A program made the position numbers and the translations under genes. Below are positions 1-64,000 of a stretch of 64,000 nt of DNA, piece after piece; positions within the stretch are counted from its first letter, which is position 1, and every line of letters begins with the position of its first letter. Below the pieces are notes generated by a model. The model ran no database searches. It saw nothing but the letters and a program-made list of their open reading frames with translations, and was not told the origin of the DNA. The DNA is from Alphaproteobacteria bacterium (GTDB taxonomy: Bacteria > Pseudomonadota > Alphaproteobacteria > Rhizobiales > Rhizobiaceae), in the NCBI GenBank assembly GCA_024742485.1, contig JANSYK010000001.1:2294001-2358000 (forward strand), given 5' to 3'.

Positions 1-483
1 CTCAACCGCGAGGACTTCAACAATGACAAGATCGATGCCGGTGATATCGGTGCCGGACATACGGTGACCGCGCTCTATGAGTTCACGCCGGCCGGCGCAC
101 CCGGACAGCTGATCGATGATCTGCGCTACGGAAACGCGGACACCCCGTCGGCTGAACCTGGCAACGATGAATATGCCTTCCTGAAAATCCGTTACAAGCT
201 GCCCGATAGCGATACCAGTCGTCTGATCTCGGTTCCGGTTACCAAGGATAGGGAAACTGCGGAGATAGCCGGTGCCCCGCAGGAGGCTCGGTTTGCCGCC
301 GCCGTGGCCGGTTTCGGTCAGCTCCTGCGCGGTGGCCGCCACACCGGTCAGTATTCCTATGAGGATGTGATCGCGCTGGCCCAGTCTGCCAAGGGTGAAG
401 ATCGCTTCGGCTACCGCGCCGAATTCATCAATCTGGTTCGTCTGGCGCAATCGGCGGCGGCATTGGAACCGTTGGACCAGTAG
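1..483 (+). CDS. VWA-domain protein, YfbK-like, C-terminal part (partial)
   Basis: The 3' end of a gene that starts before the window. Frame 1 runs unbroken from base 1 to the TAG at 481-483 and gives the last 160 residues. The text LNREDFNNDKIDAGDIGAGH followed by VTALYEFTP matches the C-terminal region (DUF3520 type) of YfbK-like von Willebrand factor A proteins, which usually carry an N-terminal secretion or lipoprotein signal and a central VWA metal-binding domain. Those parts lie outside the window. The family is associated with the cell envelope but its role is not settled. Family assignment is from recognised conserved text. Confidence 0.8.
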   Translation, partial: LNREDFNNDKIDAGDIGAGHTVTALYEFTPAGAPGQLIDDLRYGNADTPSAEPGNDEYAFLKIRYKLPDSDTSRLISVPVTKDRETAEIAGAPQEARFAAAVAGFGQLLRGGRHTGQYSYEDVIALAQSAKGEDRFGYRAEFINLVRLAQSAAALEPLDQ

Positions 484-650
484 CGCTCAATGGTCGCTGG
501 GTCGGCCCGTTTTTCGGCCGGCCCAAGGGTTGAGCCGGCCAGAAGAATGGGAATGGGCGGCGCCATGCAAGCTCCTGGCGTGCCTTGTCGACAATGCGGC
601 GGGCTGGTACACAAAGCAGTCCACAGCAAAAACGGACCGTCGCGGTGTAA

Positions 651-2210
651 ATGAGTAGCACGGAGCTTGAACTCAAACTCAAGATTGACGCAGAAGCCGC
701 CCGCCGGTTGCGGGACAAGCCGGCGCTGCTCAAGATGGCGCTCTTCCAGTCATCACAAAGCGATCTTCGATCCATCTATTTTGACACGGCGGATTTCCGC
801 CTGCGCCGCAAACGGGCATCCCTCAGGGTTCGATGGGACGGGCGCCAATGGGTGCAGACCCTGAAGCGCCGCACCCGGCTCAAACATGGTCTCTCGAATC
901 CCGTCGAGATCGAATCAATTGTTCAATGCTCGGACGTCGATATTGCTGGCATTGACGATCCCGCCCACAGATCCTGGTTGAAGAAAGTCGTCTCCGGCAA
1001 ACGGCTTTCGCCGGTTTTCGAAACCAACATGCGGCGCAGCACCACTCTTATCGATGTTGGCGGGACCGGAACCGTTGAAGTGGTGATCGATGCCGGAACG
1101 GTCGGCAATGAGGAACGATCGCACGAGTTCAGCGAAGTCGAGCTCGAACTGAAGGCCGGGACGGCCCATGCAATCCTCACCACATCGGAAATTCTTTTCG
1201 ACCAGGAATGTGTAGCTGCATCGGACAGCAGCAAGGCAGAACGCGGCTACGCGTTGATTGCCGGCGCCGGCAACGCCACGCAATCCGCCAAGTCAGGCAG
1301 GCGGTTTCAAAAACCCGCACTGAGCGTACAAACGCCGATGGACGAAGCATTGAAGATGATCGGCCGGTCGGCGGCGGATCAGGTGCTGGGCAACTGGGAT
1401 CTGTTGCTCGGCTCGGACCATCCGGAGGTCCCGCACCAGCTTCGCGTCGGTCTTCGTCGATTTCGAACCGCCCTCAAAATCATCAAATCATCGACCGGTG
1501 CGACGGATCTGCAAAGACTTTCGAAGGATGCACGGCAACTGGGCCGGATTGTCGGCCGGTTGAGAAACGCGGATGTGCTGATCGACGATATCGTCATGCC
1601 GGTGGTCCGGGACACCGGAAAACAGGTCAAGCACAAGCCGCTGCTGCGCTTCCTTGAAGACGAACGCCGTCAGCAACGAAGCCTGGTTCGCGGTCAACTC
1701 GAAAGCGGTCGTTGGGCGTATCTGAAACTGAACTGCATGCTCTTCAATCAGGCTGTCGAACGCGCCCTGAAAAATCAGATGCCTTCAGGGAACCCGCGCG
1801 AATTGTCAGCCCGCGAGATGACGAGGATGTGGCGCGCCGTCGAGAAAGGTGGATGCGGATTTTCCGAAAACCAGATTGACGAGCGGCATGAATTGCGCAA
1901 GAGGCTGAAATCATTGCGCTATGCCGGCGATTGTTTCTTGCCGCTCTATCCGGCGGATGAAACAAAACGGTTTATCGGCAAGCTGAAGCGTCTGCAGGAC
2001 ATTTTTGGCTATTTGAATGACGTGGCCATGGCCAATCATCTTGCGCAATCGATTGCAAAGAATCATCCCGACGACACCGACCTTCACAAAAGCCTGGAAG
2101 CCATTTGCGAATGGCACGATCACAGGACCAAAGCGGCGTTGCCCAAGGCCCACAAACGATGGCGGAACCTGCTGGAAAGCCCAAAATTCTGGCATGCCCG
2201 GGAAGCGTAA
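651..2210 (+). CDS. CYTH and CHAD domain-containing protein
   Basis: A 519-residue protein. The N-terminal third is a CYTH (triphosphate tunnel metalloenzyme) domain: the ExExK signature ELELK sits at residues 5-9, followed by many Arg/Lys/Glu residues lining the tunnel. From about residue 225 to the end it is a CHAD domain, helical and rich in basic residues, with the conserved histidine motifs HQLRVGLRRFR near residue 262 and HELRKRLKSLRY near 412. CYTH-CHAD proteins are thought to hydrolyse inorganic triphosphate or act on polyphosphate; CHAD domains bind polyphosphate. It stands alone, 168 nt after the preceding stop. The ATG at 651 leaves the ExExK motif at the usual N-terminal position, which supports this start. 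Confidence 0.9.
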   Translation: MSSTELELKLKIDAEAARRLRDKPALLKMALFQSSQSDLRSIYFDTADFRLRRKRASLRVRWDGRQWVQTLKRRTRLKHGLSNPVEIESIVQCSDVDIAGIDDPAHRSWLKKVVSGKRLSPVFETNMRRSTTLIDVGGTGTVEVVIDAGTVGNEERSHEFSEVELELKAGTAHAILTTSEILFDQECVAASDSSKAERGYALIAGAGNATQSAKSGRRFQKPALSVQTPMDEALKMIGRSAADQVLGNWDLLLGSDHPEVPHQLRVGLRRFRTALKIIKSSTGATDLQRLSKDARQLGRIVGRLRNADVLIDDIVMPVVRDTGKQVKHKPLLRFLEDERRQQRSLVRGQLESGRWAYLKLNCMLFNQAVERALKNQMPSGNPRELSAREMTRMWRAVEKGGCGFSENQIDERHELRKRLKSLRYAGDCFLPLYPADETKRFIGKLKRLQDIFGYLNDVAMANHLAQSIAKNHPDDTDLHKSLEAICEWHDHRTKAALPKAHKRWRNLLESPKFWHAREA

Positions 2211-2349
2211 TTTTGATTGGAGACACCGATCGACTTGATCCTGGTCAACGCGGCCCATCGCGCACCATGGTGCAATTCAAAATACGACCATCGCTCCGAA
2301 ACAGGACATTTATTGAAGAACCATTTTCAGAAACAAACCGGAGAAAAGC

Positions 2350-2589
2350 ATGACCCATGTGCCGCATGAACTGGCAGAAGAATTTCCCGATCAGACCGAC
2401 AAGCTTCACGACCTGAAGATGAACAACGCCCATTTTGCAAAACTGGCGGACGAGTATCATCAATTGAACCGCGAGATTCATCGGATTGAATCCGGGGTCG
2501 AACCCACATCGGATGCCTATGCGACGGATCTTCGCAAGAAACGCATGGTTCTGAAGGATGAAATCAGCGCGATGATCACCGGGGCCTGA
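2350..2589 (+). CDS. YdcH family (DUF465) small protein
   Basis: A 79-residue, highly charged, predicted all-helical protein. The pattern LHDLKMNNAHFAKLADEYHQ, the following REIHRIESG and RKKRMVLKDEI near the end are typical of the DUF465/YdcH family, which forms short coiled-coil hairpins and is widespread in proteobacteria with no established function. Length is normal for the family. An AG-rich stretch (GGAGAAAAGC) just before the ATG serves as ribosome binding site. It follows the CYTH-CHAD gene by 139 nt and is probably its own transcript. Confidence 0.88.
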   Translation: MTHVPHELAEEFPDQTDKLHDLKMNNAHFAKLADEYHQLNREIHRIESGVEPTSDAYATDLRKKRMVLKDEISAMITGA

Positions 2590-2599
2590 CCATCGAGTT

Positions 2600-3000
2600 A
2601 GAGCGGGTCTTGCTTAAATGGAATCATTTGACCGAGGCGATTTTGGTCTGTGACTAGACCGCTTCACGTTTTGTCAGAAACGTTAAGCGGTGCCGGCCTT
2701 TGATTTTGTTGATGCATTTCATGTTTTGCCGAAGCCGTCAAAACCTGAATTGCTCTGGGCGGGTTGCGCGCCGTGGTGCCCACTCACCACAAGCGCGAGC
2801 CAACGCAGTCAGAGGGCAAAATCGCCCGGCCCATTCAACGTTGTTTTCCAATATCTTCCCCCTTTCAAGGGTGGGGAAAATCAGCCCATCGGCTGTGTTG
2901 CGCCGCTTGCCCGATGCCCCGCATCGCGCTGCGCGACGCGCCTTGCCGAATGGACCGATTTTCCGCCATCAAATGCTTCCATTTAAACAAGACACGCTCT
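2600..3000. repeat. Imperfect 32-bp inverted repeat pair flanking a gene-free segment
   Basis: Bases 2600-2631 and the reverse complement of 2969-3000 match at 29 of 32 positions; both arms read AGAGCG-GTCTTG-TTAAATGGAA outward to inward. The segment enclosed has short open frames on all phases but no ribosome binding site, codon bias or recognisable protein, so I read it as non-coding. It abuts the 2999-3270 element, and together they fill the 778-nt gap between the ydcH-like gene and pxpB. The arrangement suggests a non-autonomous or degraded repeat element typical of rhizobial intergenic regions; identity is not established. Confidence 0.6.
2724..2755 (+). repeat. Dispersed intergenic repeat, copy A
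   Basis: One of four related stretches of about 31 nt in this window, sharing the pattern TTGCCGAA, CCGTCAAAAC, TGAATTGC with point differences. The others are at 9837-9867, 33303-33333 and 37862-37892. All four are outside or at the edge of genes and lie in the same orientation on the plus strand. Confidence 0.5.
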
Positions 3001-3270
3001 AGGCTGTAGTGACGATTTAACCTATGCGCCGGCGTGGCACAGTTCGTTCCTGGCAAGGCGCGAAATGCGCCGTCGTGTCGGCCACGTCAAGCATTTTGCA
3101 ACGATGTCCAGGGGCGACCTGTGCCACGTCCCGAAGGGATTTGCCCGGATTTGCCCATGATCGGCCCATTCGTCGTCGAATATGCACCAGCATGTCCTTC
3201 CTCCTCATAAACCGATCCTGAACAAATCCGAACAAACCAGCACATAGGTTAAATCGTCACTACAGCCTAG
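2999..3270. mobile_element. 272-bp MITE-like element with perfect 28-bp terminal inverted repeats
   Basis: Bases 2999-3026 are the exact reverse complement of 3243-3270; the outer ends are CTAGGCTGTAG and CTACAGCCTAG. Similarity continues imperfectly inward for about another 25 nt, with mostly C/T differences. The 216-nt centre has no convincing coding sequence. Short length, no transposase and perfect ends fit a miniature inverted-repeat transposable element. The CTAG at each border could be part of the repeat or a duplicated target; IS630-like and some IS5-like elements favour CTAG or TA targets, which is a hint and no more. It lies 98 nt upstream of pxpB. Confidence 0.7.
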
Positions 3271-3317
3271 CCTGCGCATCGACCTATTCCCATTTGCCGC
3301 GACGCAGTTTATCGCTT

Positions 3318-3331
3318 AGACCCTAGGGTCT
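3318..3331. promoter_or_regulatory. 14-bp perfect palindrome upstream of pxpB
   Basis: AGACCCTAGGGTCT is its own reverse complement and overlaps a second small inverted repeat (GGGTC TG GACCC) ending at 3337. The centre is about 43 nt upstream of the pxpB start, a position suited to an operator near the transcription start of the pxpBCA operon. No regulator gene is adjacent, so the binding protein is unknown. Confidence 0.4.
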
Positions 3332-3367
3332 GGACCCTTGAGATTTTAAGACAGGGTAAGGTGTGTC

Positions 3368-4108
3368 GTGGCGGCTGATTATCCGAAAGTTCTGCCAATC
3401 GGCGATGCTGCGTTTCTGGTGCTTTTCGGAGACACCATCAGCGACATCATCAACGATGCAGCGGTGGCCTTTTGCCAACGCGTCGAAAGGGCCGAACTGC
3501 CCGGTGTCGTCGAGACAGTGTCCACAAGCCGGTCGGTTCTTGTCCGGTTTGATCCCCTGGCGCATCCCTATCAGGCCGTTCATCAGGAGTTGACCGCACT
3601 TCTCGCGAAAAACGATCTGGCCGGCGGCACAGGACCGGTGACCCGTCGGCGCTGGGACATCCCGGTATGCTATGGCGGCGCATTCGGACCCGATCTGGCT
3701 GATGTCGCTGCGCTGATCGGTGGCAGCGAAGAAGAGGCCGTCGAAGAGCATCAGTCCACCATCGTCCGCATCAACATGGTCGGATTTGCCCCCGGCGTGC
3801 TCTATTGCGGTCTGTTGCCCTCCCGCTGGGACCTGCCTCGGCTTCAACATGCCAAATCCAGTGTTCCGGCTGGTTCGGTCTCGGTGGCGGTCCGGCAAAC
3901 GGTCATCTACCCGATCGCCAATCCGACCGGATGGCGTACCATCGGCCGCACCCCGATCCGCAGCTTCGATCCATCGAGAGATCCACCCATGCTGATGCAG
4001 CAGGGCGATGAGATTTGCTTTCGGGCCATCGACGAAGATGAGTTCGCCGCCCTGTCCAGTGATCCCGAAAAGAGCGTGCCGATCGAAACACCGGACCGTG
4101 AATCATGA
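3368..4108 (+). CDS. pxpB: 5-oxoprolinase subunit PxpB (allophanate hydrolase subunit 1 / KipI family)
   Basis: A 246-residue protein of the PxpB/KipI family. With PxpC and PxpA it forms the bacterial ATP-dependent 5-oxoprolinase that opens 5-oxo-L-proline to L-glutamate in the cytosol, a damage-repair and salvage reaction. Family text visible includes GDAAFLVLFGD near the start, then NMVGFAPGVLYCGLLP and SSVPAGSVSVAVRQTVIYPI. Start is GTG at 3368, with AAGG about 8 nt upstream; further GTG codons lie just upstream but are out of frame or poorly spaced. The last four bases overlap pxpC (ATGA), so the two genes are translationally coupled. Order B-C-A is the common one. Confidence 0.93.
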   Translation: MAADYPKVLPIGDAAFLVLFGDTISDIINDAAVAFCQRVERAELPGVVETVSTSRSVLVRFDPLAHPYQAVHQELTALLAKNDLAGGTGPVTRRRWDIPVCYGGAFGPDLADVAALIGGSEEEAVEEHQSTIVRINMVGFAPGVLYCGLLPSRWDLPRLQHAKSSVPAGSVSVAVRQTVIYPIANPTGWRTIGRTPIRSFDPSRDPPMLMQQGDEICFRAIDEDEFAALSSDPEKSVPIETPDRES

Positions 4109-5154
4109 CCAGCCGGTTCCTTGAAATTCTCACCACCGGACCGGGTTTGACCGTCCAGGATAGGGGACGGCCAGGCTTCCAGAAATATGCCGTGGTGCGC
4201 AGTGGCGCGATGGACCGGATGGCGCTGGAAGCCGGCCGCCTGTTGCTGGACAATCCGCCGGACGCAGCTGTGCTGGAGCTGTCGGGTGCAGCCCTGCGCT
4301 TCAAGGTCTGTGGTGGACCCGCGCGGATTGCGCTGTCCGGTGCGCCGGCCACAGCCATCTGTGACGGCCATCGTCTGCGCTGGCCAGGCAGTTTTGCGCT
4401 GGTCGAAGAGAGTATTGTGACGGTTTCGCCGCCGGCAATGGGCAATTACAGCTATGTGCATATCGACGGCGGCATCCGGACGGAGCCGGTCCTGGGGTCC
4501 CGCTCGACCCATGTTCGCTCTGGCCTTGGCGGGCTTGATGGCCGGTTTCTGCGCGATGGCGACTTGCTGCCACTGGCTCCTGCGTCGGACGGCATCGCGA
4601 ATCTGTGCCTGCCCGAACAGGATTATTTCAAGACGGACAGTATCCGAATCGTATCCGGCGCCAATGCCGAGCTATACAGCGAAAATGAATGGCGTCGGTT
4701 TCTTGACTCAACATTCACAATAACGGCGCAGAAAGACAGAATGGGTGCCCGCCTGTCATCCGATCCTCCGGCGCTGCCGACCGACCGTGGACTGTCCGGC
4801 ATTTCCGACGCGGTGGTGCGCGGCGACATCCAGGTGGACGGAAACGGCGCTGCCACCGTCCTGCTGGCCGACCACCAGCCGACCGGCGGCTATCCGCGCA
4901 TTGCCACCATCATCACCGCGGACTTCGAGTGCTTTGCTCAATTGCCGGCCGATGCGCGTTTTCAGTTCCGGCTGATCAGCCAGGAGGAGGCACTGGCGGC
5001 TCTGAAAACAAGGCAGGATGAACGCAACGCACTGGCATCGCAGATCCTGCCGGTGCGGATTGATCCCGCTTCCCGTCACGACCTTCTGTCGTTCAATCTT
5101 GTCGGCGGCGTGGTCTCAAGCGATGATGACACTTCCTGGAAAGGATATCTTTGA
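4105..5154 (+). CDS. pxpC: 5-oxoprolinase subunit PxpC (biotin-dependent carboxyltransferase / KipA family)
   Basis: A 349-residue protein of the PxpC/KipA (allophanate hydrolase subunit 2) family. Family text: TGPGLTVQDRGRPGFQKYAV at residues 11-30, VRSGAMDRMALEAG, then DRMGARLSSDPPALP and the terminal-half motif LLADHQPTGGYPRIA. It pairs with PxpB to activate 5-oxoproline with ATP. It overlaps pxpB by 4 nt and is followed one base after its stop by pxpA, so the three genes form one tight operon. Length is usual (about 310-350). Confidence 0.93.
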   Translation: MTSRFLEILTTGPGLTVQDRGRPGFQKYAVVRSGAMDRMALEAGRLLLDNPPDAAVLELSGAALRFKVCGGPARIALSGAPATAICDGHRLRWPGSFALVEESIVTVSPPAMGNYSYVHIDGGIRTEPVLGSRSTHVRSGLGGLDGRFLRDGDLLPLAPASDGIANLCLPEQDYFKTDSIRIVSGANAELYSENEWRRFLDSTFTITAQKDRMGARLSSDPPALPTDRGLSGISDAVVRGDIQVDGNGAATVLLADHQPTGGYPRIATIITADFECFAQLPADARFQFRLISQEEALAALKTRQDERNALASQILPVRIDPASRHDLLSFNLVGGVVSSDDDTSWKGYL

Positions 5155-5155
5155 C

Positions 5156-5929
5156 ATGCAGATCGATCTGAATGCCGATATGGGAGAATCCTTCGGTCCG
5201 TGGACCATGGGAGACGATGCAGCCATGCTGGATATCATCACCAGCGCCAACATCGCCTGCGGATTTCATGCCGGAGATCCGGTTGTGATGGACAGGACCG
5301 TTCGATTGGCGGCCCAAAAGGGTGTCGGGATTGGCGCGCATCCCGGCTTTGACGACAAAAGGGGGTTTGGCCGCCATCGCATCCTTGGTCTGGGTGCGAC
5401 CGAAATCAGAACCATGCTGATCTATCAACTCGGTGCGTTACAGGCGATTGCACGATCCGCCGGCGCAACGGTCCGGCATGTCAAACTGCATGGTGCGCTT
5501 GCCAATATGGCCAGTGAGAATGTGGAACTCGCCAGCCAGTTTACCGAGGCGACAGCCACGGCGGATGCCGACCTGATCATCGTTGCCATGGCGAAAACGC
5601 AATTGGAAACCGCCGCCCGCCAGTCGGGTAACCCGGTCGCCGCTGAAATCTTCGCGGACCGGGCCTATAATGACGATGGAACGCTGGTCGACCGCAAAAC
5701 AAAAGGCGCAGTGCTGCAGGACCCGCAGGTGGCCGCCGATCGCGTGTTGAAGGCCCTCGAAGACCAGGCTGTAACGTCCGTCAACGGTGTGGAAATCCCG
5801 GTCAATCCCGCGACGGTCTGTGTCCACGGAGACAATCCCGTTGCCGTTCGAATGGCCGATCGGATTCGCACACGACTGGATCAGGCAGGGGTCCAGGTCC
5901 GACCCATGCACAGCTTCATTGGCCGGTAA
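5156..5929 (+). CDS. pxpA: 5-oxoprolinase subunit PxpA (LamB/YcsF family)
   Basis: A 257-residue LamB/YcsF protein, the hydrolytic partner of PxpBC. The start MQIDLNADMGESFG is the invariant family N-terminus, so ATG 5156 is chosen even though the open frame extends upstream into pxpC. Other conserved text: ANIACGFHAGDP near residue 40, GVGIGAHPGFDD, VRHVKLHGAL near residue 105 and FADRAYNDDGTL near 180. It begins one base after the pxpC stop and closes the operon. A convergent cysN gene ends 15 nt beyond its stop. Confidence 0.94.
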   Translation: MQIDLNADMGESFGPWTMGDDAAMLDIITSANIACGFHAGDPVVMDRTVRLAAQKGVGIGAHPGFDDKRGFGRHRILGLGATEIRTMLIYQLGALQAIARSAGATVRHVKLHGALANMASENVELASQFTEATATADADLIIVAMAKTQLETAARQSGNPVAAEIFADRAYNDDGTLVDRKTKGAVLQDPQVAADRVLKALEDQAVTSVNGVEIPVNPATVCVHGDNPVAVRMADRIRTRLDQAGVQVRPMHSFIGR

Positions 5930-5944
5930 ATCCGACGGACCGCA

Positions 5945-7423
5945 TCAGTCGATCGACCGAAGCAGGGTGGCAGCCTGTTTCGCGCCAACCCGGCGAATGT
6001 CAGCCCGGTCACGCATTTCGGCAAATGCCTCGCTGGCGATCAACCGATCGGCCAGGTCACCCGGCAGCGCAATCACCACATGGTCGCGGTCCTGTCCGTA
6101 CTCCAGACCGTCAATGTCGGTGGAGCGCGCCGACACCATTCCGCCGGCAACCGTATTGTTGCTGTCGGGATCGATCAGGATGAAGGCACCGGTATCCCGG
6201 TTGGTTTCATAGGGATCGAAGATCGCCGTTTCGTCGAACGAAAGTCGAACGGTTCCAATCGCATTGAGCGGCAATGCATCGGCCTCCTTCCATTGCGCCG
6301 AACCCAGATCGAGCGAGGTCAGCGGCTCAACGCGAACCCTTTGCCGCCTGCTGGACGATTTGAGCCAGTAGTGTTTTCCGGCATTGATCCCGTCCTGCGA
6401 GAGCGCGACCAATCGCGCATCGAAGTGACGACCCGTCGCCGGTGCCGCATCGATGGATGCGATCATGTCACCGCGGGCCACATCCACCGGACGGTCGAGC
6501 ACGAGCGTGATGGCATCGCCGGCAACCGCCGCGTTTCGCACCAGGTCGAAGGTGACAATCTGTTTGACATTGGCAACGGTTCCGGCCGGCAGGATCACCA
6601 CGCTGTCACCGGGTTTGACCGACCCGCCCGCGACGGTGCCCTGATAACCGCGAAACCCCTCATCCGGCCGGCAGACCCGTTGCACGGGCAGCCGGAATCC
6701 GACGGTTTGCGCGGTGCGCTGGGTGGCGAGTTCAAGCACATTGACAAGCGTCGGTCCGCCATACCAGGGCATCGACTTTCGAGCCGGTGTGACGACGTTC
6801 TCACCCAGCAGAGCAGAGAGCGGGATCGGCGTGACATCGGTCACGCCAAGCGACAGGGCAAACTGCCGGAAGGTGGCGGATATCTCGTCAAATCGCGTCT
6901 GATCGTAATCGATCAGATCGATCTTGTTGACGGCCAGCACAAATTGCCGGATGCCCATCAGGCAGGCGATGGTCGCATGGCGACGCGTCTGTTCGAGCAA
7001 ACCGACCCGCGCATCGACCAGCAATACGGCAAGGTCCGCCGTCGAGGCGCCCGTGGCCATATTGCGCGTATACTGTTCGTGTCCGGGTGTGTCCGCAACG
7101 ATGAAGGAGCGACGGTCGGTGGAAAAATAACGATAGGCGACATCAATGGTGATGCCCTGCTCCCGCTCCGCCTGAAGCCCATCGAGAAGCAGGGCGAAAT
7201 CTGGCAGTCCAAGATCGTTCTGCTGACCACGATGGTCTCGCCGCAACACATCGGCATGGTCTTCCTTGACGGCTTTCGTGTCCCACAGGAGGCGTCCGAT
7301 CAGCGTAGACTTGCCGTCATCGACACTGCCGCAGGTGATCAGCCGCAGGGGTCTGGCCTTGTGACCTGCCGGATCGGCAACACTGCCGGTTTGGCTGACG
7401 GCTTGAGCATTGGCGGTCATCAA
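5945..7423 (-). CDS. cysN: Sulfate adenylyltransferase subunit 1 (CysN GTPase)
   Basis: A 492-residue translation-factor-type GTPase that drives ATP sulfurylase (CysD) in making adenylyl sulfate from sulfate and ATP. G1 is [10 protein letters not shown] at residues 31-40, G3 is [13 protein letters not shown]4 is NKIDL. The length stops after the EF-Tu-like beta-barrel domains; there is no fused C-terminal APS kinase (CysC), in keeping with a downstream APS reductase pathway in this cluster. The start overlaps the cysD stop by 4 nt. Order on the minus strand is cysH, cysD, cysN. Confidence 0.95.
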
Positions 7424-8337
7424 AAATACCCTTCGCGTTTTTTCTTTTCCATGGATCCGGCCTGGTCGCGGTCGATTGCACGGCCCTGACGCTCCGAGAC
7501 CGTGGCCGTTTCCAGTTCGCCGATAATGTCGTCCAGTGTCGTGGCCTGCGACCGGATTGCGCCGGTCAGCGGAAAACAGCCAAGGGTGCGGAAACGAACC
7601 ATTTCCCGGCGTATCGTCTCGTCCGGTTGCAGGGGCAGGCGCGGGTCGGCGGCCAGCACCAGCATCCCGTCACGCTCCACCACGGGCCGCGGCGCGGCAA
7701 AATAGAGCGGCACAATCGGAATGGTTTCCGCCTGGATGTAGCGCCAGATATCAACCTCGGTCCAATTGGACAGCGGGAAGGCCCGCACGCTCTCGCCATT
7801 GCCGATCATGCCATTGTAGACGGACCACAATTCCGGTCGCTGATTGCGCGGGTCCCACCGATGATCCGGTGTTCTGAAGGAATAGATACGCTCCTTGGCC
7901 CGCGAGGCCTCCTCGTCCCGCCGCGCGCCGCCAAATGCCGCATCATATTGACCTGCATCGAGCGCCTCGCGCAGCGCCTGGGTCTTCATGATGTCGGTAT
8001 AGACCGACGAACCATGGGTGAACGGAGTAACATTTTCCAGCTTGCCGCGCGGATTTGTGTGGGCCCTCAGATCAAGATCAAACTGCGCCACGACACGGTC
8101 ACGAAAGGCAATCATTTCTGAGAACTTCCAGCCCGTGTCGATGTGCAGAAGCGGAAAGGGGATTTTGCCCGGAAAGAATGCCTTGCGCGCCAGATGCAGC
8201 AGAACCGACGAATCCTTGCCGACCGAGTAGAGCATCACCGGCCGTTCGAATTCCGCAGCAACCTCGCGAAAGATGTGAATTGCTTCGCTTTCGAGCGCTT
8301 TCAGATTGGGATCGAGGGGTGGTTTCGAATCGGACAT
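7420..8337 (-). CDS. cysD: Sulfate adenylyltransferase subunit 2 (CysD)
   Basis: A 305-residue PP-loop ATP sulfurylase subunit. The PP-loop [14 protein letters not shown] is at residues 37-50, followed by the family text [19 protein letters not shown], then [16 protein letters not shown], and the C-terminal tail [12 protein letters not shown] that ends most CysD proteins. I place the start at ATG 8337 ([10 protein letters not shown]), which has AAGGAA upstream and matches the family N-terminus; the open frame goes further upstream into cysH territory but that part looks non-coding. Coupled to cysN by a 4-nt overlap; cysH ends 14 nt upstream. Confidence 0.95.
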
Positions 8338-8350
8338 CCTGGCGTTCCTT

Positions 8351-9106
8351 CTATTCGGCCGCAACCACGGGGGTCGCGGCCGGTTCAGCGACATGCAATC
8401 CGCATTCTCGCTTATCGTCATTTTCCCACCACCAGCGCCCGGCGCGCTCATCTTCGCCCGGCCGGATTGCCCTGGTGCAGGGTTCGCAGCCGATCGACGG
8501 GAACCCGCGTTCATGCAGCGGGTTGATCGGTACTGCATTGGCCTCGACAAACGTACTGACATCTGCAGCGGTCCAGTCTGCCAGGGGATTGGCCTTGATC
8601 AACGCTCGCTCGCGATCATGTTCGGTGAAGGCAACACCGGACCGGGCACCCGACTGCGCGCGCCGCAGGCCGGTGATCCACAGATCCGCGCCGCTCAGCG
8701 CCCGCGCCAGGGGTTCGAGCTTGCGAATGTTGCAACAGGACCGCCGGGCTTCAACGCTTTCGTAAAATCCATTCAGACCATTGTGTTCGACATAGGCAGC
8801 CAGCCGGTCGGGGTCCGGCCGAAACCGCTCAATGGCAATGCCGTAGCGTTTTTCCGTCTCATCAATGAGGGAGAGGGTTTCAGGAAACAGCCGCCCGGTT
8901 TCAAGCGTCACGATGCGCACGGCGGGTGCCGCGATGGTCAGTGCCGCGGTCAGGACCTGATCCTCAAGACCCAGACTCGTCGTAAAAACGGCATTGTTTC
9001 GACCCGCGGCAAGAAAACCCAGCCGCTCGATGAGCGACATCACGGAAAGGTCTGCGGTCAATGCGGGATCATTCAATAGGTCGGCTCCGGCAGGCATGGC
9101 GGTCAC
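8351..9106 (-). CDS. cysH: APS/PAPS reductase (CysH), [4Fe-4S] type
   Basis: A 251-residue assimilatory adenylyl-sulfate reductase, reducing activated sulfate to sulfite. Four cluster cysteines are present as CC at 124-125 ([11 protein letters not shown]) and C207/C210 (GCEPCTRAI), and the catalytic cysteine lies in ECGLH (C235). The extra cysteines indicate the iron-sulfur APS-using type rather than the cluster-free PAPS type of enterobacteria. This agrees with the absence of cysC in the cluster. It is the first gene of cysHDN on the minus strand; sulfite reductase genes are not within the window. Confidence 0.93.
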
Positions 9107-9333
9107 TCCGATGAAATCTGGCCCTAGGAGTGACTCATTTTTGGCTCCATTTGAAACAAACCGGTTCTACGGGCGCTGCGAGGCGGACAAAGAATTGTCC
9201 TGCAATGACGAAATACTGGAAAAACTGTTTTCAGCGGTGTGAAAGATGCAACCGCGGACGGACCCGCCGTTGAACCGTCATCTCATCCTTGTAAGGATAG
9301 AGATGACACAACTGCCACAGGAACCCTGTCCGC

Positions 9334-9825
9334 ATGCCGCGCACGATCTCCCTTTCGCAATTGCCGGACCTGGTCGGAACCGAACTCGGATTGTCCGACT
9401 GGATCACCGTCGATCAGACGATGATCGATCAGTTCGCCGATGCCACCCACGACCATCAGTTCATTCACGTCGACCCGGAACGAGCCAAGGCCGAAACGCC
9501 ATTTGGCGGTACCATCGCCCATGGCTTCCTGTCCCTGTCGCTCTTGTCCGCCATGAATTACAACTGCACGCCTAAGATCCGCGAACAGCAATTGGGCATC
9601 AATTACGGGTTTGACAAGATCCGTTTCATGGCGCCGGTCAAAAGCGGCGCCAAAGTGCGCGGCCGGTTTCACCTGGACGCGGTCCGCTTTCGCGGCAACA
9701 CCATGGTGCAGTTAACCTACAAGGTCACTGTTGAGATCGACGGCGAGACAAAGCCGGCGCTGACAGCCGAATGGCTGACCATTGCCCAGTTTGATCCGGA
9801 AGACCGCCCGAAAGACATCGACTAG
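9334..9825 (+). CDS. MaoC-like (R)-hydratase family protein, NodN-like
   Basis: A 163-residue single hot-dog protein of the MaoC dehydratase family. The signature text DQFADATHDHQFIHVDPERA at about residues 33-52 carries the catalytic Asp/His pair, followed by GGTIAHGFLSLSLLSAM. Members hydrate or dehydrate acyl-CoA thioesters; NodN-like members are common in rhizobia. It faces away from the cysH operon with 227 nt between them, and its 3' end faces the IclR gene. Whether it works with the neighbouring ABC/CoA-transferase island is inference from position only. Confidence 0.85.
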   Translation: MPRTISLSQLPDLVGTELGLSDWITVDQTMIDQFADATHDHQFIHVDPERAKAETPFGGTIAHGFLSLSLLSAMNYNCTPKIREQQLGINYGFDKIRFMAPVKSGAKVRGRFHLDAVRFRGNTMVQLTYKVTVEIDGETKPALTAEWLTIAQFDPEDRPKDID

Positions 9826-9836
9826 GGCAAATCAGG

Positions 9837-9867
9837 CTTTGACGGAATCGACAAAACTGAATTGCAC
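9837..9867 (+). repeat. Dispersed intergenic repeat, copy B
   Basis: Reads TTTGACGGAATCG then ACAAAACTGAATTGCAC; related to copies at 2724-2755, 33303-33333 and 37862-37892. It starts 11 nt after the MaoC-like stop codon, in the short gap before the convergent IclR gene. Confidence 0.5.
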
Positions 9868-9884
9868 TGTCGCCTGAAATCCCA

Positions 9885-10703
9885 TCACGGCACCCGAAGC
9901 TTTGCCCCTGTCTCCTCTCCCAGTCCCATGCGCTCGGAAATGAGCTTGGCGGTTGCCATGAGCTGCTCTCTGACCTCATCCATCGGTGTGTTATCGCTTA
10001 GCAGCGTGAGGTACGGCACGGCGATCGCGGCAATCGCATTGCCCTGCAGATCAAGAACCGGACAGCAGACATCCTTCATGCCGTCAACCCGATCACTATC
10101 GGTCAGTTCGAAACCATTGCGCCGGATCACCCGAAGTCGTTCATCCAGATCCTGGCGATCGGCATCCGACAGATTGGGATTGGCCGCCATGATCCAGTGA
10201 TCCGCCAGTTTTCGCTCCTGAAAGGCAAGAAGAACGCGTCCGGACGCGGTGCCCAGCAGACTGAAGTCGCCGGTCACCCGCACCGATATCATGACCGGCA
10301 GCGGACTGTCGGCCTGCGCAGCGCAGTAAAGGCGACCCGAACTGTAGATGCCGAGATGACAAGACTGATTGACCTGTTCGGCCAGATTGCGCATTTCCGG
10401 CAACGCCACTTCGAGCAGTCGTTTCGAAGGCGGCCAGTTATGCGCCAGATTGTGCAACCGCATGGTCAGGGAGAAACCGCCGTCGCTGTCGTTACGATGG
10501 ATGTAGCCGCGCTCTTCCAGACAGGTCAGCATACGAAACACTTCACTGGCCGACCGGCCCAGTTCGGACGCGATTTTCCGCTGTGAAACAGGTTTGGTCC
10601 TGGTCGCCAGCAATTCCAGAATATCGAGCCCTTTTTCCAGGGCGGGCGCGCTGTATTTCTTGGCGTCATCGCCTTTGGTCTTGCGGGCCGACCGGACGTT
10701 CAT
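9885..10703 (-). CDS. IclR family transcriptional regulator
   Basis: A 272-residue IclR regulator. The N-terminal winged helix-turn-helix spans about residues 20-80 (EKGLDILELLA, KIASELGRSASEVFRMLTCL, RGYIHR), and the rest is the IclR effector-binding domain (SCHLGIYSSG, GTASGRVLLAF, VCCPVLDLQGNAIAAIAVPY). It is the last gene on the minus strand of the ABC/amidohydrolase island and begins 33 nt after the amidohydrolase stop, so it is likely cotranscribed with or directly controls that island. The effector is unknown; IclR regulators here usually respond to the pathway substrate. Confidence 0.92.
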   Translation of the reverse strand: MNVRSARKTKGDDAKKYSAPALEKGLDILELLATRTKPVSQRKIASELGRSASEVFRMLTCLEERGYIHRNDSDGGFSLTMRLHNLAHNWPPSKRLLEVALPEMRNLAEQVNQSCHLGIYSSGRLYCAAQADSPLPVMISVRVTGDFSLLGTASGRVLLAFQERKLADHWIMAANPNLSDADRQDLDERLRVIRRNGFELTDSDRVDGMKDVCCPVLDLQGNAIAAIAVPYLTLLSDNTPMDEVREQLMATAKLISERMGLGEETGAKLRVP

Positions 10704-10735
10704 ATCAACGCGTTTCCTGTTTCGCTGGACTGAAA

Positions 10736-11659
10736 CTATACGGGCAAGCGATAGATGTTGACAGCATTTTCAGCAAACATCGCGTCGCGCTCATTCTGGC
10801 TGAATCCCCTGGTGATCGACAAAAAGGCCGACCAGACCGCATCCATCGAGCTGAACATGGAATCGGTCGGAAAATTCGACGCAAAACAGACCCTGTCGGT
10901 CCCGAAGATATCGATCGTGTCGAGGACATAGGGCCTGATCAGGTCTTCGGTCCAATCCTCGATCGTATTCCCGTGGCCGGAAATCTTGGCAAAGACATTG
11001 TCCTCATCGGCAAGGATTCGCAAACCCGAACGCCAATATTCACGCCCCTCCGGCGAGTGATCGTGGGGCATGCCGGTATGTTCCAGAATGATCTTCGTTT
11101 CCGGGTGCTTGCGCGCCAGCTTTGCCGCACGCTCCATGTGGTTCGAAAAACACATCAGGTCAAAATCCAGACCATATTTCTTCAGCAGGCCGAATTTTTC
11201 GATCCAGGCGGCATTTTCCATGAAATCTTCTTCCGCCCAGCACAAGGCGGGGTTGTCGGGCAGGTGGTTGAGCATGTGGCGAATGCCGCGCGTGTTGGCA
11301 TGGGCTGCATGGCCTTCCAGCACAGCCTCGACATTGTCATCGGCGAAATTGGCAAAACCGACAATGCCCAGCGGCCGTCCGCCGAGGGCGTTGCTGTCGA
11401 CGAGATTTTGCAGCCAACGTGTTTCGCCAACCGGGTCGGAGGGATCCCACTCGGCCTGAATATGAACAAAACCCTCGATTTCGTAGCCCTGCGCATCCTC
11501 CAGATAATGATCGTAGAGATAGGTTCTGGACAGAGAGTCCGTGCCTGAAAGACCGCCCTCTTCCGCCTTCTGATCGGTTAGCCAGGGATAATAATTGTTC
11601 TCCAGATCCCACCAGTGAATGTGGGCATCGATGATTTTCTGGTCCGATTTTGTTCCCAT
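10736..11659 (-). CDS. Amidohydrolase (COG3618-type lactonase-like)
   Basis: A 307-residue metal-dependent hydrolase of the amidohydrolase superfamily. DAHIHWWDLENNYYPWL near the N-terminus is the typical start of the COG3618 group, which contains L-fuconolactonase, L-rhamnonolactonase and 2-pyrone-4,6-dicarboxylate lactonase. Further motifs: EGFVHIQAEWD, RGIRHML, ILEHTGMPHD (metal/proton-relay histidine) and CFASNFPTD near the end. ATG 11659 (MGTKSDQK) is chosen because GGAGAC precedes it. It lies 10 nt after the permease stop and so in the transporter operon. Function as a sugar-lactone hydrolase is inferred from the family and the sugar-type transporter; the substrate is unknown. Confidence 0.82.
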   Translation of the reverse strand: MGTKSDQKIIDAHIHWWDLENNYYPWLTDQKAEEGGLSGTDSLSRTYLYDHYLEDAQGYEIEGFVHIQAEWDPSDPVGETRWLQNLVDSNALGGRPLGIVGFANFADDNVEAVLEGHAAHANTRGIRHMLNHLPDNPALCWAEEDFMENAAWIEKFGLLKKYGLDFDLMCFSNHMERAAKLARKHPETKIILEHTGMPHDHSPEGREYWRSGLRILADEDNVFAKISGHGNTIEDWTEDLIRPYVLDTIDIFGTDRVCFASNFPTDSMFSSMDAVWSAFLSITRGFSQNERDAMFAENAVNIYRLPV

Positions 11660-11669
11660 GATCCGTCTC

Positions 11670-12623
11670 CTAAATCTCGGCGCGCAGATGCGCCTGTCGC
11701 CCGTACACGGCCACCACAGCGACAATCAAGGCCCCCAGCGCCGCCTGAACGATCGACTGATCGAGACCGAAACCGATCAGCAAGGTATTGAGTTGTGTCA
11801 GCGCCAGTGCACCGGCTACCGTGCCCAAAATGCCGCCTCGACCACCTGAAAGCGCGGTGCCGCCAATGACAGCCGCCGCCACCGTCTGAAACAGATAGGG
11901 CCGGCCTGCATCGGCAAATGCCGCACCCGAGAAGCCCAACAGCAAGATCCCGGTGAGCGCTGCCAAAAGAGACGACACGGAAAAACAGAAAATCCAGATC
12001 TGCAGTGGTTTGGCCAGAATATAGGGAGCGGCTGTGGGGTTGCTGCCGAGCGCAAAAATCTGCCGGCCCAGCACCGTGCGGTTCTCGAACAGGATGAGGA
12101 AAGCCACCAGGGCAAGGGTAGCCGGGACAAGCCAGGGGGTCGGAATGGGCCCGATCGACTGTCCGATCGAAACGAAATTGTTGATATAGTCCGGCGCGCT
12201 CCCCGAGGGATATCCGCTGGTCCACAGCAACACGGCGCCCAGCAGCGCGGTACCCGTACCCAGCGTGATGATCAGCGGGTGTACCCGCAGGATCGATGAC
12301 AGGCCGCCATTGATCGCGCCGAACACAAGGCTGAGCAGTACCACCACGATCATCGCCTGCCAGAACGGCATGCCGTCTGCCGAAAGCTGCGCAACGGTCA
12401 CATTGGCAAATCCGATAACAAACGGCAGTGAAAGATCGATACCACCAATCAGCATGACAAGGGTCTGCCCGGCTGATGCGATGATGAGAAAGGATGCCAG
12501 GACCAGCATTGCCCGGATCGAAAACACGCTCGTATAACCATTGATTGTCAGGGCGCCTATCACGAAGATGATGGCAACCATCGCAAAGGCCGGGAGCGAT
12601 TTGCTTTGGAGAAGGTCACGCAT
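11670..12623 (-). CDS. RbsC-type ABC transporter permease (second permease)
   Basis: A 317-residue, strongly hydrophobic protein of the branched-chain/ribose-type permease family (BPD_transp_2), with about eight to ten membrane segments and the cytoplasmic-loop text IGGIDLSLPFVIGF and FALGSNPTAAPYILAKPLQI. The region GGTALSGGRGGILGTVAGA is the conserved ATPase-contact loop. Its start overlaps the upstream permease stop by 8 nt, so the two permeases are translationally coupled and probably form a heterodimer in the membrane. Confidence 0.88.
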   Translation of the reverse strand: MRDLLQSKSLPAFAMVAIIFVIGALTINGYTSVFSIRAMLVLASFLIIASAGQTLVMLIGGIDLSLPFVIGFANVTVAQLSADGMPFWQAMIVVVLLSLVFGAINGGLSSILRVHPLIITLGTGTALLGAVLLWTSGYPSGSAPDYINNFVSIGQSIGPIPTPWLVPATLALVAFLILFENRTVLGRQIFALGSNPTAAPYILAKPLQIWIFCFSVSSLLAALTGILLLGFSGAAFADAGRPYLFQTVAAAVIGGTALSGGRGGILGTVAGALALTQLNTLLIGFGLDQSIVQAALGALIVAVVAVYGRQAHLRAEI

Positions 12624-13575
12624 TGGCGTCTCTTTTCCTCAAACGAAAATAGTCTGAAATCCGGTCCGAATTGAGCGACACCGCGATCACCAGAACAAGG
12701 CCGTAAGTGATCTGCAGGAAGAAGGATGACACGTTGAAATGCGTGATCAGGTTCTGCAGCAGGAAAATGTCGATGGCGCCCAGCGTCGCACCGGCCATAC
12801 CGCCCTTGCCTCCAGCCAGACTGACCCCGCCCAGCGCCGCCGCGGCGATCGCCAGCAACGTATAGTTCGGCCCGACCTGCGCATCGGCCGAGCCCAACAG
12901 GGCCGTCAGGGAAATGGCCGCAACGGCCGCAATGAAGCCGGCGATGATGTAGGCCAGAAAGCGCACCAGTTCGACATTGATGCCGGCGGAATAGGCGGCC
13001 CGGTCATCGCCGCCGATGGTCACGATCAGGCCGTGCAACGGCGTCCGTTTGATCATCAGCCAGACCGCCGCAACGCCGAGAAGCGGGAGGATAGAAAGGT
13101 TTTCCGACAGCATGTTCAGCCATTTGGGGGTCGGGCCGATCGGCGACGGCAGGATCCAAGTCGCAAGGCCCGCCAGCACAAGGTAGGATCCCAAGGTCGC
13201 GACAATCGGCTGAATGCGCAGATAGACAGCCAGAAATCCATTGATCGCGCCAATGGCGACACCGATCACAAGCGCCGCCGGGATGATGACCAGCGGACTT
13301 TCAAAGCCCAGATCCAGAATCAGGGTCTTGACCAAAATGACATTGATGAATCCGATCAGCGGCCCGACAGACAGGTCGATCCCCTCGCGACCGGCCAGAA
13401 TCACCGGTGTCGCCGCACAGGCCGCCAGAACGAGCGGGACGATCAACCCGAGCGTAATGCCGATATTGGCAGGCGAAAACCGGCCCGGCGTGATCAGGAC
13501 CGTTGCAATGATCAGCACGACGAACAGAAAGGTGGCGAAACGTGCGTCGGCGAGGCTGGCGGTCAATCTCCTCAT
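12616..13575 (-). CDS. RbsC-type ABC transporter permease (first permease)
   Basis: A 319-residue member of the same permease family. Visible motifs are GREGIDLSVGPLIGFINVIL, VTIGGDDRAAYSAGINVELV and GGVSLAGGKGGMAGATLGA. Start ATG 13575 (MRRLTASLADARF) places the first membrane segment about 12 residues in, as usual; the open frame continues to 13683 and upstream starts with an extra 36 residues cannot be excluded because no strong ribosome site marks either. There are 148 nt between this start and the upstream ATPase gene, the largest gap inside the transporter operon. Confidence 0.85.
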   Translation of the reverse strand: MRRLTASLADARFATFLFVVLIIATVLITPGRFSPANIGITLGLIVPLVLAACAATPVILAGREGIDLSVGPLIGFINVILVKTLILDLGFESPLVIIPAALVIGVAIGAINGFLAVYLRIQPIVATLGSYLVLAGLATWILPSPIGPTPKWLNMLSENLSILPLLGVAAVWLMIKRTPLHGLIVTIGGDDRAAYSAGINVELVRFLAYIIAGFIAAVAAISLTALLGSADAQVGPNYTLLAIAAAALGGVSLAGGKGGMAGATLGAIDIFLLQNLITHFNVSSFFLQITYGLVLVIAVSLNSDRISDYFRLRKRDANA

Positions 13576-13723
13576 GGGGCCATCCGGGCACAGACGCACG
13601 AAAACCTGACACGTTTCCTGCCGCAGGTGTGTTTGTCCGGACAGGCGGTTCCGTCTGTTGGGTGCCATACATCCGCCCAACACACACCGTGCCTGTCAAC
13701 GAGGGCCAATTTGGAGAACTCGA

Positions 13724-14494
13724 TCACTGTTGCGTTCCTTCGGCTGTGTCCAACTGGCCGAACATGGCCGCCATCACGCTGTCGAGGGTCATGTCCTTTC
13801 GATCGATACGGGCGGAAACTCCATTGTCCCTGAACACGATCACGCGATCACACAATTCGAGGATCTCTTCCAATTCGGTGGACAGAATCACCAGGGTCAC
13901 GCCCCGCTCGGTAACGGCCCGGCGAAGATACGCGTAGAGCGCCTTGCGGGTCTGAATGTCGACACCGCGTGTCGGGTCGTTCAACAGCATGACTCTGGGG
14001 TGTCGCGCCATGGATCGGGCCAGCAGCACCTTTTGCTGATTGCCGCCGGACAGGCGGTTGATGTGCATTCCGGTGGAGGCATAGGTCATCGACAATTCAT
14101 CGCGATAGACGTCGAGGGCCGATCGGGCCTTGCCCGGTTTGAGCCAACCGCCCTTGGAAAACCCGGCCAGATTGCCCAGCGTGAAATTGTCCAACACGCT
14201 CAAACCGGGAAAGATGCCATTGCGTTTGCGGTCGGCGGGCAGATAGCCCACCTTCGCCCGGGCCGCCGCCGACAGGGAAGTAATTTCCTGTGGTCCCCGG
14301 TCGGTATGCGCCAAGACACGACCGGCCACCGGTGCCCGTTTTCCGGCGAGAACTTCAAGGAACTGCGCCTGTCCATGCCCGTCCAATCCCGCCAGGCCCA
14401 CGATTTCCTGTTTTTTGACCTGTTCGGAAATAATCTCCGATCCGGGCGCGAGCTGCAGATCCTCTGCGCCGAGCACTGTCTGCATTTCAGACAT
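13724..14494 (-). CDS. ABC transporter ATPase, C-terminal half of a split RbsA-type protein
   Basis: A 256-residue ATPase corresponding to only the second half of an RbsA/MglA-type protein (normally about 500 residues with two ABC domains). The Walker A region is GLAGLDGHGQ, lacking the GKS/T as is common for the second domain. The signature LSGGNQQKV is intact. Walker B reads MLLNDPTRGVD, with Asn and Asp where Asp and Glu normally stand, so this half should not hydrolyse ATP by itself. It overlaps the N-terminal-half gene by 8 nt in another frame, so this is two genes and two proteins unless translation slips. Confidence 0.88.
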   Translation of the reverse strand: MSEMQTVLGAEDLQLAPGSEIISEQVKKQEIVGLAGLDGHGQAQFLEVLAGKRAPVAGRVLAHTDRGPQEITSLSAAARAKVGYLPADRKRNGIFPGLSVLDNFTLGNLAGFSKGGWLKPGKARSALDVYRDELSMTYASTGMHINRLSGGNQQKVLLARSMARHPRVMLLNDPTRGVDIQTRKALYAYLRRAVTERGVTLVILSTELEEILELCDRVIVFRDNGVSARIDRKDMTLDSVMAAMFGQLDTAEGTQQ

Positions 14495-15224
14495 CGAGAC
14501 CCTCCTGCGTCAGATGGGCAAGCAATGTCTGCGGATTGATATCATCGCCTGAAAGATTTGCCGTGTTCCGGCCATTGTGCATCACATAAACGACGTCCGA
14601 CAATTCGAGAATTTCCGGCATCCGGTGCGACACGAAAGCCACCGCGCCACCACCGGCGCTGAAGGTACGAATGGCCGAAAACAGCCGGTCACGATCAGCA
14701 AGATCGAGTGCGGCGGTTGCTTCATCAAGAATCAGCAGGCGCGGCTGACGTGCGAAACCACGGGCTATGACCACAATCTGCTGCTCATGCAGTTCCAGAT
14801 CGCCGGCAAGAGCGTCAAGGTCGACACGGCGGTCGGTCAGTCGAGACAGCTGTCCGTCCGCAAATTCCCGTTTTTCCGCCTGGCTTCGATGATGTCGAAA
14901 CAGGCCGTCATGCCCCAGCAGCACGTTGTCCATGACCGTGCGGTTGGGAACAATGAGGATTTCCTGCAGCACGATCGTAATGCCGAGCTTCAACATGCCG
15001 GCCGGGGTCCAGTTGGAAACCGACTTGCCGTCCAGGAAAACCTGGCCGCTGTCTGGCGGAATAATGCCCGCCAGAGCCTTGACCAGTGTGCTTTTGCCGG
15101 ACCCGTTTTCACCCAGGATCGTATAGACCTGTCCCGGCGATATCTCGATCGAAACCTCCTGCAAGGCTCGGGTTTCACCGAAACTCTTGGACAATTCATG
15201 TGTGGTCAGAAGCGGAGCAGTCAC
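14487..15224 (-). CDS. ABC transporter ATPase, N-terminal half of a split RbsA-type protein
   Basis: A 245-residue ATPase matching the first ABC domain of RbsA-type proteins. Walker A GENGSGKST is near residue 40, Walker B LLILDEATAALD and the H-loop VSHR are intact, but the signature reads LELHEQQ instead of LSxGQQQ. With the next gene (intact LSGGNQQ, broken Walker motifs) it could make one complete composite ATP site. GTG 15224 is chosen as start (VTAPLLTTHELSKSFG) because the open frame upstream runs through a terminator hairpin at 15280-15306. No strong ribosome site is visible. Confidence 0.85.
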   Translation of the reverse strand: MTAPLLTTHELSKSFGETRALQEVSIEISPGQVYTILGENGSGKSTLVKALAGIIPPDSGQVFLDGKSVSNWTPAGMLKLGITIVLQEILIVPNRTVMDNVLLGHDGLFRHHRSQAEKREFADGQLSRLTDRRVDLDALAGDLELHEQQIVVIARGFARQPRLLILDEATAALDLADRDRLFSAIRTFSAGGGAVAFVSHRMPEILELSDVVYVMHNGRNTANLSGDDINPQTLLAHLTQEGLDV

Positions 15225-15279
15225 GTTGCGAGCCTGGCTTCGGGTAAATGGCGCTTGGATTGTATCAATTGAAGATCGG

Positions 15280-15306
15280 AAAAAGAACGCCGGCAAGCCG
15301 GCGTTC
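15280..15306 (-). terminator. Rho-independent terminator after the sugar-binding protein gene
   Basis: On the minus strand GAACGCCGGC, two bases, GCCGGCGTTC, then five T. A perfect 10-bp stem with a T run, 24 nt past the stop of the binding-protein gene and upstream of the ATPase start. It would give high binding-protein expression with partial read-through into the importer genes, a familiar arrangement in ABC operons. Confidence 0.85.
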
Positions 15307-15330
15307 CTGTCATCCGGGAGACCTGAGCGC

Positions 15331-16512
15331 TTATTTGCACGCCTGAGGGATCTTGGAATAGTCCCAGCCGGGAGCCGGCTTGTCGCTGCCGAAATAGGCC
15401 TGCATGACTGCCGGCGGCACCGGATCGGTCGGCGACACCGGGAAGATCTCTGAGGAGTCCGGCTTCATGCAATCCGCATACCAGGCGTCGAAATCCGCCA
15501 TTTCAACCGACGGCACAGGGATCATGATGGTGCTCAGCACGGGGGCCTGACCATCCAGCACACGACTGGCCGTGCGAAACATGGATTGTCCGATCCAGCT
15601 CGGCAAAACCGCCCCGCCGGTGAATTTGAACTCATCCGGATTGGTTTTCCAATATCCGAGTGCATCTCCTGTCACGGATCCGGTGACAACGGGAAGCGGC
15701 CGACCGGCCTGCTTGAAAGCCTCTGCCACAACACGCGTTTCGGAACCGGTGGTCCAGACACCGTCAATCGGCGCAGGGTGTGTGGCAAGGGTCTGGAGAA
15801 TGACGGATTTCGTCACGCTTGGTGTCCAGTTGCCATTGACCATGCGGACAACCTTGATGCCGGGGTGTTTTTTGAAGGCTTCCTGGGCACCGGCCCGTTG
15901 CTGATCCACAATCGATACGCCGGCAATTCCCTCGACCATGACGACATTGCCCTTGCCATCAAGTGCTTTGGCAAGGTTGTCGGCCATGTTGTAACCCCAT
16001 TTGTAATAGTTGGAGTCAACATTGATGGCCTTTTCACTGCTCACCGCGGCCGCACCGGTTACCACCGGGATACCGGCATCGACGGCTGCTTCAATGGCGG
16101 CATTGAGACCAGTCCCGGATCCCGGAACGGTGGTGATGATGTCGCATTCCTTTTCGATGAAACTGCGAATATGCGAAATCTGGATACCGGCATCGCCATT
16201 GGAATCCGACATTTCGAAACTCGACACCACCCCCTCGTCCTGCAGTCCCTCGACAAGCCGCTTCAGTTCATTGGTCAGGGCTACACGCCATGGATTGCCC
16301 TGGTAGCTTTCCGAATGGCACCATTTCCATGGCCGCTCCGGCGCAGTGTAACCGTCAAGCGGCGATTTCGCGACAACAGTGTCAGAGTTCTCATACTCCC
16401 CCTGAAGGGCTTCCGGCAGCGTTTTCTTGGTCTCCTCGACCGTTGCCGCAGACGCCACTCCCAAGGACATCGCAACTGCCGAAACCGTAAGGGCTATGGT
16501 TGATAGTCTCAT
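15331..16512 (-). CDS. Sugar-type ABC transporter substrate-binding protein
   Basis: A 393-residue periplasmic binding protein of the type I (ribose/galactose-binding-like) fold. A signal peptide MRLSTIALTVSAVAMSLGVA ends near residue 22. Text such as GSGTGLNAAIEAAVDAGIPVV and GVWTTGSETRVVAEAFKQAG is typical of the fold. It is longer than classical RbsB (about 300), with additional segments near both ends and five cysteine residues or so, closer to the uncharacterised 380-400 residue group. ATG 16512 is chosen: GGAGG is 5 nt upstream, while the adjacent ATG 16515 is too close. The ligand cannot be told from sequence. Confidence 0.88.
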   Translation of the reverse strand: MRLSTIALTVSAVAMSLGVASAATVEETKKTLPEALQGEYENSDTVVAKSPLDGYTAPERPWKWCHSESYQGNPWRVALTNELKRLVEGLQDEGVVSSFEMSDSNGDAGIQISHIRSFIEKECDIITTVPGSGTGLNAAIEAAVDAGIPVVTGAAAVSSEKAINVDSNYYKWGYNMADNLAKALDGKGNVVMVEGIAGVSIVDQQRAGAQEAFKKHPGIKVVRMVNGNWTPSVTKSVILQTLATHPAPIDGVWTTGSETRVVAEAFKQAGRPLPVVTGSVTGDALGYWKTNPDEFKFTGGAVLPSWIGQSMFRTASRVLDGQAPVLSTIMIPVPSVEMADFDAWYADCMKPDSSEIFPVSPTDPVPPAVMQAYFGSDKPAPGWDYSKIPQACK

Positions 16513-16545
16513 CATTTCCTCCACTGATATCATTGACGTTCGTAA

Positions 16546-17001
16546 TCAGCTGCTGTCAGCAGCCTTCATTTGCACCAGGTAGATGTGCTCGCAGTACAGC
16601 ACCGTCGCACCTTCCTGGTTGACGACGGTCGTGCCCTCGATAACCCGGCCAAAATTCTCTCGTTTTTCGTCGGGGAATGCTTTGATGATTTCCACTTCGG
16701 TATGGATCGTGTCGCCAATAAACACCGGTTTGACGAAACGCAGCCGGTCGTAGCCAAGGCTGAAAGCCACCGGATTGATGACGGTTGCGGTCAGACCGAC
16801 ACCAATGGTGAATATCATCGTTCCGTGGGCAACCCTTTGCCCGAACTCCTGATCCGTGCACCATTCGGCATCCATGTGATGGGGAAAGAAATCACCACTG
16901 TGACCGGCATGAACAACAATGTCCGCCTCTGTGATGGTGCGTCCGAAGGTCTTGCGCTTTGCGCCTATTTCGTAATCTTCGAAATATTGTTCGATGATCA
17001 T
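16546..17001 (-). CDS. MaoC family dehydratase
   Basis: A 151-residue hot-dog hydratase. Early text [21 protein letters not shown] is typical of the MaoC group, with the catalytic region [20 protein letters not shown] (Asp/His at about 37-43) and [14 protein letters not shown]. It lies immediately upstream of the binding-protein gene on the minus strand, 33 nt away, and is the first gene of the island operon. With the divergent CoA-transferase it suggests that the imported compound is processed as a CoA thioester. Confidence 0.88.
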
Positions 17002-17064
17002 TTATTCGGCGCCCCTCATTAAAACCCATCCGGCCAACGCTCCGGACTATAGGGCACATAATTC

Positions 17065-17096
17065 CATTTGTAAAATTTCATTTTTGCATTTAAAAT
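17065..17096. promoter_or_regulatory. AT-rich direct repeats in the divergent promoter region
   Basis: CATTTGTAAAAT (17065-17076) and CATTTAAAAT (17087-17096) recur 22 bp apart in an AT-rich patch between the divergent MaoC and CoA-transferase genes. Two-helical-turn spacing would suit a dimeric regulator such as the island's IclR protein. The assignment is tentative. Confidence 0.3.
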
Positions 17097-17251
17097 ATTC
17101 CAATGAAGCTCGATGGCCGCAAAACCCGTTTGGAATGGGCGGTTTCGAGCCCATTGGTCGCTGACCGAGCCTGACCAAAAGCGCCAGATGACGGCGATGT
17201 GGCAGTCCGGCGGGCGGCGATCGGCCCCTCAATGTTCAGGAGCTCATCCCC

Positions 17252-18433
17252 ATGAAAAACAAGCGCCCGCTGGAAGGACTTGTTGTCCTCGAATTCGCCC
17301 AGTTCCTTGCCGGACCGTTTTGCGGCCTTCGCCTCGCCGATCTTGGTGCCCGCGTGATCAAGATCGAACGCACCGGTGGCGGAGATCTCGGCCGCGGAAT
17401 CTATCTGAGCGAACCCGGTGAGAGTGGGGTCAACACGTTGTTTCAGGCCATCAACCGCAACAAGGAAAGTTTTGCCGCCAACCTGAAGAATCCCGCCGAC
17501 AAGCAGATCGTCAACCGACTGGTCGAAAAGGCGGATGTCGTCATTCAGAATTTTCGTCCGGGCGTCTTCGATCGGCTGGGCTTTTCCTATGAGGCTCTGG
17601 CCGCCACCAATCCCGGGATTGTGTATGCATCCGTGACCGGCTACGGGTCCAAAGGTCCCTGGGTAGGTCTTCCCGGGCAGGACTTGCTGGCTCAGGCGCG
17701 CTCTGGAATCATGTGGCTTAACGGCAGTAGCGGACATCCGCCGCAGCCAGTTGGCCTTGCCCTGGCCGATATGCTCGCCGGGCACAATCTGACCGAGGCG
17801 ATTTTGGCCGCGTTGGTCCAGCGCGGTGTCAGCGGCCACGGTGCAAAGGTCGATACCAGCCTTCTGGAAAGCCTGATGGACTTTCAGTTTGAAGTTCTGA
17901 CCACACATCTGAACGATGGCAGGCAGCAACCGGTTCGCTCAGCCGCTTATGGTGCACACAGCTATCTGCCAGCCCCCTATGGTGTCTATCCGACAGAGGA
18001 CGGATTTATCGCCATCGCCATGACGCCGGTCGATCATCTTATGGGTCTTCTGGAGATGGAGGCGCCGGAAAGATATTCTGACCCCGCGCTCGCCTTTTCG
18101 GACCGGGACGCGATCAATACGCGGATGGCGGAACGGTTCCGAGAGCGCTCGACACAGGCCTGGCTGGATGTTCTGCAACCGCATGATGTCTGGTGCGCGG
18201 AGATCCTCGATTGGGACAGCCTGCTCCAATCGGAAGGCTTCGAGGCGCTGGACATGCTCCAGACCCTCAACCTGCCGGACAATCAATCCGTTCAGACCAC
18301 ACGGGTACCCTTCCGGTTCCACGATGAAACACTGAAATCCGAGCGGCCGGCACCGGAAGTTGGTGAACACAACCGGCAGATCCGGGACGATTTCGGCCTG
18401 TGGACCGCCTCTGACTTACGCAGAACAACCTGA
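17252..18433 (+). CDS. CaiB/BaiF family III CoA-transferase
   Basis: A 393-residue family III CoA-transferase, which moves CoA between a donor thioester and a carboxylic acid through an Asp-bound anhydride. The N-terminal text GLVVLEFAQFLAGPFCGLRLADLGARVIKIE is a split of the family hallmark, FQAINRNKES follows near residue 70, and the catalytic Asp is in GLALADMLAG near residue 173. ATG 17252 is preceded by AGGAGC. It is divergent from the MaoC/ABC operon, sharing the intergenic region, which points to co-regulation. The acid substrate is not known. Confidence 0.9.
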   Translation: MKNKRPLEGLVVLEFAQFLAGPFCGLRLADLGARVIKIERTGGGDLGRGIYLSEPGESGVNTLFQAINRNKESFAANLKNPADKQIVNRLVEKADVVIQNFRPGVFDRLGFSYEALAATNPGIVYASVTGYGSKGPWVGLPGQDLLAQARSGIMWLNGSSGHPPQPVGLALADMLAGHNLTEAILAALVQRGVSGHGAKVDTSLLESLMDFQFEVLTTHLNDGRQQPVRSAAYGAHSYLPAPYGVYPTEDGFIAIAMTPVDHLMGLLEMEAPERYSDPALAFSDRDAINTRMAERFRERSTQAWLDVLQPHDVWCAEILDWDSLLQSEGFEALDMLQTLNLPDNQSVQTTRVPFRFHDETLKSERPAPEVGEHNRQIRDDFGLWTASDLRRTT

Positions 18434-18445
18434 AATTATCGGCCA

Positions 18446-18877
18446 TCACGTCAGTGTGGCATTCACCCGGTCGATCTCGGCCTCATACCACGCGACGGTC
18501 CCCTTCGGATCATCCCGGAACGCGGCCGCAAAGCTGGGCGGCGCCTCGGTGTTCGAATCATGGACGGTTGACCAGACCATCATCTCAAGAAATGCCGGCA
18601 GAAGTGCCCTGGCCTTTGCTGTGGGCAGATAGAACACGCGGCTCTTCTTTCGCCGGTCGGTGTGGCGCGTCAACATGCCTTCGGCCTCCAGATGGGTCAA
18701 ACGCGCCGCCAGTATGTTGGACGAAATGCCCTCTTCGGATGACTGGAATTCGCCATAATAGCGTTTTCCGTGCAGCAGCACGTCACGCAGAATGACGAAG
18801 CACCATTTGTCCGCAAAGATTCCGGCCGCGTAACGCACCGGACATCCGTTCCAACCCTTTAATTCCTTCCGTTTCAT
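18446..18877 (-). CDS. HxlR family transcriptional regulator
   Basis: A 143-residue winged-helix regulator of the HxlR group. Characteristic text: GCPVRYAAGIFADKWCFVILRDVLLHGKRYYGEF, read here as several blocks, with the early cysteine (GCPV) that often senses electrophiles or redox state, then LAARLTHLEAEGMLTR. A carboxy-terminal extension of about 30 residues follows the core. It is transcribed divergently from the VOC and MAPEG genes, and two copies of a 23-bp palindrome occupy the shared promoter, strongly implying that it controls both itself and them. Confidence 0.92.
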   Translation of the reverse strand: MKRKELKGWNGCPVRYAAGIFADKWCFVILRDVLLHGKRYYGEFQSSEEGISSNILAARLTHLEAEGMLTRHTDRRKKSRVFYLPTAKARALLPAFLEMMVWSTVHDSNTEAPPSFAAAFRDDPKGTVAWYEAEIDRVNATLT

Positions 18878-18901
18878 GACGTGCCTATAGCACAGGAATT
18901 T

Positions 18902-18960
18902 TTCACTTGCGATTTAAAAGTGAAATGCGTATGAATATTCACTTGCAAAATAAAAGTGAA
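18902..18960. promoter_or_regulatory. Two 23-bp palindromic operators of the HxlR-type regulator
   Basis: TTCACTTGC, four variable bases, TAAAAGTGAA occurs at 18902-18924 and again at 18938-18960. The arms TTCACTT and AAGTGAA are exact inverted repeats in both, and the two sites are 36 bp apart centre to centre. They fill the 93-nt divergent promoter between the HxlR gene and the VOC gene; the second abuts the VOC ribosome binding site. Duplicate perfect sites are strong evidence for an operator pair, and the adjacent regulator is the natural candidate. Confidence 0.8.
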
Positions 18961-18970
18961 AGGAAATTCC

Positions 18971-19318
18971 ATGGCTTCCCCCTTTGTCTGGTTCGATGTC
19001 ATCGGCAGCGACCGCAGCGCGACCTCGCGGTTTCTGGCCGACACGTTTGGCTGGCAGCAAAATAATATCGGTTCCATGACGCTGCAGGCCGATGGCGACC
19101 ACGGACCGTTCGCCGGCATTTGCGATGCGATGGACAATGTCTCGGGCTGGATTCCCTATGTTGAGGTCGACGACCTCGTGGATGAAGCCCGCAAGGCACA
19201 ATCAAACGGCGCCGTTATTCTGGCTGAGCAACTGGACGGTCCGGCGGGAACCGCAACATTCATCCGTGATCCGGGAGGCTCGGTCATGGCTCTTTGGAAG
19301 CGCGGGGCAGCGGCCTGA
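18971..19318 (+). CDS. VOC family protein (glyoxalase/bleomycin-resistance fold)
   Basis: A 115-residue single-domain VOC protein. It starts with FVWFDVIGSDRSATSRFLAD, the usual beta-alpha opening that pairs with GWIPYVEVDDLVDEARKAQS and the final strand GTATFIRDPGGSVMALWKR. VOC enzymes bind a metal through His/Glu residues, but here the usual first His position is taken by aspartate, so the activity is not predictable. ATG 18971 with AAAGGAA upstream is preferred over an in-frame GTG at 18956 lying inside the operator. It is the first gene after the HxlR-type operators. Confidence 0.85.
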   Translation: MASPFVWFDVIGSDRSATSRFLADTFGWQQNNIGSMTLQADGDHGPFAGICDAMDNVSGWIPYVEVDDLVDEARKAQSNGAVILAEQLDGPAGTATFIRDPGGSVMALWKRGAAA

Positions 19319-19319
19319 G

Positions 19320-19724
19320 ATGACGCTCCACATCACGCTCTATTTTGTCGCGCTCTTCGCCATCATACAGGTGATCATCACCAATCTGGTGGGCGCCGCC
19401 CGGATCAGGAATGAAGTCCATTTCTACGATGAAGGCGACATTGCTTTGCGCCGCAATGTCCGCGCCCACGGCAATTTCACCGAAACGGTCCCAATGACAT
19501 TGCTGGTCATGGCCGGGGCGGAGATATCCGGCACAGCAGGCACGATTCTCTGGGCAGGAGGGATTTGCCTGCTGATCGGCCGCAGCCTGCATTACTGGAT
19601 CATACGACGCCATGGCTGGGGCAATCTGAGGGCCATATCGATGATCCTCACCTTCATCCCGATGGGCGGTTTCGCCATCGCCATTTTCTGGCAACTTGCG
19701 CGAGGTGGGATAGCTGGCGTGTAA
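19320..19724 (+). CDS. MAPEG family membrane protein
   Basis: A 134-residue integral membrane protein with four predicted helices. The motif ALRRNVRAHGNFTETVPMTL (residues about 42-61) is the signature of the MAPEG family, membrane enzymes related to glutathione transferases. It starts one base after the VOC stop and must be cotranscribed. With the upstream VOC protein and the cysteine-bearing HxlR regulator it suggests a small detoxification or electrophile-response unit; that role is inference. Confidence 0.88.
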   Translation: MTLHITLYFVALFAIIQVIITNLVGAARIRNEVHFYDEGDIALRRNVRAHGNFTETVPMTLLVMAGAEISGTAGTILWAGGICLLIGRSLHYWIIRRHGWGNLRAISMILTFIPMGGFAIAIFWQLARGGIAGV

Positions 19725-19774
19725 CGGAAGCTGGTTCAACCCGTCAGACAGATGTTCGATGGGCGCAGACCCTG

Positions 19775-21073
19775 TCAGGAACCGACGGACAGGAGGGAAA
19801 CCAGACTGCGTGCCATGACCTTGGTCGAATCCAGCATGTCGTCGACTCCGACATATTCGTCAGGCTTGTGCGCCAGGTCGAGGATGCCGGGTCCATAGGC
19901 GATGCAGTTGTGCAACCGACCGATCCTGGCGATGTGTTTTTGGTCATAGGTGCCGGGCGAAACCACATATTCTGGCGTAACGCCCATCACCTCCTCAATG
20001 GCGCTGGAAACCGTCTGTACCACCGGCGCATCTTTTTCTGTCATGGTTGGAATGACGCCGTGCATTTCACGAAGATCATAACGAAAATCCTGGCGTCGGG
20101 ATTTGACCGTTTCCAGAACGTCGGCGATTTCCCGCTTCACATCATCGACGTTTTCTTCCAGCAGATACCGCCGGTCGATGATCATCCGGCAACTGTCAGG
20201 CACCGTAGCGGATGGCAGACCGGTAAAATCGTCCGGCAGTTCATACTGCCCGCCATGAATGGAATTGATATTCATGGTCGATTGTTTGGCCCCCTCCGGC
20301 ACGACCGGCATGTCGGTCCGCTTTTCAGCCAGGGCCGGATAGAGCGTATTCTCCATTTCCTGGATGACGGCCCCCATATGTCGGACGGCACAGTCACCCA
20401 GAAACGGCATCGAACCATGGGCAATCTCACCATAGGTTTCGATCTCCGCCCACCAGACCCCACGGTGACCCAGACAGATACGGTCCTTGTTCAGCGGCTC
20501 CGGGATGATCACGTGCTGAACCCGCTCCGGATCAAAAAATCCCATCTCCGCCAGATGTGCGACACCACCCAAACCGCCTGATTCCTCGTCGGCCGTGCCG
20601 GATATCTCGATGGCCCCTGCAAAATCGGGACAGACTTCCAAAAAGGCCTCGGCTGCGATGATTGACGCCGCAAGACCGCCCTTCATGTCGCACGCGCCGC
20701 GACCGTAGATTTTGCCATCTTTCAATTCGCCGCCGAAGGGATCGAACGTCCAGTCCCGTCCGACTTCCACGACATCCGTATGGGAATTGAAATGAACGCA
20801 ATCGCCCTTGTGCCGACCCTCGACACGGGCAACAACATTCCAGCGCGGATACCGATCGCTGTCGCCGACAGCCCCCACAGCGCGGACCATTTCGATTTCA
20901 AAGCCGCTCGCCTTGAGGCGTTTGCCCAGATATTCACAGATTTCAAGGTAGTGATCGCCGGGCGGATTGATCGTCGGGATACGAAGCAAATCCTGGGTCA
21001 GGGCAATCAGATCATCACGCCTGGCATCGATGGCCTCATTGAGCTGGTCGGCGATCTGAACAACCTGATCCAT
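19775..21073 (-). CDS. M20 family metallo-amidohydrolase (ArgE/DapE group)
   Basis: A 432-residue M20 dipeptidase/deacylase. Zinc-ligand motifs are present in order: FNSHTDVVEVG (His) near residue 95, GRGACDMKGGLAA (Asp) near 130, GTADEESGGLGG (Glu-Glu) near 165, and a later SPGTYDQKHI histidine near 385. It is longer than the 375-residue ArgE/DapE and resembles the ArgE/DapE-related group of alphaproteobacteria acting on N-acyl or N-succinyl amino acids. ATG 21073 (MDQVVQIADQ) is chosen; the open frame upstream reads through the shared promoter. Divergent from the PAS-LuxR regulator, likely its target. Confidence 0.85.
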   Translation of the reverse strand: MDQVVQIADQLNEAIDARRDDLIALTQDLLRIPTINPPGDHYLEICEYLGKRLKASGFEIEMVRAVGAVGDSDRYPRWNVVARVEGRHKGDCVHFNSHTDVVEVGRDWTFDPFGGELKDGKIYGRGACDMKGGLAASIIAAEAFLEVCPDFAGAIEISGTADEESGGLGGVAHLAEMGFFDPERVQHVIIPEPLNKDRICLGHRGVWWAEIETYGEIAHGSMPFLGDCAVRHMGAVIQEMENTLYPALAEKRTDMPVVPEGAKQSTMNINSIHGGQYELPDDFTGLPSATVPDSCRMIIDRRYLLEENVDDVKREIADVLETVKSRRQDFRYDLREMHGVIPTMTEKDAPVVQTVSSAIEEVMGVTPEYVVSPGTYDQKHIARIGRLHNCIAYGPGILDLAHKPDEYVGVDDMLDSTKVMARSLVSLLSVGS

Positions 21074-21129
21074 GGCAATTGTCGGCCCGCATAGTGTTGG
21101 AGTATGGGCAAAGCGTATCGCCAATTGTC

Positions 21130-21149
21130 ATACGGTCTCAACACCGTAT
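21130..21149. promoter_or_regulatory. Inverted repeat in the M20 / PAS-LuxR divergent promoter
   Basis: ATACGGT, six bases, ACCGTAT: a 20-bp hyphenated palindrome with exact 7-bp arms, 18 nt before the PAS-LuxR start. Size and symmetry are those of LuxR-family operator boxes, so autoregulation and control of the divergent M20 gene are plausible. Confidence 0.5.
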
Positions 21150-21166
21150 AAATACGATGGAATTCG

Positions 21167-21727
21167 ATGGAACCGGAGCGCGCCTCGCCAATGGATCAGA
21201 TCGCCTTTGAAAATGCACCGATCGGCATCGTGTTGACGGAGCAAAGGGTCATCAAGAGTTGCAACAGGACCTTTGCCGATCTGCTCGGTTATGACAAATC
21301 GGAACTGCTGGGCCAGTCTTTCAGGATGCTCTATGCCACCCATCAGGAGTTTGAGAATATCCGAGACATCGGCCTTGGATCATTGCGTGAAAGCGGCATC
21401 TATTCGGATGAACGCATGATGACCCGCAAGGACGGAACACAGATCTGGTGCCGTTTCCGGGCGCAGACCCTGACACGTGATGCGCCTCTCAATCGCACTG
21501 TCCTGAGCTTTGCCCTGATCTCGGATCAGCCATCGAGCCTCAGCCTGTCGCTGCGTGAACGCCAGGTGGTGACACATCTGAGCAAGGGGCTGACCAGCAA
21601 GGAAATTGCCCGCGTTCTCGACAAGTCGCCGCGCACCATTGAAGATGTGCGCAGCCGTCTGCTGAAAAAATTCAAGATGAAGAACACCACCGAACTGCTT
21701 GCTCATCTGACCCATATCGACAGCTGA
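21167..21727 (+). CDS. PAS domain - LuxR-type HTH transcriptional regulator
   Basis: A 186-residue regulator. Residues about 10-115 form a PAS domain (FENAPIGIVLTEQRVIKSCN, DLLGYDKSELLGQSFRMLY, RKDGTQIWCRFRAQ), and residues about 122-180 form a LuxR/FixJ-type HTH (LSLRERQVVTHLSKGLTSKE, IARVLDKSPRTIEDVRSRLL). There is no receiver domain, so it likely senses a small molecule or redox cue directly through PAS. An in-frame ATG at 21191 is an alternative start. Divergent from the M20 gene with a palindrome between them. Confidence 0.88.
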   Translation: MEPERASPMDQIAFENAPIGIVLTEQRVIKSCNRTFADLLGYDKSELLGQSFRMLYATHQEFENIRDIGLGSLRESGIYSDERMMTRKDGTQIWCRFRAQTLTRDAPLNRTVLSFALISDQPSSLSLSLRERQVVTHLSKGLTSKEIARVLDKSPRTIEDVRSRLLKKFKMKNTTELLAHLTHIDS

Positions 21728-21756
21728 TGGTGTTTCCGCAACTGGATTGAAACCCA

Positions 21757-22290
21757 ATGAGCAAAAAAACGATACAAACCGATCGCCTGACGCTTCGCAG
21801 GCCACGGCCCAGTGACCTTGAACCCTATACGGCCTATTGCCGTGGCGATCGAACAACCTTTGTTGGTGGACCGCACGATGGGGTAGAGGCCTTCAACAAA
21901 CTCTCGGCAATCATCGGCCATTGGCAGTTGCGCGGTTTCGGCCGCTATATCTTTGTTGAAACGGCGACGGAAAGGCCGATCGGCCATGTAGGCGCGCTGC
22001 AGATGGATGCCGACTGGGAACCGGATATGACATGGTCGATCTGGCACGGCGACGATGAAGGAAAGGGATACGCGTTCGAGGCCAGCCGCGCCTATTGCGA
22101 GCATGCCGCACGCGAGCTGCAATTTCCCAAGATGGCCGCCCGGATTGTCCGGCAGAATCATGCATCCATTCGCCTGGCGGAACAACTTGGTGGCGTGCTC
22201 AATTCCCGTTCGCCCGCACCGCCCTGGTTTCCCGACGCGATGACCTATGAGATCGACTTGCAACACTATAACCATACGGTTGCCAGATAA
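21757..22290 (+). CDS. GNAT family N-acetyltransferase
   Basis: A 177-residue acetyltransferase of the RimJ/RimL type. TDRLTLRRPRPSDLEPYTAY is the usual N-terminus; later blocks include ERPIGHVGALQMDADWEPDM, GDDEGKGYAFEASRAYCEHA (acetyl-CoA pyrophosphate loop with G-K-G-Y-A) and the adenine-side motif ARIVRQNHASIRLAEQLGGV. It follows the PAS-LuxR gene by 29 nt and may be in the same transcript. The acceptor, protein or small molecule, is not predictable. Confidence 0.88.
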   Translation: MSKKTIQTDRLTLRRPRPSDLEPYTAYCRGDRTTFVGGPHDGVEAFNKLSAIIGHWQLRGFGRYIFVETATERPIGHVGALQMDADWEPDMTWSIWHGDDEGKGYAFEASRAYCEHAARELQFPKMAARIVRQNHASIRLAEQLGGVLNSRSPAPPWFPDAMTYEIDLQHYNHTVAR

Positions 22291-22331
22291 ATCCGTAACC
22301 TCCCGACAAAGCGGCAAATGAAGGGATCATC

Positions 22332-23378
22332 ATGCCAGTGTTCACGCATCCTGAATTCGACCACCATGAACAGGTTCTTTTTTGCCACGATGCAGCGACC
22401 GGCCTGAAAGGGATCATCGCCATTCACTCGACCGCTCTTGGACCGGCAGCCGGCGGGTGCCGGATGTATCCCTATCCTTCCGTCGAGGACGCGCTGACCG
22501 ATGTTTTGCGCCTTTCAAAAGGCATGAGCTACAAGAACGCCGTTGCCGGGCTGCCGCTGGGCGGCGGAAAATCGGTGATCATCGCCGATCCATCGGGTGC
22601 CGACAAAGCGGATTTGCTGCGGGCCTTTTCACGACATGTTCAGGCGCTTGGCGGCCGCTACTGGGCCGCCATTGATATCGGCGTCAGTCCGCAAGACGCC
22701 AGCATTCTGGCCGAAAACTGCGATTTCATATTTACCCAGGCAGACCATTTCGAGGAAGGCTTCAATCCTTCGTCCTTTACGGCGCTGGGCGGGTTCACCG
22801 GTATTCGCGCTGCAGCAAAACATGTCTGGGATCGCGATGATCTCAGGGGACTGCGCGTTGCCATTCAAGGCCTCGGCTCAACCGGTTCGGACCTGGCGCG
22901 CCGTTTGCACGAAGCCGGGGTGGAACTCGTTGTCGCCGATGTGCGCGAAGAAGCCGTGCAGGATGCAGTCGCCAGATTTGGTGCACAGGCCGTTGAAACA
23001 GACGATATCCACGCACAGGACGTCGATATCTTTGCGCCCTGCGCGATGGGCGCCGTCATCAACGACAAATCCCTGTCGGAAATCAAGGCAAAAGTGATCT
23101 GCGGCGTCGCCAACAATCAGCTGGCCGAGCCCCGTCATGGCACCGCCTTGCAGGCGCGTGGAATCACCTATGTGCCTGATTATGTCGTCAATGCCGGCGG
23201 CATGATGGGTGCCTCCACTGTGATCTTTGCAACGCTTTCGCATGCGGACTCGATCAAGCGCATCGAGAGCCTTTATGAGACGATCCTGTCCCTGCTGGAG
23301 ACGGCCCGCGATACCGGCCGACCGAGCTCAGACGTGGCTGATGACATGGCGGTCGGCAAGATCGCGGCGGCTCGATAG
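22332..23378 (+). CDS. Glu/Leu/Phe/Val dehydrogenase (leucine dehydrogenase-like)
   Basis: A 348-residue amino-acid dehydrogenase interconverting a branched or aromatic amino acid with its 2-oxo acid using NAD. The catalytic region is LGPAAGGCRMYPYPSVEDAL and KNAVAGLPLGGGKSVI, with the substrate-binding lysine near residue 80; the Rossmann motif GLGSTGSDLARRLHEAGVEL begins near residue 178. The size and text fit leucine/phenylalanine dehydrogenases rather than the hexameric glutamate enzymes. It follows the GNAT gene by 41 nt. With the M20 deacylase it points to amino-acid utilisation under the PAS-LuxR regulator, an inference. Confidence 0.9.
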   Translation: MPVFTHPEFDHHEQVLFCHDAATGLKGIIAIHSTALGPAAGGCRMYPYPSVEDALTDVLRLSKGMSYKNAVAGLPLGGGKSVIIADPSGADKADLLRAFSRHVQALGGRYWAAIDIGVSPQDASILAENCDFIFTQADHFEEGFNPSSFTALGGFTGIRAAAKHVWDRDDLRGLRVAIQGLGSTGSDLARRLHEAGVELVVADVREEAVQDAVARFGAQAVETDDIHAQDVDIFAPCAMGAVINDKSLSEIKAKVICGVANNQLAEPRHGTALQARGITYVPDYVVNAGGMMGASTVIFATLSHADSIKRIESLYETILSLLETARDTGRPSSDVADDMAVGKIAAAR

Positions 23379-23604
23379 TTCTGGTTCCGGATCCGGTCAC
23401 CAGCCCTTGCCGACAGGCGTTCATGTTCACGTGAGCGGCCCCATTAGGGTCTTGTTAACCATTGAAGCGCAGACTGATTCTGTAAGGTGTTTCGGAGTGA
23501 ACGTATGAACCGTCAAAGGTGTGGTTCAGCTTTCCAGTGCGTCTGACACAAGTGCATTCAATTTCTCCCGTCGGACATGCTTTAGAGCTGCGAATGGAGA
23601 GAAC

Positions 23605-23931
23605 ATGCGCATTTTCAATCAAAAAACAGTGGCAAGAACACTTGGTATCGCTCTGGGTTCGGCCCTGCTTGCATTCACCACTCAGGGGCAGGCTGCTGCG
23701 ATGCAGTGTGGTGATCGCACTGCCCTGCTCAAAGTGCTGAACGAAAAATACAAGGAACAGCCGAGGGCGCTGGGCCTGTCATCAACAGGCAAGGCGATGT
23801 TCGAGGTCTACACGTCGAAGACCGGCACATGGACCATCATCATGACCACCACCAGCGGCGTTACCTGCATTATGGCCGCCGGCCATTCGTGGGAAGAAGC
23901 CATCCAGATTGCGGAGGCCCCGCAGGTCTGA
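23605..23931 (+). CDS. Small secreted hypothetical protein
   Basis: A 108-residue protein with an N-terminal signal peptide (NQKTVARTLGIALGSALLAF, cleavage near AQA at about residue 31). The mature part has two cysteines, MQCGDRT and VTCIMAAGHSWEE, that could form a disulfide in the periplasm. Similar small exported proteins occur in rhizobia without a known role. ATG 23605 with GGAGAG upstream is preferred over an in-frame start 84 nt earlier, because it places the signal peptide at the N-terminus. It is separated from the dehydrogenase by 226 nt and likely has its own promoter. Confidence 0.75.
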   Translation: MRIFNQKTVARTLGIALGSALLAFTTQGQAAAMQCGDRTALLKVLNEKYKEQPRALGLSSTGKAMFEVYTSKTGTWTIIMTTTSGVTCIMAAGHSWEEAIQIAEAPQV

Positions 23932-23987
23932 TTTCGGTCCAGCAGATGTCGGCAAGGACCTGCTGTCCAAAGACAACCGTGGTGCGT

Positions 23988-26303
23988 TTACACGCCGTCT
24001 GAACCACGATCCAAAATGTCCGGTGGCCCATAGCGTTCCGGTTCCGGCGGATTGGCAGCCCGTTCCAATTCGACAAGACAAGTCTGCGCCGTCGGACCCT
24101 GCGCCAGTTGTGACGTGCCCCGGTCGCGGGTCAGCATGTTCGGATTGCCACGCTTGCACCGCGTCGGTGAGCCCGATGTTTCAGGATCGAACCAGGCACC
24201 GGTGCTGATGCGGATCACGCCGGGGCGCATGGTATCATCGAGAACAGCACCGCAATAACAGGCGCCCCGATCGTTGAACACGCGGACCACGGTCCCGGTG
24301 GTGACACCCCGCGCTGCGGCATCTGCGGGATTGATATGCACCGGTTCGCGGCCGTCGATTTTGGCGGCTCGGCTGTGCGATCCGTGATCGAGCTGGCTGT
24401 GCAATTTGTCCTTCGGCTGGTTTGAAATCAGATGCAGCGGATAGGCTCCGCTCCGGCCAAGCCATTCATAGGGTTCGGCCCAGAAGGGGTGGCCGGGGCA
24501 GTCCGCATAGCCGAAATCGGCGATGGTCTGTGAAAACAGTTCGATCTTGCCGCTCGGCGTGTTCAGCGGATTTTCTTCCGGGTTCGCGCGAAAGTCACTG
24601 AGAATGACCGTTGGCTCGCTTGGCGGCGCCACCTCGAACCAGCGCTTGCTGCGCAATTCTTCAAATGCCGGAATCTCAATGGCGCGTTGACTGCATGCCT
24701 GCCGCGTCCGGTCATAAAGATGTTCCAGCCACTGACGTGATGTCCGCCCCTCGGAAAACGCCTCTCCAACCCCCATGCGGTCGGCGATACCGCGGAAGAT
24801 GTCGTAATCATCACGGGCATCCGAAAAGGGTTTCACCGCCTGCTCCATATGCACGATGAACCCGTCACGGGGTGTCAGGGCAATATCTTCGCGCTCCGGA
24901 GCCGTCGTGCAGGGCAGAACGACATCGGCGTGGCGCGCATGGGCGTTCCAGCACCATTCATGGGCGATGATCGTGTCAGGCCTGGTCCATGCCCGCAGCA
25001 ATCGGTTCAGATCCTGATGATGGTGGAACGGATTGCCACCGGCCCAATATACGATTTTCGCTTCCGGGTAGCGCCGACGCTGTCCATCATAGTCGAATTC
25101 GGCTCCGGGATTGAGCAGCATGTCGGAAATCCGCGCAACCGGAATAAAATCTTCAACCGGGTTTTCACCGACCGGAATGGCCGCGCTGGGCAGGACTGTA
25201 TAATCATTGCCGACGGAGTTCAGTGCGCTGTAGCCGAAGCCGATCCCGCCACCGGGCAAACCCATCTGGCCGAGCATGGCCGCCAGCGCAATCGCTGCCC
25301 AGAAGGGATGTTCTCCGCGGTCCTGGCGGGTCAGCGACCAACTGGCGGATATCATCGTCCGATGGGCGGCCATCCGGCGGGCAAGGTCCCTGATGGCATC
25401 CGCCTCCAGTCCGCTGATATCGGCTGCCCACTGTGCCGATTTCGGTATCCCGTCATTCTTGCCGTTGAGATAGTCGCTGTAGCGTTCGAACCCGACGCTA
25501 TAGCGTTTCAGAAACGGCTGATCATGCAGGTTTTCGCTCAACAGCGTATGCGCCAGGCCCAGCAGGATGGCCACATCGGTGCCCGGTCGCGGTGCAAGCC
25601 ACTCGACTGACTCAGCATCGATGTCGTCGCGGATCGGCGAGATGTTGACGAATCGGACTCCCGCCTCCAGGGCTTCCGCCAACGCGCCCGGTTGCCGGTG
25701 CCGTCCCAAACCGCCCTGCGCCATCTGGCCGTTGCGAACCGGCACACCGCCGAAAGCCACAAACAGCTCGGTATCGGCGACCACCGTTTTCCAGCTCGTG
25801 CCCGGATAGATGAACTCCCGGCACCCGCCCAGCACATGCGGCATGATCACTTCACCGGCGGCAAAGGAATAGGAATTGAGCGACTTGGTAAATCCGCCGA
25901 TGCAGTTGAGGAACCGGTAGAGCTGTGCCTGCGCCAGATGAAAGCTGCCGGCGCTGGCCCAGCCGTAGGAGCCGCTATAAATGGCCTGGTTGCCATGGTC
26001 TCGGCAGACCCGCGCCAACTCATCGGCAACCAGTTTTTCCGCCTCATCCCAACTGACCCGCACGAAAGGTTCGGCTCCGCGCCCGGCCCCATTGCCTGGC
26101 CCGTTTTCCAGCCAGCCACGGCGCACCATGGGCGCATCGATGCGGGTGGAATCGCGCAGCACATCGACCAGACCCTGCCCGATGGCCGACGGCGCGGGAT
26201 CCTCCTCGAAGTCGATCAGGTTGGTCACCTGCCCATCCCGGGTTTCCACCCGAAAGGTGCCCCAGTGATAGCTCGTCATCGGCAGTTTGCTGTGTTCATT
26301 CAT
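23988..26303 (-). CDS. Molybdopterin-dependent oxidoreductase (DMSO reductase family, BisC/TorA type)
   Basis: A 771-residue bis-MGD molybdoenzyme. There is no N-terminal iron-sulfur cysteine motif and no twin-arginine leader, so it belongs with BisC-type cytosolic enzymes. The region YSGSYGWASAGSFHLAQAQL near residue 110 carries the Ser that ligates Mo in the DMSO/TMAO/biotin sulfoxide reductase branch. Other cofactor-binding blocks are YWAGGNPFHHHQDLNRLLRA and the C-terminal HLISNQPKDKLHSQLDHGSH. It lies downstream of soxG on the same strand with 214 nt between. Substrate unknown; S- or N-oxide reduction is the family expectation. Confidence 0.88.
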   Translation of the reverse strand: MNEHSKLPMTSYHWGTFRVETRDGQVTNLIDFEEDPAPSAIGQGLVDVLRDSTRIDAPMVRRGWLENGPGNGAGRGAEPFVRVSWDEAEKLVADELARVCRDHGNQAIYSGSYGWASAGSFHLAQAQLYRFLNCIGGFTKSLNSYSFAAGEVIMPHVLGGCREFIYPGTSWKTVVADTELFVAFGGVPVRNGQMAQGGLGRHRQPGALAEALEAGVRFVNISPIRDDIDAESVEWLAPRPGTDVAILLGLAHTLLSENLHDQPFLKRYSVGFERYSDYLNGKNDGIPKSAQWAADISGLEADAIRDLARRMAAHRTMISASWSLTRQDRGEHPFWAAIALAAMLGQMGLPGGGIGFGYSALNSVGNDYTVLPSAAIPVGENPVEDFIPVARISDMLLNPGAEFDYDGQRRRYPEAKIVYWAGGNPFHHHQDLNRLLRAWTRPDTIIAHEWCWNAHARHADVVLPCTTAPEREDIALTPRDGFIVHMEQAVKPFSDARDDYDIFRGIADRMGVGEAFSEGRTSRQWLEHLYDRTRQACSQRAIEIPAFEELRSKRWFEVAPPSEPTVILSDFRANPEENPLNTPSGKIELFSQTIADFGYADCPGHPFWAEPYEWLGRSGAYPLHLISNQPKDKLHSQLDHGSHSRAAKIDGREPVHINPADAAARGVTTGTVVRVFNDRGACYCGAVLDDTMRPGVIRISTGAWFDPETSGSPTRCKRGNPNMLTRDRGTSQLAQGPTAQTCLVELERAANPPEPERYGPPDILDRGSDGV

Positions 26304-26348
26304 GATGGGTTCGCCAATGCAATCCGTTCACCGCGCAAGCGGCCTCGT

Positions 26349-26498
26349 CCTGCCCTGCACATTGAAGCCTTGGCCGGCCATGCGCAAGGTTGTTGCAGGG
26401 TGGATCAGGTCCTTTTGAACGCGCTTCCGCCTGCCCTGCACCGGAGCAAAACCCGGTGGCCGGTCCATTCGGACCCGCCCGACGCGGCTATGCAGGGC
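26349..26498. repeat. Two tandem CCCTGCA/TGCAGGG hairpin-capable units
   Basis: CCTGCCCTGCA occurs at 26349-26359 and 26430-26440. Each is followed by a matching inverted partner: TGCAGGG at 26394-26400 and TGCAGGGC at 26491-26498. The unit therefore repeats twice in the 214-nt gap between soxG and the molybdoenzyme gene, with further inner GC-rich pairing (GGCCGGCC; CCGGTGGCCGG). It could be a processing or attenuation site inside a sox-molybdoenzyme transcript. Confidence 0.45.
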
Positions 26499-26517
26499 CA
26501 ATGTCCGTCTGACAGGT

Positions 26518-27087
26518 CTAGATCACGGCATCCCGGGCCGCATCGGCCAGAAAGGCAAACACATAATCGGAAAACGAACGCCAGCACTCCACCCGAAAGA
26601 CATGCGCATCTTCGCGCACCAGAACGATTTCCGCCTTGCCGAGCACCGTTCGCGAACAGGCACCGACGGGAAAGATGTTCGGTGAGAGGTCCTGCGGACA
26701 GCCGGCGCTGATGACCGACTGCGCCGCCTCGCCGGCGACGAGGATGGCGGTGTTGCGATGGGAAACATCAACCGCCGAATGGAGTTTCTTGACCTTGGAG
26801 CAAAGCGCCATGAGATCAGCGCCGTTCGGGTCGACCACCAGCCATTCGTCAGGTCCGATCCACAGCGCGATGCGTCCGGCCAGTCGGGACGCTTTGGCCT
26901 TTGCTGATGTCTTGGGCTCTTCGGGCAGTTTGACGCCAAGCGCCCTGGATAAGGGAGCAATCGCCTCCGGCCGGGCTCGTAAAACGATGCGGCTGGCCAC
27001 ATCGGCGGGCACAATTTCCACATGGGCAGATCGCACAAGCCGCCCGTCTAGCGGAGCGGCGCGCAATGCAGTGTTCCGATCAGCCAT
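26518..27087 (-). CDS. soxG: Sarcosine oxidase gamma subunit
   Basis: A 189-residue SoxG, the small subunit that completes the heterotetrameric sarcosine oxidase and contacts the folate-side of the complex. Text such as ALGVKLPEEPKTSAKAKAS, IGPDEWLVVDP and SAVDVSHRNTAILVAGEAAQ is typical. It overlaps the soxA stop by 8 nt. It is the last sox gene; no purU, folD or glyA follows, unlike many sox operons. Confidence 0.92.
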   Translation of the reverse strand: MADRNTALRAAPLDGRLVRSAHVEIVPADVASRIVLRARPEAIAPLSRALGVKLPEEPKTSAKAKASRLAGRIALWIGPDEWLVVDPNGADLMALCSKVKKLHSAVDVSHRNTAILVAGEAAQSVISAGCPQDLSPNIFPVGACSRTVLGKAEIVLVREDAHVFRVECWRSFSDYVFAFLADAARDAVI

Positions 27088-30073
27088 TCACCCGCTCCCC
27101 TTCTTCATCAAAGAACACCGTCCCGGTCACTTCGACCTCGATCGTTCGGTCGGGCATCGGAACATAAAGGGTCTCGCCCCTGCGCGCGCGGCCATTGGCC
27201 ACCAATGCCATCGCGATGGAGCAACCGCAATTCTCCGACCAGTAGGACGAGGTCACGTGTCCAAGCATCGTCATCGGCACAGCCTCGTTTGGGTCAGCGA
27301 CAATTTGCGCGCCCTCCTCCAGAACAGTCATCGGATTGCGGGTTTTCAGGCCGACAAGCTGTTTTCGTCCCTCTGCAACCAGATCCGGTCTTTTCATTCC
27401 ACGAATGCCGACGAAATCCGGCTTGCTTTTGGCTATGGCCCAATTGAGGCCGGCATCATCCGGTGTCACTGTCCCGTCCGTATCCTGCCCGACAATGATG
27501 AACCCCTTTTCGGCGCGTAGAACATGCATCGCCTCGGTACCGTAGGCGCACGCGCCCAGCGGCTCGGCTTGCGCCCATACCGCCTCCCAGACCGCGCGGC
27601 CATGATCGGCCGGAACGTTGATTTCAAAGCCCGCCTCGCCGGTAAAGGAGACCCGAAACAATCGGGTCGGCACGCCGCAGATTTTCCCCTCCCGCGCGCT
27701 CATATGCGGCATTGCCTCGCCGGATAGATCGATGTCTTCGACCAGCGGCGCGATGATCTCGCGTGCCTTGGGACCTTGCACGGCGATCACCGCCCATTGT
27801 TCGGATGTGGACGTCAGCCACACATCCAGATCCGGAAACTCGGTCTGCAGATAATCCTCCATATGATTGAGGACGCGCGGCGCACCACCGGTCGTCGTCG
27901 TCACATGGAAGCGGTCCTCGGCAAGACGCGCGACAACCCCGTCATCATAGATGAATCCATCCTCGCGCAGCATGATGCCGTATTTGCACCGACCGGGTTT
28001 CAGCTTGGTCCAGCCATTGGTGTAGATGAGATCGAGGAACCTGGCCGCGTCCGGTCCGACAACCTCGATCTTGCCGAGGGTCGACGCATCAAACAGACCG
28101 GCCACCTCGCGCACGGTGCGACATTCCCGGTTCACCGCCGCATGCATGTCCTCCCCGACCCGCGGATAGTACCAGGCACGCTTCCACTGGCCGACATCCT
28201 CGAACACGGCGCCGTGTTCCTCTTCCCAATAGTGCATCGGGGTTCGCCGCGTGGGATCAAAGAGCTTGCCGCGCGCATGATTGACGATCGATCCGAACGT
28301 CACCGGCGTGTAGGGCGCACGGAACGTCGTCAGGCCCACCTGTGGCATCTCCCGGTCGAGTGCTTCAGCGGCAATGGCCAGACCATGCATGTTGGACGTC
28401 TTGCCCTGATCGGACGCCATACCGTTGGTCGTGAACCGTTTGACATGTTCGATCGAATGCATGCCCTCGCGCACGGCCAGGCGAATGTCCTTGGCCGTCA
28501 CGTCGTTCTGGAAATCGATGAATGCCTTGACCGTCGTGTCCGGACCGGCTCCCGCCGCCGCGCCCGACATGCCGCCGGACCAGTTTCCGGCGCCCTCGCA
28601 CGACACTTTTGTTTTCGGTGAGCGTTTCGAACCCGTGGCCCTGGCCGCGTTCGATCCGGCTGCAAGCGCTTCCTCGATGGCAGCCGGCATGTCGTCGGTG
28701 CCGTTGCACGCGCCGACACTGACGCAATCCTGGACATAATCGCCAGGCAAGAACCGCTGTGTCGACGCGTCAAAGGCCACCTTGCCGCGCGACTGGGAAA
28801 ACATGTGTACCGACGGTGTCCAGCCTGCCGACATGATCAGTGCATCGACCGGGATGGTGCGCGCGGCGCCACCACCATTGGGCCTGACCACCATGGCCGA
28901 AACCCGCCGCGCACCCTTTGTATCGGTCACGCTCTGGCCAGTCAGCACTTCCAGGCCGAGATCGGCGGCGGTCGACAACAGCCCTTCGCCGGGGGCATCG
29001 CGTGTATCGACAATGGTTTCCACCGCAACGCCTTGGCGCTTCAGGTCGAAAGCTGCCTCATAGGCTGAATCATTGGCGGTATAGACACCGACCTTGGTTC
29101 CGACTGCGACACCATAATGATTGAGGTAGGTTCGCGCCGCCGACGACAACATGATGCCGGGCCTGTCATTGTTGGCAAACACCATGGGGCGTTCGATCGC
29201 ACCGGTGGCGATAATCACCTTTTTCGCCCGCACCTGCCAGAGACGCTCGCGCGGCAGGGCCGGATCCGGATCGGCAAGGTGATCGGTCACCCGTTCGACC
29301 AGCCCAACGAAGTTCTGGGCGTAGTATCCGAAAGCCGTGGTCCGGTTCAAAATCCGCACATTGTCCATGGCTGACAGCTTTTGTGCGGTTTGCGCCGCCC
29401 AGGCAAAACCGTCCTCATTGTGAACGCGGATACCGGTCTCGAAGGCCAATGCACCACCAAATTGTGCCTGCTCGTCGCACAGCATAACGCTTGCGCCGCT
29501 TTGCGCCGCGGCCAGTGCCGCCGAAAGGCCGCATACGCCGCCTCCGAGCACCAGCACATCGCAATGCGTATACCGGTTGGAATAGTGGTCTGTGTCGCTC
29601 TCGTCGGGCGCTACACCCAGACCGGCTGTGCCGCGAATAACTGGCTCATACAGCTTTTCCCAGGCCCGTTTCGGCCACATGAAGGTCTTGTAGTAAAAAC
29701 CGGCCGCAAAGAGCGGCGACAGCACATTGTTGACGGCACCGACATCGAATGCCAGCGACGGCCAGCGGTTTTGCGACACCGCCGACATCCCCTCGAAGAC
29801 CTCCTGAACGGTCGCGCGGACATTGGGCTGGCGGCGAGACCGGTCACGCTCGATGCTCATCAGTGCATTCGGCTCTTCAGAGCCGGCGCCCAGCACGCCG
29901 CGCGGCCGGTGATATTTGAACGACCGGCCCATCAGATGCACACCATTGGCCAGCAGCGCGGAAGCCAACGTGTCCCCTTCCAGCCCGGTGTAAAGCTCAC
30001 CGTCGAAGGAAAAACGCAGGGATCTGGCCGGCGTCAGGCGGCCCGCACCAGCGATACGATTGGCGCCGCTCAT
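27080..30073 (-). CDS. soxA: Sarcosine oxidase alpha subunit
   Basis: A 997-residue subunit of the FAD/FMN/NAD-containing sarcosine oxidase, which demethylates sarcosine to glycine and passes the methyl carbon to tetrahydrofolate. Order of domains: N-terminal 2Fe-2S-like domain (LRFSFDGELYTGLEGDTLAS, residues 18-37), NAD/FAD-type oxidoreductase domain with DVLVLGGGVCGLSAALAAAQ near residue 175, and a C-terminal GcvT-like aminomethyltransferase domain from about residue 600 (RTPMHYWEEEHGAVFEDVGQ, VQGPKAREIIAPL, GYGTEA-like CAYGTEAMHVLRAEKGFI). Length matches the family (about 965-1000). Coupled by 4 nt to soxD and by 8 nt to soxG. Confidence 0.95.
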   Translation of the reverse strand: MSGANRIAGAGRLTPARSLRFSFDGELYTGLEGDTLASALLANGVHLMGRSFKYHRPRGVLGAGSEEPNALMSIERDRSRRQPNVRATVQEVFEGMSAVSQNRWPSLAFDVGAVNNVLSPLFAAGFYYKTFMWPKRAWEKLYEPVIRGTAGLGVAPDESDTDHYSNRYTHCDVLVLGGGVCGLSAALAAAQSGASVMLCDEQAQFGGALAFETGIRVHNEDGFAWAAQTAQKLSAMDNVRILNRTTAFGYYAQNFVGLVERVTDHLADPDPALPRERLWQVRAKKVIIATGAIERPMVFANNDRPGIMLSSAARTYLNHYGVAVGTKVGVYTANDSAYEAAFDLKRQGVAVETIVDTRDAPGEGLLSTAADLGLEVLTGQSVTDTKGARRVSAMVVRPNGGGAARTIPVDALIMSAGWTPSVHMFSQSRGKVAFDASTQRFLPGDYVQDCVSVGACNGTDDMPAAIEEALAAGSNAARATGSKRSPKTKVSCEGAGNWSGGMSGAAAGAGPDTTVKAFIDFQNDVTAKDIRLAVREGMHSIEHVKRFTTNGMASDQGKTSNMHGLAIAAEALDREMPQVGLTTFRAPYTPVTFGSIVNHARGKLFDPTRRTPMHYWEEEHGAVFEDVGQWKRAWYYPRVGEDMHAAVNRECRTVREVAGLFDASTLGKIEVVGPDAARFLDLIYTNGWTKLKPGRCKYGIMLREDGFIYDDGVVARLAEDRFHVTTTTGGAPRVLNHMEDYLQTEFPDLDVWLTSTSEQWAVIAVQGPKAREIIAPLVEDIDLSGEAMPHMSAREGKICGVPTRLFRVSFTGEAGFEINVPADHGRAVWEAVWAQAEPLGACAYGTEAMHVLRAEKGFIIVGQDTDGTVTPDDAGLNWAIAKSKPDFVGIRGMKRPDLVAEGRKQLVGLKTRNPMTVLEEGAQIVADPNEAVPMTMLGHVTSSYWSENCGCSIAMALVANGRARRGETLYVPMPDRTIEVEVTGTVFFDEEGERVNG

Positions 30074-30396
30074 TTTGCCGCTCCTTTTTTCGCAACGTCG
30101 GCGCCCTTGCTCAAACGGACCGGGTCCGGTTTGGGTTCGCCCGCCTTGTAGGTGGTCAGGAAACGGTCACTCACCGTGTCGCGCACCGCGTTGAAAAAAC
30201 GGCCACAGCCATGGATATGGCGCCAGCGCTCATAGACCAGCCCTTTCGGGTTGTCGCGCAGAAAAAACATCTCCTCGAACGCCGTATCATCGATGGCCGC
30301 GATATTGGTGGGCCGCACGATATGGGCTTCGCCGGCATGGCTGAATTCCAGTTCAGGCCGGTCTTCCTTGCAATAGGGGCAGTGAATCAAAAGCAT
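30070..30396 (-). CDS. soxD: Sarcosine oxidase delta subunit
   Basis: A 108-residue SoxD. The structural zinc ligands are in place: Cys6 and Cys9 in HCPYC, and His60/Cys64 in RHIHGCGRFF, matching the known ligand spacing of the family. It follows soxB by 10 nt and overlaps soxA by 4 nt (ATGA). The C-terminal tail is rich in Lys and Ala and of variable length in homologues. Confidence 0.94.
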   Translation of the reverse strand: MLLIHCPYCKEDRPELEFSHAGEAHIVRPTNIAAIDDTAFEEMFFLRDNPKGLVYERWRHIHGCGRFFNAVRDTVSDRFLTTYKAGEPKPDPVRLSKGADVAKKGAAK

Positions 30397-30406
30397 GGGC
30401 TCAAAC

Positions 30407-31660
30407 CTAGTGCGCCACCGCGGCCGCGGCGGCTTCGTCGATCAGACGGCCGGTGCGGAAGCGTTCCAGCGTAAAGGGTGCATTGATGGGATGGGGTGCA
30501 TCATTGGCGATCGTGTGGGCAAACACCTGGGCCGAGCCGGGCGTCGCCTTGAAGCCGCCGGTGCCCCAGCCGCAGTTCACATACAGCCCGGATACCGGTG
30601 TTTTCGCCAGGATCGGCGAACGGTCCGGCGTCACATCGACAATGCCACCCCAGGAACGCAGCATTTTCATCCGGGTGAAGATCGGGAACATCTCGCAGAT
30701 CGCATCGAGTGTGTGGCTGAGAATGTGCAGACCGCCGGTCTGCGAATAGGAGGTATACTGATCCGTGCCCGCGCCAATCACCAGTTCGCCCTTGTCCGAT
30801 TGCGAGATATAGGCATGGACCGTGTTCGACATGACGACACAGGGAAAGACCGGTTTGACCGGTTCGGACACCAGGGCCTGCAGGGGATAGCTCTCGAGCG
30901 GCATTCTGATGCCGGCCATTTCCATCAACACTGAACTGTGTCCAGCTGCGACGACTCCGACCTTCTTGGCGCCGATAAACCCACGCTCCGTCTCAACGCC
31001 CTCGACCGCGCCATCGGCTGACCGCCGGATGCCAGTGACGGCGCAGTTCTGGATGATGTCGACGCCGCGGTCGGCAGCACCACGCGCATAGCCCCAGGCC
31101 ACCGCATCATGGCGAGCGACACCACCGCAGCGCTGCAAGGCCGCGCCCATTACGGGATAACGCGCGGTCTGCGCAATGTTCAAAGGCGGGCAAAATTCCT
31201 TGGCTTCCTCGGGAGTCAGCCACTCATTTTGCACGCCGTTCAACCGGTTGGCGTGAATGTGGCGTTGCGCGCCCTGCACGTCATGAACATTGTGCGCCAG
31301 CATCATGACACCACGCGCCGAATACATGACATTGTAGTTGAGATCCTGGCTGAGCCCGTCCCACAACTTCATGGCGTGATTGTAGAGTCCGGCACTTTCG
31401 TCATAAAGATAGTTGGACCGGATGATGGTCGTGTTGCGTCCCGTATTGCCTCCTCCCAGCCAGCCTTTTTCGATGACGGCCACATTGGTGATGCCATGCT
31501 GTTTGGCCAGGTAATAGGCCGTCCCCAGACCGTGTCCGCCGGCGCCGACGATGATCACATCATAGTGTTTCTTCGGCTCTGGGGAGTCCCACTGCTTGGG
31601 CCATCCTGTGTGGCCCCGCATCGCCTCGCGGGCGACGGCAAAAATGGAATATTTCCGCAT
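30407..31660 (-). CDS. soxB: Sarcosine oxidase beta subunit
   Basis: A 417-residue SoxB that carries FAD and the covalent FMN and oxidises sarcosine. The dinucleotide-binding motif is [20 protein letters not shown] near residue 34. Later blocks include [18 protein letters not shown] (substrate side) and the C-terminal [20 protein letters not shown]. Start ATG 31660 ([13 protein letters not shown]) is the family N-terminus and gives the usual length of about 416-418; the open frame upstream has no homology. First gene of soxBDAG; the 340-nt region upstream is shared with rpsU. Confidence 0.94.
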
Positions 31661-32000
31661 CGGCTGATCGCGCTCCAATTGAAACAGGCGGACTGCCAAA
31701 ATCTCCAAATGACAGTTCACTTCTGCCCATCTGATGGCAAATTTGCAGAACCTGCGATAGCCCCTTTGCGACGCATAACGCCGCGTCACCGGACCAGCGA
31801 CCGCCCATCGCCGAAAAACGCACCTATTTGCTCAAAAATCAACACCGATCTGTGGACTTGCAGGAGAAATTCTGTTACGGCCACTGCAGTTGCGAGATCA
31901 TCGATCTACGCGAAGCGAAATTTGTTTGCTATTTGATTGCCGTAGACTTTGCCGATATCCGGCGACGGCAATGACGACAACCGGAAGGAACGGGATTAAG
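31661..32000. other. Divergent soxB / rpsU intergenic region
   Basis: A 340-nt stretch with no gene I can support. It must hold the promoters of soxB (minus) and rpsU (plus). I see no clear sigma-70 hexamer pair, riboswitch or strong palindrome. An in-frame ATG at 31971 could extend rpsU by 10 residues. Confidence 0.5.
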
Positions 32001-32231
32001 GTGCAAGTACTTGTCCGCGATAACAATGTAGATCAGGCCCTTCGTGCGCTGAAGAAGAAGATGCAGCGTGAAGGAATTTTTCGTGAAATGAAAATGCGCG
32101 ATTTCTACGAGAAACCCTCTCAGAAACGCGCCCGCGAAAAAGCCGAAGCGGTTCGCCGTGTTCGCAAACTGGCACGCAAGCGTGCGCAGCGCGAAGGTCT
32201 CCTGCCCGGCCGCACCTCCTCAAGCCGCTGA
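32001..32231 (+). CDS. rpsU: 30S ribosomal protein S21
   Basis: A 76-residue S21 of the small ribosomal subunit. The text [20 protein letters not shown], then [20 protein letters not shown] and a basic tail rich in Arg/Lys, is diagnostic. GTG 32001 gives the canonical alphaproteobacterial N-terminus (M-QVLVRDN); an upstream in-frame ATG at 31971 would add a non-conserved extension. A strong terminator starts 38 nt after the stop, so it is probably monocistronic. Confidence 0.93.
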
Positions 32232-32268
32232 GCACTGCCATTTTTCAAACGTATTTATTGCGTTTTGT

Positions 32269-32303
32269 CGGGCGGGACGATTAAATCGTCACCGCCCGTT
32301 TTT
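32269..32303 (+). terminator. Rho-independent terminator of rpsU
   Basis: CGGGCGG, GACGAT, loop TAA, ATCGTC, one unpaired A, CCGCCCG, then five T. A 13-bp stem with one bulge and a T run, directly downstream of rpsU. Confidence 0.9.
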
Positions 32304-32338
32304 GTGGGCGACGGGGCGTCAAAGCGAGGGATATCGGG

Positions 32339-33181
32339 GTGACAGCGGACAAGACTCTAGGCTTCCGTCGAAACAATCTCAGTGCATTGCTAATCGTGGC
32401 CGCATCTGCCTTGGCGATTGCCGGATGCCAGACCAGCAATCCCGAAGACGTGATCCGCATTGAAAGCGCCCAAGGGTCGGAGAGCAACATCGCCTCCCTG
32501 ACCCAGGTGATCAAAAACAATCCGCGGGATCCGCAGGCCTACAATGTGAGAGGCAGTGCCTATGGGCGTGCCGGCGACTTCAACAAGGCATTGCAGGATT
32601 TCAACAAGGCCATTCAGCTCAATCCGAATTTCTATCAGGCCTATGCAAACCGCGCGCTGATCTATCGCGGCATGGGCGACCTGAAGGAAGCATCGAACGA
32701 CTACAACAAGGCGCTGCAGATCAATCCACGCTATGATGTGGCCTATATCGGCCGTGGAAACATGTACCAGCAGGCCGGCCAGGCGACCAATGCCTTCAAT
32801 GATTTTCAGCGGGCCATCGATCTCGACACCACCGACCCCCGCGCCTACAACAATCGCGGCCTGATCTACCAGAAGCGCGGCGAGCACAAGCAGGCGATCG
32901 AGGATTTCTCCAAATCCATTTCGCTGTCGCCCAGCGCGCCCCTTCCCTACAACAATCGCGGTCTGTCCTATCTGGCGCTCGGCGACGAGGAAAATGCCTT
33001 CACCGACATCAACAAGGCGCTTCAGCTCGACAAGAACATTGCCGAGGCCTGGGTCAATCAGGCGCTGATCTATGAGCGGCGGGGCGAGACGGTAAAGGCC
33101 CGCCGGGCCTATGCACGCGCGGCCCAGCTGGACCCCAAATACCAGCCCGCCAAGGATGGCCTCGCCCGCACCCGGTCATGA
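32339..33181 (+). CDS. TPR-repeat lipoprotein
   Basis: A 280-residue outer-membrane or periplasmic lipoprotein made of tetratricopeptide repeats. The N-terminus has a hydrophobic stretch ending in the lipobox LAIAGC (Cys near residue 30). About six TPR units follow from residue 60, each with the A-Y-N-R-G and A-I-x-L-x-P spacing (for example AYGRAGDFNKALQDFNKAIQ). Homologues in rhizobia are NlpI-like and linked to cell-envelope assembly, but no function is assigned here. GTG 32339 has GAGGG upstream. It is flanked by terminators on both sides. Confidence 0.88.
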   Translation: MTADKTLGFRRNNLSALLIVAASALAIAGCQTSNPEDVIRIESAQGSESNIASLTQVIKNNPRDPQAYNVRGSAYGRAGDFNKALQDFNKAIQLNPNFYQAYANRALIYRGMGDLKEASNDYNKALQINPRYDVAYIGRGNMYQQAGQATNAFNDFQRAIDLDTTDPRAYNNRGLIYQKRGEHKQAIEDFSKSISLSPSAPLPYNNRGLSYLALGDEENAFTDINKALQLDKNIAEAWVNQALIYERRGETVKARRAYARAAQLDPKYQPAKDGLARTRS

Positions 33182-33196
33182 TCTGAATGGTCCAGT

Positions 33197-33225
33197 AAAA
33201 AAACCCGCCGGATCGGCGGGTTTTT
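33197..33225. terminator. Bidirectional terminator between the TPR gene and pntB
   Basis: Five or more A, then ACCCGCCG, three bases, CGGCGGGT, then TTTTT. A symmetrical stem with A and T tracts, able to stop both the TPR lipoprotein transcript (plus) and the pnt operon (minus). Confidence 0.92.
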
Positions 33226-33302
33226 GATTCCTGTCGCGGATTGAACGGTTTCAGGTCTTGTCACAACGGTGCCGGTCGTTGACGACACAGTTGCATTGAA
33301 GG

Positions 33303-33333
33303 CTTGCCGAACCCGTCAAAACCAGAATTGTGC
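33303..33333 (+). repeat. Dispersed intergenic repeat, copy C
   Basis: CTTGCCGAACCCGTCAAAAC followed by CAGAATTGTGC; closest to the copy at 2724-2755. It ends exactly at the pntB stop codon. The upstream 35 nt also resemble the flank of copy A (GTGCCGG, TTGA, TGCATT). Confidence 0.5.
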
Positions 33334-34733
33334 TAGTGATCCATCGCCTTGAAGATATCTTCCGTCATCTTCTTGGCATCGCCCAGCAGCATCATCGTTC
33401 CATCCTTGTAGAACAGCGTATTGTCAATGCCGGCATAGCCCGACCCGAGCGAGCGTTTGACGAACAGGCAGGTCTTGGCCTTGTCGACTTCGAGGATCGG
33501 CATGCCGTAGATTGGTGACGTCGGATCGTCCCGCGCCGCCGGATTGGTGACATCATTGGCGCCGATCACGTAAACCACGTCGGCCTGGGCGAATTCCGAA
33601 TTGATGTCCTCAAGCTCGAACACCTCATCATAGGGAACATTCGCCTCGGCCAGCAGCACATTCATATGACCGGGCATACGCCCCGCCACCGGATGAATGG
33701 CGTATTTGACTTCGACATCATTGGCCTTCAGCGTGTCGGCCAGCTCCCGCAGTGCGTGTTGCGCCTGTGCGACTGCCATGCCGTATCCGGGCACGATGAT
33801 CACCTTGGAGGCATTGGCCATCAGGAAGGCGGCATCATCGGCTGATCCGAGCTTCACCGAACGGTCGATATCGTCATCGCCGGCGGCAGCGGTTTCACCG
33901 CCGAATCCACCGAGGATAACCGATATGAACGACCGGTTCATGCCCTTGCACATGATGTAGGACAGGATCGCGCCGGACGAACCGACAAGGGCGCCGGTAA
34001 CGATCAGCGCCAGGTTTCCGAGCGTGAAACCGATACCGGCTGCCGCCCAACCCGAATAGGAATTGAGCATCGAGACCACCACCGGCATGTCCGCGCCGCC
34101 GATCGGAATGATGATCAGGACACCAAGTGCCAGCGACAGAAGGACGATCAGCCAGAAGACGAAATAGCTCTCCGTGGCCACCAGCACCATGACCAGCACA
34201 ACGATGGCGATCGCAAGGCCTGCATTGAGCACATGCCGCATGGGCAACATGATCGGCTTCCCGGACATCCGACCGTCCAGTTTCATGAATGCGATGATTG
34301 AACCGGTGAAGGTGATCGCGCCGATGGCGACGCCAATCGACATTTCAACCAGTGCCTGGGCATGAATGCCGCCCACCTGACCGATCCCGAAGGAGGACGG
34401 CGTATAAAGCGCCGCCGCGGCTACCATCACCGCAGCAAGGCCCACCAGCGAATGGAATGCCGCAACGAGCTGCGGCATGGCCGTCATGGGGATCCTTCTG
34501 GCAACATAGGCGCCGACACCACCGCCGAGCGCCAGTCCGATGATGATGAGAACGAAACCACCGAACGAAGGTGTCGCCAGCGCCAGGGTCGTGACAATGG
34601 CAAGCCCCATGCCGATCATGCCGTAGACATTGCCCTGACGGCTGGTTGTCGGATGGGAAAGACCCCTCAGCGCCAGAATGAACAGGACACCTGAAATGAG
34701 GTAGAGAAAGGCTGCGAAACTCTCGGACATCAA
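33333..34733 (-). CDS. pntB: NAD(P) transhydrogenase subunit beta
   Basis: A 466-residue PntB. The first about 270 residues are membrane-spanning (domain II, with several GxxxG-rich helices), and the last about 180 are the NADP(H)-binding domain III with VIIVPGYGMAVAQAQHALRE, HPVAGRMPGHMNVLLAEANV and YVIGANDVTNPAARDDP. The enzyme uses the proton gradient to drive NADP reduction by NADH. It is the last gene of the aa3-like/pntAA/pntAB/pntB set on the minus strand, 8 nt after pntAB. Confidence 0.96.
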   Translation of the reverse strand: MMSESFAAFLYLISGVLFILALRGLSHPTTSRQGNVYGMIGMGLAIVTTLALATPSFGGFVLIIIGLALGGGVGAYVARRIPMTAMPQLVAAFHSLVGLAAVMVAAAALYTPSSFGIGQVGGIHAQALVEMSIGVAIGAITFTGSIIAFMKLDGRMSGKPIMLPMRHVLNAGLAIAIVVLVMVLVATESYFVFWLIVLLSLALGVLIIIPIGGADMPVVVSMLNSYSGWAAAGIGFTLGNLALIVTGALVGSSGAILSYIMCKGMNRSFISVILGGFGGETAAAGDDDIDRSVKLGSADDAAFLMANASKVIIVPGYGMAVAQAQHALRELADTLKANDVEVKYAIHPVAGRMPGHMNVLLAEANVPYDEVFELEDINSEFAQADVVYVIGANDVTNPAARDDPTSPIYGMPILEVDKAKTCLFVKRSLGSGYAGIDNTLFYKDGTMMLLGDAKKMTEDIFKAMDH

Positions 34734-34741
34734 TCAGCCCC

Positions 34742-35161
34742 TCACTTTTCTTTTTTCTTGTACATGGCGAGCATGCGCTGGGTGACCAGGAAACCGCCAA
34801 ATATGTTGACCGAAGCCAGTACCAACGCAATGAAGCCAAAGCCTGTGGCAAGGCCGCTTGCCGATATGCCAACCGCCAGCAACGCGCCGACGACAATCAC
34901 GGAGGAGATCGCGTTGGTCACTGCCATCAGCGGTGTGTGAAGCGCCGGGGTAACCGACCAGACCACATAATATCCGACAAAGATCGCCAGAACGAAGATG
35001 GCAAACCGGAAAACGAACGGATCGATCGCACCACCGCTGGCGCCATGTGCCGCCGCACCAACGGCGTCGGCAACCTCCGGCAGGTTTGCAGCCGCGTCTC
35101 GCACGGCCTGCGCCGCTGCGTCCAGACCATCCAGTGCCTTGTCGAGTGTGGATTCAGCCAT
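34742..35161 (-). CDS. pntAB: NAD(P) transhydrogenase subunit alpha, membrane part
   Basis: A 139-residue protein equal to the membrane part of the alpha subunit, the arrangement found in alphaproteobacteria such as Rhodospirillum rubrum where PntA is split into two genes. After an Ala-rich amphipathic N-terminus there are three predicted helices ([60 protein letters not shown]). Its start codon overlaps the pntAA stop by one base. Confidence 0.93.
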
Positions 35162-36315
35162 TACGCATCTCCCTTTTGGTCCTTGGGACCACCGAAATTC
35201 GGATGAACGATCTTGCCGCCATCGGTCAGAACCGTGGCTTTGACCAGTTCGTCCTCCGGATCAATGGAAACAACTTTCTTGTCCTTGTCGATCAGCGTAT
35301 CGAGGAATGTTACGAGGTTCTTGGCGTAGAGTTGCGACGCACTTGCGGCAATGCGGCCGGGAACATTGTCGTAGCCGACGATGCGAACGCCTTCAACTTC
35401 TGCCACGGAACCGGCCTTGGCGCCTTCGACATTGCCGCCGTGCTCCACCGCAAGATCGACGCAGATCGAGCCGGGGCGCATCGCCTTCAGCATCGCCTTG
35501 CTGACCAGCTTGGGTGCCGGCCGGCCTGGGATCAGCGCCGTCGTGATGACAATGTCCTGCTTGGCGATGTGATCGGCGACCAAAGCTGCCTGTTTGGCCT
35601 GATATTCCTTGGACATTTCCTTGGCATAGCCGCCGGCGGTTTCCGCCGCCTTGAATTCCTCATCCTCTACCGCGATGAATTTCGCACCAAGCGAAGCAAC
35701 CTGTTCCTTGGCGGCGGGGCGAACATCGGTGGCCGAAACAGCGGCGCCGAGACGCCGCGCCGTGGCGATTGCCTGCAGACCGGCGACGCCGGCTCCCATG
35801 ACAAAGACCCGGGCGGCCGGAACGGTGCCGGCGGCAGTCATCATCATCGGCATGGCGCGGTCGAAAATATGTGCGGCATCGATCACCGCTTGATAGCCGG
35901 CCAGATTGGCCTGCGACGACAACACATCCATGGATTGCGCCCGGGTGATACGCGGCATCAACTCCATCGCAAATGTTGTCAGCCCGGCTTTCGCCATCGC
36001 GGCGAGCGCCTTTTCATTGCCATAGGGGTCCATGATCGCAATGACCACCGCGCCCTTCTTGTAGGCCTTGATCTCGGCATCGGTGGGTCGACGAACTCTG
36101 AGGACCACATCGGCGGTTTTCGCTGCAGTCGCGGTTCCCAGTTTCGCACCGGCGTCAGCATAGTCCGAATCGGGAATTTGCGAGGCCAGCCCCGCCCCCT
36201 TCTGAACGGTGACGTTCAGTCCGAGAGCAACGATTTTCTTGACCGAATCCGGGGAAGCTGCGACCCGCGGTTCTCCGGCTGCGGATTCCTTGGCGATGAA
36301 TACAGTGCTTGCCAC
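35161..36315 (-). CDS. pntAA: NAD(P) transhydrogenase subunit alpha, NAD-binding part
   Basis: A 384-residue soluble domain I that binds NAD(H). It resembles alanine dehydrogenase: [19 protein letters not shown] near the start and the Rossmann motif [20 protein letters not shown] near residue 170, then the mobile-loop region and [19 protein letters not shown]. Length is normal for the split form (about 380-390). It is followed immediately by pntAB. Confidence 0.95.
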
Positions 36316-36394
36316 TCTTTGCTCCTTCGTGATTCGCCCGCCGGTCTGACGCCTTCAAAAGCGTGCCGGTCTCGTTCGACGCGTCTTTGATGTC

Positions 36395-36619
36395 CTATTT
36401 CAGGAAATAAACGCCCAGCGCAAGGAGCAGGATCGTGACGATCGTCGCGGTAATAAAGCCGGCAGCGGTGAAAAACCCGACCGCCATGCCGATCAACAGA
36501 ACAACACAGCCAAGCGTGCCGTATTTTGTCAGCGCCAGGAACATGGCATAGGTTTTTTCGTGTTCCGGGTAGTCCATTTCGGCGCCCATTTCGACGGGTC
36601 CGGTGTTGTCTTCAGCCAC
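36395..36619 (-). CDS. Bacterial aa3-type cytochrome c oxidase subunit IV-like small membrane protein
   Basis: A 74-residue protein with a charged N-terminus and the family text MDYPEHEKTYAMFLALTKYG, then two hydrophobic segments. This is the small subunit IV fold first seen in alphaproteobacterial aa3 oxidases. In rhizobia a copy is regularly found just ahead of pntAA, as here (79 nt away), with the oxidase genes elsewhere, so its partner may be a membrane complex other than the oxidase. The gene order is direct; the alternative partner is inference. Confidence 0.85.
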   Translation of the reverse strand: MAEDNTGPVEMGAEMDYPEHEKTYAMFLALTKYGTLGCVVLLIGMAVGFFTAAGFITATIVTILLLALGVYFLK

Positions 36620-36936
36620 TTCGCTACTCCCCTGCCTGGCCGGCGCTGTTCACATCCCTGCGGTGAACAGTTCAAAATCCTTCCGCGGTACCGACCACAC
36701 AAGGGCGATCATCGACCGGATTTGTCAGCATCGAATACACAATGCAACCGCGCAGGGCAAGGCACCAGACAGTCTCTGGGTGGAAGATATCCGGACATCG
36801 ACCGGCCTGCTCCAGGGTCACGGCAAAAGATGACGTTTGTGTCGAACGCCGCGTGCACTGCGGGTTCGCCAAGAGCATGAAAGCCGGCCATTTTCTGGCC
36901 GGCCATCATTGAAATGGCGATTCTGCAATTTGTATG
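36620..36936. other. Intergenic region upstream of the subunit IV-like gene
   Basis: A 317-nt stretch between the FeeM-like gene (3' end) and the pnt operon (5' end), both on the minus strand. It holds the terminator at 36881-36903 and must contain the pnt promoter. No open frame in it has convincing coding character. Confidence 0.5.
36881..36903 (-). terminator. Terminator hairpin after the FeeM-like gene
   Basis: On the minus strand GCCGGCCA, loop GAAAA, TGGCCGGC, followed by TT. Perfect 8-bp GC-rich stem 34 nt after the stop codon; the T tract is short. Confidence 0.65.
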
Positions 36937-37665
36937 TCAGGCTGCGGCGAGATACCGCGCCGTCGGCAAGACCGTAAGAGGCAGTGTGCCCATCTCCTGG
37001 GGCGGCCCAAACATCATCCGCCGCTCGAAGGGTTGAGATCTGAAAAACGGGTAGCGTTTGTAGATCTTCGGAAGCACCACGGGAACGTCGGCGGCAAGAA
37101 GCGTGACGTCGAAATCATAGGTTCCGCAATTGGAGACCGGTTCGACGATTTGCTTCGAATAAAAAACCCGCCGGTAGAAAGCCGAATGCTGCAACTTGAT
37201 CAACTGCAGGCACTTGTCCACTCCGAAATAGTCTGACGCCATCGTGACGATGCGCTGCGACAGATACGGAAACCCGGCAATATCGTCGAAGACATCCGGA
37301 TCGGCAGCAAGCCGCGCCGGATCGATCAGTGTCAAGCCGGCATCCAGCATCGAATTCACAACATCCGGGAATATCGAACCGGAGGAGTTGATGCGATTGG
37401 CAGGTGTCACATGATGAATGCGGACCGTGCTGACCAGGGCCTCTTCATAATAAACGCCGAAAACATAGGCATGCGGATCAAAATCAGCATCGTCGATCAA
37501 CATGTCGCCGTCGACCTTCAGCACATCATGCCTTGTATAGGCCTTGTGGCGCAACCTTGCCACGTCTTCCATGTCCTCAGCATTAACGATGCGACGGTAC
37601 TCAACCCTGTCCATCACATTCAGCAACTTGTTCGTAAACTCTGAAACTACCTCATCTTGCTTCAT
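36937..37665 (-). CDS. GNAT-fold protein, N-acyl amino acid synthase FeeM / autoinducer-synthase-like
   Basis: A 242-residue protein. The block VARLRHKAYTRHDVLK at residues 35-50, followed by FGVYYEEALVSTVRIHHVTP and an arginine-rich acyl-binding region, resembles the GNAT-like N-acyl amino acid synthases (FeeM) and, more distantly, LuxI-type synthases. These join a fatty acyl group from acyl carrier protein to an amino acid or similar acceptor. There is no HTH or LuxR partner gene nearby. Two CtrA-type boxes lie just upstream. Identification is from fold-level resemblance only, so the product, signal or lipid, is open. Confidence 0.55.
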   Translation of the reverse strand: MKQDEVVSEFTNKLLNVMDRVEYRRIVNAEDMEDVARLRHKAYTRHDVLKVDGDMLIDDADFDPHAYVFGVYYEEALVSTVRIHHVTPANRINSSGSIFPDVVNSMLDAGLTLIDPARLAADPDVFDDIAGFPYLSQRIVTMASDYFGVDKCLQLIKLQHSAFYRRVFYSKQIVEPVSNCGTYDFDVTLLAADVPVVLPKIYKRYPFFRSQPFERRMMFGPPQEMGTLPLTVLPTARYLAAA

Positions 37666-37683
37666 TGCCGCCCCACACCATGG

Positions 37684-37698
37684 TTAATCGCAGGTTAA
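37684..37698. promoter_or_regulatory. CtrA-type box, copy 1
   Basis: TTAA, seven bases, TTAA followed by C: an exact match to the full CtrA consensus TTAA-N7-TTAA(C). It lies 19-33 nt upstream of the FeeM-like start, where binding would affect its promoter. CtrA is the cell-cycle master regulator of alphaproteobacteria. Confidence 0.6.
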
Positions 37699-37749
37699 CA
37701 CTAAACCAATAATTCAAACTACTAAAGATAAATAACGAAAATCCTTGGA

Positions 37750-37764
37750 TTAACTTGGCGTTAA
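37750..37764. promoter_or_regulatory. CtrA-type box, copy 2
   Basis: A second exact TTAA-N7-TTAA, 66 bp from the first, with a further TTAA at 37767-37770. The 453-nt region 37666-38118 between the FeeM-like gene and the GGDEF-EAL gene 3' end has no supported gene; its left third is AT-rich and holds these boxes, and it also contains dispersed repeat copy D. Confidence 0.55.
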
Positions 37765-37861
37765 GGTTAACGGGATTCGCACCAGTCCAGTCACCCGGCG
37801 GCGGGACAAAAAAGTTGTGTTGTAACCATGCGCGGACGCGGCAGCCCGAAGCTGTTCAGGG

Positions 37862-37892
37862 TTTGGCGGAGTCGGCAAAACCCGAGTGCACC
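37862..37892 (+). repeat. Dispersed intergenic repeat, copy D
   Basis: TTTGGCGGAGTCGGCAAAAC then CCGAGTGCACC; the most diverged of the four copies but with the same block order as 9837-9867. Confidence 0.4.
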
Positions 37893-38118
37893 AGCGAACG
37901 AAACCGTCGTCACGAATCCGACAAAGCCTGGAACGATCCGATGGAGCGCCGTGACAATTGAACAACGAATGTGGCGGGGTGACCTGGCCACGGGAAACCG
38001 CCGGACCGGTCTTGATTCAATTGGATCGCCTGAAATGAAAAAGGCGGGACGGGTCGTTATGGTGAATGAAGTTGAGGCTGCGCCGGCTCTCGTTTCGTTC
38101 TGAACGGCATATCACCGG

Positions 38119-40446
38119 TCAGGCGCCGATGGCCTCCTCGGCCTTTCGCTTGACTTCGGCTGCCGTCAGATTCTTGCGGTCCGATGTGCTTTCGGTCAGG
38201 GCAATGATGCCGCTGCATGGCATTGGCATGCCGAAGATGAACCCCTGAATGAGGTCGGCGCTTTTTGTCGAGCGGATCAGCTCAAGCTGATCCTCCGTCT
38301 CGACACCCTCAACCACAATTTCCAGTCCCAGTTCTCGGGATAGGTTGACGACACCGCGCAACAGCTTGAGTGTTCGCTCATCATTGGTGATGTCGGAAAC
38401 AAAGGAGCGGTCAATCTTGATTTTGTTGAGCGGCAGGACATTGAGATAGCTGAGACTCGAATAACCGGTTCCAAAATCGTCGATCGCAATCGTCACCCCC
38501 TTGGCACGCAATTCGGTGAGGATCATCTTTGCCTTGGATGCATCCTGCACAAAGGCGCTTTCGGTCACTTCGACCTGCAACCGGTCCGCGCTGAGATTGG
38601 CGGCTTCGAGTGCGCTCATGACGATATCGACAATTTCGTGATTGCGCAGGTCATTGGCCGAAAGGTTGACCGATACGGATGCGCCATTCGTCCAGCTTGC
38701 ACAATCCCGACAGGCAACCTCCAGCATATGGCGTGTCAATTCACCGACAATTCCCATTTCTTCGGCCAGCGGGATGTAATCCGCAGGCGAAACCGCACCG
38801 AATTCCGGGTGGTACCAGCGTGAAAGCGCTTCACAACATGCGATCTGAATCGTGTCAGCGGTAAACATCGGCTGGTAGGCGACGGTAAAGGCCTTCTCTC
38901 GAACCGCCTCGCGCAATGCCGTTTTCAGTTTCTGGCGCCGCCTGTATTTGTCGTCCATCTCCTCGGCAAAAATTGTCCAGCTGTTTTTGTCATTGTGCTT
39001 GGTCTCGTAGAGTGCCAAATCCGCGCGGATCTGCATATCGTCAAGGCGATATTCCGATTTCATGCCGATGACGACTCCGGCGCTTAAGCCCACAAAAATC
39101 TTGTTTCCGTCGACCAGATAGGTTCCGCACAACGCGTCGAACAGGTCGGACATCATTTTGTCGATCTGTTCCGCGTCGCGCACATCCCGGATGAAAATCA
39201 CGAATTCATCGCCACCAAACCGTGACAACGTCATGCGTTCATCGATCACACCGTTGAGCCGGGCAGCCAGGGCACACAGCAGCCGGTCACCGGTCAGGTG
39301 GCCGCTTGTGTCGTTGACATGTTTGAAATCATCCAGATCGATCACCACGAGGGCGTATTTTCCGTCATCAGGCATTTCCTTGACGGATTTCTCGACGATT
39401 TCCGAAAAATAGCCGCGATTGGCCAAACCGGTCAGACTGTCATAGCGCGCCATATAGACGATCTTTTCCTCGGCTCTGACACGTGCGGTGACATCTTCGA
39501 AGATCAGCACCACACCCTTGTCATTGCGGCGCTTGGCACTGAATTCCAGATACAGATCATCGGAAAAATAGACCAGCGCGCGGGATTCACGCCCGTCGAT
39601 CAGCGCGTCCAGCTGCCGTTGAATGATCTTTGCCTGATCGGCGCTTACGACCGACCGGCGCACGCCAAATCTCAAGACCGCCTTCAGTGTGTGATTGCGC
39701 AGCGCATCGCGGCTCGGAACTTTCAGCAGTTCCGCCGCCTTCTTGTTCGCAACGACAATCCGATTTGACGAATCGAACATGAACAGGCCGTGCGGCATGT
39801 TGTTCAGTGCCGTGTTGAAGCGATCCGCAATGATGGCAATCTCACGATGGCTGATGACGTTGTCATAGAGAAATTCCCGCACGCCATTGGCCATTGATCG
39901 GGTGGTCAGGAAGAAAGGAACCAGCAGCAGGCCCAGGATGATCAGGTAGATGCTGCCGGTGAGAAACAGGCTGATCATGATGGGCAGGCATGCCGCCAGA
40001 TTGATGACGTCGACATTCAGCCGCGAACCGAAATTGCGCCCGACCACCGAGACCATCGACCCTAGAGTGACGGACAAAACAATAATTTGGGCGAAGGCAT
40101 CATTCGTGAACAGGAAACAATAACCGTTCATCAGCCCGAGCGTCAGCGTCGCCAGGCCCGATCCGGAAATATAATACCACTCCCAGCGCACGATTTTGGG
40201 GCGGTCATCCTCGGAAAAATTGACCCGGTCGAACAGTCTCATGGAGACCATGCGCAGAATCCAGATGGTGATCACGGCACCACAGAACCAGAGGAAAGCC
40301 GGATCTCCGACTTTGAAATAGATCAGGAGACAGGTGGTGACATGCACGACCAGACCGGCCCGCAGCGTCATCCGGTTCCCATATAGGGAACGGACAAACG
40401 ACAGATACACGTCTGTCGGAATTTGCCTCTCAGATTTCCCGCCCAT
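38119..40446 (-). CDS. Membrane-bound diguanylate cyclase/phosphodiesterase (GGDEF-EAL)
   Basis: A 775-residue c-di-GMP enzyme. Residues about 20-190 hold several membrane helices (LVVHVTTCLLIYFKVGDPAF and onward), residues about 205-330 a PAS domain (LNNMPHGLFMFDSSNRIVVA), then a GGDEF domain with intact RFGGDEFVIF near 411, and an EAL domain with CEALSRW near 539, VEVTESAF and IDDFGTGYSSLSYLN near 657. Both catalytic signatures are complete, so it may have cyclase, phosphodiesterase or switched activity. It stands alone; the signal sensed through PAS or membrane is unknown. Confidence 0.92.
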   Translation of the reverse strand: MGGKSERQIPTDVYLSFVRSLYGNRMTLRAGLVVHVTTCLLIYFKVGDPAFLWFCGAVITIWILRMVSMRLFDRVNFSEDDRPKIVRWEWYYISGSGLATLTLGLMNGYCFLFTNDAFAQIIVLSVTLGSMVSVVGRNFGSRLNVDVINLAACLPIMISLFLTGSIYLIILGLLLVPFFLTTRSMANGVREFLYDNVISHREIAIIADRFNTALNNMPHGLFMFDSSNRIVVANKKAAELLKVPSRDALRNHTLKAVLRFGVRRSVVSADQAKIIQRQLDALIDGRESRALVYFSDDLYLEFSAKRRNDKGVVLIFEDVTARVRAEEKIVYMARYDSLTGLANRGYFSEIVEKSVKEMPDDGKYALVVIDLDDFKHVNDTSGHLTGDRLLCALAARLNGVIDERMTLSRFGGDEFVIFIRDVRDAEQIDKMMSDLFDALCGTYLVDGNKIFVGLSAGVVIGMKSEYRLDDMQIRADLALYETKHNDKNSWTIFAEEMDDKYRRRQKLKTALREAVREKAFTVAYQPMFTADTIQIACCEALSRWYHPEFGAVSPADYIPLAEEMGIVGELTRHMLEVACRDCASWTNGASVSVNLSANDLRNHEIVDIVMSALEAANLSADRLQVEVTESAFVQDASKAKMILTELRAKGVTIAIDDFGTGYSSLSYLNVLPLNKIKIDRSFVSDITNDERTLKLLRGVVNLSRELGLEIVVEGVETEDQLELIRSTKSADLIQGFIFGMPMPCSGIIALTESTSDRKNLTAAEVKRKAEEAIGA

Positions 40447-40557
40447 GCGTACCGACCCTTCTTACAGCGTCAGACGTAGAGCAAAACCATTAAGGAAGCT
40501 TTTAGATGGGTTGAAACTTGCGATTGCGGCGTAGGCGCTGAAAAGCCCTGTTTTACG

Positions 40558-43500
40558 CTATTCAGCAGCCTGTTGCGCAGGCGCTTTTCCATTGATAAAG
40601 GCCGATTTGAGCGCCGGAAGCGCTGCCCGGGCCGCCTCGATGGACTGCGCCTTAACCGGTCCGTAACCACGAATGCCGTCAGGATAGCCGAGAAGGTCGG
40701 CAGCCGCCTTCCGGTTGTCTGCAGACAATGTGCCGACGACTTCGTCCAGCAGCGTTTCGTAATCGCGCAGCAATTGCCGCTCGATCCGGCGCTCCTCCTG
40801 ATAGCCAAAGGGGTCGATCCATGTGCCGCGCAGGCGGCGCAGGCGCGCCAGTATCCCGAAGAGTTTCATGACCCAGGGCCCGAATTGCCGCTTTGCCGGA
40901 CGCCCGGAATGGTCGGTTTTGCTCAAGACCGGCGGCGCCAGGTGAAATTCGAGCTTGTCCCAACCATCAAATTGCCCATCCAGCTGGGCAGCAAACGATC
41001 CGTCGGTATACAGGCGCGCAACCTCATATTCATCCTTGATGGCCATCAACTTGAACAGACCACGGGTGGCGGTTTCGGTGACTGATCCAGCCTTTCCCGC
41101 AACCGCCTCTTCAGCCCGCCTGACCGCGGCAATTCTCGTAACATATCGGGCCGCATAGGATTTGCTTTGATAGGCCTTTAGAAAATCGCGGCGGCGTTCG
41201 AGAGCTTCTTCCGGGGATTGCGACAACAGATGAGTTGCGCTGGTCTTGCGTGCTGCATTGACGCGATCGAGAACGAATTGCGGATCATGGGCCGCCTTGC
41301 GACCCCAACGGAAAGCCGCAATGTTCATCTCGGCGGCTTGTCCATTAAGACCAATCGCCTGTTCCAAAGCAGCGGCACTCAGCGGCAGACCACCCTTCTG
41401 GTATGCCAGTCCCAGCAGAAACATATTGGCCGCGATGGCATTGCCAAAAAGCGAAATCGCGGCACCGGTACCGTCGAAATATACGGTGCGGTCCTCTCCT
41501 GCCGCCTTCAGGATTGACCGTTTCAATCGCTCAACCGGCAGCGAAAAATCCGCATTACGCGTAAAGTCTCCCGGCATGACTTCCGCTGTGTTGGCGACAA
41601 AGAGGGTGTCGCCCTCGCGGACGGCCGCCAGCACCTTGCGCGATCCGGAAACGACCAGATCACAGCCAAGGATGAGGTCGGCCTTGCCGGCCGGAACCCG
41701 GATCGCGTTGATCTGTTCGGGCGTGGCGGCGATGCGGATATGCGATGAAACGGCCCCGCCTTTTTGCGCAAGCCCGGCCATATCGATCATACCGCAGCCC
41801 TTGCCTTCAAGATGCGCCGCCATGCCGAGGATGGCGCCAATGGTGACCACACCCGTGCCGCCAACGCCGGTGACAATGCAGGCCCAACCGTCGTCGGACA
41901 GACGGATATGCGGATCGGAAACGTCCTGCATAGGGTCGATTCCGGTTGCCGAGGCTTCCGCTTTTTTCAGTTTGGCGCCATGGACGGTCACGAAAGACGG
42001 GCAAAATCCGTCAAGACAGGAGAAATCCTTGTTGCAGCTGGACTGATCGATGCGCCGTTTGCGCCCGAATTCCGTGTTCACCGGCTGCACGGAAACACAA
42101 TTGGATTGAATTCCGCAATCCCCGCATCCCTCGCAGACAAGCTCATTGATGAGCACGCGCTGATCGGGGTCGGGATAGGTTCCGCGTTTGCGTCGCCGCC
42201 GCTTCTCTGCCGCGCAGGTCTGATCATAGAGCAGAACGGACACACCCTTGACGGTCCGCAGTTCCCGTTGAACGGCATCCATTTCAGACCTGTGGTGAAA
42301 AGTCGTACGCGCCGGCCATTCCATATCGGGCGGGTATTTGTCCGGTTCGTCGCTGACCAGCGCGATCCGCTCGACTCCCTCGGCACGGACCTGCCGGGCA
42401 ATTTCATCCACGGTTAGCCCGCCCTCATGGGATTGCCCACCGGTCATGGCAACCGCGTCATTATAGAGGATCTTGTAGGTCACGTCGCTGCCGGCCGAAA
42501 GGGCAAAGCGCAGCGCCAGTGTCCCCGAATGATTGTAAGTTCCGTCACCGATGTTTTGAAAGATGTGGCTGGTCCTGGTGAAGGGCTGTTGTCCGACCCA
42601 TTGCGCGCCCTCGCCTCCCATCTGGGTGAACCCCTGGGTGTCCCGATCCATCCAGACAGCCATGAAATGACAGCCGATTCCGGCGGCGGCGACCGATCCT
42701 TCAGGTACTTTTGTGGAACTGTTGTGGGGACACCCGGAACAGAAATAGGGTGTTCGTACGGCAATGTCCGACATGTCGGCCAGCATGGCCTGAAACTGGC
42801 GAATGCGTTTGACGTGGCGATCGATCGCCTCGGACGGTCCGATAACCCGCAGGATCCGCTCGCCCACGGCAACGGAAATGTCGTTCGGATCCAGAGCCCC
42901 GCTGACCGGGAACAACCAGGCACCCTGCTCATCCCGCTTGCCGACGACAACCGGCTGATGCGGCGTGCCGTAAAGCACTTCGCGCAATTGCGCCTCGATC
43001 AGCGAACGCTTCTCCTCGACGACGATCACCATCTCAAGGCCATCGACAAAGCCTCGAAAGTCTTCACGATCCAGTGGCCAGGGCGCCGCAACTTTCATCA
43101 GGCGAATACCCAGCCGGTTGGCCTCAGCCTCGTCGATTCCAAGATCCGATAGACTCTGGCGCACGTCCAGATAGCTTTTGCCCACAGTGACAATTCCGAG
43201 CCGAGCCTGATGGCCGCCCGAAAAGACGATGCGGTTCAAACCATTGGCGCGAATGAATGCGGCTGCGGCGGCACGTTTGTATTCATGGAGCCGTACTTCC
43301 TGACCGAGAAAGTCAAGCTCTGCCGCACGGATGTTCAGTCCACCGGGCGGCATGTCGAATTCCGGCGTGATGATGGACAGCCGGTTCAGCCCGGCATGGA
43401 TGGACGACGTCGATTCGACATTGTCCTTGACGCATTTCATCGCCGCCCAGGTGCCGGCGAATCGTGACAGCGCAAATCCGAAGAGCCCGTAATCGATTAT

Positions 43501-44034
43501 TTCCTGAACGCCGGCCGGGTTGAGGATCGGAATCATCGTGTCGACAAACTGGAATTCAGTCTGATGGGCGTTGGTCGACGACTCGGCAGTGTGATCGTCT
43601 CCCATGAGAGCAAGCACGCCGCCATGGGCGGAACTGCCGGCCAGATTTGCATGGCGAAAGACATCGCCCGTCCGATCGACGCCGGGGCCCTTGCCATACC
43701 AGACGGAAAAAACACCATCGAATTTGCCGTTTCCGTCCAGCTCAGCCTGCTGGGTGCCCCAGCAGGCGGTTGCAGCCAGTTCCTCATTGATCCCCGGTTG
43801 GAAGACGATATCGCTGGACTGGAGCACCGCGCTCGCCTGGATCATCTGCTGATCCAGCGCACCAAGAGGTGAGCCTCGGTAGCCCGAGACAAAACCTGCC
43901 GTATTATATCCTGCGCGTTTGTCGAGGGCCTTTTGCATCAAGAGCAGACGGACCACCGCCTGCGTTCCGGTCACGAAGATCCGGTCCTTTGACAGATCGA
44001 ATTTGTCGTCCAGAGAGACGTCCTGCAGTTCCAT
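40558..44034 (-). CDS. Indolepyruvate ferredoxin oxidoreductase, fused single chain
   Basis: A 1158-residue fused IorA/IorB-type 2-oxoacid:ferredoxin oxidoreductase. Order: alpha-like pyrimidine domain (TAGFVSGYRGSPLGALDQQM), the TPP domain (GIGCHFMAVWMDRDTQGFTQ, then MGGEGAQWVGQQPF), a ferredoxin-type cluster motif (CEGCGDCGIQSNCVS) and a C-terminal gamma-like domain (VGGTGVVTIGAILGMAAHL). Such enzymes oxidatively decarboxylate aryl or branched 2-oxoacids from amino-acid breakdown to acyl-CoA, passing electrons to ferredoxin. ATG 44034 with GGAGGA is chosen. It stands alone. Confidence 0.92.
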   Translation of the reverse strand: MELQDVSLDDKFDLSKDRIFVTGTQAVVRLLLMQKALDKRAGYNTAGFVSGYRGSPLGALDQQMIQASAVLQSSDIVFQPGINEELAATACWGTQQAELDGNGKFDGVFSVWYGKGPGVDRTGDVFRHANLAGSSAHGGVLALMGDDHTAESSTNAHQTEFQFVDTMIPILNPAGVQEIIDYGLFGFALSRFAGTWAAMKCVKDNVESTSSIHAGLNRLSIITPEFDMPPGGLNIRAAELDFLGQEVRLHEYKRAAAAAFIRANGLNRIVFSGGHQARLGIVTVGKSYLDVRQSLSDLGIDEAEANRLGIRLMKVAAPWPLDREDFRGFVDGLEMVIVVEEKRSLIEAQLREVLYGTPHQPVVVGKRDEQGAWLFPVSGALDPNDISVAVGERILRVIGPSEAIDRHVKRIRQFQAMLADMSDIAVRTPYFCSGCPHNSSTKVPEGSVAAAGIGCHFMAVWMDRDTQGFTQMGGEGAQWVGQQPFTRTSHIFQNIGDGTYNHSGTLALRFALSAGSDVTYKILYNDAVAMTGGQSHEGGLTVDEIARQVRAEGVERIALVSDEPDKYPPDMEWPARTTFHHRSEMDAVQRELRTVKGVSVLLYDQTCAAEKRRRRKRGTYPDPDQRVLINELVCEGCGDCGIQSNCVSVQPVNTEFGRKRRIDQSSCNKDFSCLDGFCPSFVTVHGAKLKKAEASATGIDPMQDVSDPHIRLSDDGWACIVTGVGGTGVVTIGAILGMAAHLEGKGCGMIDMAGLAQKGGAVSSHIRIAATPEQINAIRVPAGKADLILGCDLVVSGSRKVLAAVREGDTLFVANTAEVMPGDFTRNADFSLPVERLKRSILKAAGEDRTVYFDGTGAAISLFGNAIAANMFLLGLAYQKGGLPLSAAALEQAIGLNGQAAEMNIAAFRWGRKAAHDPQFVLDRVNAARKTSATHLLSQSPEEALERRRDFLKAYQSKSYAARYVTRIAAVRRAEEAVAGKAGSVTETATRGLFKLMAIKDEYEVARLYTDGSFAAQLDGQFDGWDKLEFHLAPPVLSKTDHSGRPAKRQFGPWVMKLFGILARLRRLRGTWIDPFGYQEERRIERQLLRDYETLLDEVVGTLSADNRKAAADLLGYPDGIRGYGPVKAQSIEAARAALPALKSAFINGKAPAQQAAE

Positions 44035-44138
44035 GGGTCCTCCGCGGCATGGTCGACGGGGTCTGGCGTCCCCTTCCTGCAACATTTGGCAACCGGAAGC
44101 AGAACGTCAAACGATTTTCGGTCTGCGGCGTCCGGTGA

Positions 44139-45332
44139 TCAGAGCCGGCCGGCCCTCTGCTGCAGCATCAAGAACGTATCCTGTGCATATTCTGCGATCT
44201 GGAACCACAGATAGGCATCCCGCCGATAGCCCATATAGGAGTCTAGCAATGTCTTGAACTCAGCATTTTCCGCAGCAATTTCGGCGTATGTTTCCTCTGC
44301 CGCGCTGAAACAGGCAAGCAGGATGTCATGCGAGAAGGGTCGCAGGATCGTTCCCTTTTCGACCAGCGACTTGAGTGCCGGAGGGTTCAGGACATCGTAA
44401 CGGGCGGTGAGGATGGAATTGGCCAGCGCCGATGCGGTGCGCACTGCCTGCTGATAGGATTCAGGCAATTCATTCCATTTGTCCAGATTGATCATGTTGG
44501 TGGCCGCCACACCGCCTTCCCACCAGCCGGGGTAATAGTAGTACTTGGCAACGCGGTTCAATCCGAGTTTGTCGTCATCATAGGGGCCGACAAATTCAGC
44601 CGCATCGATCGTTCCGTTTTCAAGCGACTGGTAAACCCGGTCGGCCGGAATGCTTTGCGGCAACACACCGATCTTTTCGACGATGCTTCCACCAAATCCA
44701 CCGATCCGCAGTCTCAGATCCTGCATATCTTCCAGGGAGTTGATTTCCTTGCGGAACCACCCTCCCATCTGCGCGCCCGTGTTGCCCGCGGGAAAGCTGA
44801 CTACATTCGATTTGGCATAAAAGGCGTTCAGCAGATCCAACCCGCCGCCCTCATAAAGCCAGGCATTCGTCATCCGCTGGTTCAGGCCGAAGGGAACACC
44901 TGTGCCGAAAGCAAAAGCCGGATCCGTCTCCCAGAAATAGTTGGACGCGGTGTGAATCATGTCGACGACGCCGTTCTTGACAGCTTCCAGCCCGCTCACC
45001 TCGTTGACAATCGCGCCGGTGGGAAACACTTCGATGTCAAGATTGCCGTCAGTTGCAGTGCGAACGGAATCGGCAAAGACTTCAGCCGCCCCATAGAGCG
45101 TTTCGAGACGGCTGGGGAACCCGGACGAGAGGCGCCATTTGAATTTCGGTGCCTGTTCCACAACGGCCGGTGCCGCCGGTGCCGGCGCCGTTTCCGCCGG
45201 CGCTGCCGGTTCCGTTGCGGCAGGTGCCGCCGGTTCCGATTCGGTGGTCTGGGCCATCGCCGTTCCAGAAAGGGTAGCCGCGGCAGCCGTGCCCGCCACG
45301 CCGGCTTTCTTGATAAATGTGCGACGGTCCAT
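44139..45332 (-). CDS. TRAP transporter substrate-binding protein (DctP family), orphan
   Basis: A 397-residue DctP-type binding protein. A twin-arginine signal (RRTFIKK at residues 3-9, then a hydrophobic stretch to AMA near 26) is followed by a linker made almost only of Pro, Ala, Glu and Thr (residues about 31-58) before the binding domain starts at KFKWRLSSGFPSRLETLYGA. The family arginine and the ligand pocket text PADRVYQSLENGTIDAAEFV are intact. No small (DctQ) or large (DctM) membrane subunit is nearby, so it must use a distant partner or act otherwise. ATG 45332 with GGAGAG upstream is chosen. Confidence 0.88.
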   Translation of the reverse strand: MDRRTFIKKAGVAGTAAAATLSGTAMAQTTESEPAAPAATEPAAPAETAPAPAAPAVVEQAPKFKWRLSSGFPSRLETLYGAAEVFADSVRTATDGNLDIEVFPTGAIVNEVSGLEAVKNGVVDMIHTASNYFWETDPAFAFGTGVPFGLNQRMTNAWLYEGGGLDLLNAFYAKSNVVSFPAGNTGAQMGGWFRKEINSLEDMQDLRLRIGGFGGSIVEKIGVLPQSIPADRVYQSLENGTIDAAEFVGPYDDDKLGLNRVAKYYYYPGWWEGGVAATNMINLDKWNELPESYQQAVRTASALANSILTARYDVLNPPALKSLVEKGTILRPFSHDILLACFSAAEETYAEIAAENAEFKTLLDSYMGYRRDAYLWFQIAEYAQDTFLMLQQRAGRL

Positions 45333-45535
45333 ATGCGCTCTCCGTTTTGGTCGAAAGATCCTGATCAAACGGCTGCCCCCCAAAGGCAGCATCTTCCGCG
45401 GCGATTAACCACGAATTCAGTCCTTTGATATGGCCCTTGTTGCCATTTCTCAAGGTATTTCGAGGAATTGACAAAGACCGGGCATCAATTCCACTGGTAT
45501 AGTCGCAGCTGGAATCAGTTTTGACGGAGACAAGC

Positions 45536-46309
45536 ATGTCAGGCGCCATTGTGGTCATCCCCGCCGATACACGGCAGCTTGACGGCTATGACTGGCACGC
45601 CAGTCCTGTCCAGTATGCATCCGCCGCGCTGAAGGCGGCCGGTGTCATTCCACTCATTGTTCCGGCATTTGGTTCCGACGGGCCGGATCTTGTGGACACT
45701 GTTCTCGATCGGGTTGATGGCGTGCTGATCAGCGGCGCCCGGAGCAATGTTGACCCGGCCCTTTACGGCGCACCGACAAGCGCCGAGGACGGCCCTTATG
45801 ACCCGGACCGCGACACCACCAGCATGGCGCTTATACGCCGATCAGTCGAGCGCGCCATTCCACTCCTTGCCATTTGTCGAGGCATTCAGGAGCTTAATGT
45901 TGCCTTTGGCGGAACCCTGGCAACGGAAATTCAGGAACAGGAAGGCACGTCGGACCACCGCCGTCCGGAAAGCGATGATCCGGATGTCCGGTTTGGTCTG
46001 CAGCATTCGGTCAATCTGGAACCGGATGGATGTCTGAAGGATATTCTCAACGCACCGTCGGTCCTTGTGAATTCACTGCACCGGCAGGCCATCGGACGGA
46101 TCGCTCCGGGTCTCGATATCGAGGCGCGCGCCGAAGATGGCATCATCGAGGCTGTTTCGGTGTCCAAAGCCCCGGCATTTGCACTCGCGGTACAATGGCA
46201 CCCGGAATATTGGGCCATCACCGACGATACGTCGCAACGTCTGTTCAAAGCCTTCGGCGATGCCGTGCGGGCCTATGCCAAAGTGCGTGGAGACCGGGCT
46301 CCAGTCTGA
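45536..46309 (+). CDS. Gamma-glutamyl-gamma-aminobutyrate hydrolase family (PuuD-like, class I GATase fold)
   Basis: A 257-residue glutamine-amidotransferase-like hydrolase. The nucleophile elbow CRGIQELNVAFGG has Cys at residue 114, and VQWHPEYW holds the catalytic His222/Glu224. PuuD-type enzymes cleave gamma-glutamyl-GABA in putrescine breakdown; here no other puu genes are adjacent, so the actual gamma-glutamyl substrate is uncertain. ATG 45536 with GGAGA upstream is preferred to the earlier TTG of the open frame. It is divergent from the TRAP binding protein. Confidence 0.85.
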   Translation: MSGAIVVIPADTRQLDGYDWHASPVQYASAALKAAGVIPLIVPAFGSDGPDLVDTVLDRVDGVLISGARSNVDPALYGAPTSAEDGPYDPDRDTTSMALIRRSVERAIPLLAICRGIQELNVAFGGTLATEIQEQEGTSDHRRPESDDPDVRFGLQHSVNLEPDGCLKDILNAPSVLVNSLHRQAIGRIAPGLDIEARAEDGIIEAVSVSKAPAFALAVQWHPEYWAITDDTSQRLFKAFGDAVRAYAKVRGDRAPV

Positions 46310-46395
46310 GATCTGTTTCGATTGCAACAGGTCAAATGCCGACCCGAACGGATCCGGGAGATTCTACGCCCGGAACCGGTGCCGGCATTGCAATC

Positions 46396-46878
46396 TTACA
46401 CGCGGTTTTCATCCAGGTGCCGCTTCAATCGGTTGAGCATTGCAAAAAAAGTGTTCAGTTCTTCAGCCTGCCAGCCTTCGAACAACTCCTCAGTCAGCGG
46501 ATCAAACAGTTGCTTTGCGGTACCAAGTGCGCTGCGACCAAGAGGTGTGATGGAAAATAGCCGCGCCCTTCGGTCATCCGGATGCGGCTCGGAGCGAAGA
46601 AAACCCTTCTTCTCGAGTTTTTGGATGGTTTTTGTCGTGCCCGGTTGCGGTTGCTGGAAGGCGTGAGCCACCTCCGTTACCGTGTGCGATTTGTAGTCCT
46701 GGACGCGGAAATGGAGCAGGATCTTGAACTGCGCAAAAGGAACTGGTCCATTCTCGAGCAGCTGATTGGCCCGCGTCGCTGACAACTGGTTGACGATACC
46801 AATCCAGTTCATGATCCGAAATTCTATACCCGCATCAGCAACAGCAGTTTCCTGATCAGCCAATGTGAACCCATCCAT
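46396..46878 (-). CDS. MarR family transcriptional regulator
   Basis: A 160-residue MarR regulator. Text LENGPVPFAQFKILLHF opens the winged-helix region, HTVTEVAHAFQQPQPGTTKT is the recognition area, and KKGFLRSEPHPDDRRARLFS is the wing with the usual Asp-Asp-Arg. ATG 46878 (MDGFTLADQE) is chosen; upstream in frame the DNA is a 24-bp tandem repeat and looks non-coding. Its target is unknown. The PuuD-like gene ends facing it and the DUF4386-type gene lies behind it. Confidence 0.85.
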   Translation of the reverse strand: MDGFTLADQETAVADAGIEFRIMNWIGIVNQLSATRANQLLENGPVPFAQFKILLHFRVQDYKSHTVTEVAHAFQQPQPGTTKTIQKLEKKGFLRSEPHPDDRRARLFSITPLGRSALGTAKQLFDPLTEELFEGWQAEELNTFFAMLNRLKRHLDENRV

Positions 46879-46990
46879 TTTTCTTTGCGTCGTTGTCTGA
46901 TGACCGTAACATCGGACAAAATCGTATTGTGTCAATCCGCAGCCAATCTTCGGGAGTGGCACGGCGAAGCCGAATTCACCTCCCACACAT

Positions 46991-47044
46991 TGAAACGGCA
47001 ATCCGGGCACACCGTGAAACGGCAATCCGGGCACACCGTGAAAC
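46991..47044. repeat. 24-bp tandem repeat (2.25 copies)
   Basis: The unit TGAAACGGCAATCCGGGCAC then ACCG occurs at 46991-47014 and 47015-47038 exactly, with six bases of a third copy. It lies between the MarR gene and the downstream end of the DUF4386-type gene. The unit is a multiple of three but no reading frame through it looks coding. Confidence 0.85.
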
Positions 47045-47064
47045 AAACCTCTTTTGTTTTCGGA

Positions 47065-47904
47065 TTATGACACATAGGTCGGGATGAGGGTTATCAGCGC
47101 ATAGGTCAGTCCAATACCCCAAATCCACATCGGCAGATCACGCTTGCCAATGTCTCCGCGCCTGCATCGAATGAGGTTGACCGCCATCAGCACCAACCAG
47201 GTTGTCCAGAACGCGAACAACCCGCCAGTTAACTCGGCAAATGGCGCAAACGGGCCACCCAATGGCTCCATGGCCACCGCCAGGGTCAGAACACCAAGCC
47301 CAATTCCAATCCGGCCAAGGCTCCTGTCGACAAAAGGCTGTCGGACAATCGCGACACCGAGAAACAGGGTCCAAAAACCCATACCGAGAAATCCAAGATG
47401 CTCGCCGATCGCCATACCGGCATATCTGTTCATAACACCTTCAAGCAAGATGACAACCGATTGTGCGTTGGCATCCGGTGCCGACGCCATGGCCTCAGCC
47501 AGATAGGGAATGACAATTGGCCAGCGGATAAAGCCCATGATCTGGAAGGTGCCGCAAAGCACCCCGAACAAAACGGCAAGAACGAGCATTGGTTCGTCGC
47601 GCCTGGGTGCACATAGCCAGATCAACACAGCCAGCACGGCCTGTGTCAATCCGGTCAGGGCCAGGAGGTAATATGCGGGGACAATGGTTGCAATATCGCC
47701 CATGAAACGGGCGAGGCGTTCGGGTGCCGGTTCCCGAAGGATGTCGGGAAAGTCGAACACCAGCACCAGAGTGAAAAACCCGATGGTCAGCCCGGCCACG
47801 TGGTAAAGCGTGGCGACCAGAAACGCCCAGACGGGATTATCGTCTCTCAAAACCACGTCGGCATCGGAAGTGATATGTCTTTGCATGTCATGACTCGATT
47901 TCAT
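47065..47904 (-). CDS. DUF4386-type integral membrane protein
   Basis: A 279-residue membrane protein with about seven predicted helices (VAGLTIGFFTLVLVFDFPDI, AYYLLALTGLTQAVLAVLIW, GMGFWTLFLGVAIVRQPFVD and others) and no catalytic motif I recognise. Text such as GEHLGFLGMGFWTLF is typical of the DUF4386 group. The start ATG 47904 has AAGGA 8 nt upstream, but both the start and that ribosome site are inside a 46-bp palindrome, so expression may be controlled there. Confidence 0.75.
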   Translation of the reverse strand: MKSSHDMQRHITSDADVVLRDDNPVWAFLVATLYHVAGLTIGFFTLVLVFDFPDILREPAPERLARFMGDIATIVPAYYLLALTGLTQAVLAVLIWLCAPRRDEPMLVLAVLFGVLCGTFQIMGFIRWPIVIPYLAEAMASAPDANAQSVVILLEGVMNRYAGMAIGEHLGFLGMGFWTLFLGVAIVRQPFVDRSLGRIGIGLGVLTLAVAMEPLGGPFAPFAELTGGLFAFWTTWLVLMAVNLIRCRRGDIGKRDLPMWIWGIGLTYALITLIPTYVS

Positions 47905-47949
47905 ATTGCATTCCTTGGAATGAATATAAATATTCCAAGGAATGCAATA
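47904..47949. promoter_or_regulatory. 46-bp hyphenated palindrome over the DUF4386-type start site
   Basis: Perfect 18-bp arms: TATTGCATTCCTTGGAAT (47904-47921) and its exact reverse complement at 47932-47949, separated by 10 AT-rich bases. Each arm also contains ATTCC-NN-GGAAT, so the element can be read as two operators 22 bp apart or as one long RNA hairpin. The hairpin on the minus-strand RNA would bury the ribosome site AAGGA and the A of the start codon. Confidence 0.75.
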
Positions 47950-48071
47950 GATTTTCGAAAGCCCATTCCCATCAGGCATTCGCCTGCATTGAAACGTGCA
48001 TTGTCTCAACCCGGTCTCGTGAGGACCGGGATCGACAGCCGAGGAAGGAAATGAAAACCCAGCCTCGTGGA

Positions 48072-49091
48072 CTAGGGGCTCTTTAATGGTGACGTGGACT
48101 GGCGGATACGCATCTCCGGTTTGATCAAGTGGAGCCCGTCCGCTTCCGTTGAACCATTGAGCTTTTCAAGCAGTGCCCGCGCCGCCATGCGGCCAACCTC
48201 CGCCTGACCGTTCCACACTGTTGTCAATGCCGGTGTGGCGATCGACGCCTCCTCTAGATCATCATAGCCGGTGACCGAAACATCCTTGCCCGGCATCAGT
48301 CCTGCGCGAGCGATGCCATTCATCAGGCCAATTGCGACCAGATCATTCCAGCACACCGCCGCGGTTGGCTTCTGTGGCAATGAGAGAAAATTGACGGCGG
48401 CTTCGAATCCCGATTGTTTGGTGCGCGGTCCCGGGATGCGCAGATTGGGATCGACTTCAATTTGCGCCTTCTCCAGCGCCTCGACATACCCCTCATAGCG
48501 ATGCCGGCCGGTAGAGGTCTGGTCCGTCCCTCCGACCATGGCGATACATCGGTGCCCCAACCCGATCAGATGATTGGTCGCCAGAGCGATGCCATAGGCA
48601 TCATCACCACGGTAGGTCGGCAGGCTGATTTCGTCCACGGACCGGGCGATCAGGATGGCGGGCATCCCGTTGTCTTCGGCAAGCTGAATGTCTTCCGGCG
48701 GCGTCCCGATTGCCGCGGACATGATCACACCGTCACCGCCCAGCTGAAGCAGTGTCTCTATGAAATTGCGTTGTTTTTCGACAGAATCATAGTGATTGGA
48801 CAGGATGAATGTCTGCCGCTGGCGATCGAGTTCACTTTCGATGGCGCCCAGAATTTCTGCATAAAACGGGTTCATGATGTCACGAACCACAACACCGATA
48901 ATCCCCGACCGGGACGTGCGCAGACTGGCAGCCCGCCGATTGTAGATATATCCGAGGGACTGGGCCTGCGCCTTGATCTTGTCCCGTGTCATGTCGGCAA
49001 CAAGCGGGCTGTCGCGCAATGCCAGGGAGACCGTTGCCGTGGACAATCCCAGCGATTCCGCGATCGTGGACAGTTTTACCTTTTGTGCCAA
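48072..49091 (-). CDS. LacI family transcriptional regulator
   Basis: A 339-residue LacI/PurR-type regulator. The HTH is VKLSTIAESLGLSTATVSLA at the N-terminus with the hinge helix following; the rest is a periplasmic-binding-like effector domain (SGIIGVVVRDIMNPFYAEIL, GDGVIMSAAIG, SVTGYDDLEEASIATPALTT). TTG 49091 is preferred because GGAGGGG lies 5-6 nt upstream; a GTG six bases earlier has no room for a ribosome site. No sugar operon is adjacent, so its regulon is elsewhere. Confidence 0.87.
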   Translation of the reverse strand: MAQKVKLSTIAESLGLSTATVSLALRDSPLVADMTRDKIKAQAQSLGYIYNRRAASLRTSRSGIIGVVVRDIMNPFYAEILGAIESELDRQRQTFILSNHYDSVEKQRNFIETLLQLGGDGVIMSAAIGTPPEDIQLAEDNGMPAILIARSVDEISLPTYRGDDAYGIALATNHLIGLGHRCIAMVGGTDQTSTGRHRYEGYVEALEKAQIEVDPNLRIPGPRTKQSGFEAAVNFLSLPQKPTAAVCWNDLVAIGLMNGIARAGLMPGKDVSVTGYDDLEEASIATPALTTVWNGQAEVGRMAARALLEKLNGSTEADGLHLIKPEMRIRQSTSPLKSP

Positions 49092-49203
49092 ACACACCCC
49101 TCCACCGCGCTCGGCGCATGGTCTGGCGTGCCGAACGTATCCATCGATTGTCGTGTTTTAAAATGAAATCTAAATTTTTTAAAGGGTTGCTCGGACAATA
49201 CCA

Positions 49204-49674
49204 TCAATCAAGCGCAGCAACCATGTTGCGTTCCAGCTTGCGCAGCAATTTGGACAATGATTTCAAATCCCTGCTGCTCAGTTGACCGGCGGCCAGCCTG
49301 TGGGAACGGCGAATGGCCTTCTTGACGGTATTGACCGCCTCGCGGCCTGAATCGGTCAAATGAACATGGGATAGTCTCCCGTCGGTCGGTGAGTCCCGTT
49401 TCTCGACAAATCCCTGAACCGCCAGCCGATTGATCGTTTTTGTCATGGTAGGCGCTCGGACACCCAGTTGGTCGGCGATGGCCGAAAGCGACAATCCGTC
49501 CTGAGCATCCAGAGCAAGAATCACCGCATCCTGACCAGCGTAAAGGCCGCAGGACAAGAGCTGGCGGGACAGCAATGTGCGCGAGTAGCGGGCGGTTGTT
49601 GCAAGTTGGGAAAACAGCTCCGGATTTCCCGTGTTCTTCTTTTTCTTGCCGTTGGATTTTTTCTTTTTGGCCAT
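49204..49674 (-). CDS. MarR family transcriptional regulator with Lys-rich N-terminus
   Basis: A 156-residue MarR regulator. The N-terminus is a run of lysines (KKKKSNGKKKK), which may add non-specific DNA contact. The winged helix spans about residues 45-120 (AGQDAVILALDAQDGLSLSA, IADQLGVRAPTMTKTINRLA, KRDSPTDGRLSHVHLT). It starts 211 nt from the creatininase gene, which is divergent and a candidate target. No palindrome stands out between them. Confidence 0.87.
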   Translation of the reverse strand: MAKKKKSNGKKKKNTGNPELFSQLATTARYSRTLLSRQLLSCGLYAGQDAVILALDAQDGLSLSAIADQLGVRAPTMTKTINRLAVQGFVEKRDSPTDGRLSHVHLTDSGREAVNTVKKAIRRSHRLAAGQLSSRDLKSLSKLLRKLERNMVAALD

Positions 49675-49885
49675 CCCGGCCTCCTTCCACCGCCAGCGAC
49701 GGATCCGCGTGGCTGGTCGCCAAAACTATAAACCGTGCGCATTGCGAAATCAAAAATGAAGCAGACGCTTGATCGCCCGCTTGTGGTGACGATAATCTGG
49801 CTGCAGGGCACCGCTGCGGTACCGCACCATCAGCCGGTCCGGATGCCAGCAAACCCTCAATCGGCATGAAGGAAACTGACACGAG

Positions 49886-50677
49886 ATGACGCGTCCGGCA
49901 CCCCGGTGGGAGGATATTGACTGGTCCGATACGACCGGGCGACCCGACAATTGGATCGCGGTGTTGCCACTTGGTGCCCATGAGCAGCATGGGTCGCATC
50001 TTCCACCACAAACCGACACACTGATCGCACGGGGGCTTGTCGAGGCCACCATTGCGTTGCTGCCGGACGATATTCCTGCGACGTTCCTGCCTGCCGAAAC
50101 AGTGGGCTATTCCATCGAGCATCTTGGCTTGGGAGAAACGCGTACGCTCTCCCATTCGGAGGCGATAGACCGCTGGATCGGGATCGCCGAAATGCTGCAC
50201 GGCAAGGGCATTCGCAAATTCCTCATGCTCAATGCCCATGGCGGGAATTCACCCCTGATGACCATCGTCGCAACGGAAGCCCGCCATCGCTTCGACATGC
50301 TGGCCGTCGCCACCAGCTGGACACGCTTCGGCCTGCCGCCCGATACGATTTCCGAAAGGGAAAAGGCCATGGGAATCCACGCCGGTGAAATCGAGACGTC
50401 GGTCATGCTGGCACTTCACCCGGACCTGGTGGATATGAGCAAGGCACAATCCTACCCGACCTTTCAGGAAGACCTCTGTCAAAACGCCCAGCTTCTGCGT
50501 GCCTATGGACCCCACGCCTTCGGCTGGAAAATGCGGGATCTCAATCCTGACGGCGCGACCGGCAATGCGCAGGCGGCAACCGCGCAAGCCGGACGAAAGC
50601 TGATCGACCACAGCGTCTCCGGCATCCTTACCTTGCTGCGCGACATCGACGCTTTCGATCTTCGTCATTTCGAATAG
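49886..50677 (+). CDS. Creatininase family protein
   Basis: A 263-residue metal-dependent amidohydrolase of the creatininase family. Metal and catalytic motifs: LPLGAHEQHGSHLPPQTDT (Glu/His/Asp ligands, residues 31-49), LNAHGGNSPL near residue 116 and GIHAGEIETSVML near 168. Family members open creatinine or similar cyclic amides, or act in cofactor biosynthesis (MftE, FAPy deformylase); this one is not assignable to a substrate. ATG 49886. The downstream CobW gene is 75 nt away. Confidence 0.88.
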   Translation: MTRPAPRWEDIDWSDTTGRPDNWIAVLPLGAHEQHGSHLPPQTDTLIARGLVEATIALLPDDIPATFLPAETVGYSIEHLGLGETRTLSHSEAIDRWIGIAEMLHGKGIRKFLMLNAHGGNSPLMTIVATEARHRFDMLAVATSWTRFGLPPDTISEREKAMGIHAGEIETSVMLALHPDLVDMSKAQSYPTFQEDLCQNAQLLRAYGPHAFGWKMRDLNPDGATGNAQAATAQAGRKLIDHSVSGILTLLRDIDAFDLRHFE

Positions 50678-50752
50678 GGGAATCGTGATTGTTGTCACTG
50701 GTGTGCAGGCCCTCGATTTCCTATATGCAGTCACCAACATCTGGAGCACACC

Positions 50753-51808
50753 ATGAGTGAAGCCGTTAACAGGATTGCAGAACCCATTCCCGTAACTGTC
50801 CTGACCGGCTATCTCGGCGCCGGCAAGACAACCTTGCTCAACCGGATTTTGTCCGAGGATCACGGCAAACGCTATGCTGTTATCGTCAATGAATTCGGTG
50901 AAATCGGCATTGACAATGATCTAATCGTCGAATCGGACGAAGAGATTTACGAGATGAACAATGGCTGTGTGTGCTGCACCGTGCGCGGCGATCTCATCCG
51001 GGTGGTCGAAGGGCTGATGCGACGCCCGGGCCGTTTTGATGCGATCGTCGTCGAAACGACGGGTCTGGCCGACCCTGCCCCGGTCGCACAGACATTCTTC
51101 ATGGATGACGATGTGCGGGCCAAGACCCGTCTCGACGCGGTTGTCGCATTGGTCGATGCCAAGCATTTGCCTCTCCGCCTGAAAGACAGTCGGGAAGCGG
51201 AGGACCAGATTGCTTTTGCGGATGTCGTGTTGTTGAACAAGACCGATCTTGTCGAGGGTGAGGAGCTTGCCCGGCTGGAGCAGGCCATTCGGGCCATCAA
51301 TCCCTCCGCTCGCATACACCGGACCGAAAGAGCCGGCGTCGCCCTTGAAAAGGTTCTTGACCGCGGAGCTTTCGATCTGCAGCGGGCGCTGGAAAACGAT
51401 CCGCATTTCCTCGATCACGGTCACCCCGATCATGCCTGCGGACCCGATTGCGATCACGATCATCATGATCATCACGATCAGGGGCATAGCCATACGGCTG
51501 CCGATATCCATGACGCCAGCGTACAGTCGATATCCCTGCGCGCAGGACCGATGAATCCCGAACGGTTTTTCCCCTGGATTCAGAAGACCACCCAGATTGA
51601 TGGTCCCAACATCTTGCGGCTGAAGGGCATTGTCGCGCTCGACAATGATGAGGATCGCTATGTGGTCCAGGGCATTCACATGATCGTCGAGGGCGACCAT
51701 GAACGACCGTGGAAGCCCGACGAAAAGCGCGAAAGCCGAATTGTCTTTATCGGCCGCGATCTGGATCGGGAGAAACTCAAACGGACCTTCGAGGCCTGCC
51801 AGGCCTGA
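50753..51808 (+). CDS. CobW/COG0523 family GTP-binding metallochaperone
   Basis: A 351-residue G3E GTPase. The P-loop GYLGAGKTTLLNRIL is at residues 19-33, and the metal motif GCVCCTVRGD has cysteines at 72, 74 and 75. A His/Asp-rich loop (about residues 223-252, with HHDHHDQGHSH) can bind zinc or cobalt, and the CobW C-terminal domain follows. Such proteins insert or allocate metals, most often zinc. No Zur box is clear upstream. The WD40 gene begins 4 nt after its stop, so they are cotranscribed. Confidence 0.9.
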   Translation: MSEAVNRIAEPIPVTVLTGYLGAGKTTLLNRILSEDHGKRYAVIVNEFGEIGIDNDLIVESDEEIYEMNNGCVCCTVRGDLIRVVEGLMRRPGRFDAIVVETTGLADPAPVAQTFFMDDDVRAKTRLDAVVALVDAKHLPLRLKDSREAEDQIAFADVVLLNKTDLVEGEELARLEQAIRAINPSARIHRTERAGVALEKVLDRGAFDLQRALENDPHFLDHGHPDHACGPDCDHDHHDHHDQGHSHTAADIHDASVQSISLRAGPMNPERFFPWIQKTTQIDGPNILRLKGIVALDNDEDRYVVQGIHMIVEGDHERPWKPDEKRESRIVFIGRDLDREKLKRTFEACQA

Positions 51809-51812
51809 CATC

Positions 51813-52787
51813 ATGCCGACAATTGCACCTCTGGACCTGCCAAGCCACTGTATTGCAACCGCTTTTCTTGGCGAGATACCGTTCTTTGTGCTGGCGGACG
51901 GAACCGTTCACCGCCTCGACCATGGACACAAGACATCAGAACTCCATGACGGCCTGCTGTGTGCTGCGCATGATCCCCGCAATCAATACCTGCTGACCGG
52001 CGGTGAAGACGGAAAGGTCCTTCGTCTGAGTGCCGACGGAACGGCCGAACCGATCTCCGAAACGCCCGGCAAGTGGATCAACTGCATTGCCGCCGGGCCC
52101 AATGAGGCCGTGGCCTACGCAACCGGCCGGGTGACCTTTGTTCACCAGCGGAACGGAACGATCAGCGAATTTGCCGAAAAACGAACGGTCGAGGGTTTGG
52201 CCTTTGCGCCGAAGGGATTGCGGATTGCAGCCGCGCGATATGATGGCGTGTCCCTGCATTGGGCCGCCACCCAGGCGCCGCCAAAGGATCTGGAATGGAA
52301 GGGCGCCCATACCGCTGTCACCTTTTCGCCGGACGGGAACTACGTGGTGACGGCCATGCAGGAAAACGCCCTGCATGGCTGGCGCCTGAAAGATTCAAAA
52401 CATATGCGCATGACCGGCTATCCCGCCAAGGTCAAATCCATGAGCTGGAGCGCCAAGGGTAAATGGCTGGCCTCGTCCGGCGCGCCGGCGGCCATAGTAT
52501 GGCCGTTCTCCGGCAAGGATGGCCCCATGGGCAAGGCCCCGCTGGAACTCGGCACGCGCGGTGACACCATGGTGACCTGCGTCGCCTGCCATCCAACCGA
52601 CGACGTCGTGGCAACCGGTTATGCCGACGGCATGATCCTGGCCGTTCGGATTTCCGACCAGAGGGAAGTCGTGTTGCGGCGCGGCGGCAAGGGCGCCATC
52701 AGCACCCTTCGGTGGAATGGCAAGGGCGTGCAACTGGCCTTCGGCAGCGAAGCAGGAGACTGTGGTGTGGTCGATCTGACCGCATGA
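51813..52787 (+). CDS. WD40-repeat protein
   Basis: A 324-residue protein of beta-propeller repeats, with units such as LCAAHDPRNQYLLTGGEDGK, VTFSPDGNYVVTAMQENALH and VACHPTDDVVATGYADGMIL recurring about every 40 residues. No enzymatic motif; cytosolic, no signal peptide. ATG 51813 follows the CobW stop by four bases. The pair CobW-WD40 is tight, so the propeller is likely a partner or scaffold for the metallochaperone; that is inference from context. Confidence 0.85.
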   Translation: MPTIAPLDLPSHCIATAFLGEIPFFVLADGTVHRLDHGHKTSELHDGLLCAAHDPRNQYLLTGGEDGKVLRLSADGTAEPISETPGKWINCIAAGPNEAVAYATGRVTFVHQRNGTISEFAEKRTVEGLAFAPKGLRIAAARYDGVSLHWAATQAPPKDLEWKGAHTAVTFSPDGNYVVTAMQENALHGWRLKDSKHMRMTGYPAKVKSMSWSAKGKWLASSGAPAAIVWPFSGKDGPMGKAPLELGTRGDTMVTCVACHPTDDVVATGYADGMILAVRISDQREVVLRRGGKGAISTLRWNGKGVQLAFGSEAGDCGVVDLTA

Positions 52788-52823
52788 TGGCGGCCGGCCC
52801 GGAAGCCGGCTCGCCGGGAGCAA

Positions 52824-53957
52824 TCAGATCACATAGGAACGCAGCGGTTCGAACCCGTTGAAGGCCACCGATGAGTAGGTCGACGTATAAGCGCCCGTCC
52901 CTTCGATCAGCACTTCATCGCCGATTGTCAGCGATACCGGCAGCGGATAGGGCGTTTTTTCATAGAGCACGTCGGCGCTGTCGCAGGTCGGTCCGGCCAG
53001 CACGCAGGGCTCGACCGGGCTGTCATCACGATGGGTCCGGATCGGATAGCGGATGGCTTCGTCCATGGTTTCCGCAAGGCCGCCGAACTTTCCGATATCC
53101 AGATAGACCCAGCGCAGATTGTCATTGTCCGCCTTGCGCGACACCAGAACCACTTCGGCCTTGATGACACCGGCATTGCCGACCATGCCGCGGCCCGGTT
53201 CGATGATGGTTTCCGGCAGCCGGTTGCCGAAATGCCGGCTGAGAGCCTCGAAGATCGCCTGGCCATAGGCTTCGGCTGCCGGCACATCCTTGAGGTAACG
53301 GGTCGGGAACCCGCCACCGAGATTGACCATTTTCAGCACAATGCCTTCAGCGGCCAGCGTGTCGAAAACACCGCGCGCATCGGCAAGCGCACGATCCCAC
53401 GCGCCCAGATGGGTCTGTTGCGAGCCGACATGGAACGATACGCCATGCGCGGTCAGACCCAGCCGGTCGGCATGCCGCAGAACGTCGCAGGCCATGGCCG
53501 GAACGCATCCGAACTTGCGCGACAACGGCCACTCTGCACCTTCACCGTCGGTCAGAACCCGGCAGAATACCCTGGAAGCGGGAGCGGCACGTGCGACCTT
53601 CTCGACCTCTTCGACACAGTCGACGGCGAACATTCTCACACCCAGCAGATAGGCGCGCGCAATGTCGCGTTCCTTCTTGATCGTGTTGCCGAACGAGATC
53701 CGGTCCGGTGTCGCACCGGCTTCCAGCACCAATTCCACCTCCGATACGGATGCCGCGTCGAAATTGGACCCCATTGACGCCAGCAGGCGCAGGATTTCAG
53801 GCGCAGGATTGGCCTTTACGGCATAATAGATGGCGCTGTCCGGCAAAGCCCTGCGAAACGTGGTGAAGTTGTCGCGGACAACATCAAGATCGACCACCAG
53901 GCAAGGCCCATCCGGTCGTCGTGTGGCAAGAAAGTCGATTATTCGGTCGGTCGTCAT
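52824..53957 (-). CDS. Ornithine/lysine decarboxylase (type III PLP, alanine racemase fold)
   Basis: A 377-residue fold-type III decarboxylase making putrescine or cadaverine. The PLP lysine is in IYYAVKANPAPEIL near residue 48, the glycine-rich phosphate loop is VNLGGGFPTRYL near 215, the EPGRGMVGNAG block follows near 265, and the C-terminal CDSADVL (Cys, dimer-shared active site) is near 325. Text is very close to rhizobial ornithine decarboxylases. Second Met of an ATGATG pair (53957) is chosen for spacing from GGGAG. A 562-nt upstream region is probably a regulatory leader. Convergent with the WD40 gene. Confidence 0.92.
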   Translation of the reverse strand: MTTDRIIDFLATRRPDGPCLVVDLDVVRDNFTTFRRALPDSAIYYAVKANPAPEILRLLASMGSNFDAASVSEVELVLEAGATPDRISFGNTIKKERDIARAYLLGVRMFAVDCVEEVEKVARAAPASRVFCRVLTDGEGAEWPLSRKFGCVPAMACDVLRHADRLGLTAHGVSFHVGSQQTHLGAWDRALADARGVFDTLAAEGIVLKMVNLGGGFPTRYLKDVPAAEAYGQAIFEALSRHFGNRLPETIIEPGRGMVGNAGVIKAEVVLVSRKADNDNLRWVYLDIGKFGGLAETMDEAIRYPIRTHRDDSPVEPCVLAGPTCDSADVLYEKTPYPLPVSLTIGDEVLIEGTGAYTSTYSSVAFNGFEPLRSYVI

Positions 53958-53960
53958 CAT

Positions 53961-54370
53961 ATTCTCCCAATCTGCCGGGGAATTGCGCTCACGGCGCATT
54001 GTCCGGCACCGGTCCGGGACAGCCCGGACGACAAAGGGCAATCAATCGGATGATGAGACATCGGCGGGTGGAGAGACCGGCGAAACATCATTCAATTTAT
54101 GCAACAGGGATGCAGCGAATCCTCACGGCTTCACGGCTTCCGGCTTTGTCTGCCTTGGATTGGTCGGGAAGTCCAACCGCACGTCCGGCAATGAGGGTGT
54201 GCCTCTGCAGTAACCCCGGCCTTTGGACAGCCGGCAGACACCATAAAGGCCCGCACCGTCGTTGCTTCAAGATGTCCTCGATTTGTCAATTGGCCGACAA
54301 ACCGACTGGAGGGGTTAGTTCCAGGTACCATACCGATATCCTCACCTTATCGAGGATCGGCGGACACCCA
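53961..54370 (-). ncRNA. Possible structured leader of the decarboxylase mRNA (speF-like)
   Basis: The 562 nt between the decarboxylase start and the divergent amidase hold no gene I can support. On the minus strand several hairpins can form: GTCCGGG CTGT CCCGGAC (54012-54029), a GCCGG/CCGGC stem near 54216-54236, and CCGAT-CCTC with GAGGAT-TCGG near 54333-54360. Alphaproteobacterial ornithine decarboxylase genes are known to carry a roughly 400-nt conserved leader (Rfam speF motif) in this position. Identity here rests on position, length and hairpins, since I could not run a covariance search. Confidence 0.45.
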
Positions 54371-54519
54371 CAGGCACGTGCGACTTTGGGCAACCGCGAC
54401 ATAGGCGTTCGCCCCGCCATAATCAAGCGAAAATTCGCAACACCTTATAGACAATTCGGCCATATTCAGAAAAAGTGAACGACCAACCGAATTCAGTTCA
54501 AAAAGATAAGACAATTGCC

Positions 54520-55716
54520 ATGGATGTGATCAAGAACGATCCCTTCAACGCGTTCCTCGACACGCCGGGACCGGCCGTTGCGAGCGGATCGGGAACCCTT
54601 TCCGGAAAAACGCTGGCGGTCAAGGATATCTACGATGTCGCTGGCTACAAAACGGGGCGCGGCAACCCGCAATGGTTGGCGGAAACGCAACCGGCGGCGC
54701 ACACCGCCGCAGCGGTCCAGATTCTCCTTGACGCAGGTGCCCGGTTCATCGGCAAGACCCAAACGGAGGAATTTGCTTTTTCGCTCACCGGTCACAATGC
54801 GCATTACCCGCGCCCGATCAACCCTGCCGCGCCCGACCGCATGACCGGTGGCTCGTCATCCGGCTCCATCGCTGCCGTTGCGGCCGGCCTTGCCGACATA
54901 GCCACGGGGTCGGACACCGGGGGCTCGGTTCGCGCTCCCGCCTCCTATTGCGGTCTTGTCGGCCTGCGCACCAGCCATGGTGCCATAACGCTGGACGGAA
55001 CGATGCCGCTTGCGCCCAGTTTCGATGTGTTCGGCTGGTTTGCCCGCGACGTGGATCTCTATTGCGCCGTCGGCGACCTCTATCTCGACGATTCAGGCGC
55101 CAGATTGACAAACCTCATGCGTTTGCCCGAACAGGATGCGCTGGTTGCCGGCGAGGCAGAAAAACAGGCCTACCAAAACGCCGTATCGCTTGTCGAAGCG
55201 GTGGTGGGCCAGGCTCGAACTGAAAAACTGGTCAGTGCGGATGTGGAGCAGCGCTATTGGTGCATGCGGCGGATTCAGGCCCATGAAGCCTGGCGCGGAC
55301 ATGGGGCCTGGCTCAGCGCGGCGGATCGTCAATTGGGTCCAGGGGTAAAGGAACGTTTTGCCTTCGGGCAGACGATCAGCACGGAAACGCTGCTCAGCGA
55401 AGCAAAATTGCGCGATGCGTTACGCACCGAAGTCACCGACATTCTGGGCAATGATGGTCTTTTCGTCAGCCCGACTGTGCCTGGCGCCGCGCCGCTTGCC
55501 GCTTCGAGCTTTGCCGATGTTCAGGACTACCGGGAACGCGCCCTTCGTCTGTTGTGTCTGTCGGGACTGACCGGCCTGCCGGAATTGACGCTGCCGCTCG
55601 GAACGGTGGATGGTGCGCCATTTGGCCTGTCCCTGACCGGCCCGAAGGGATCGGACCGCGCCCTGCTGGCCATCGGGCAGCAGATCCTCGATGCCAAACA
55701 ATCAGGGGCCCAATGA
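54520..55716 (+). CDS. Amidase (amidase signature family)
   Basis: A 398-residue amidase. The Ser-cisSer-Lys triad is visible: Lys in GKTLAVKDIYDVAGY near residue 33, then MTGGSSSGSIAAVAAGLADI and ATGSDTGGSVRAPASYCGLV near residues 107-145. It is shorter than typical family members (450-500) but complete, with the C-terminal LCLSGLTGLPELTLPLG. ATG 54520 is preferred; an in-frame GTG at 54475 would add 15 residues. It overlaps the LysR gene by 4 nt (ATGA) and is likely coexpressed with it. Confidence 0.88.
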   Translation: MDVIKNDPFNAFLDTPGPAVASGSGTLSGKTLAVKDIYDVAGYKTGRGNPQWLAETQPAAHTAAAVQILLDAGARFIGKTQTEEFAFSLTGHNAHYPRPINPAAPDRMTGGSSSGSIAAVAAGLADIATGSDTGGSVRAPASYCGLVGLRTSHGAITLDGTMPLAPSFDVFGWFARDVDLYCAVGDLYLDDSGARLTNLMRLPEQDALVAGEAEKQAYQNAVSLVEAVVGQARTEKLVSADVEQRYWCMRRIQAHEAWRGHGAWLSAADRQLGPGVKERFAFGQTISTETLLSEAKLRDALRTEVTDILGNDGLFVSPTVPGAAPLAASSFADVQDYRERALRLLCLSGLTGLPELTLPLGTVDGAPFGLSLTGPKGSDRALLAIGQQILDAKQSGAQ

Positions 55717-56621
55717 TGGACACACTCACCCGCATTCGAGCCTTCATTGATGTGGTGGAGGCGGAGGGCTTTTCAGCGGCGGCCCGCAAAAACGGCCGTT
55801 CCAAAGCCCTGCTGTCGAAGTATGTCCGCGAGCTCGAAGACGATCTGGGAGCCCTGTTGCTCAACCGTACGACGCGGCAATTTTCACTGACGGAAGCCGG
55901 GCACACCTATTATCGCACTGCCTCCGACATCCTCAAGGAAATCGACAATCTGGCCGATCTCGTGCGCGAAACCAATCGCGACCTGAAAGGCACTGTGCGC
56001 GTCTCGGCACCGCGTACCTTCACGGATGCCGGCGTTGGACGGTCGATGATCGATTTCGCGCTCGAAAATCCGGAAATCAAACTGGAAATCACCTCCGATG
56101 ATCGGTTCGTCGACCTGGTCGAGGAGGGCTTTGATGTGGCGATCCGTATCACCAAGCTGACCGATTCGGGCCTGATCGCCCGCAAGCTTGCGCCTTTCAA
56201 GGTCTATGTCTGCGCCAGTCCGGAATTCCTGAAAAGACATCCGAAACTGGAGCGGCCGGCCGATCTGAGCAATGTGCCCTGCATCACCGACACCAACTAC
56301 CGCTCCCTCAACAACTGGCAGTTCCGCGGGGACAACAACACCATCGAAACCGTCTCTGTGAGCGGACCGATGGACGTCAACAGCCCGTCCGCCAGCATGG
56401 AAGCCGTGAAGGCCGGCCTTGGTGTGTCCATGCTACCGGATTTTATCGCCTGCCCGCTGATCAGGAGTGGCCATATTGTCCCGCTTTTCGAAGACAGACT
56501 GCTGGACGATGCGGGCATCTATGCGGTGTATCCGCACCGCCGCTACCTGCCTGCCAAGGTCCGCGCCTTTGTCGATTATCTTGCTGTGTGGTTCAAGAAA
56601 AACGCCGGTTACAGCCGCTGA
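55713..56621 (+). CDS. LysR family transcriptional regulator
   Basis: A 302-residue LysR regulator. The HTH is FSAAARKNGRSKALLSKYVR near residues 20-39, followed by the LysR substrate-binding domain (GTVRVSAPRTFTDAGVGRSM, VAIRITKLTDSGLIARKLAP, GLGVSMLPDFIACPLI). ATGATG offers two starts; 55713 is taken, which overlaps the amidase stop. Being downstream of and coupled to its neighbour is unusual for LysR, whose genes are mostly divergent from the target. Confidence 0.9.
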   Translation: MMDTLTRIRAFIDVVEAEGFSAAARKNGRSKALLSKYVRELEDDLGALLLNRTTRQFSLTEAGHTYYRTASDILKEIDNLADLVRETNRDLKGTVRVSAPRTFTDAGVGRSMIDFALENPEIKLEITSDDRFVDLVEEGFDVAIRITKLTDSGLIARKLAPFKVYVCASPEFLKRHPKLERPADLSNVPCITDTNYRSLNNWQFRGDNNTIETVSVSGPMDVNSPSASMEAVKAGLGVSMLPDFIACPLIRSGHIVPLFEDRLLDDAGIYAVYPHRRYLPAKVRAFVDYLAVWFKKNAGYSR

Positions 56622-56633
56622 GACGTGAGCGCT

Positions 56634-57413
56634 TCAAACGCCGATATGCGCCGTCAGGCCACCATCGATAAGATAGTCTCCACCCGTGCAAAAACCTGAT
56701 CGGTCACCCGCAAGAAAGGCGATCAGTTCGCTGGTCTCGTCAATTGTGCCGACCCGGCCCATCGGGTGCGCCTCGCCGAAGGAGGCAATCGTATCCTCGA
56801 TCGGATTGCCGGGCCCGGCAATTTCCCGTGCCGCATATTCCAGAAGCGGCGTGCGAACCGATCCCGGACTGACCGAGTTGACGCGAATATTGTCCTTCGC
56901 GCAATCCACGGCCATTGCCCGCGTCAGCGCATGAACGGCCCCTTTCGTGGTGGCGTAGGCCAGCACGTTGTTCTGGTTGGCGTGTCCCTGCACGGAAGCA
57001 ACATGAATGATCGAACCCGATTTGCGGGGTTTCATGTGCGGATAGGCATGGTGCGACGTGAGGAAACAGGAGCGCAGATTGATGTTCATCACGCGATCCC
57101 AGTGGGCCGCATCGGTTGTCTCGATGTCACCATAGGTCTGAATGGCCGCCGCATTGACCAATATGTCGATGCCACCGGCTTCGGATCCGGCACGATTGAT
57201 CCACTCTGCAACCTGTGCCTCTTCAGCCACATCGACCCGTTCAACGCTCAGCGACAACCCCGTTGCCTTGCGGGTCGCCGCTTCATTATGCGCGTCATCG
57301 ATACCGCCCAGAAACACCCGGGCGCCATCCCGCGCCAGTTTGAGCGCCGCAGCCAAACCGATGCCACTTGAGCCGGTGACGACCGCAACCTTTCCGTCGA
57401 ATTCCTGAGTCAC
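56634..57413 (-). CDS. SDR family oxidoreductase
   Basis: A 259-residue short-chain dehydrogenase. The nucleotide motif TGSSGIG is at residues 13-19, the catalytic Ser140, Tyr153 and Lys157 are in place (VASVQG; YATTKGA), and the closing text RSGFCTGGDYLIDGGLTAH is typical. GTG 57413 is chosen, with GAGGGA upstream, matching the usual SDR N-terminus (TQEFDGKVAVVTG). It is the last gene of the uxu-type block on the minus strand, 15 nt after the UxuA-like gene, so it may act as a fructuronate/mannonate-type oxidoreductase; this is inference. Confidence 0.87.
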   Translation of the reverse strand: MTQEFDGKVAVVTGSSGIGLAAALKLARDGARVFLGGIDDAHNEAATRKATGLSLSVERVDVAEEAQVAEWINRAGSEAGGIDILVNAAAIQTYGDIETTDAAHWDRVMNINLRSCFLTSHHAYPHMKPRKSGSIIHVASVQGHANQNNVLAYATTKGAVHALTRAMAVDCAKDNIRVNSVSPGSVRTPLLEYAAREIAGPGNPIEDTIASFGEAHPMGRVGTIDETSELIAFLAGDRSGFCTGGDYLIDGGLTAHIGV

Positions 57414-57427
57414 AATTCCGTCCCTCT

Positions 57428-58480
57428 TTACGCGGCACCCGCAACAAGCGCTTTCATGTAGCCGATCGCAAAGGCCTTGCCTGCATGCCAGGGAGCGCCA
57501 CATTCCAGTTCCGGTGTGTGGTCCGGAATCAACACGCCCTGATAATCATTGTCCTTGAGGATGCGAACGATCCGCGCCATGTCGATATCGCCCTCGTCGA
57601 TGAACACCTCATGATAATTCGGCACTTTTCCGCGCACATTGCGGAAGTGGATATAGCCGATCTTGTCCTGACGCGCGAACTCCGCGACCGTCTCGTAAAT
57701 GTCGCCATCCGCCATCTCCTGCAGGCAGCCCAGGCAAAGCTCGGCCTTGTTGGCCGGCGAGTCGGCAATGGCAAAGGCCCGGCGATAGGCGTCATGGGAG
57801 TTGATGACCTTGGCGGTGCGGCGCAACGCGCCCACCGGCGGATCGTCGGGATGCGCGGCAAGCACGACACCCGCTTCCTCGGCGACCGGCAGCAATTCAT
57901 CCAGAAACCGCCGATAGCGGTCCCAGATCTCATCATGGGAAATGGGTGGCACAACGCCGGGTCCGAGCGTGTCGCGATAGGCCATGTTCCAGACCATTCC
58001 TTCCGGAATGGCTTCCTCCGGATCGATTTTCGACTGATCGAAACCGACCGACATGGCACCACCACGCGCATAGGGTCCGCGCTTCCAGCCCCACACGCCG
58101 ACCGCGGAGAAATTGTATCCGATGCAGGGCACGCCCGCTTCGCCCGCGGCGCGCACAATGCGTTTGAGATGGCCCATCTGCTCATCGCGAGTGGGACCGT
58201 CGAGCAGGACATCATGCCAGTGGCTGACCGAAAAATTCTCTATTGCCGCCAATTTGAGATCGTGCCGGGCAAGGTCCGTGATCAGTCCTCGGAATGTGTC
58301 CGCCGTCCAGTCGTCCGCGCGACTGGCACCCCAACTGCTGTCCGTGTCATTGGCCAGCTTCGGGTTTCCCGAGAAATAACCTTCGAGATGCGCCACGATG
58401 TGTGTCACGCCAAGTTGCTGCGCAAAGGTGTAGTGCGCATCGTTCAGCATTTCGCGATAAAGACCCAGCCCGATTTTCAT
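57428..58480 (-). CDS. Mannonate dehydratase-like protein (UxuA family, short paralog)
   Basis: A 350-residue TIM-barrel protein of the mannonate dehydratase family. Metal-site motifs are retained: HPDDPPVGALRRTAKV, CLGCLQEMADG, YIHFRNVRGK and LIPDHTPELE carry the His, Cys, His and Asp ligands. It is shorter than E. coli UxuA (394) and differs in the N-terminal third. It sits between the full-length UxuA-like gene and the SDR. Two members side by side suggest different sugar-acid substrates or one with a changed role. Confidence 0.82.
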   Translation of the reverse strand: MKIGLGLYREMLNDAHYTFAQQLGVTHIVAHLEGYFSGNPKLANDTDSSWGASRADDWTADTFRGLITDLARHDLKLAAIENFSVSHWHDVLLDGPTRDEQMGHLKRIVRAAGEAGVPCIGYNFSAVGVWGWKRGPYARGGAMSVGFDQSKIDPEEAIPEGMVWNMAYRDTLGPGVVPPISHDEIWDRYRRFLDELLPVAEEAGVVLAAHPDDPPVGALRRTAKVINSHDAYRRAFAIADSPANKAELCLGCLQEMADGDIYETVAEFARQDKIGYIHFRNVRGKVPNYHEVFIDEGDIDMARIVRILKDNDYQGVLIPDHTPELECGAPWHAGKAFAIGYMKALVAGAA

Positions 58481-58584
58481 GTCATGTTTTCCCTATGCTC
58501 TGCGGCCACGCGCGAATTAATCCGTTCCAGTAAATCCGCGGCGTCAGCGCATTGCGGCTGATGCAATCGATCCCGGCGGGTGCG

Positions 58585-59763
58585 TCAGCCATGCTGCGCC
58601 TCCAATGCCCGGATAACCCCGCGCAGTTCGGCGAGGCCCTTCAACCGGCCGATCGCCGAATAGCCCGGATTGGTGGTCTTGTGGATATCATCGAGTAGCA
58701 AATGGCCGTGGTCGGGCCGCATCGGGATGTTCCAATCCATGCGCCCGACCGCTTTGCGACGGCGCTCCTCTTCCAGAAGAACCGCAACCAACGCAACCAT
58801 GTCGACATCCCCATCGAGATGATCGGATTCGAAGAAGGATCCGTTTTCCTGACGCCGCACATTGCGAAGATGCGCAAAATGAATGCGGTCGGCAAAAGCC
58901 CGCGCCATGGCGGTCAGGTCATTGTCACCGCGCGCACCCAGTGATCCGCTGCAAAATGTCATGCCATTGGCAAGGGACGGGACGGCGGAAAAGATCGCCC
59001 GGAAATCATCCGCGCAGCTGACAATCCGCGGCAGTCCAAAAAGCGAGAACGGCGGATCATCCGGGTGAATGCCAAGGCGGGCGCCGACACTTTCAGCAAC
59101 CGGAACCACCGCCTCCAGGAACGCGATCAGATTGCCGCGAAGTCGATCAGCATCGAAACCCGCATAGTCTGCGATCCTGTCACGAATGCCGTCCCGGTCA
59201 TGGGAGAATTCCGAACCCGGGAGCCCGGCGATAATGGTCCTCTCCAAAACATCGACCGTGTCATCCGACCACTGTTCGACACGCAAACGGGCCTTTGACG
59301 CAATGTCTTCGTCATAGTCGCCATGCGCATCGTCGCGCCCGAGAACATGGAGATCATAGGCGGCAAAATCGATTGCATCGAACCGCAGGGCAAGGCCGCC
59401 ATTGGGTAACGCAAAACGCAGGTCGGTGCGGGTCCAGTCGACAACCGGCATGAAGTTGTAGCAGATCGTATGTATGCCGGCAGCCGCCAGATTGCGGATC
59501 GTTTCGGCATAGCAGTCAATATAGTGGGAGGCATCGGCTGTTCCCAGCTTGATGGCCCTGTGGACGGGTATGCTTTCCACCACGGACCATGTCAGCTCGC
59601 GTTCCTCGATCAGACACTTGCGTTTCGAAATGGCCTGCGCAGTCCAGACTTGACCATCATAGATGTCATGCAGTGCCGTCACGACGCCGGTGGCGCCTGC
59701 TTGCCGAACGTGGTCCAACAAGACTGGATCATCCGGACCATACCACCGCCAAGACTGAAGCAT
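58585..59763 (-). CDS. uxuA: Mannonate dehydratase (UxuA)
   Basis: A 392-residue mannonate dehydratase converting D-mannonate to 2-keto-3-deoxygluconate in hexuronate catabolism. Start region SWRWYGPDDPVLLDHVRQAG is the family N-terminus; ligand blocks LGIHPDDPPFSLFGLPRIVS, FCSGSLGA, FAHLRNVRRQ and MRPDHGHLL are intact. ATG 59763 is used, since the longer frame starts at a TTG and the ATG aligns with E. coli UxuA. It begins 42 nt from the nearest TTGGWCCAA operator and is divergent from the GntR gene. Confidence 0.9.
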   Translation of the reverse strand: MLQSWRWYGPDDPVLLDHVRQAGATGVVTALHDIYDGQVWTAQAISKRKCLIEERELTWSVVESIPVHRAIKLGTADASHYIDCYAETIRNLAAAGIHTICYNFMPVVDWTRTDLRFALPNGGLALRFDAIDFAAYDLHVLGRDDAHGDYDEDIASKARLRVEQWSDDTVDVLERTIIAGLPGSEFSHDRDGIRDRIADYAGFDADRLRGNLIAFLEAVVPVAESVGARLGIHPDDPPFSLFGLPRIVSCADDFRAIFSAVPSLANGMTFCSGSLGARGDNDLTAMARAFADRIHFAHLRNVRRQENGSFFESDHLDGDVDMVALVAVLLEEERRRKAVGRMDWNIPMRPDHGHLLLDDIHKTTNPGYSAIGRLKGLAELRGVIRALEAQHG

Positions 59764-59804
59764 TTCAGGCAATTCTCCCAATGGGTCGAGACAATCATCA
59801 CGCG

Positions 59805-59839
59805 TTGGACCAACAATATCAAGCTATTTGTTGGTCCAA
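59805..59839. promoter_or_regulatory. Paired TTGGWCCAA operators in the uxuA promoter
   Basis: TTGGACCAACAA (59805-59816) and its exact inverted partner TTGTTGGTCCAA (59828-59839), 23 bp apart. Both have the 9-bp palindrome TTGG-W-CCAA. They lie between uxuA and the divergent GntR gene and are the likely binding sites of that regulator. Confidence 0.75.
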
Positions 59840-59967
59840 TTATAGAAATTTTCAGGATCGGCTCGCCAACTCAAACGCGATGATCTTCTTTAATTTCCTG
59901 TTTTTATTAAATTAATCAGGAGATCAAAAAAGCCCTTGATTTACGTCTTAAGCCGCGCGACACTCTA

Positions 59968-59979
59968 TTGGTCCAACAA
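59968..59979. promoter_or_regulatory. Third TTGGWCCAA operator, near the GntR start
   Basis: TTGGTCCAACAA, the same 12-mer family as at 59805-59839, ends 15 nt before the GntR start codon. Position suits autorepression. Confidence 0.7.
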
Positions 59980-59994
59980 ATTAACTGAGCAAGC

Positions 59995-60720
59995 ATGAAT
60001 CCGCACCCGGCCACCAACGAACAGAAGCTCCCATCCCGGGATCGCAGCGCCGTGGATACGGTCGTGCAGGGAATCAAAACCCACATTCAGGAGAACGGGC
60101 TCACGGTTGGCGACCAGTTGCCGTCCGAGCGCGAACTTGGCGAGAAGTTCAATGCCGCGCGAAACACTGTTCGTGAGGCCGTGCGCATATTGAAGGCGTA
60201 CGGCGTGGTGGATGTGCGGCCGAAGGTCGGAGCCGTGATCGTCAACCGCCATCTGGACGCAGTGCTTGATCTGTTCTCCTTCCAACTGACCATCTCACGC
60301 GAGACGTTTCTGGACATTCAGGGATTTCGAAAACTCATCGAGGTCGGGTCCGTCGATGCCCTGCTGTCGCGCGCAACCAATGCCGATATCGGCGAGCTGA
60401 CGCGGGTCAACAATGGGATTTTGACAGCGAAATCCGTTCAGGAGGCCGCACAGCGCGACTTTGAGTTTCACAGCACATTGCTCGTTCTGGCCGGCAACAA
60501 GACCGTGCTGGACGTCTACACATCCATGAAGCCGATCATCATGCGTCTGATGGAAACAGGCAAGGAAACCGATGGCCTTCAGGGAACCCATGAAACCCAT
60601 GCGCGGATACTCAACGCTCTGGCGCAGCGGGACCGGCTGGCCTTCAAGTACCAGATGTCCACCCATCTCGATCACGGATTGAATTTTATCGACCAGACTG
60701 TTGGCAGCAAACTCATGTAG
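59995..60720 (+). CDS. GntR family regulator, FadR subfamily (FCD domain)
   Basis: A 241-residue regulator. Winged HTH at residues about 15-85 (VDTVVQGIKTHIQENGLTVG, DQLPSERELGEKFNAARNTV, REAVRILKAYGVVDVRPKVG), then an FCD effector domain with the Asp/His metal site (DIQGFRKLIEVGSVDALLSR, FEFHSTLLVLAGN, THETHARILNALAQRD). It is of the UxuR/ExuR-type size and sits between uxuA and the transporter genes. Three TTGGWCCAA sites in its promoter point to control of uxuA and of itself, released by a sugar acid. Confidence 0.92.
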   Translation: MNPHPATNEQKLPSRDRSAVDTVVQGIKTHIQENGLTVGDQLPSERELGEKFNAARNTVREAVRILKAYGVVDVRPKVGAVIVNRHLDAVLDLFSFQLTISRETFLDIQGFRKLIEVGSVDALLSRATNADIGELTRVNNGILTAKSVQEAAQRDFEFHSTLLVLAGNKTVLDVYTSMKPIIMRLMETGKETDGLQGTHETHARILNALAQRDRLAFKYQMSTHLDHGLNFIDQTVGSKLM

Positions 60721-60814
60721 CTGCAGCGGTCAGTCAGTCAGTACCGCCCCAATGGACGGTGGCGGCATACGGATCGTCCGGACAACCGGGCGAAAACCAC
60801 AGGAGGAAAACCAA

Positions 60815-61783
60815 ATGAAACGCACCGGAAAACTATCGAAATTGCTGATCGCGTCCACCATGGTGGGCATTCTTTCCGCACCGGCCCTGTCAGACGATCT
60901 GACCGTCGCCAGTGTTGTGTTCCAGCAGGACCAGTTCTTCAGAACCATCCAGATGGGCATGAACGCTGCTGCCGAGTCGGCTGGTGCGACGCTGCTGGAG
61001 GGCAATTCGGATTCCAAACCCGAAAAGGAAATCAGCCTGATCGATACCTATATCGCCCGTGGCGTCGATGCGATCGTCATTTCGCCGGTTTCAAAGGTTG
61101 CATCGATCCCGGCACTCAAACGCGCCAAGGAAAAAGGCATCCACATCGTCACCTACAACTCGACAATCGATGATCCGAGCATCCCGGTGTCCTATCTGAA
61201 TTCCAAGCAGCGCGATCTCGGCAACACCACCGGCATGATGGCCGCCAAGTTCATCGCCGATGAAATGGGTGGATCGGTCAAGGTGGCGACACTCGGCTTC
61301 AAGGCATTGCTGCCGGAGATTTCAGCCGACCGGGTCGATGGTTTCATTGAGGAGGCAGAAAAGGGCGGCAATGTCGAAATCGTCTCCCAGCAGGATGCCT
61401 GGCTGGCGGAAAAAGCCGTACAGGTGGCCGGCGACATCATCACGGCAAACCCCGACATCAACATCATCTATGCGGCCAATGAAGGCGGCACCGTGGGTGC
61501 GGTTCAGGCTGTCCGCAACGCCGGCAAGCAGGGTGAAATCTTCGTCTTCGGCGTGGACGGAACAGAGCAACTGGTCAGTTTTCTTCTCGACGATGACAAC
61601 GTTCTGCAGGCCGTGACGGCTCAGCAGCCCTATGTCATGGGCGAGATGGCCGTCAACGCGGCCGTGGCCGCATCAAAGGGCGAAACCGTCGACAAGACAG
61701 TCATCGTTCCGGTGCTTGGTCTTTCACGCACCGACAAGCCGGCGGTCGAGGAATTCCAGGCCTATCTGCGCTCCCTGCAATAG
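60815..61783 (+). CDS. Sugar ABC transporter substrate-binding protein (RbsB type)
   Basis: A 322-residue periplasmic type I binding protein. A signal peptide (SKLLIASTMVGILSAPALS) ends near residue 26; the mature part opens with DDLTVASVVFQQDQFFRTIQ. Other typical text: NSDSKPEKEISLIDTYIARG, VDAIVISPVSK, NIIYAANEGGTVGAVQAVRN and DGTEQLVSFLLDDDNVLQAV. ATG 60815 has AGGAGG upstream. It follows the GntR gene and opens the transporter operon; substrate is probably a hexuronate or similar, from context. Confidence 0.9.
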   Translation: MKRTGKLSKLLIASTMVGILSAPALSDDLTVASVVFQQDQFFRTIQMGMNAAAESAGATLLEGNSDSKPEKEISLIDTYIARGVDAIVISPVSKVASIPALKRAKEKGIHIVTYNSTIDDPSIPVSYLNSKQRDLGNTTGMMAAKFIADEMGGSVKVATLGFKALLPEISADRVDGFIEEAEKGGNVEIVSQQDAWLAEKAVQVAGDIITANPDINIIYAANEGGTVGAVQAVRNAGKQGEIFVFGVDGTEQLVSFLLDDDNVLQAVTAQQPYVMGEMAVNAAVAASKGETVDKTVIVPVLGLSRTDKPAVEEFQAYLRSLQ

Positions 61784-61882
61784 GCCAATGGTGCCAGTCT
61801 GTCGGGGGTGGCAACGATCCACTCCCGACATCTCGACACACTCTGTCCTCCCAAGGCTAGCCGTGAACAAGCAGACATATCC

Positions 61883-63385
61883 ATGACCGCTGTTGTCGAG
61901 ACAAAGGACCTGTCCAAGACCTATGGAAATGTCGTGGCCTTGGACGCCTTCACCCACACATTCGAACAATCGAGAATTCATGCCCTGATGGGCAAGAACG
62001 GGTCCGGCAAATCGACCCTTGTCAAGATGTTGAGCGGTGTCGTGCAACCGACAACCGGCTCAATGTCGCTGAACGGGCAAAACGCCGTTTTCAAATCGCC
62101 GCGTGACGCTTTCGAGGCCAATGTCGTCACCGTTCATCAGGAACTCAGCCTGGTCCCCGAACTCTCGGTGGCGGAGAACATATTCCTCGGCCGCCTGCCG
62201 AAACGCACAATATTCGGGATCGACAGGATCGACTGGAAGTCGGCCTTCAGAAAAACGGGCGATCTGCTGGACAGGATGGGTCTGGATATCGATCCGGCCA
62301 CGCAAATCAAGACCTTGAGCGTCGGCCAGCAGCAGACGATCGAAATCGCCAAGGCGATGTCCTTCGATCCGGCCCTGCTGTTGCTGGACGAACCGACATC
62401 CGCCCTTGCCTCCAAGGAAGTCGAAATGCTGTTCACGCTGCTTCGCACCCTCAAGGAGCGCGGCGTGACCATGATGTATATCTCCCACCGCTTGTCTGAA
62501 CTGGCTGAAATCGCCGATACGGTCACGGTGCTGCGCGACGGTCATCACATTGCATCGGTCGAAATGGCACAATCATCCAGCCAGGAGATTGTTGGCATGA
62601 TGTTCGGTGACGTGGCCCGCGCAATACGGCCGGCCCGGACCGCGAGAACAGGATCCGGGGATCCCATCTTGCAGGTGCGCAATCTGACCCGCGAACACGC
62701 CTTTGACGATATCAGCTTTGATCTGCATCCCGGAGAAGTGCTGGGAATAGCGGGCATGCTGGGTGCCGGACGAACGGAACTGCTGCGCGGCATTTTTGGC
62801 GCCGATCCGGTCGACAGCGGCGAAATCATCGTCGATGGGCAAAAGGTGGAGGCCCCGTCACCCCGGACCACAACCGGACTGGGTCTTGGCTACACGCCGG
62901 AAAACCGCAAGGAGGTCGGACTGGTCCAGGACCATTCCATTCACAACAATCTGTCGATGGCGAGTCTGCGCAAAAACGCACCAGGCGGCTTCATCACCAA
63001 ATCGGCCGAACGGCCGGGTGTCGAAAAGCAGATTGAACAATTGCACATCAAGGTCGATGGCTCCGATGACCCGGTGTCGTCCTTGAGCGGCGGCAATCAG
63101 CAGAAGGTTGTCATCGGCAACTGGCTGAACACCGATCCCAAGATCATGTTTTTCGACGAGCCCAGCCGCGGCGTCGATGTCCACGCCAAGCAACAGATCT
63201 TCCAGATCATTTGGGAGCAGGCCGACAAGGGTTTGAGTTCCATTTTCGTTTCGACGGAACTGGAGGAACTGCTCGATGTGTGCGATCGCATCCTGATCAT
63301 GAAGGACGGTCGACTGGAAGGTGAACTCGACCCGGCAAAGACCGATCTCACTCAACTCTACGCCGCCTGCATGGAGGGGCTTTGA
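61883..63385 (+). CDS. Sugar ABC transporter ATP-binding protein (RbsA type)
   Basis: A 500-residue double ATPase, in contrast to the split version at 13724-15224. First domain: Walker A GKNGSGKST, signature LSVGQQQTIEIAKAM, Walker B LLLLDEPTSALA. Second domain: degenerate Walker A GIAGMLGAGRTELLRG, signature LSGGNQQKV, Walker B IMFFDEPSRGVDV. All standard for RbsA/MglA proteins. ATG 61883 is chosen over the longer frame at 61808. It lies 99 nt after the binding-protein gene and overlaps the permease start by one base. Confidence 0.93.
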   Translation: MTAVVETKDLSKTYGNVVALDAFTHTFEQSRIHALMGKNGSGKSTLVKMLSGVVQPTTGSMSLNGQNAVFKSPRDAFEANVVTVHQELSLVPELSVAENIFLGRLPKRTIFGIDRIDWKSAFRKTGDLLDRMGLDIDPATQIKTLSVGQQQTIEIAKAMSFDPALLLLDEPTSALASKEVEMLFTLLRTLKERGVTMMYISHRLSELAEIADTVTVLRDGHHIASVEMAQSSSQEIVGMMFGDVARAIRPARTARTGSGDPILQVRNLTREHAFDDISFDLHPGEVLGIAGMLGAGRTELLRGIFGADPVDSGEIIVDGQKVEAPSPRTTTGLGLGYTPENRKEVGLVQDHSIHNNLSMASLRKNAPGGFITKSAERPGVEKQIEQLHIKVDGSDDPVSSLSGGNQQKVVIGNWLNTDPKIMFFDEPSRGVDVHAKQQIFQIIWEQADKGLSSIFVSTELEELLDVCDRILIMKDGRLEGELDPAKTDLTQLYAACMEGL

Positions 63386-64000
63386 TGCAGCTCGCCCAAT
63401 TCTTCCGACGCCATCCGATGGAAATCATCCTGGTGGCGATGTATCTCTATCTCATGGCGGCAGCGCCGGGTTTTGCCACGCTCGACAACCAGTTCAACGT
63501 GCTGCGCAACGTCACGATGCAGGGCATCATTGCCTTCGGCATGACGATGATCATTATCTCGGGCGAGATTGATCTGTCGATCGGCTCGGGTGTTGCATTC
63601 GCCGGCTGCGTGACCGCCTGGTTTACCCGCGAGCTGACACCCTTTACCGGTGCCTATACGGCTATCGCGATCGGCGCCGTCGCGGCCATGGTGATCATGT
63701 TCTGTGTTGGCGTTTTCACCGGCAAGTTGCGCCAGCATTTCAACATGCCAACCTTCATCACCACCCTCGGCCTGCTGACCGTCCTGTCGGGCGCTGCCAA
63801 TCTGATCACCGGCGGATTTCCGATCACCAGCTTTCCCTACCAGTTCAACTTCCTCGGTTCGGGCTTCCTGTTCGGCATCCCCTTCCCGGTCTATATCTTT
63901 GTCGCCGTCTTCGGCTTCGTCTACTTCCTGATGAACTACACCAGTTTCGGCCGATCCATTTATGCCGTCGGCGGCAATCTCGAAGCGGCGCGGCTGTCGG
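63385..64000 (+). CDS. Sugar ABC transporter permease (RbsC type), partial at window end
   Basis: The first 205 residues of an RbsC-type permease; the frame is open to the end of the window. Text reads MQLAQFFRRHPMEIILVAMY, then GEIDLSIGSGVAFAGCVTAW, THTTL-like NMPTFITTLGLLTVLSGAAN and YTSFGRSIYAVGGNLEAARL. The GEIDLSIG and GRSIYAVGGN blocks are the conserved cytoplasmic loops of the family. Its A is the last base of the ATPase stop, so translation is coupled. Gene continues beyond base 64000. Confidence 0.9.
   Translation, partial: MQLAQFFRRHPMEIILVAMYLYLMAAAPGFATLDNQFNVLRNVTMQGIIAFGMTMIIISGEIDLSIGSGVAFAGCVTAWFTRELTPFTGAYTAIAIGAVAAMVIMFCVGVFTGKLRQHFNMPTFITTLGLLTVLSGAANLITGGFPITSFPYQFNFLGSGFLFGIPFPVYIFVAVFGFVYFLMNYTSFGRSIYAVGGNLEAARLS

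Follow-up and report, generated by a model that had tools for sequence, protein, structure and literature searches.

ABC ATPases join two nucleotide-binding domains (NBDs) at each ATP site: Walker A, Walker B and H-loop come from one NBD and the signature from the other. In the stretch of DNA analysed here, 64,000 nucleotides of a Rhizobiaceae contig and referred to below as the window, what would ordinarily be one RbsA-type ATPase gene appears as two overlapping genes, each lacking motifs that the other keeps. Is the division genuine, how widely is it shared, and did the motifs disappear before or after it? The elements concerned are these:

14487..15224, minus strand: N-half, the putative catalytic NBD, with a presumed GTG start; Walker A, Q-loop, Walker B Glu and H-loop His intact
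13724..14494, minus strand: C-half, a putative pseudo-ATPase NBD that keeps LSGGNQQ, has ND in Walker B and lacks both the P-loop Lys and the H-loop His
14487..14494, minus strand: the 8 nt ATGTCTGA shared by the start of the C-half and the stop of the N-half, from the ORF listing and junction comparison

Both open reading frames were seen, which upholds the claim of the sequence-only reading that two genes overlapping by 8 nt in different frames replace one ATPase; instead of the tandem ABC domains in a single chain typical of the RbsA type there are two ORFs. The motifs were also as that reading gave them: GENGSGKST, LILDEAT and FVSHRM are intact in the N-half, with LELHEQQ in signature position, and the C-half has GLDGHGQAQ (without the P-loop Lys, hence no GKS/T), LSGGNQQ and MLLNDP. 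One loss was absent from its list: a Thr (ILSTEL) occupies the H-loop His position of the C-half.

The C-half ORF starts with ATG and encodes 256 aa. The N-half stop codon ends at 14487 and its likeliest start is the GTG at 15224 (245 aa), taken because most relatives start there; the frame is also open to an alternative TTG at 15296. AGGAGG lies a few bases 5' of the C-half ATG, and the C-half frame is closed five codons 5' of it. All 31 split loci compared (L008, an apparent duplicate of L026, was excluded from overlap counts and trees) have an overlapping C-half start: by 8 nt in 20, 11 nt in seven and 4 nt in four, when ATG or GTG is preferred to an upstream TTG in L002, L026 and L108. A Shine-Dalgarno-like match of at least 4 bases is present in 26 of the 31, and no such match was found in L007, L012, L013, L017 and L114; L012 and L013 combine this with a 4-nt GTG overlap, which counts against our best reading. 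The nearest relative, L189, has the same 8-nt overlap. Compared with it, dN is far below dS in the N-half (~0.116 and ~1.07; 245 codons) and in the C-half (~0.098 and ~1.10; 252 codons), so both are under purifying selection. In two closed replicons the split is annotated as two CDS.

A sequencing or assembly frameshift at 14487-14494 in an ordinary fused gene, for which one could cite fused RbsA being the rule elsewhere (a canonical RbsA C-domain matched in 71 of 249 phylum genomes, all frames being at least 501 aa among the matches listed), is vanishingly unlikely in the face of 31 independent split loci with three overlap lengths, two frame relations and starts in place, Shine-Dalgarno-like matches at most of them, the shared overlap and substitution pattern of L189, and the two closed replicons. 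Nor does a programmed ribosomal frameshift, joining both frames into one chain, fit the junctions. Slippage is possible in principle wherever frames overlap, but the halves stand in one frame relation in 27 of the 31 loci and in the other in four; a single direction of slip cannot serve both, which argues against it. With the closed frame upstream of the window's C-half ATG and dedicated start codons in 31/31 loci, we consider it extremely improbable. The 8-nt overlap probably serves instead to couple translation and hold the halves stoichiometric.

Related genomes were searched for the same split, which proved to be conserved with the same residues. Among 151 genomes from the same family as the window, C-half matches at E ≤ 1e-40 came from 22; for 17 of those, the genome of the window being one, the best place was a split pair beside the same substrate-binding protein (SBP) and two permeases. 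Twelve matches at E ≤ 1e-75 among 297 genomes of the order comprised 11 split loci and one fused (L117); at class level (337 genomes, E ≤ 1e-68) there were two, the window's genome and one fused (L118); and the six found among 349 genomes of the phylum were all within the window's family. The split is thus seen in one order only in these samples; within the genus it occurs in three of eight genomes. Carriers include Pararhizobium qamdonense, Sinorhizobium mexicanum, Sinorhizobium sp. RAC02, Rhizobium jaguaris, Mesorhizobium sp. B2-1-8 and Mesorhizobium sp. LHD-90. P. qamdonense and Mesorhizobium sp. B2-1-8 each have two annotated ATP-binding CDS; in three other carrier records the plasmid gene table is incomplete and the locus has no listed features. 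A peptide scan of genome contigs, dominated by the common peptide LSGGNQQK, gave among the matches listed 79 usable loci from many phyla, 78 fused and one split (L026). Rows L106, L113 and L119 were left out as repeats of L011, L001 and L005, as were L024 and L082, in neither of which an N-half was found, L082 being at the end of its contig. No account of this split was found in the literature searched, which took in few subscription papers.

That the halves belong to the RbsA family is indicated by their matches. Each contains one ABC_tran domain (Pfam), and against the full-length NCBIfam models for LsrA, xylose, RbsA, AraG and YtfR the N-half matches first halves and the C-half second halves, aligning for example to 5-237 of 510 (LsrA) and 281-504 of 513 (xylose), as expected of NBD1 and NBD2. 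Best scores, 180.1 bits for the N-half (curated cut-off 586) and 154.4 for the C-half (699), fall short of cut-offs that belong to full-length models and that a half protein could hardly attain. The partners are those of CUT2 systems, BPD_transp_2 permeases and a Peripla_BP_4 binding protein. AlphaFold2 predicts a full NBD for each half (N-half, pLDDT 91.4, pTM 0.88; C-half, 91.8 and 0.89), so the cut falls in the linker and neither domain is truncated. Foldseek ranks CbiO and LptB type NBDs first for the C-half model, which confirms the fold and nothing further. Sequence searches of the PDB (52 and 36 sequences at the cut-offs) returned general ABC ATPases only and no RbsA-named chain; the pair would therefore also be a useful structural target. 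The window's own genome is very rich in ABC ATPases, with at least 150 PF00005 matches (150 scored of 346 candidates). The idea that the N-half derives from a half-size paralogue was considered and rejected: the 14 of its next-best matches in the genome that were taken up as loci are open frames of 496-598 aa at ~32-38% identity, so that none of those compared indicates a closer half-size source.

To place the motif losses we compared split and fused proteins. In 32 split rows (L008 included here) the N-half has Walker A GK[S/T], Walker B DE and H-loop His in 32/32 and LSGG in 0/32, while the C-half has LSGGNQQ in 32/32 and neither GK[S/T] nor Walker B DE in any; its Walker B reads ND in 30, DD in one and NN in one. 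Half 1 of 116 fused RbsA-type rows is the same, with Walker A, Walker B DE and His in all and LSGG in none, and GK[S/T] appears in half 2 of two (three rows have no letters there). Since 78 of the 116 came from the scan keyed to LSGGNQQK or NDPTRGVD, C signature counts in the fused set are by construction. Half-2 Walker B is DE in 75, ND in 26 and otherwise in 15, with ND enriched by the 29 rows from a search with L117; ND is found in the nearest fused relatives too. Neither the missing half-1 signature nor the missing half-2 P-loop Lys is thus peculiar to the split: both are near universal in the fused rows and characterise the RbsA family, in agreement with what has been published on RbsA and NupO of Bacillus subtilis (PMC11466899), and the split pair shares them. 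The sequence-only reading had credited known RbsA proteins with a milder asymmetry, for which this comparison gives no support. The counter-evidence that it named, fused relatives with canonical motifs throughout, did not turn up: fused relatives of the pair do exist, but each of the 116 departs from the canonical motifs in at least one half. Two fused groups lack the half-2 Walker B Glu through other residues: L029, L037, L103 and L105 (DNPT), and L047, L055, L058 and L060 (DDPM).

Phylogeny gives the order of events. Split rows form one clade in a quick tree (83 rows, of which 31 are split; support 97) and in a careful tree of 72 rows (27 split; a further 11 rows having been removed), with support of 100/98 and 100% agreement among 200 bootstrap trees; they also form one clade each in N-only and C-only trees (SH-aLRT 91 and 93). 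In whole and single-half trees alike the pair nests among fused proteins. The careful tree, in which the outgroup does not fall on one side of a single branch, counts one change for the split state and two for the half-2 Walker B Glu. A 46-row clade around the split rows is completed by L117, L127 and 17 NDPA-type proteins, each of them a fused protein without the half-2 Glu, and the next clade out is fused with ND or DD. As sister to the split clade the tree offers an open fork that joins it with L117, L127 and the clade of fused NDPA proteins; L117 and L127 are long branches. N and C distances correlate at r = 0.93 (351 pairs), although any two genes of the same genomes correlate somewhat.

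The sequence-only reading had the losses fixed after gene fission, an order of events that would mean specialisation of two free subunits. The prevalence of ND in the C-half Walker B, 30 of 32 split rows against 26 of 116 fused, leans that way, but the signature and P-loop losses are already there in fused rows, and on the tree the half-2 Walker B change predates the split, every fused row of the 46-row clade and of the next clade out being without the Glu; this order of events is very improbable, and the split as cause of motif loss was rejected on the same two grounds, fused rows and tree placement. A reverse history, with the split ancestral in the lineage and the halves fused later in L117, L127 and the NDPA proteins, is very unlikely too. 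One change on the tree does not by itself say which state came first, and the open sister fork leaves room for this history; against it stand the 78 fused loci to one split in the peptide scan and the confinement of split forms to one order in the genomes sampled. We favour fission over later fusion because the rooting uses fused proteins and fused RbsA is the general rule. On the best rooting, then, the sequences place a single fission at the linker of an ATPase that already had one site; the one-site state predates the split, since the split clade sits among fused proteins already without the half-2 Glu.

How would such a pair work? N with N would lack a signature, and C with C a P-loop and catalytic residues, so only N with C makes one complete site; the obligate heterodimer with one hydrolytic site proposed earlier is the natural reading by this logic. 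It would have a consensus composite site and a second without catalytic Glu, as in other pairs with one degenerate site. We put at roughly 0.8 the probability that the locus encodes a CUT2 (RbsA-like) importer ATPase with its NBDs as two proteins, of which the N-half would be catalytic and the C-half would donate LSGGNQQ. The halves would pair 1:1 beneath two permeases, the N-half binding and hydrolysing ATP and the C-half supplying the signature that closes on it. The mirror site would not hydrolyse: it is without Lys, Glu, His and signature, and hydrolysis there is therefore not expected. Two different permeases would allow a fully asymmetric importer. A bolder reading, which we consider unlikely, is that of a natural un-fusing in which an ATPase already irreversibly one-sited freed its dead half as a separate pseudo-ATPase, able now to evolve or be dosed as an independent regulator of transport instead of only donating the signature.

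The surrounding genes are:

12616..13683, minus strand: permease 1 (BPD_transp_2), kept in 20/20 split loci
11670..12623, minus strand: permease 2 (BPD_transp_2), different from permease 1 (Pfam, locus comparison)
15331..16533, minus strand: periplasmic substrate-binding protein (Peripla_BP_4; Pfam, locus comparison)
10736..11725, minus strand: Amidohydro_2 protein, weakly L-fuconolactonase-like, a probable pathway gene; homologue near 10/20 split loci
9885..10703, minus strand: IclR-family regulator; homologue near 15/20 split loci
16546..17001, minus strand: MaoC-like dehydratase, a probable pathway gene; homologue near 10/20 split loci
17252..18433, plus strand: family III CoA-transferase (CaiB type), divergent, a probable pathway gene; homologue near 16/20 split loci

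The order SBP-N-C-permease1-permease2 holds in all 20 split loci examined. The neighbours, a CoA-transferase, a MaoC-like protein, an Amidohydro_2 protein and an IclR regulator, hint at an organic acid, a sugar acid or a lactone as substrate rather than plain ribose; a link to CoA-activated acids or lactones is probable. Homologues of these four were found near 0/4 fused relatives at E ≤ 1e-10, flanks being unequal in length. The permease genes overlap by 8 nt as well (window 12616-12623), which would give the operon a second coupled junction. Elsewhere, the SBP gene of the split operon in Mesorhizobium sp. B2-1-8 (L121:5393-6192) matches as two fragments that lie in different frames and that the annotation gives as separate short CDS, so this copy may be broken; an SBP-like ORF directly adjoins the CoA-transferase at L155:14096-15241, without an obvious signal peptide by eye, and at L168:6492-7898, where it matches SBP_bac_8. 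In the fused relative L127 (L170:7346-12135) the genes run SBP-permease-ATPase-permease, an order that differs from that of the split operons.

The split is real and conserved, yet it is a variant of a family whose asymmetry has already been published. With the RbsA/CUT2 ATPases (RbsA, XylG, LsrA, AraG and YtfR models) the pair shares half-to-half matches, operon type and the asymmetry of half-1 signature and half-2 P-loop; they are one chain, whereas the pair is two, with half-2 Walker B ND and scores far under the equivalog cut-offs. FrcA-type CUT2 ATPases are single-domain proteins, presumed to form homodimers with intact motifs; the pair resembles them in having one domain per protein and would differ in the other respects. 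In heterodimeric ABC exporters such as TM287/288, BmrCD, MsRv1273c/72c and TAP, two different chains likewise form one consensus and one degenerate ATP site, but NBD and TMD are in one chain, while the split pair belongs to an importer with separate NBD proteins. Importers of the DppABCDF type also have five distinct subunits, two ATPases among them, but are of the peptide family (PMC12136057). A further parallel is found in RbsA and NupO of Bacillus subtilis, for which a 2024 analysis (PMC11466899) describes one degenerate site, as in the split pair, in fused single chains, with both Asp and Glu absent from the second Walker B of NupO; it identifies these as the sole two fused NBD proteins and as those with a degenerate site, and asks what purpose fusion serves. 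Fusion and degeneracy go together in that account, and the split pair breaks the association. Across the split clade the two traits are found apart, the degenerate site being retained although the halves are not covalently joined. This makes the pair a convenient experimental system, since the catalytic half and the signature half can each be expressed and mutated by itself and then mixed.
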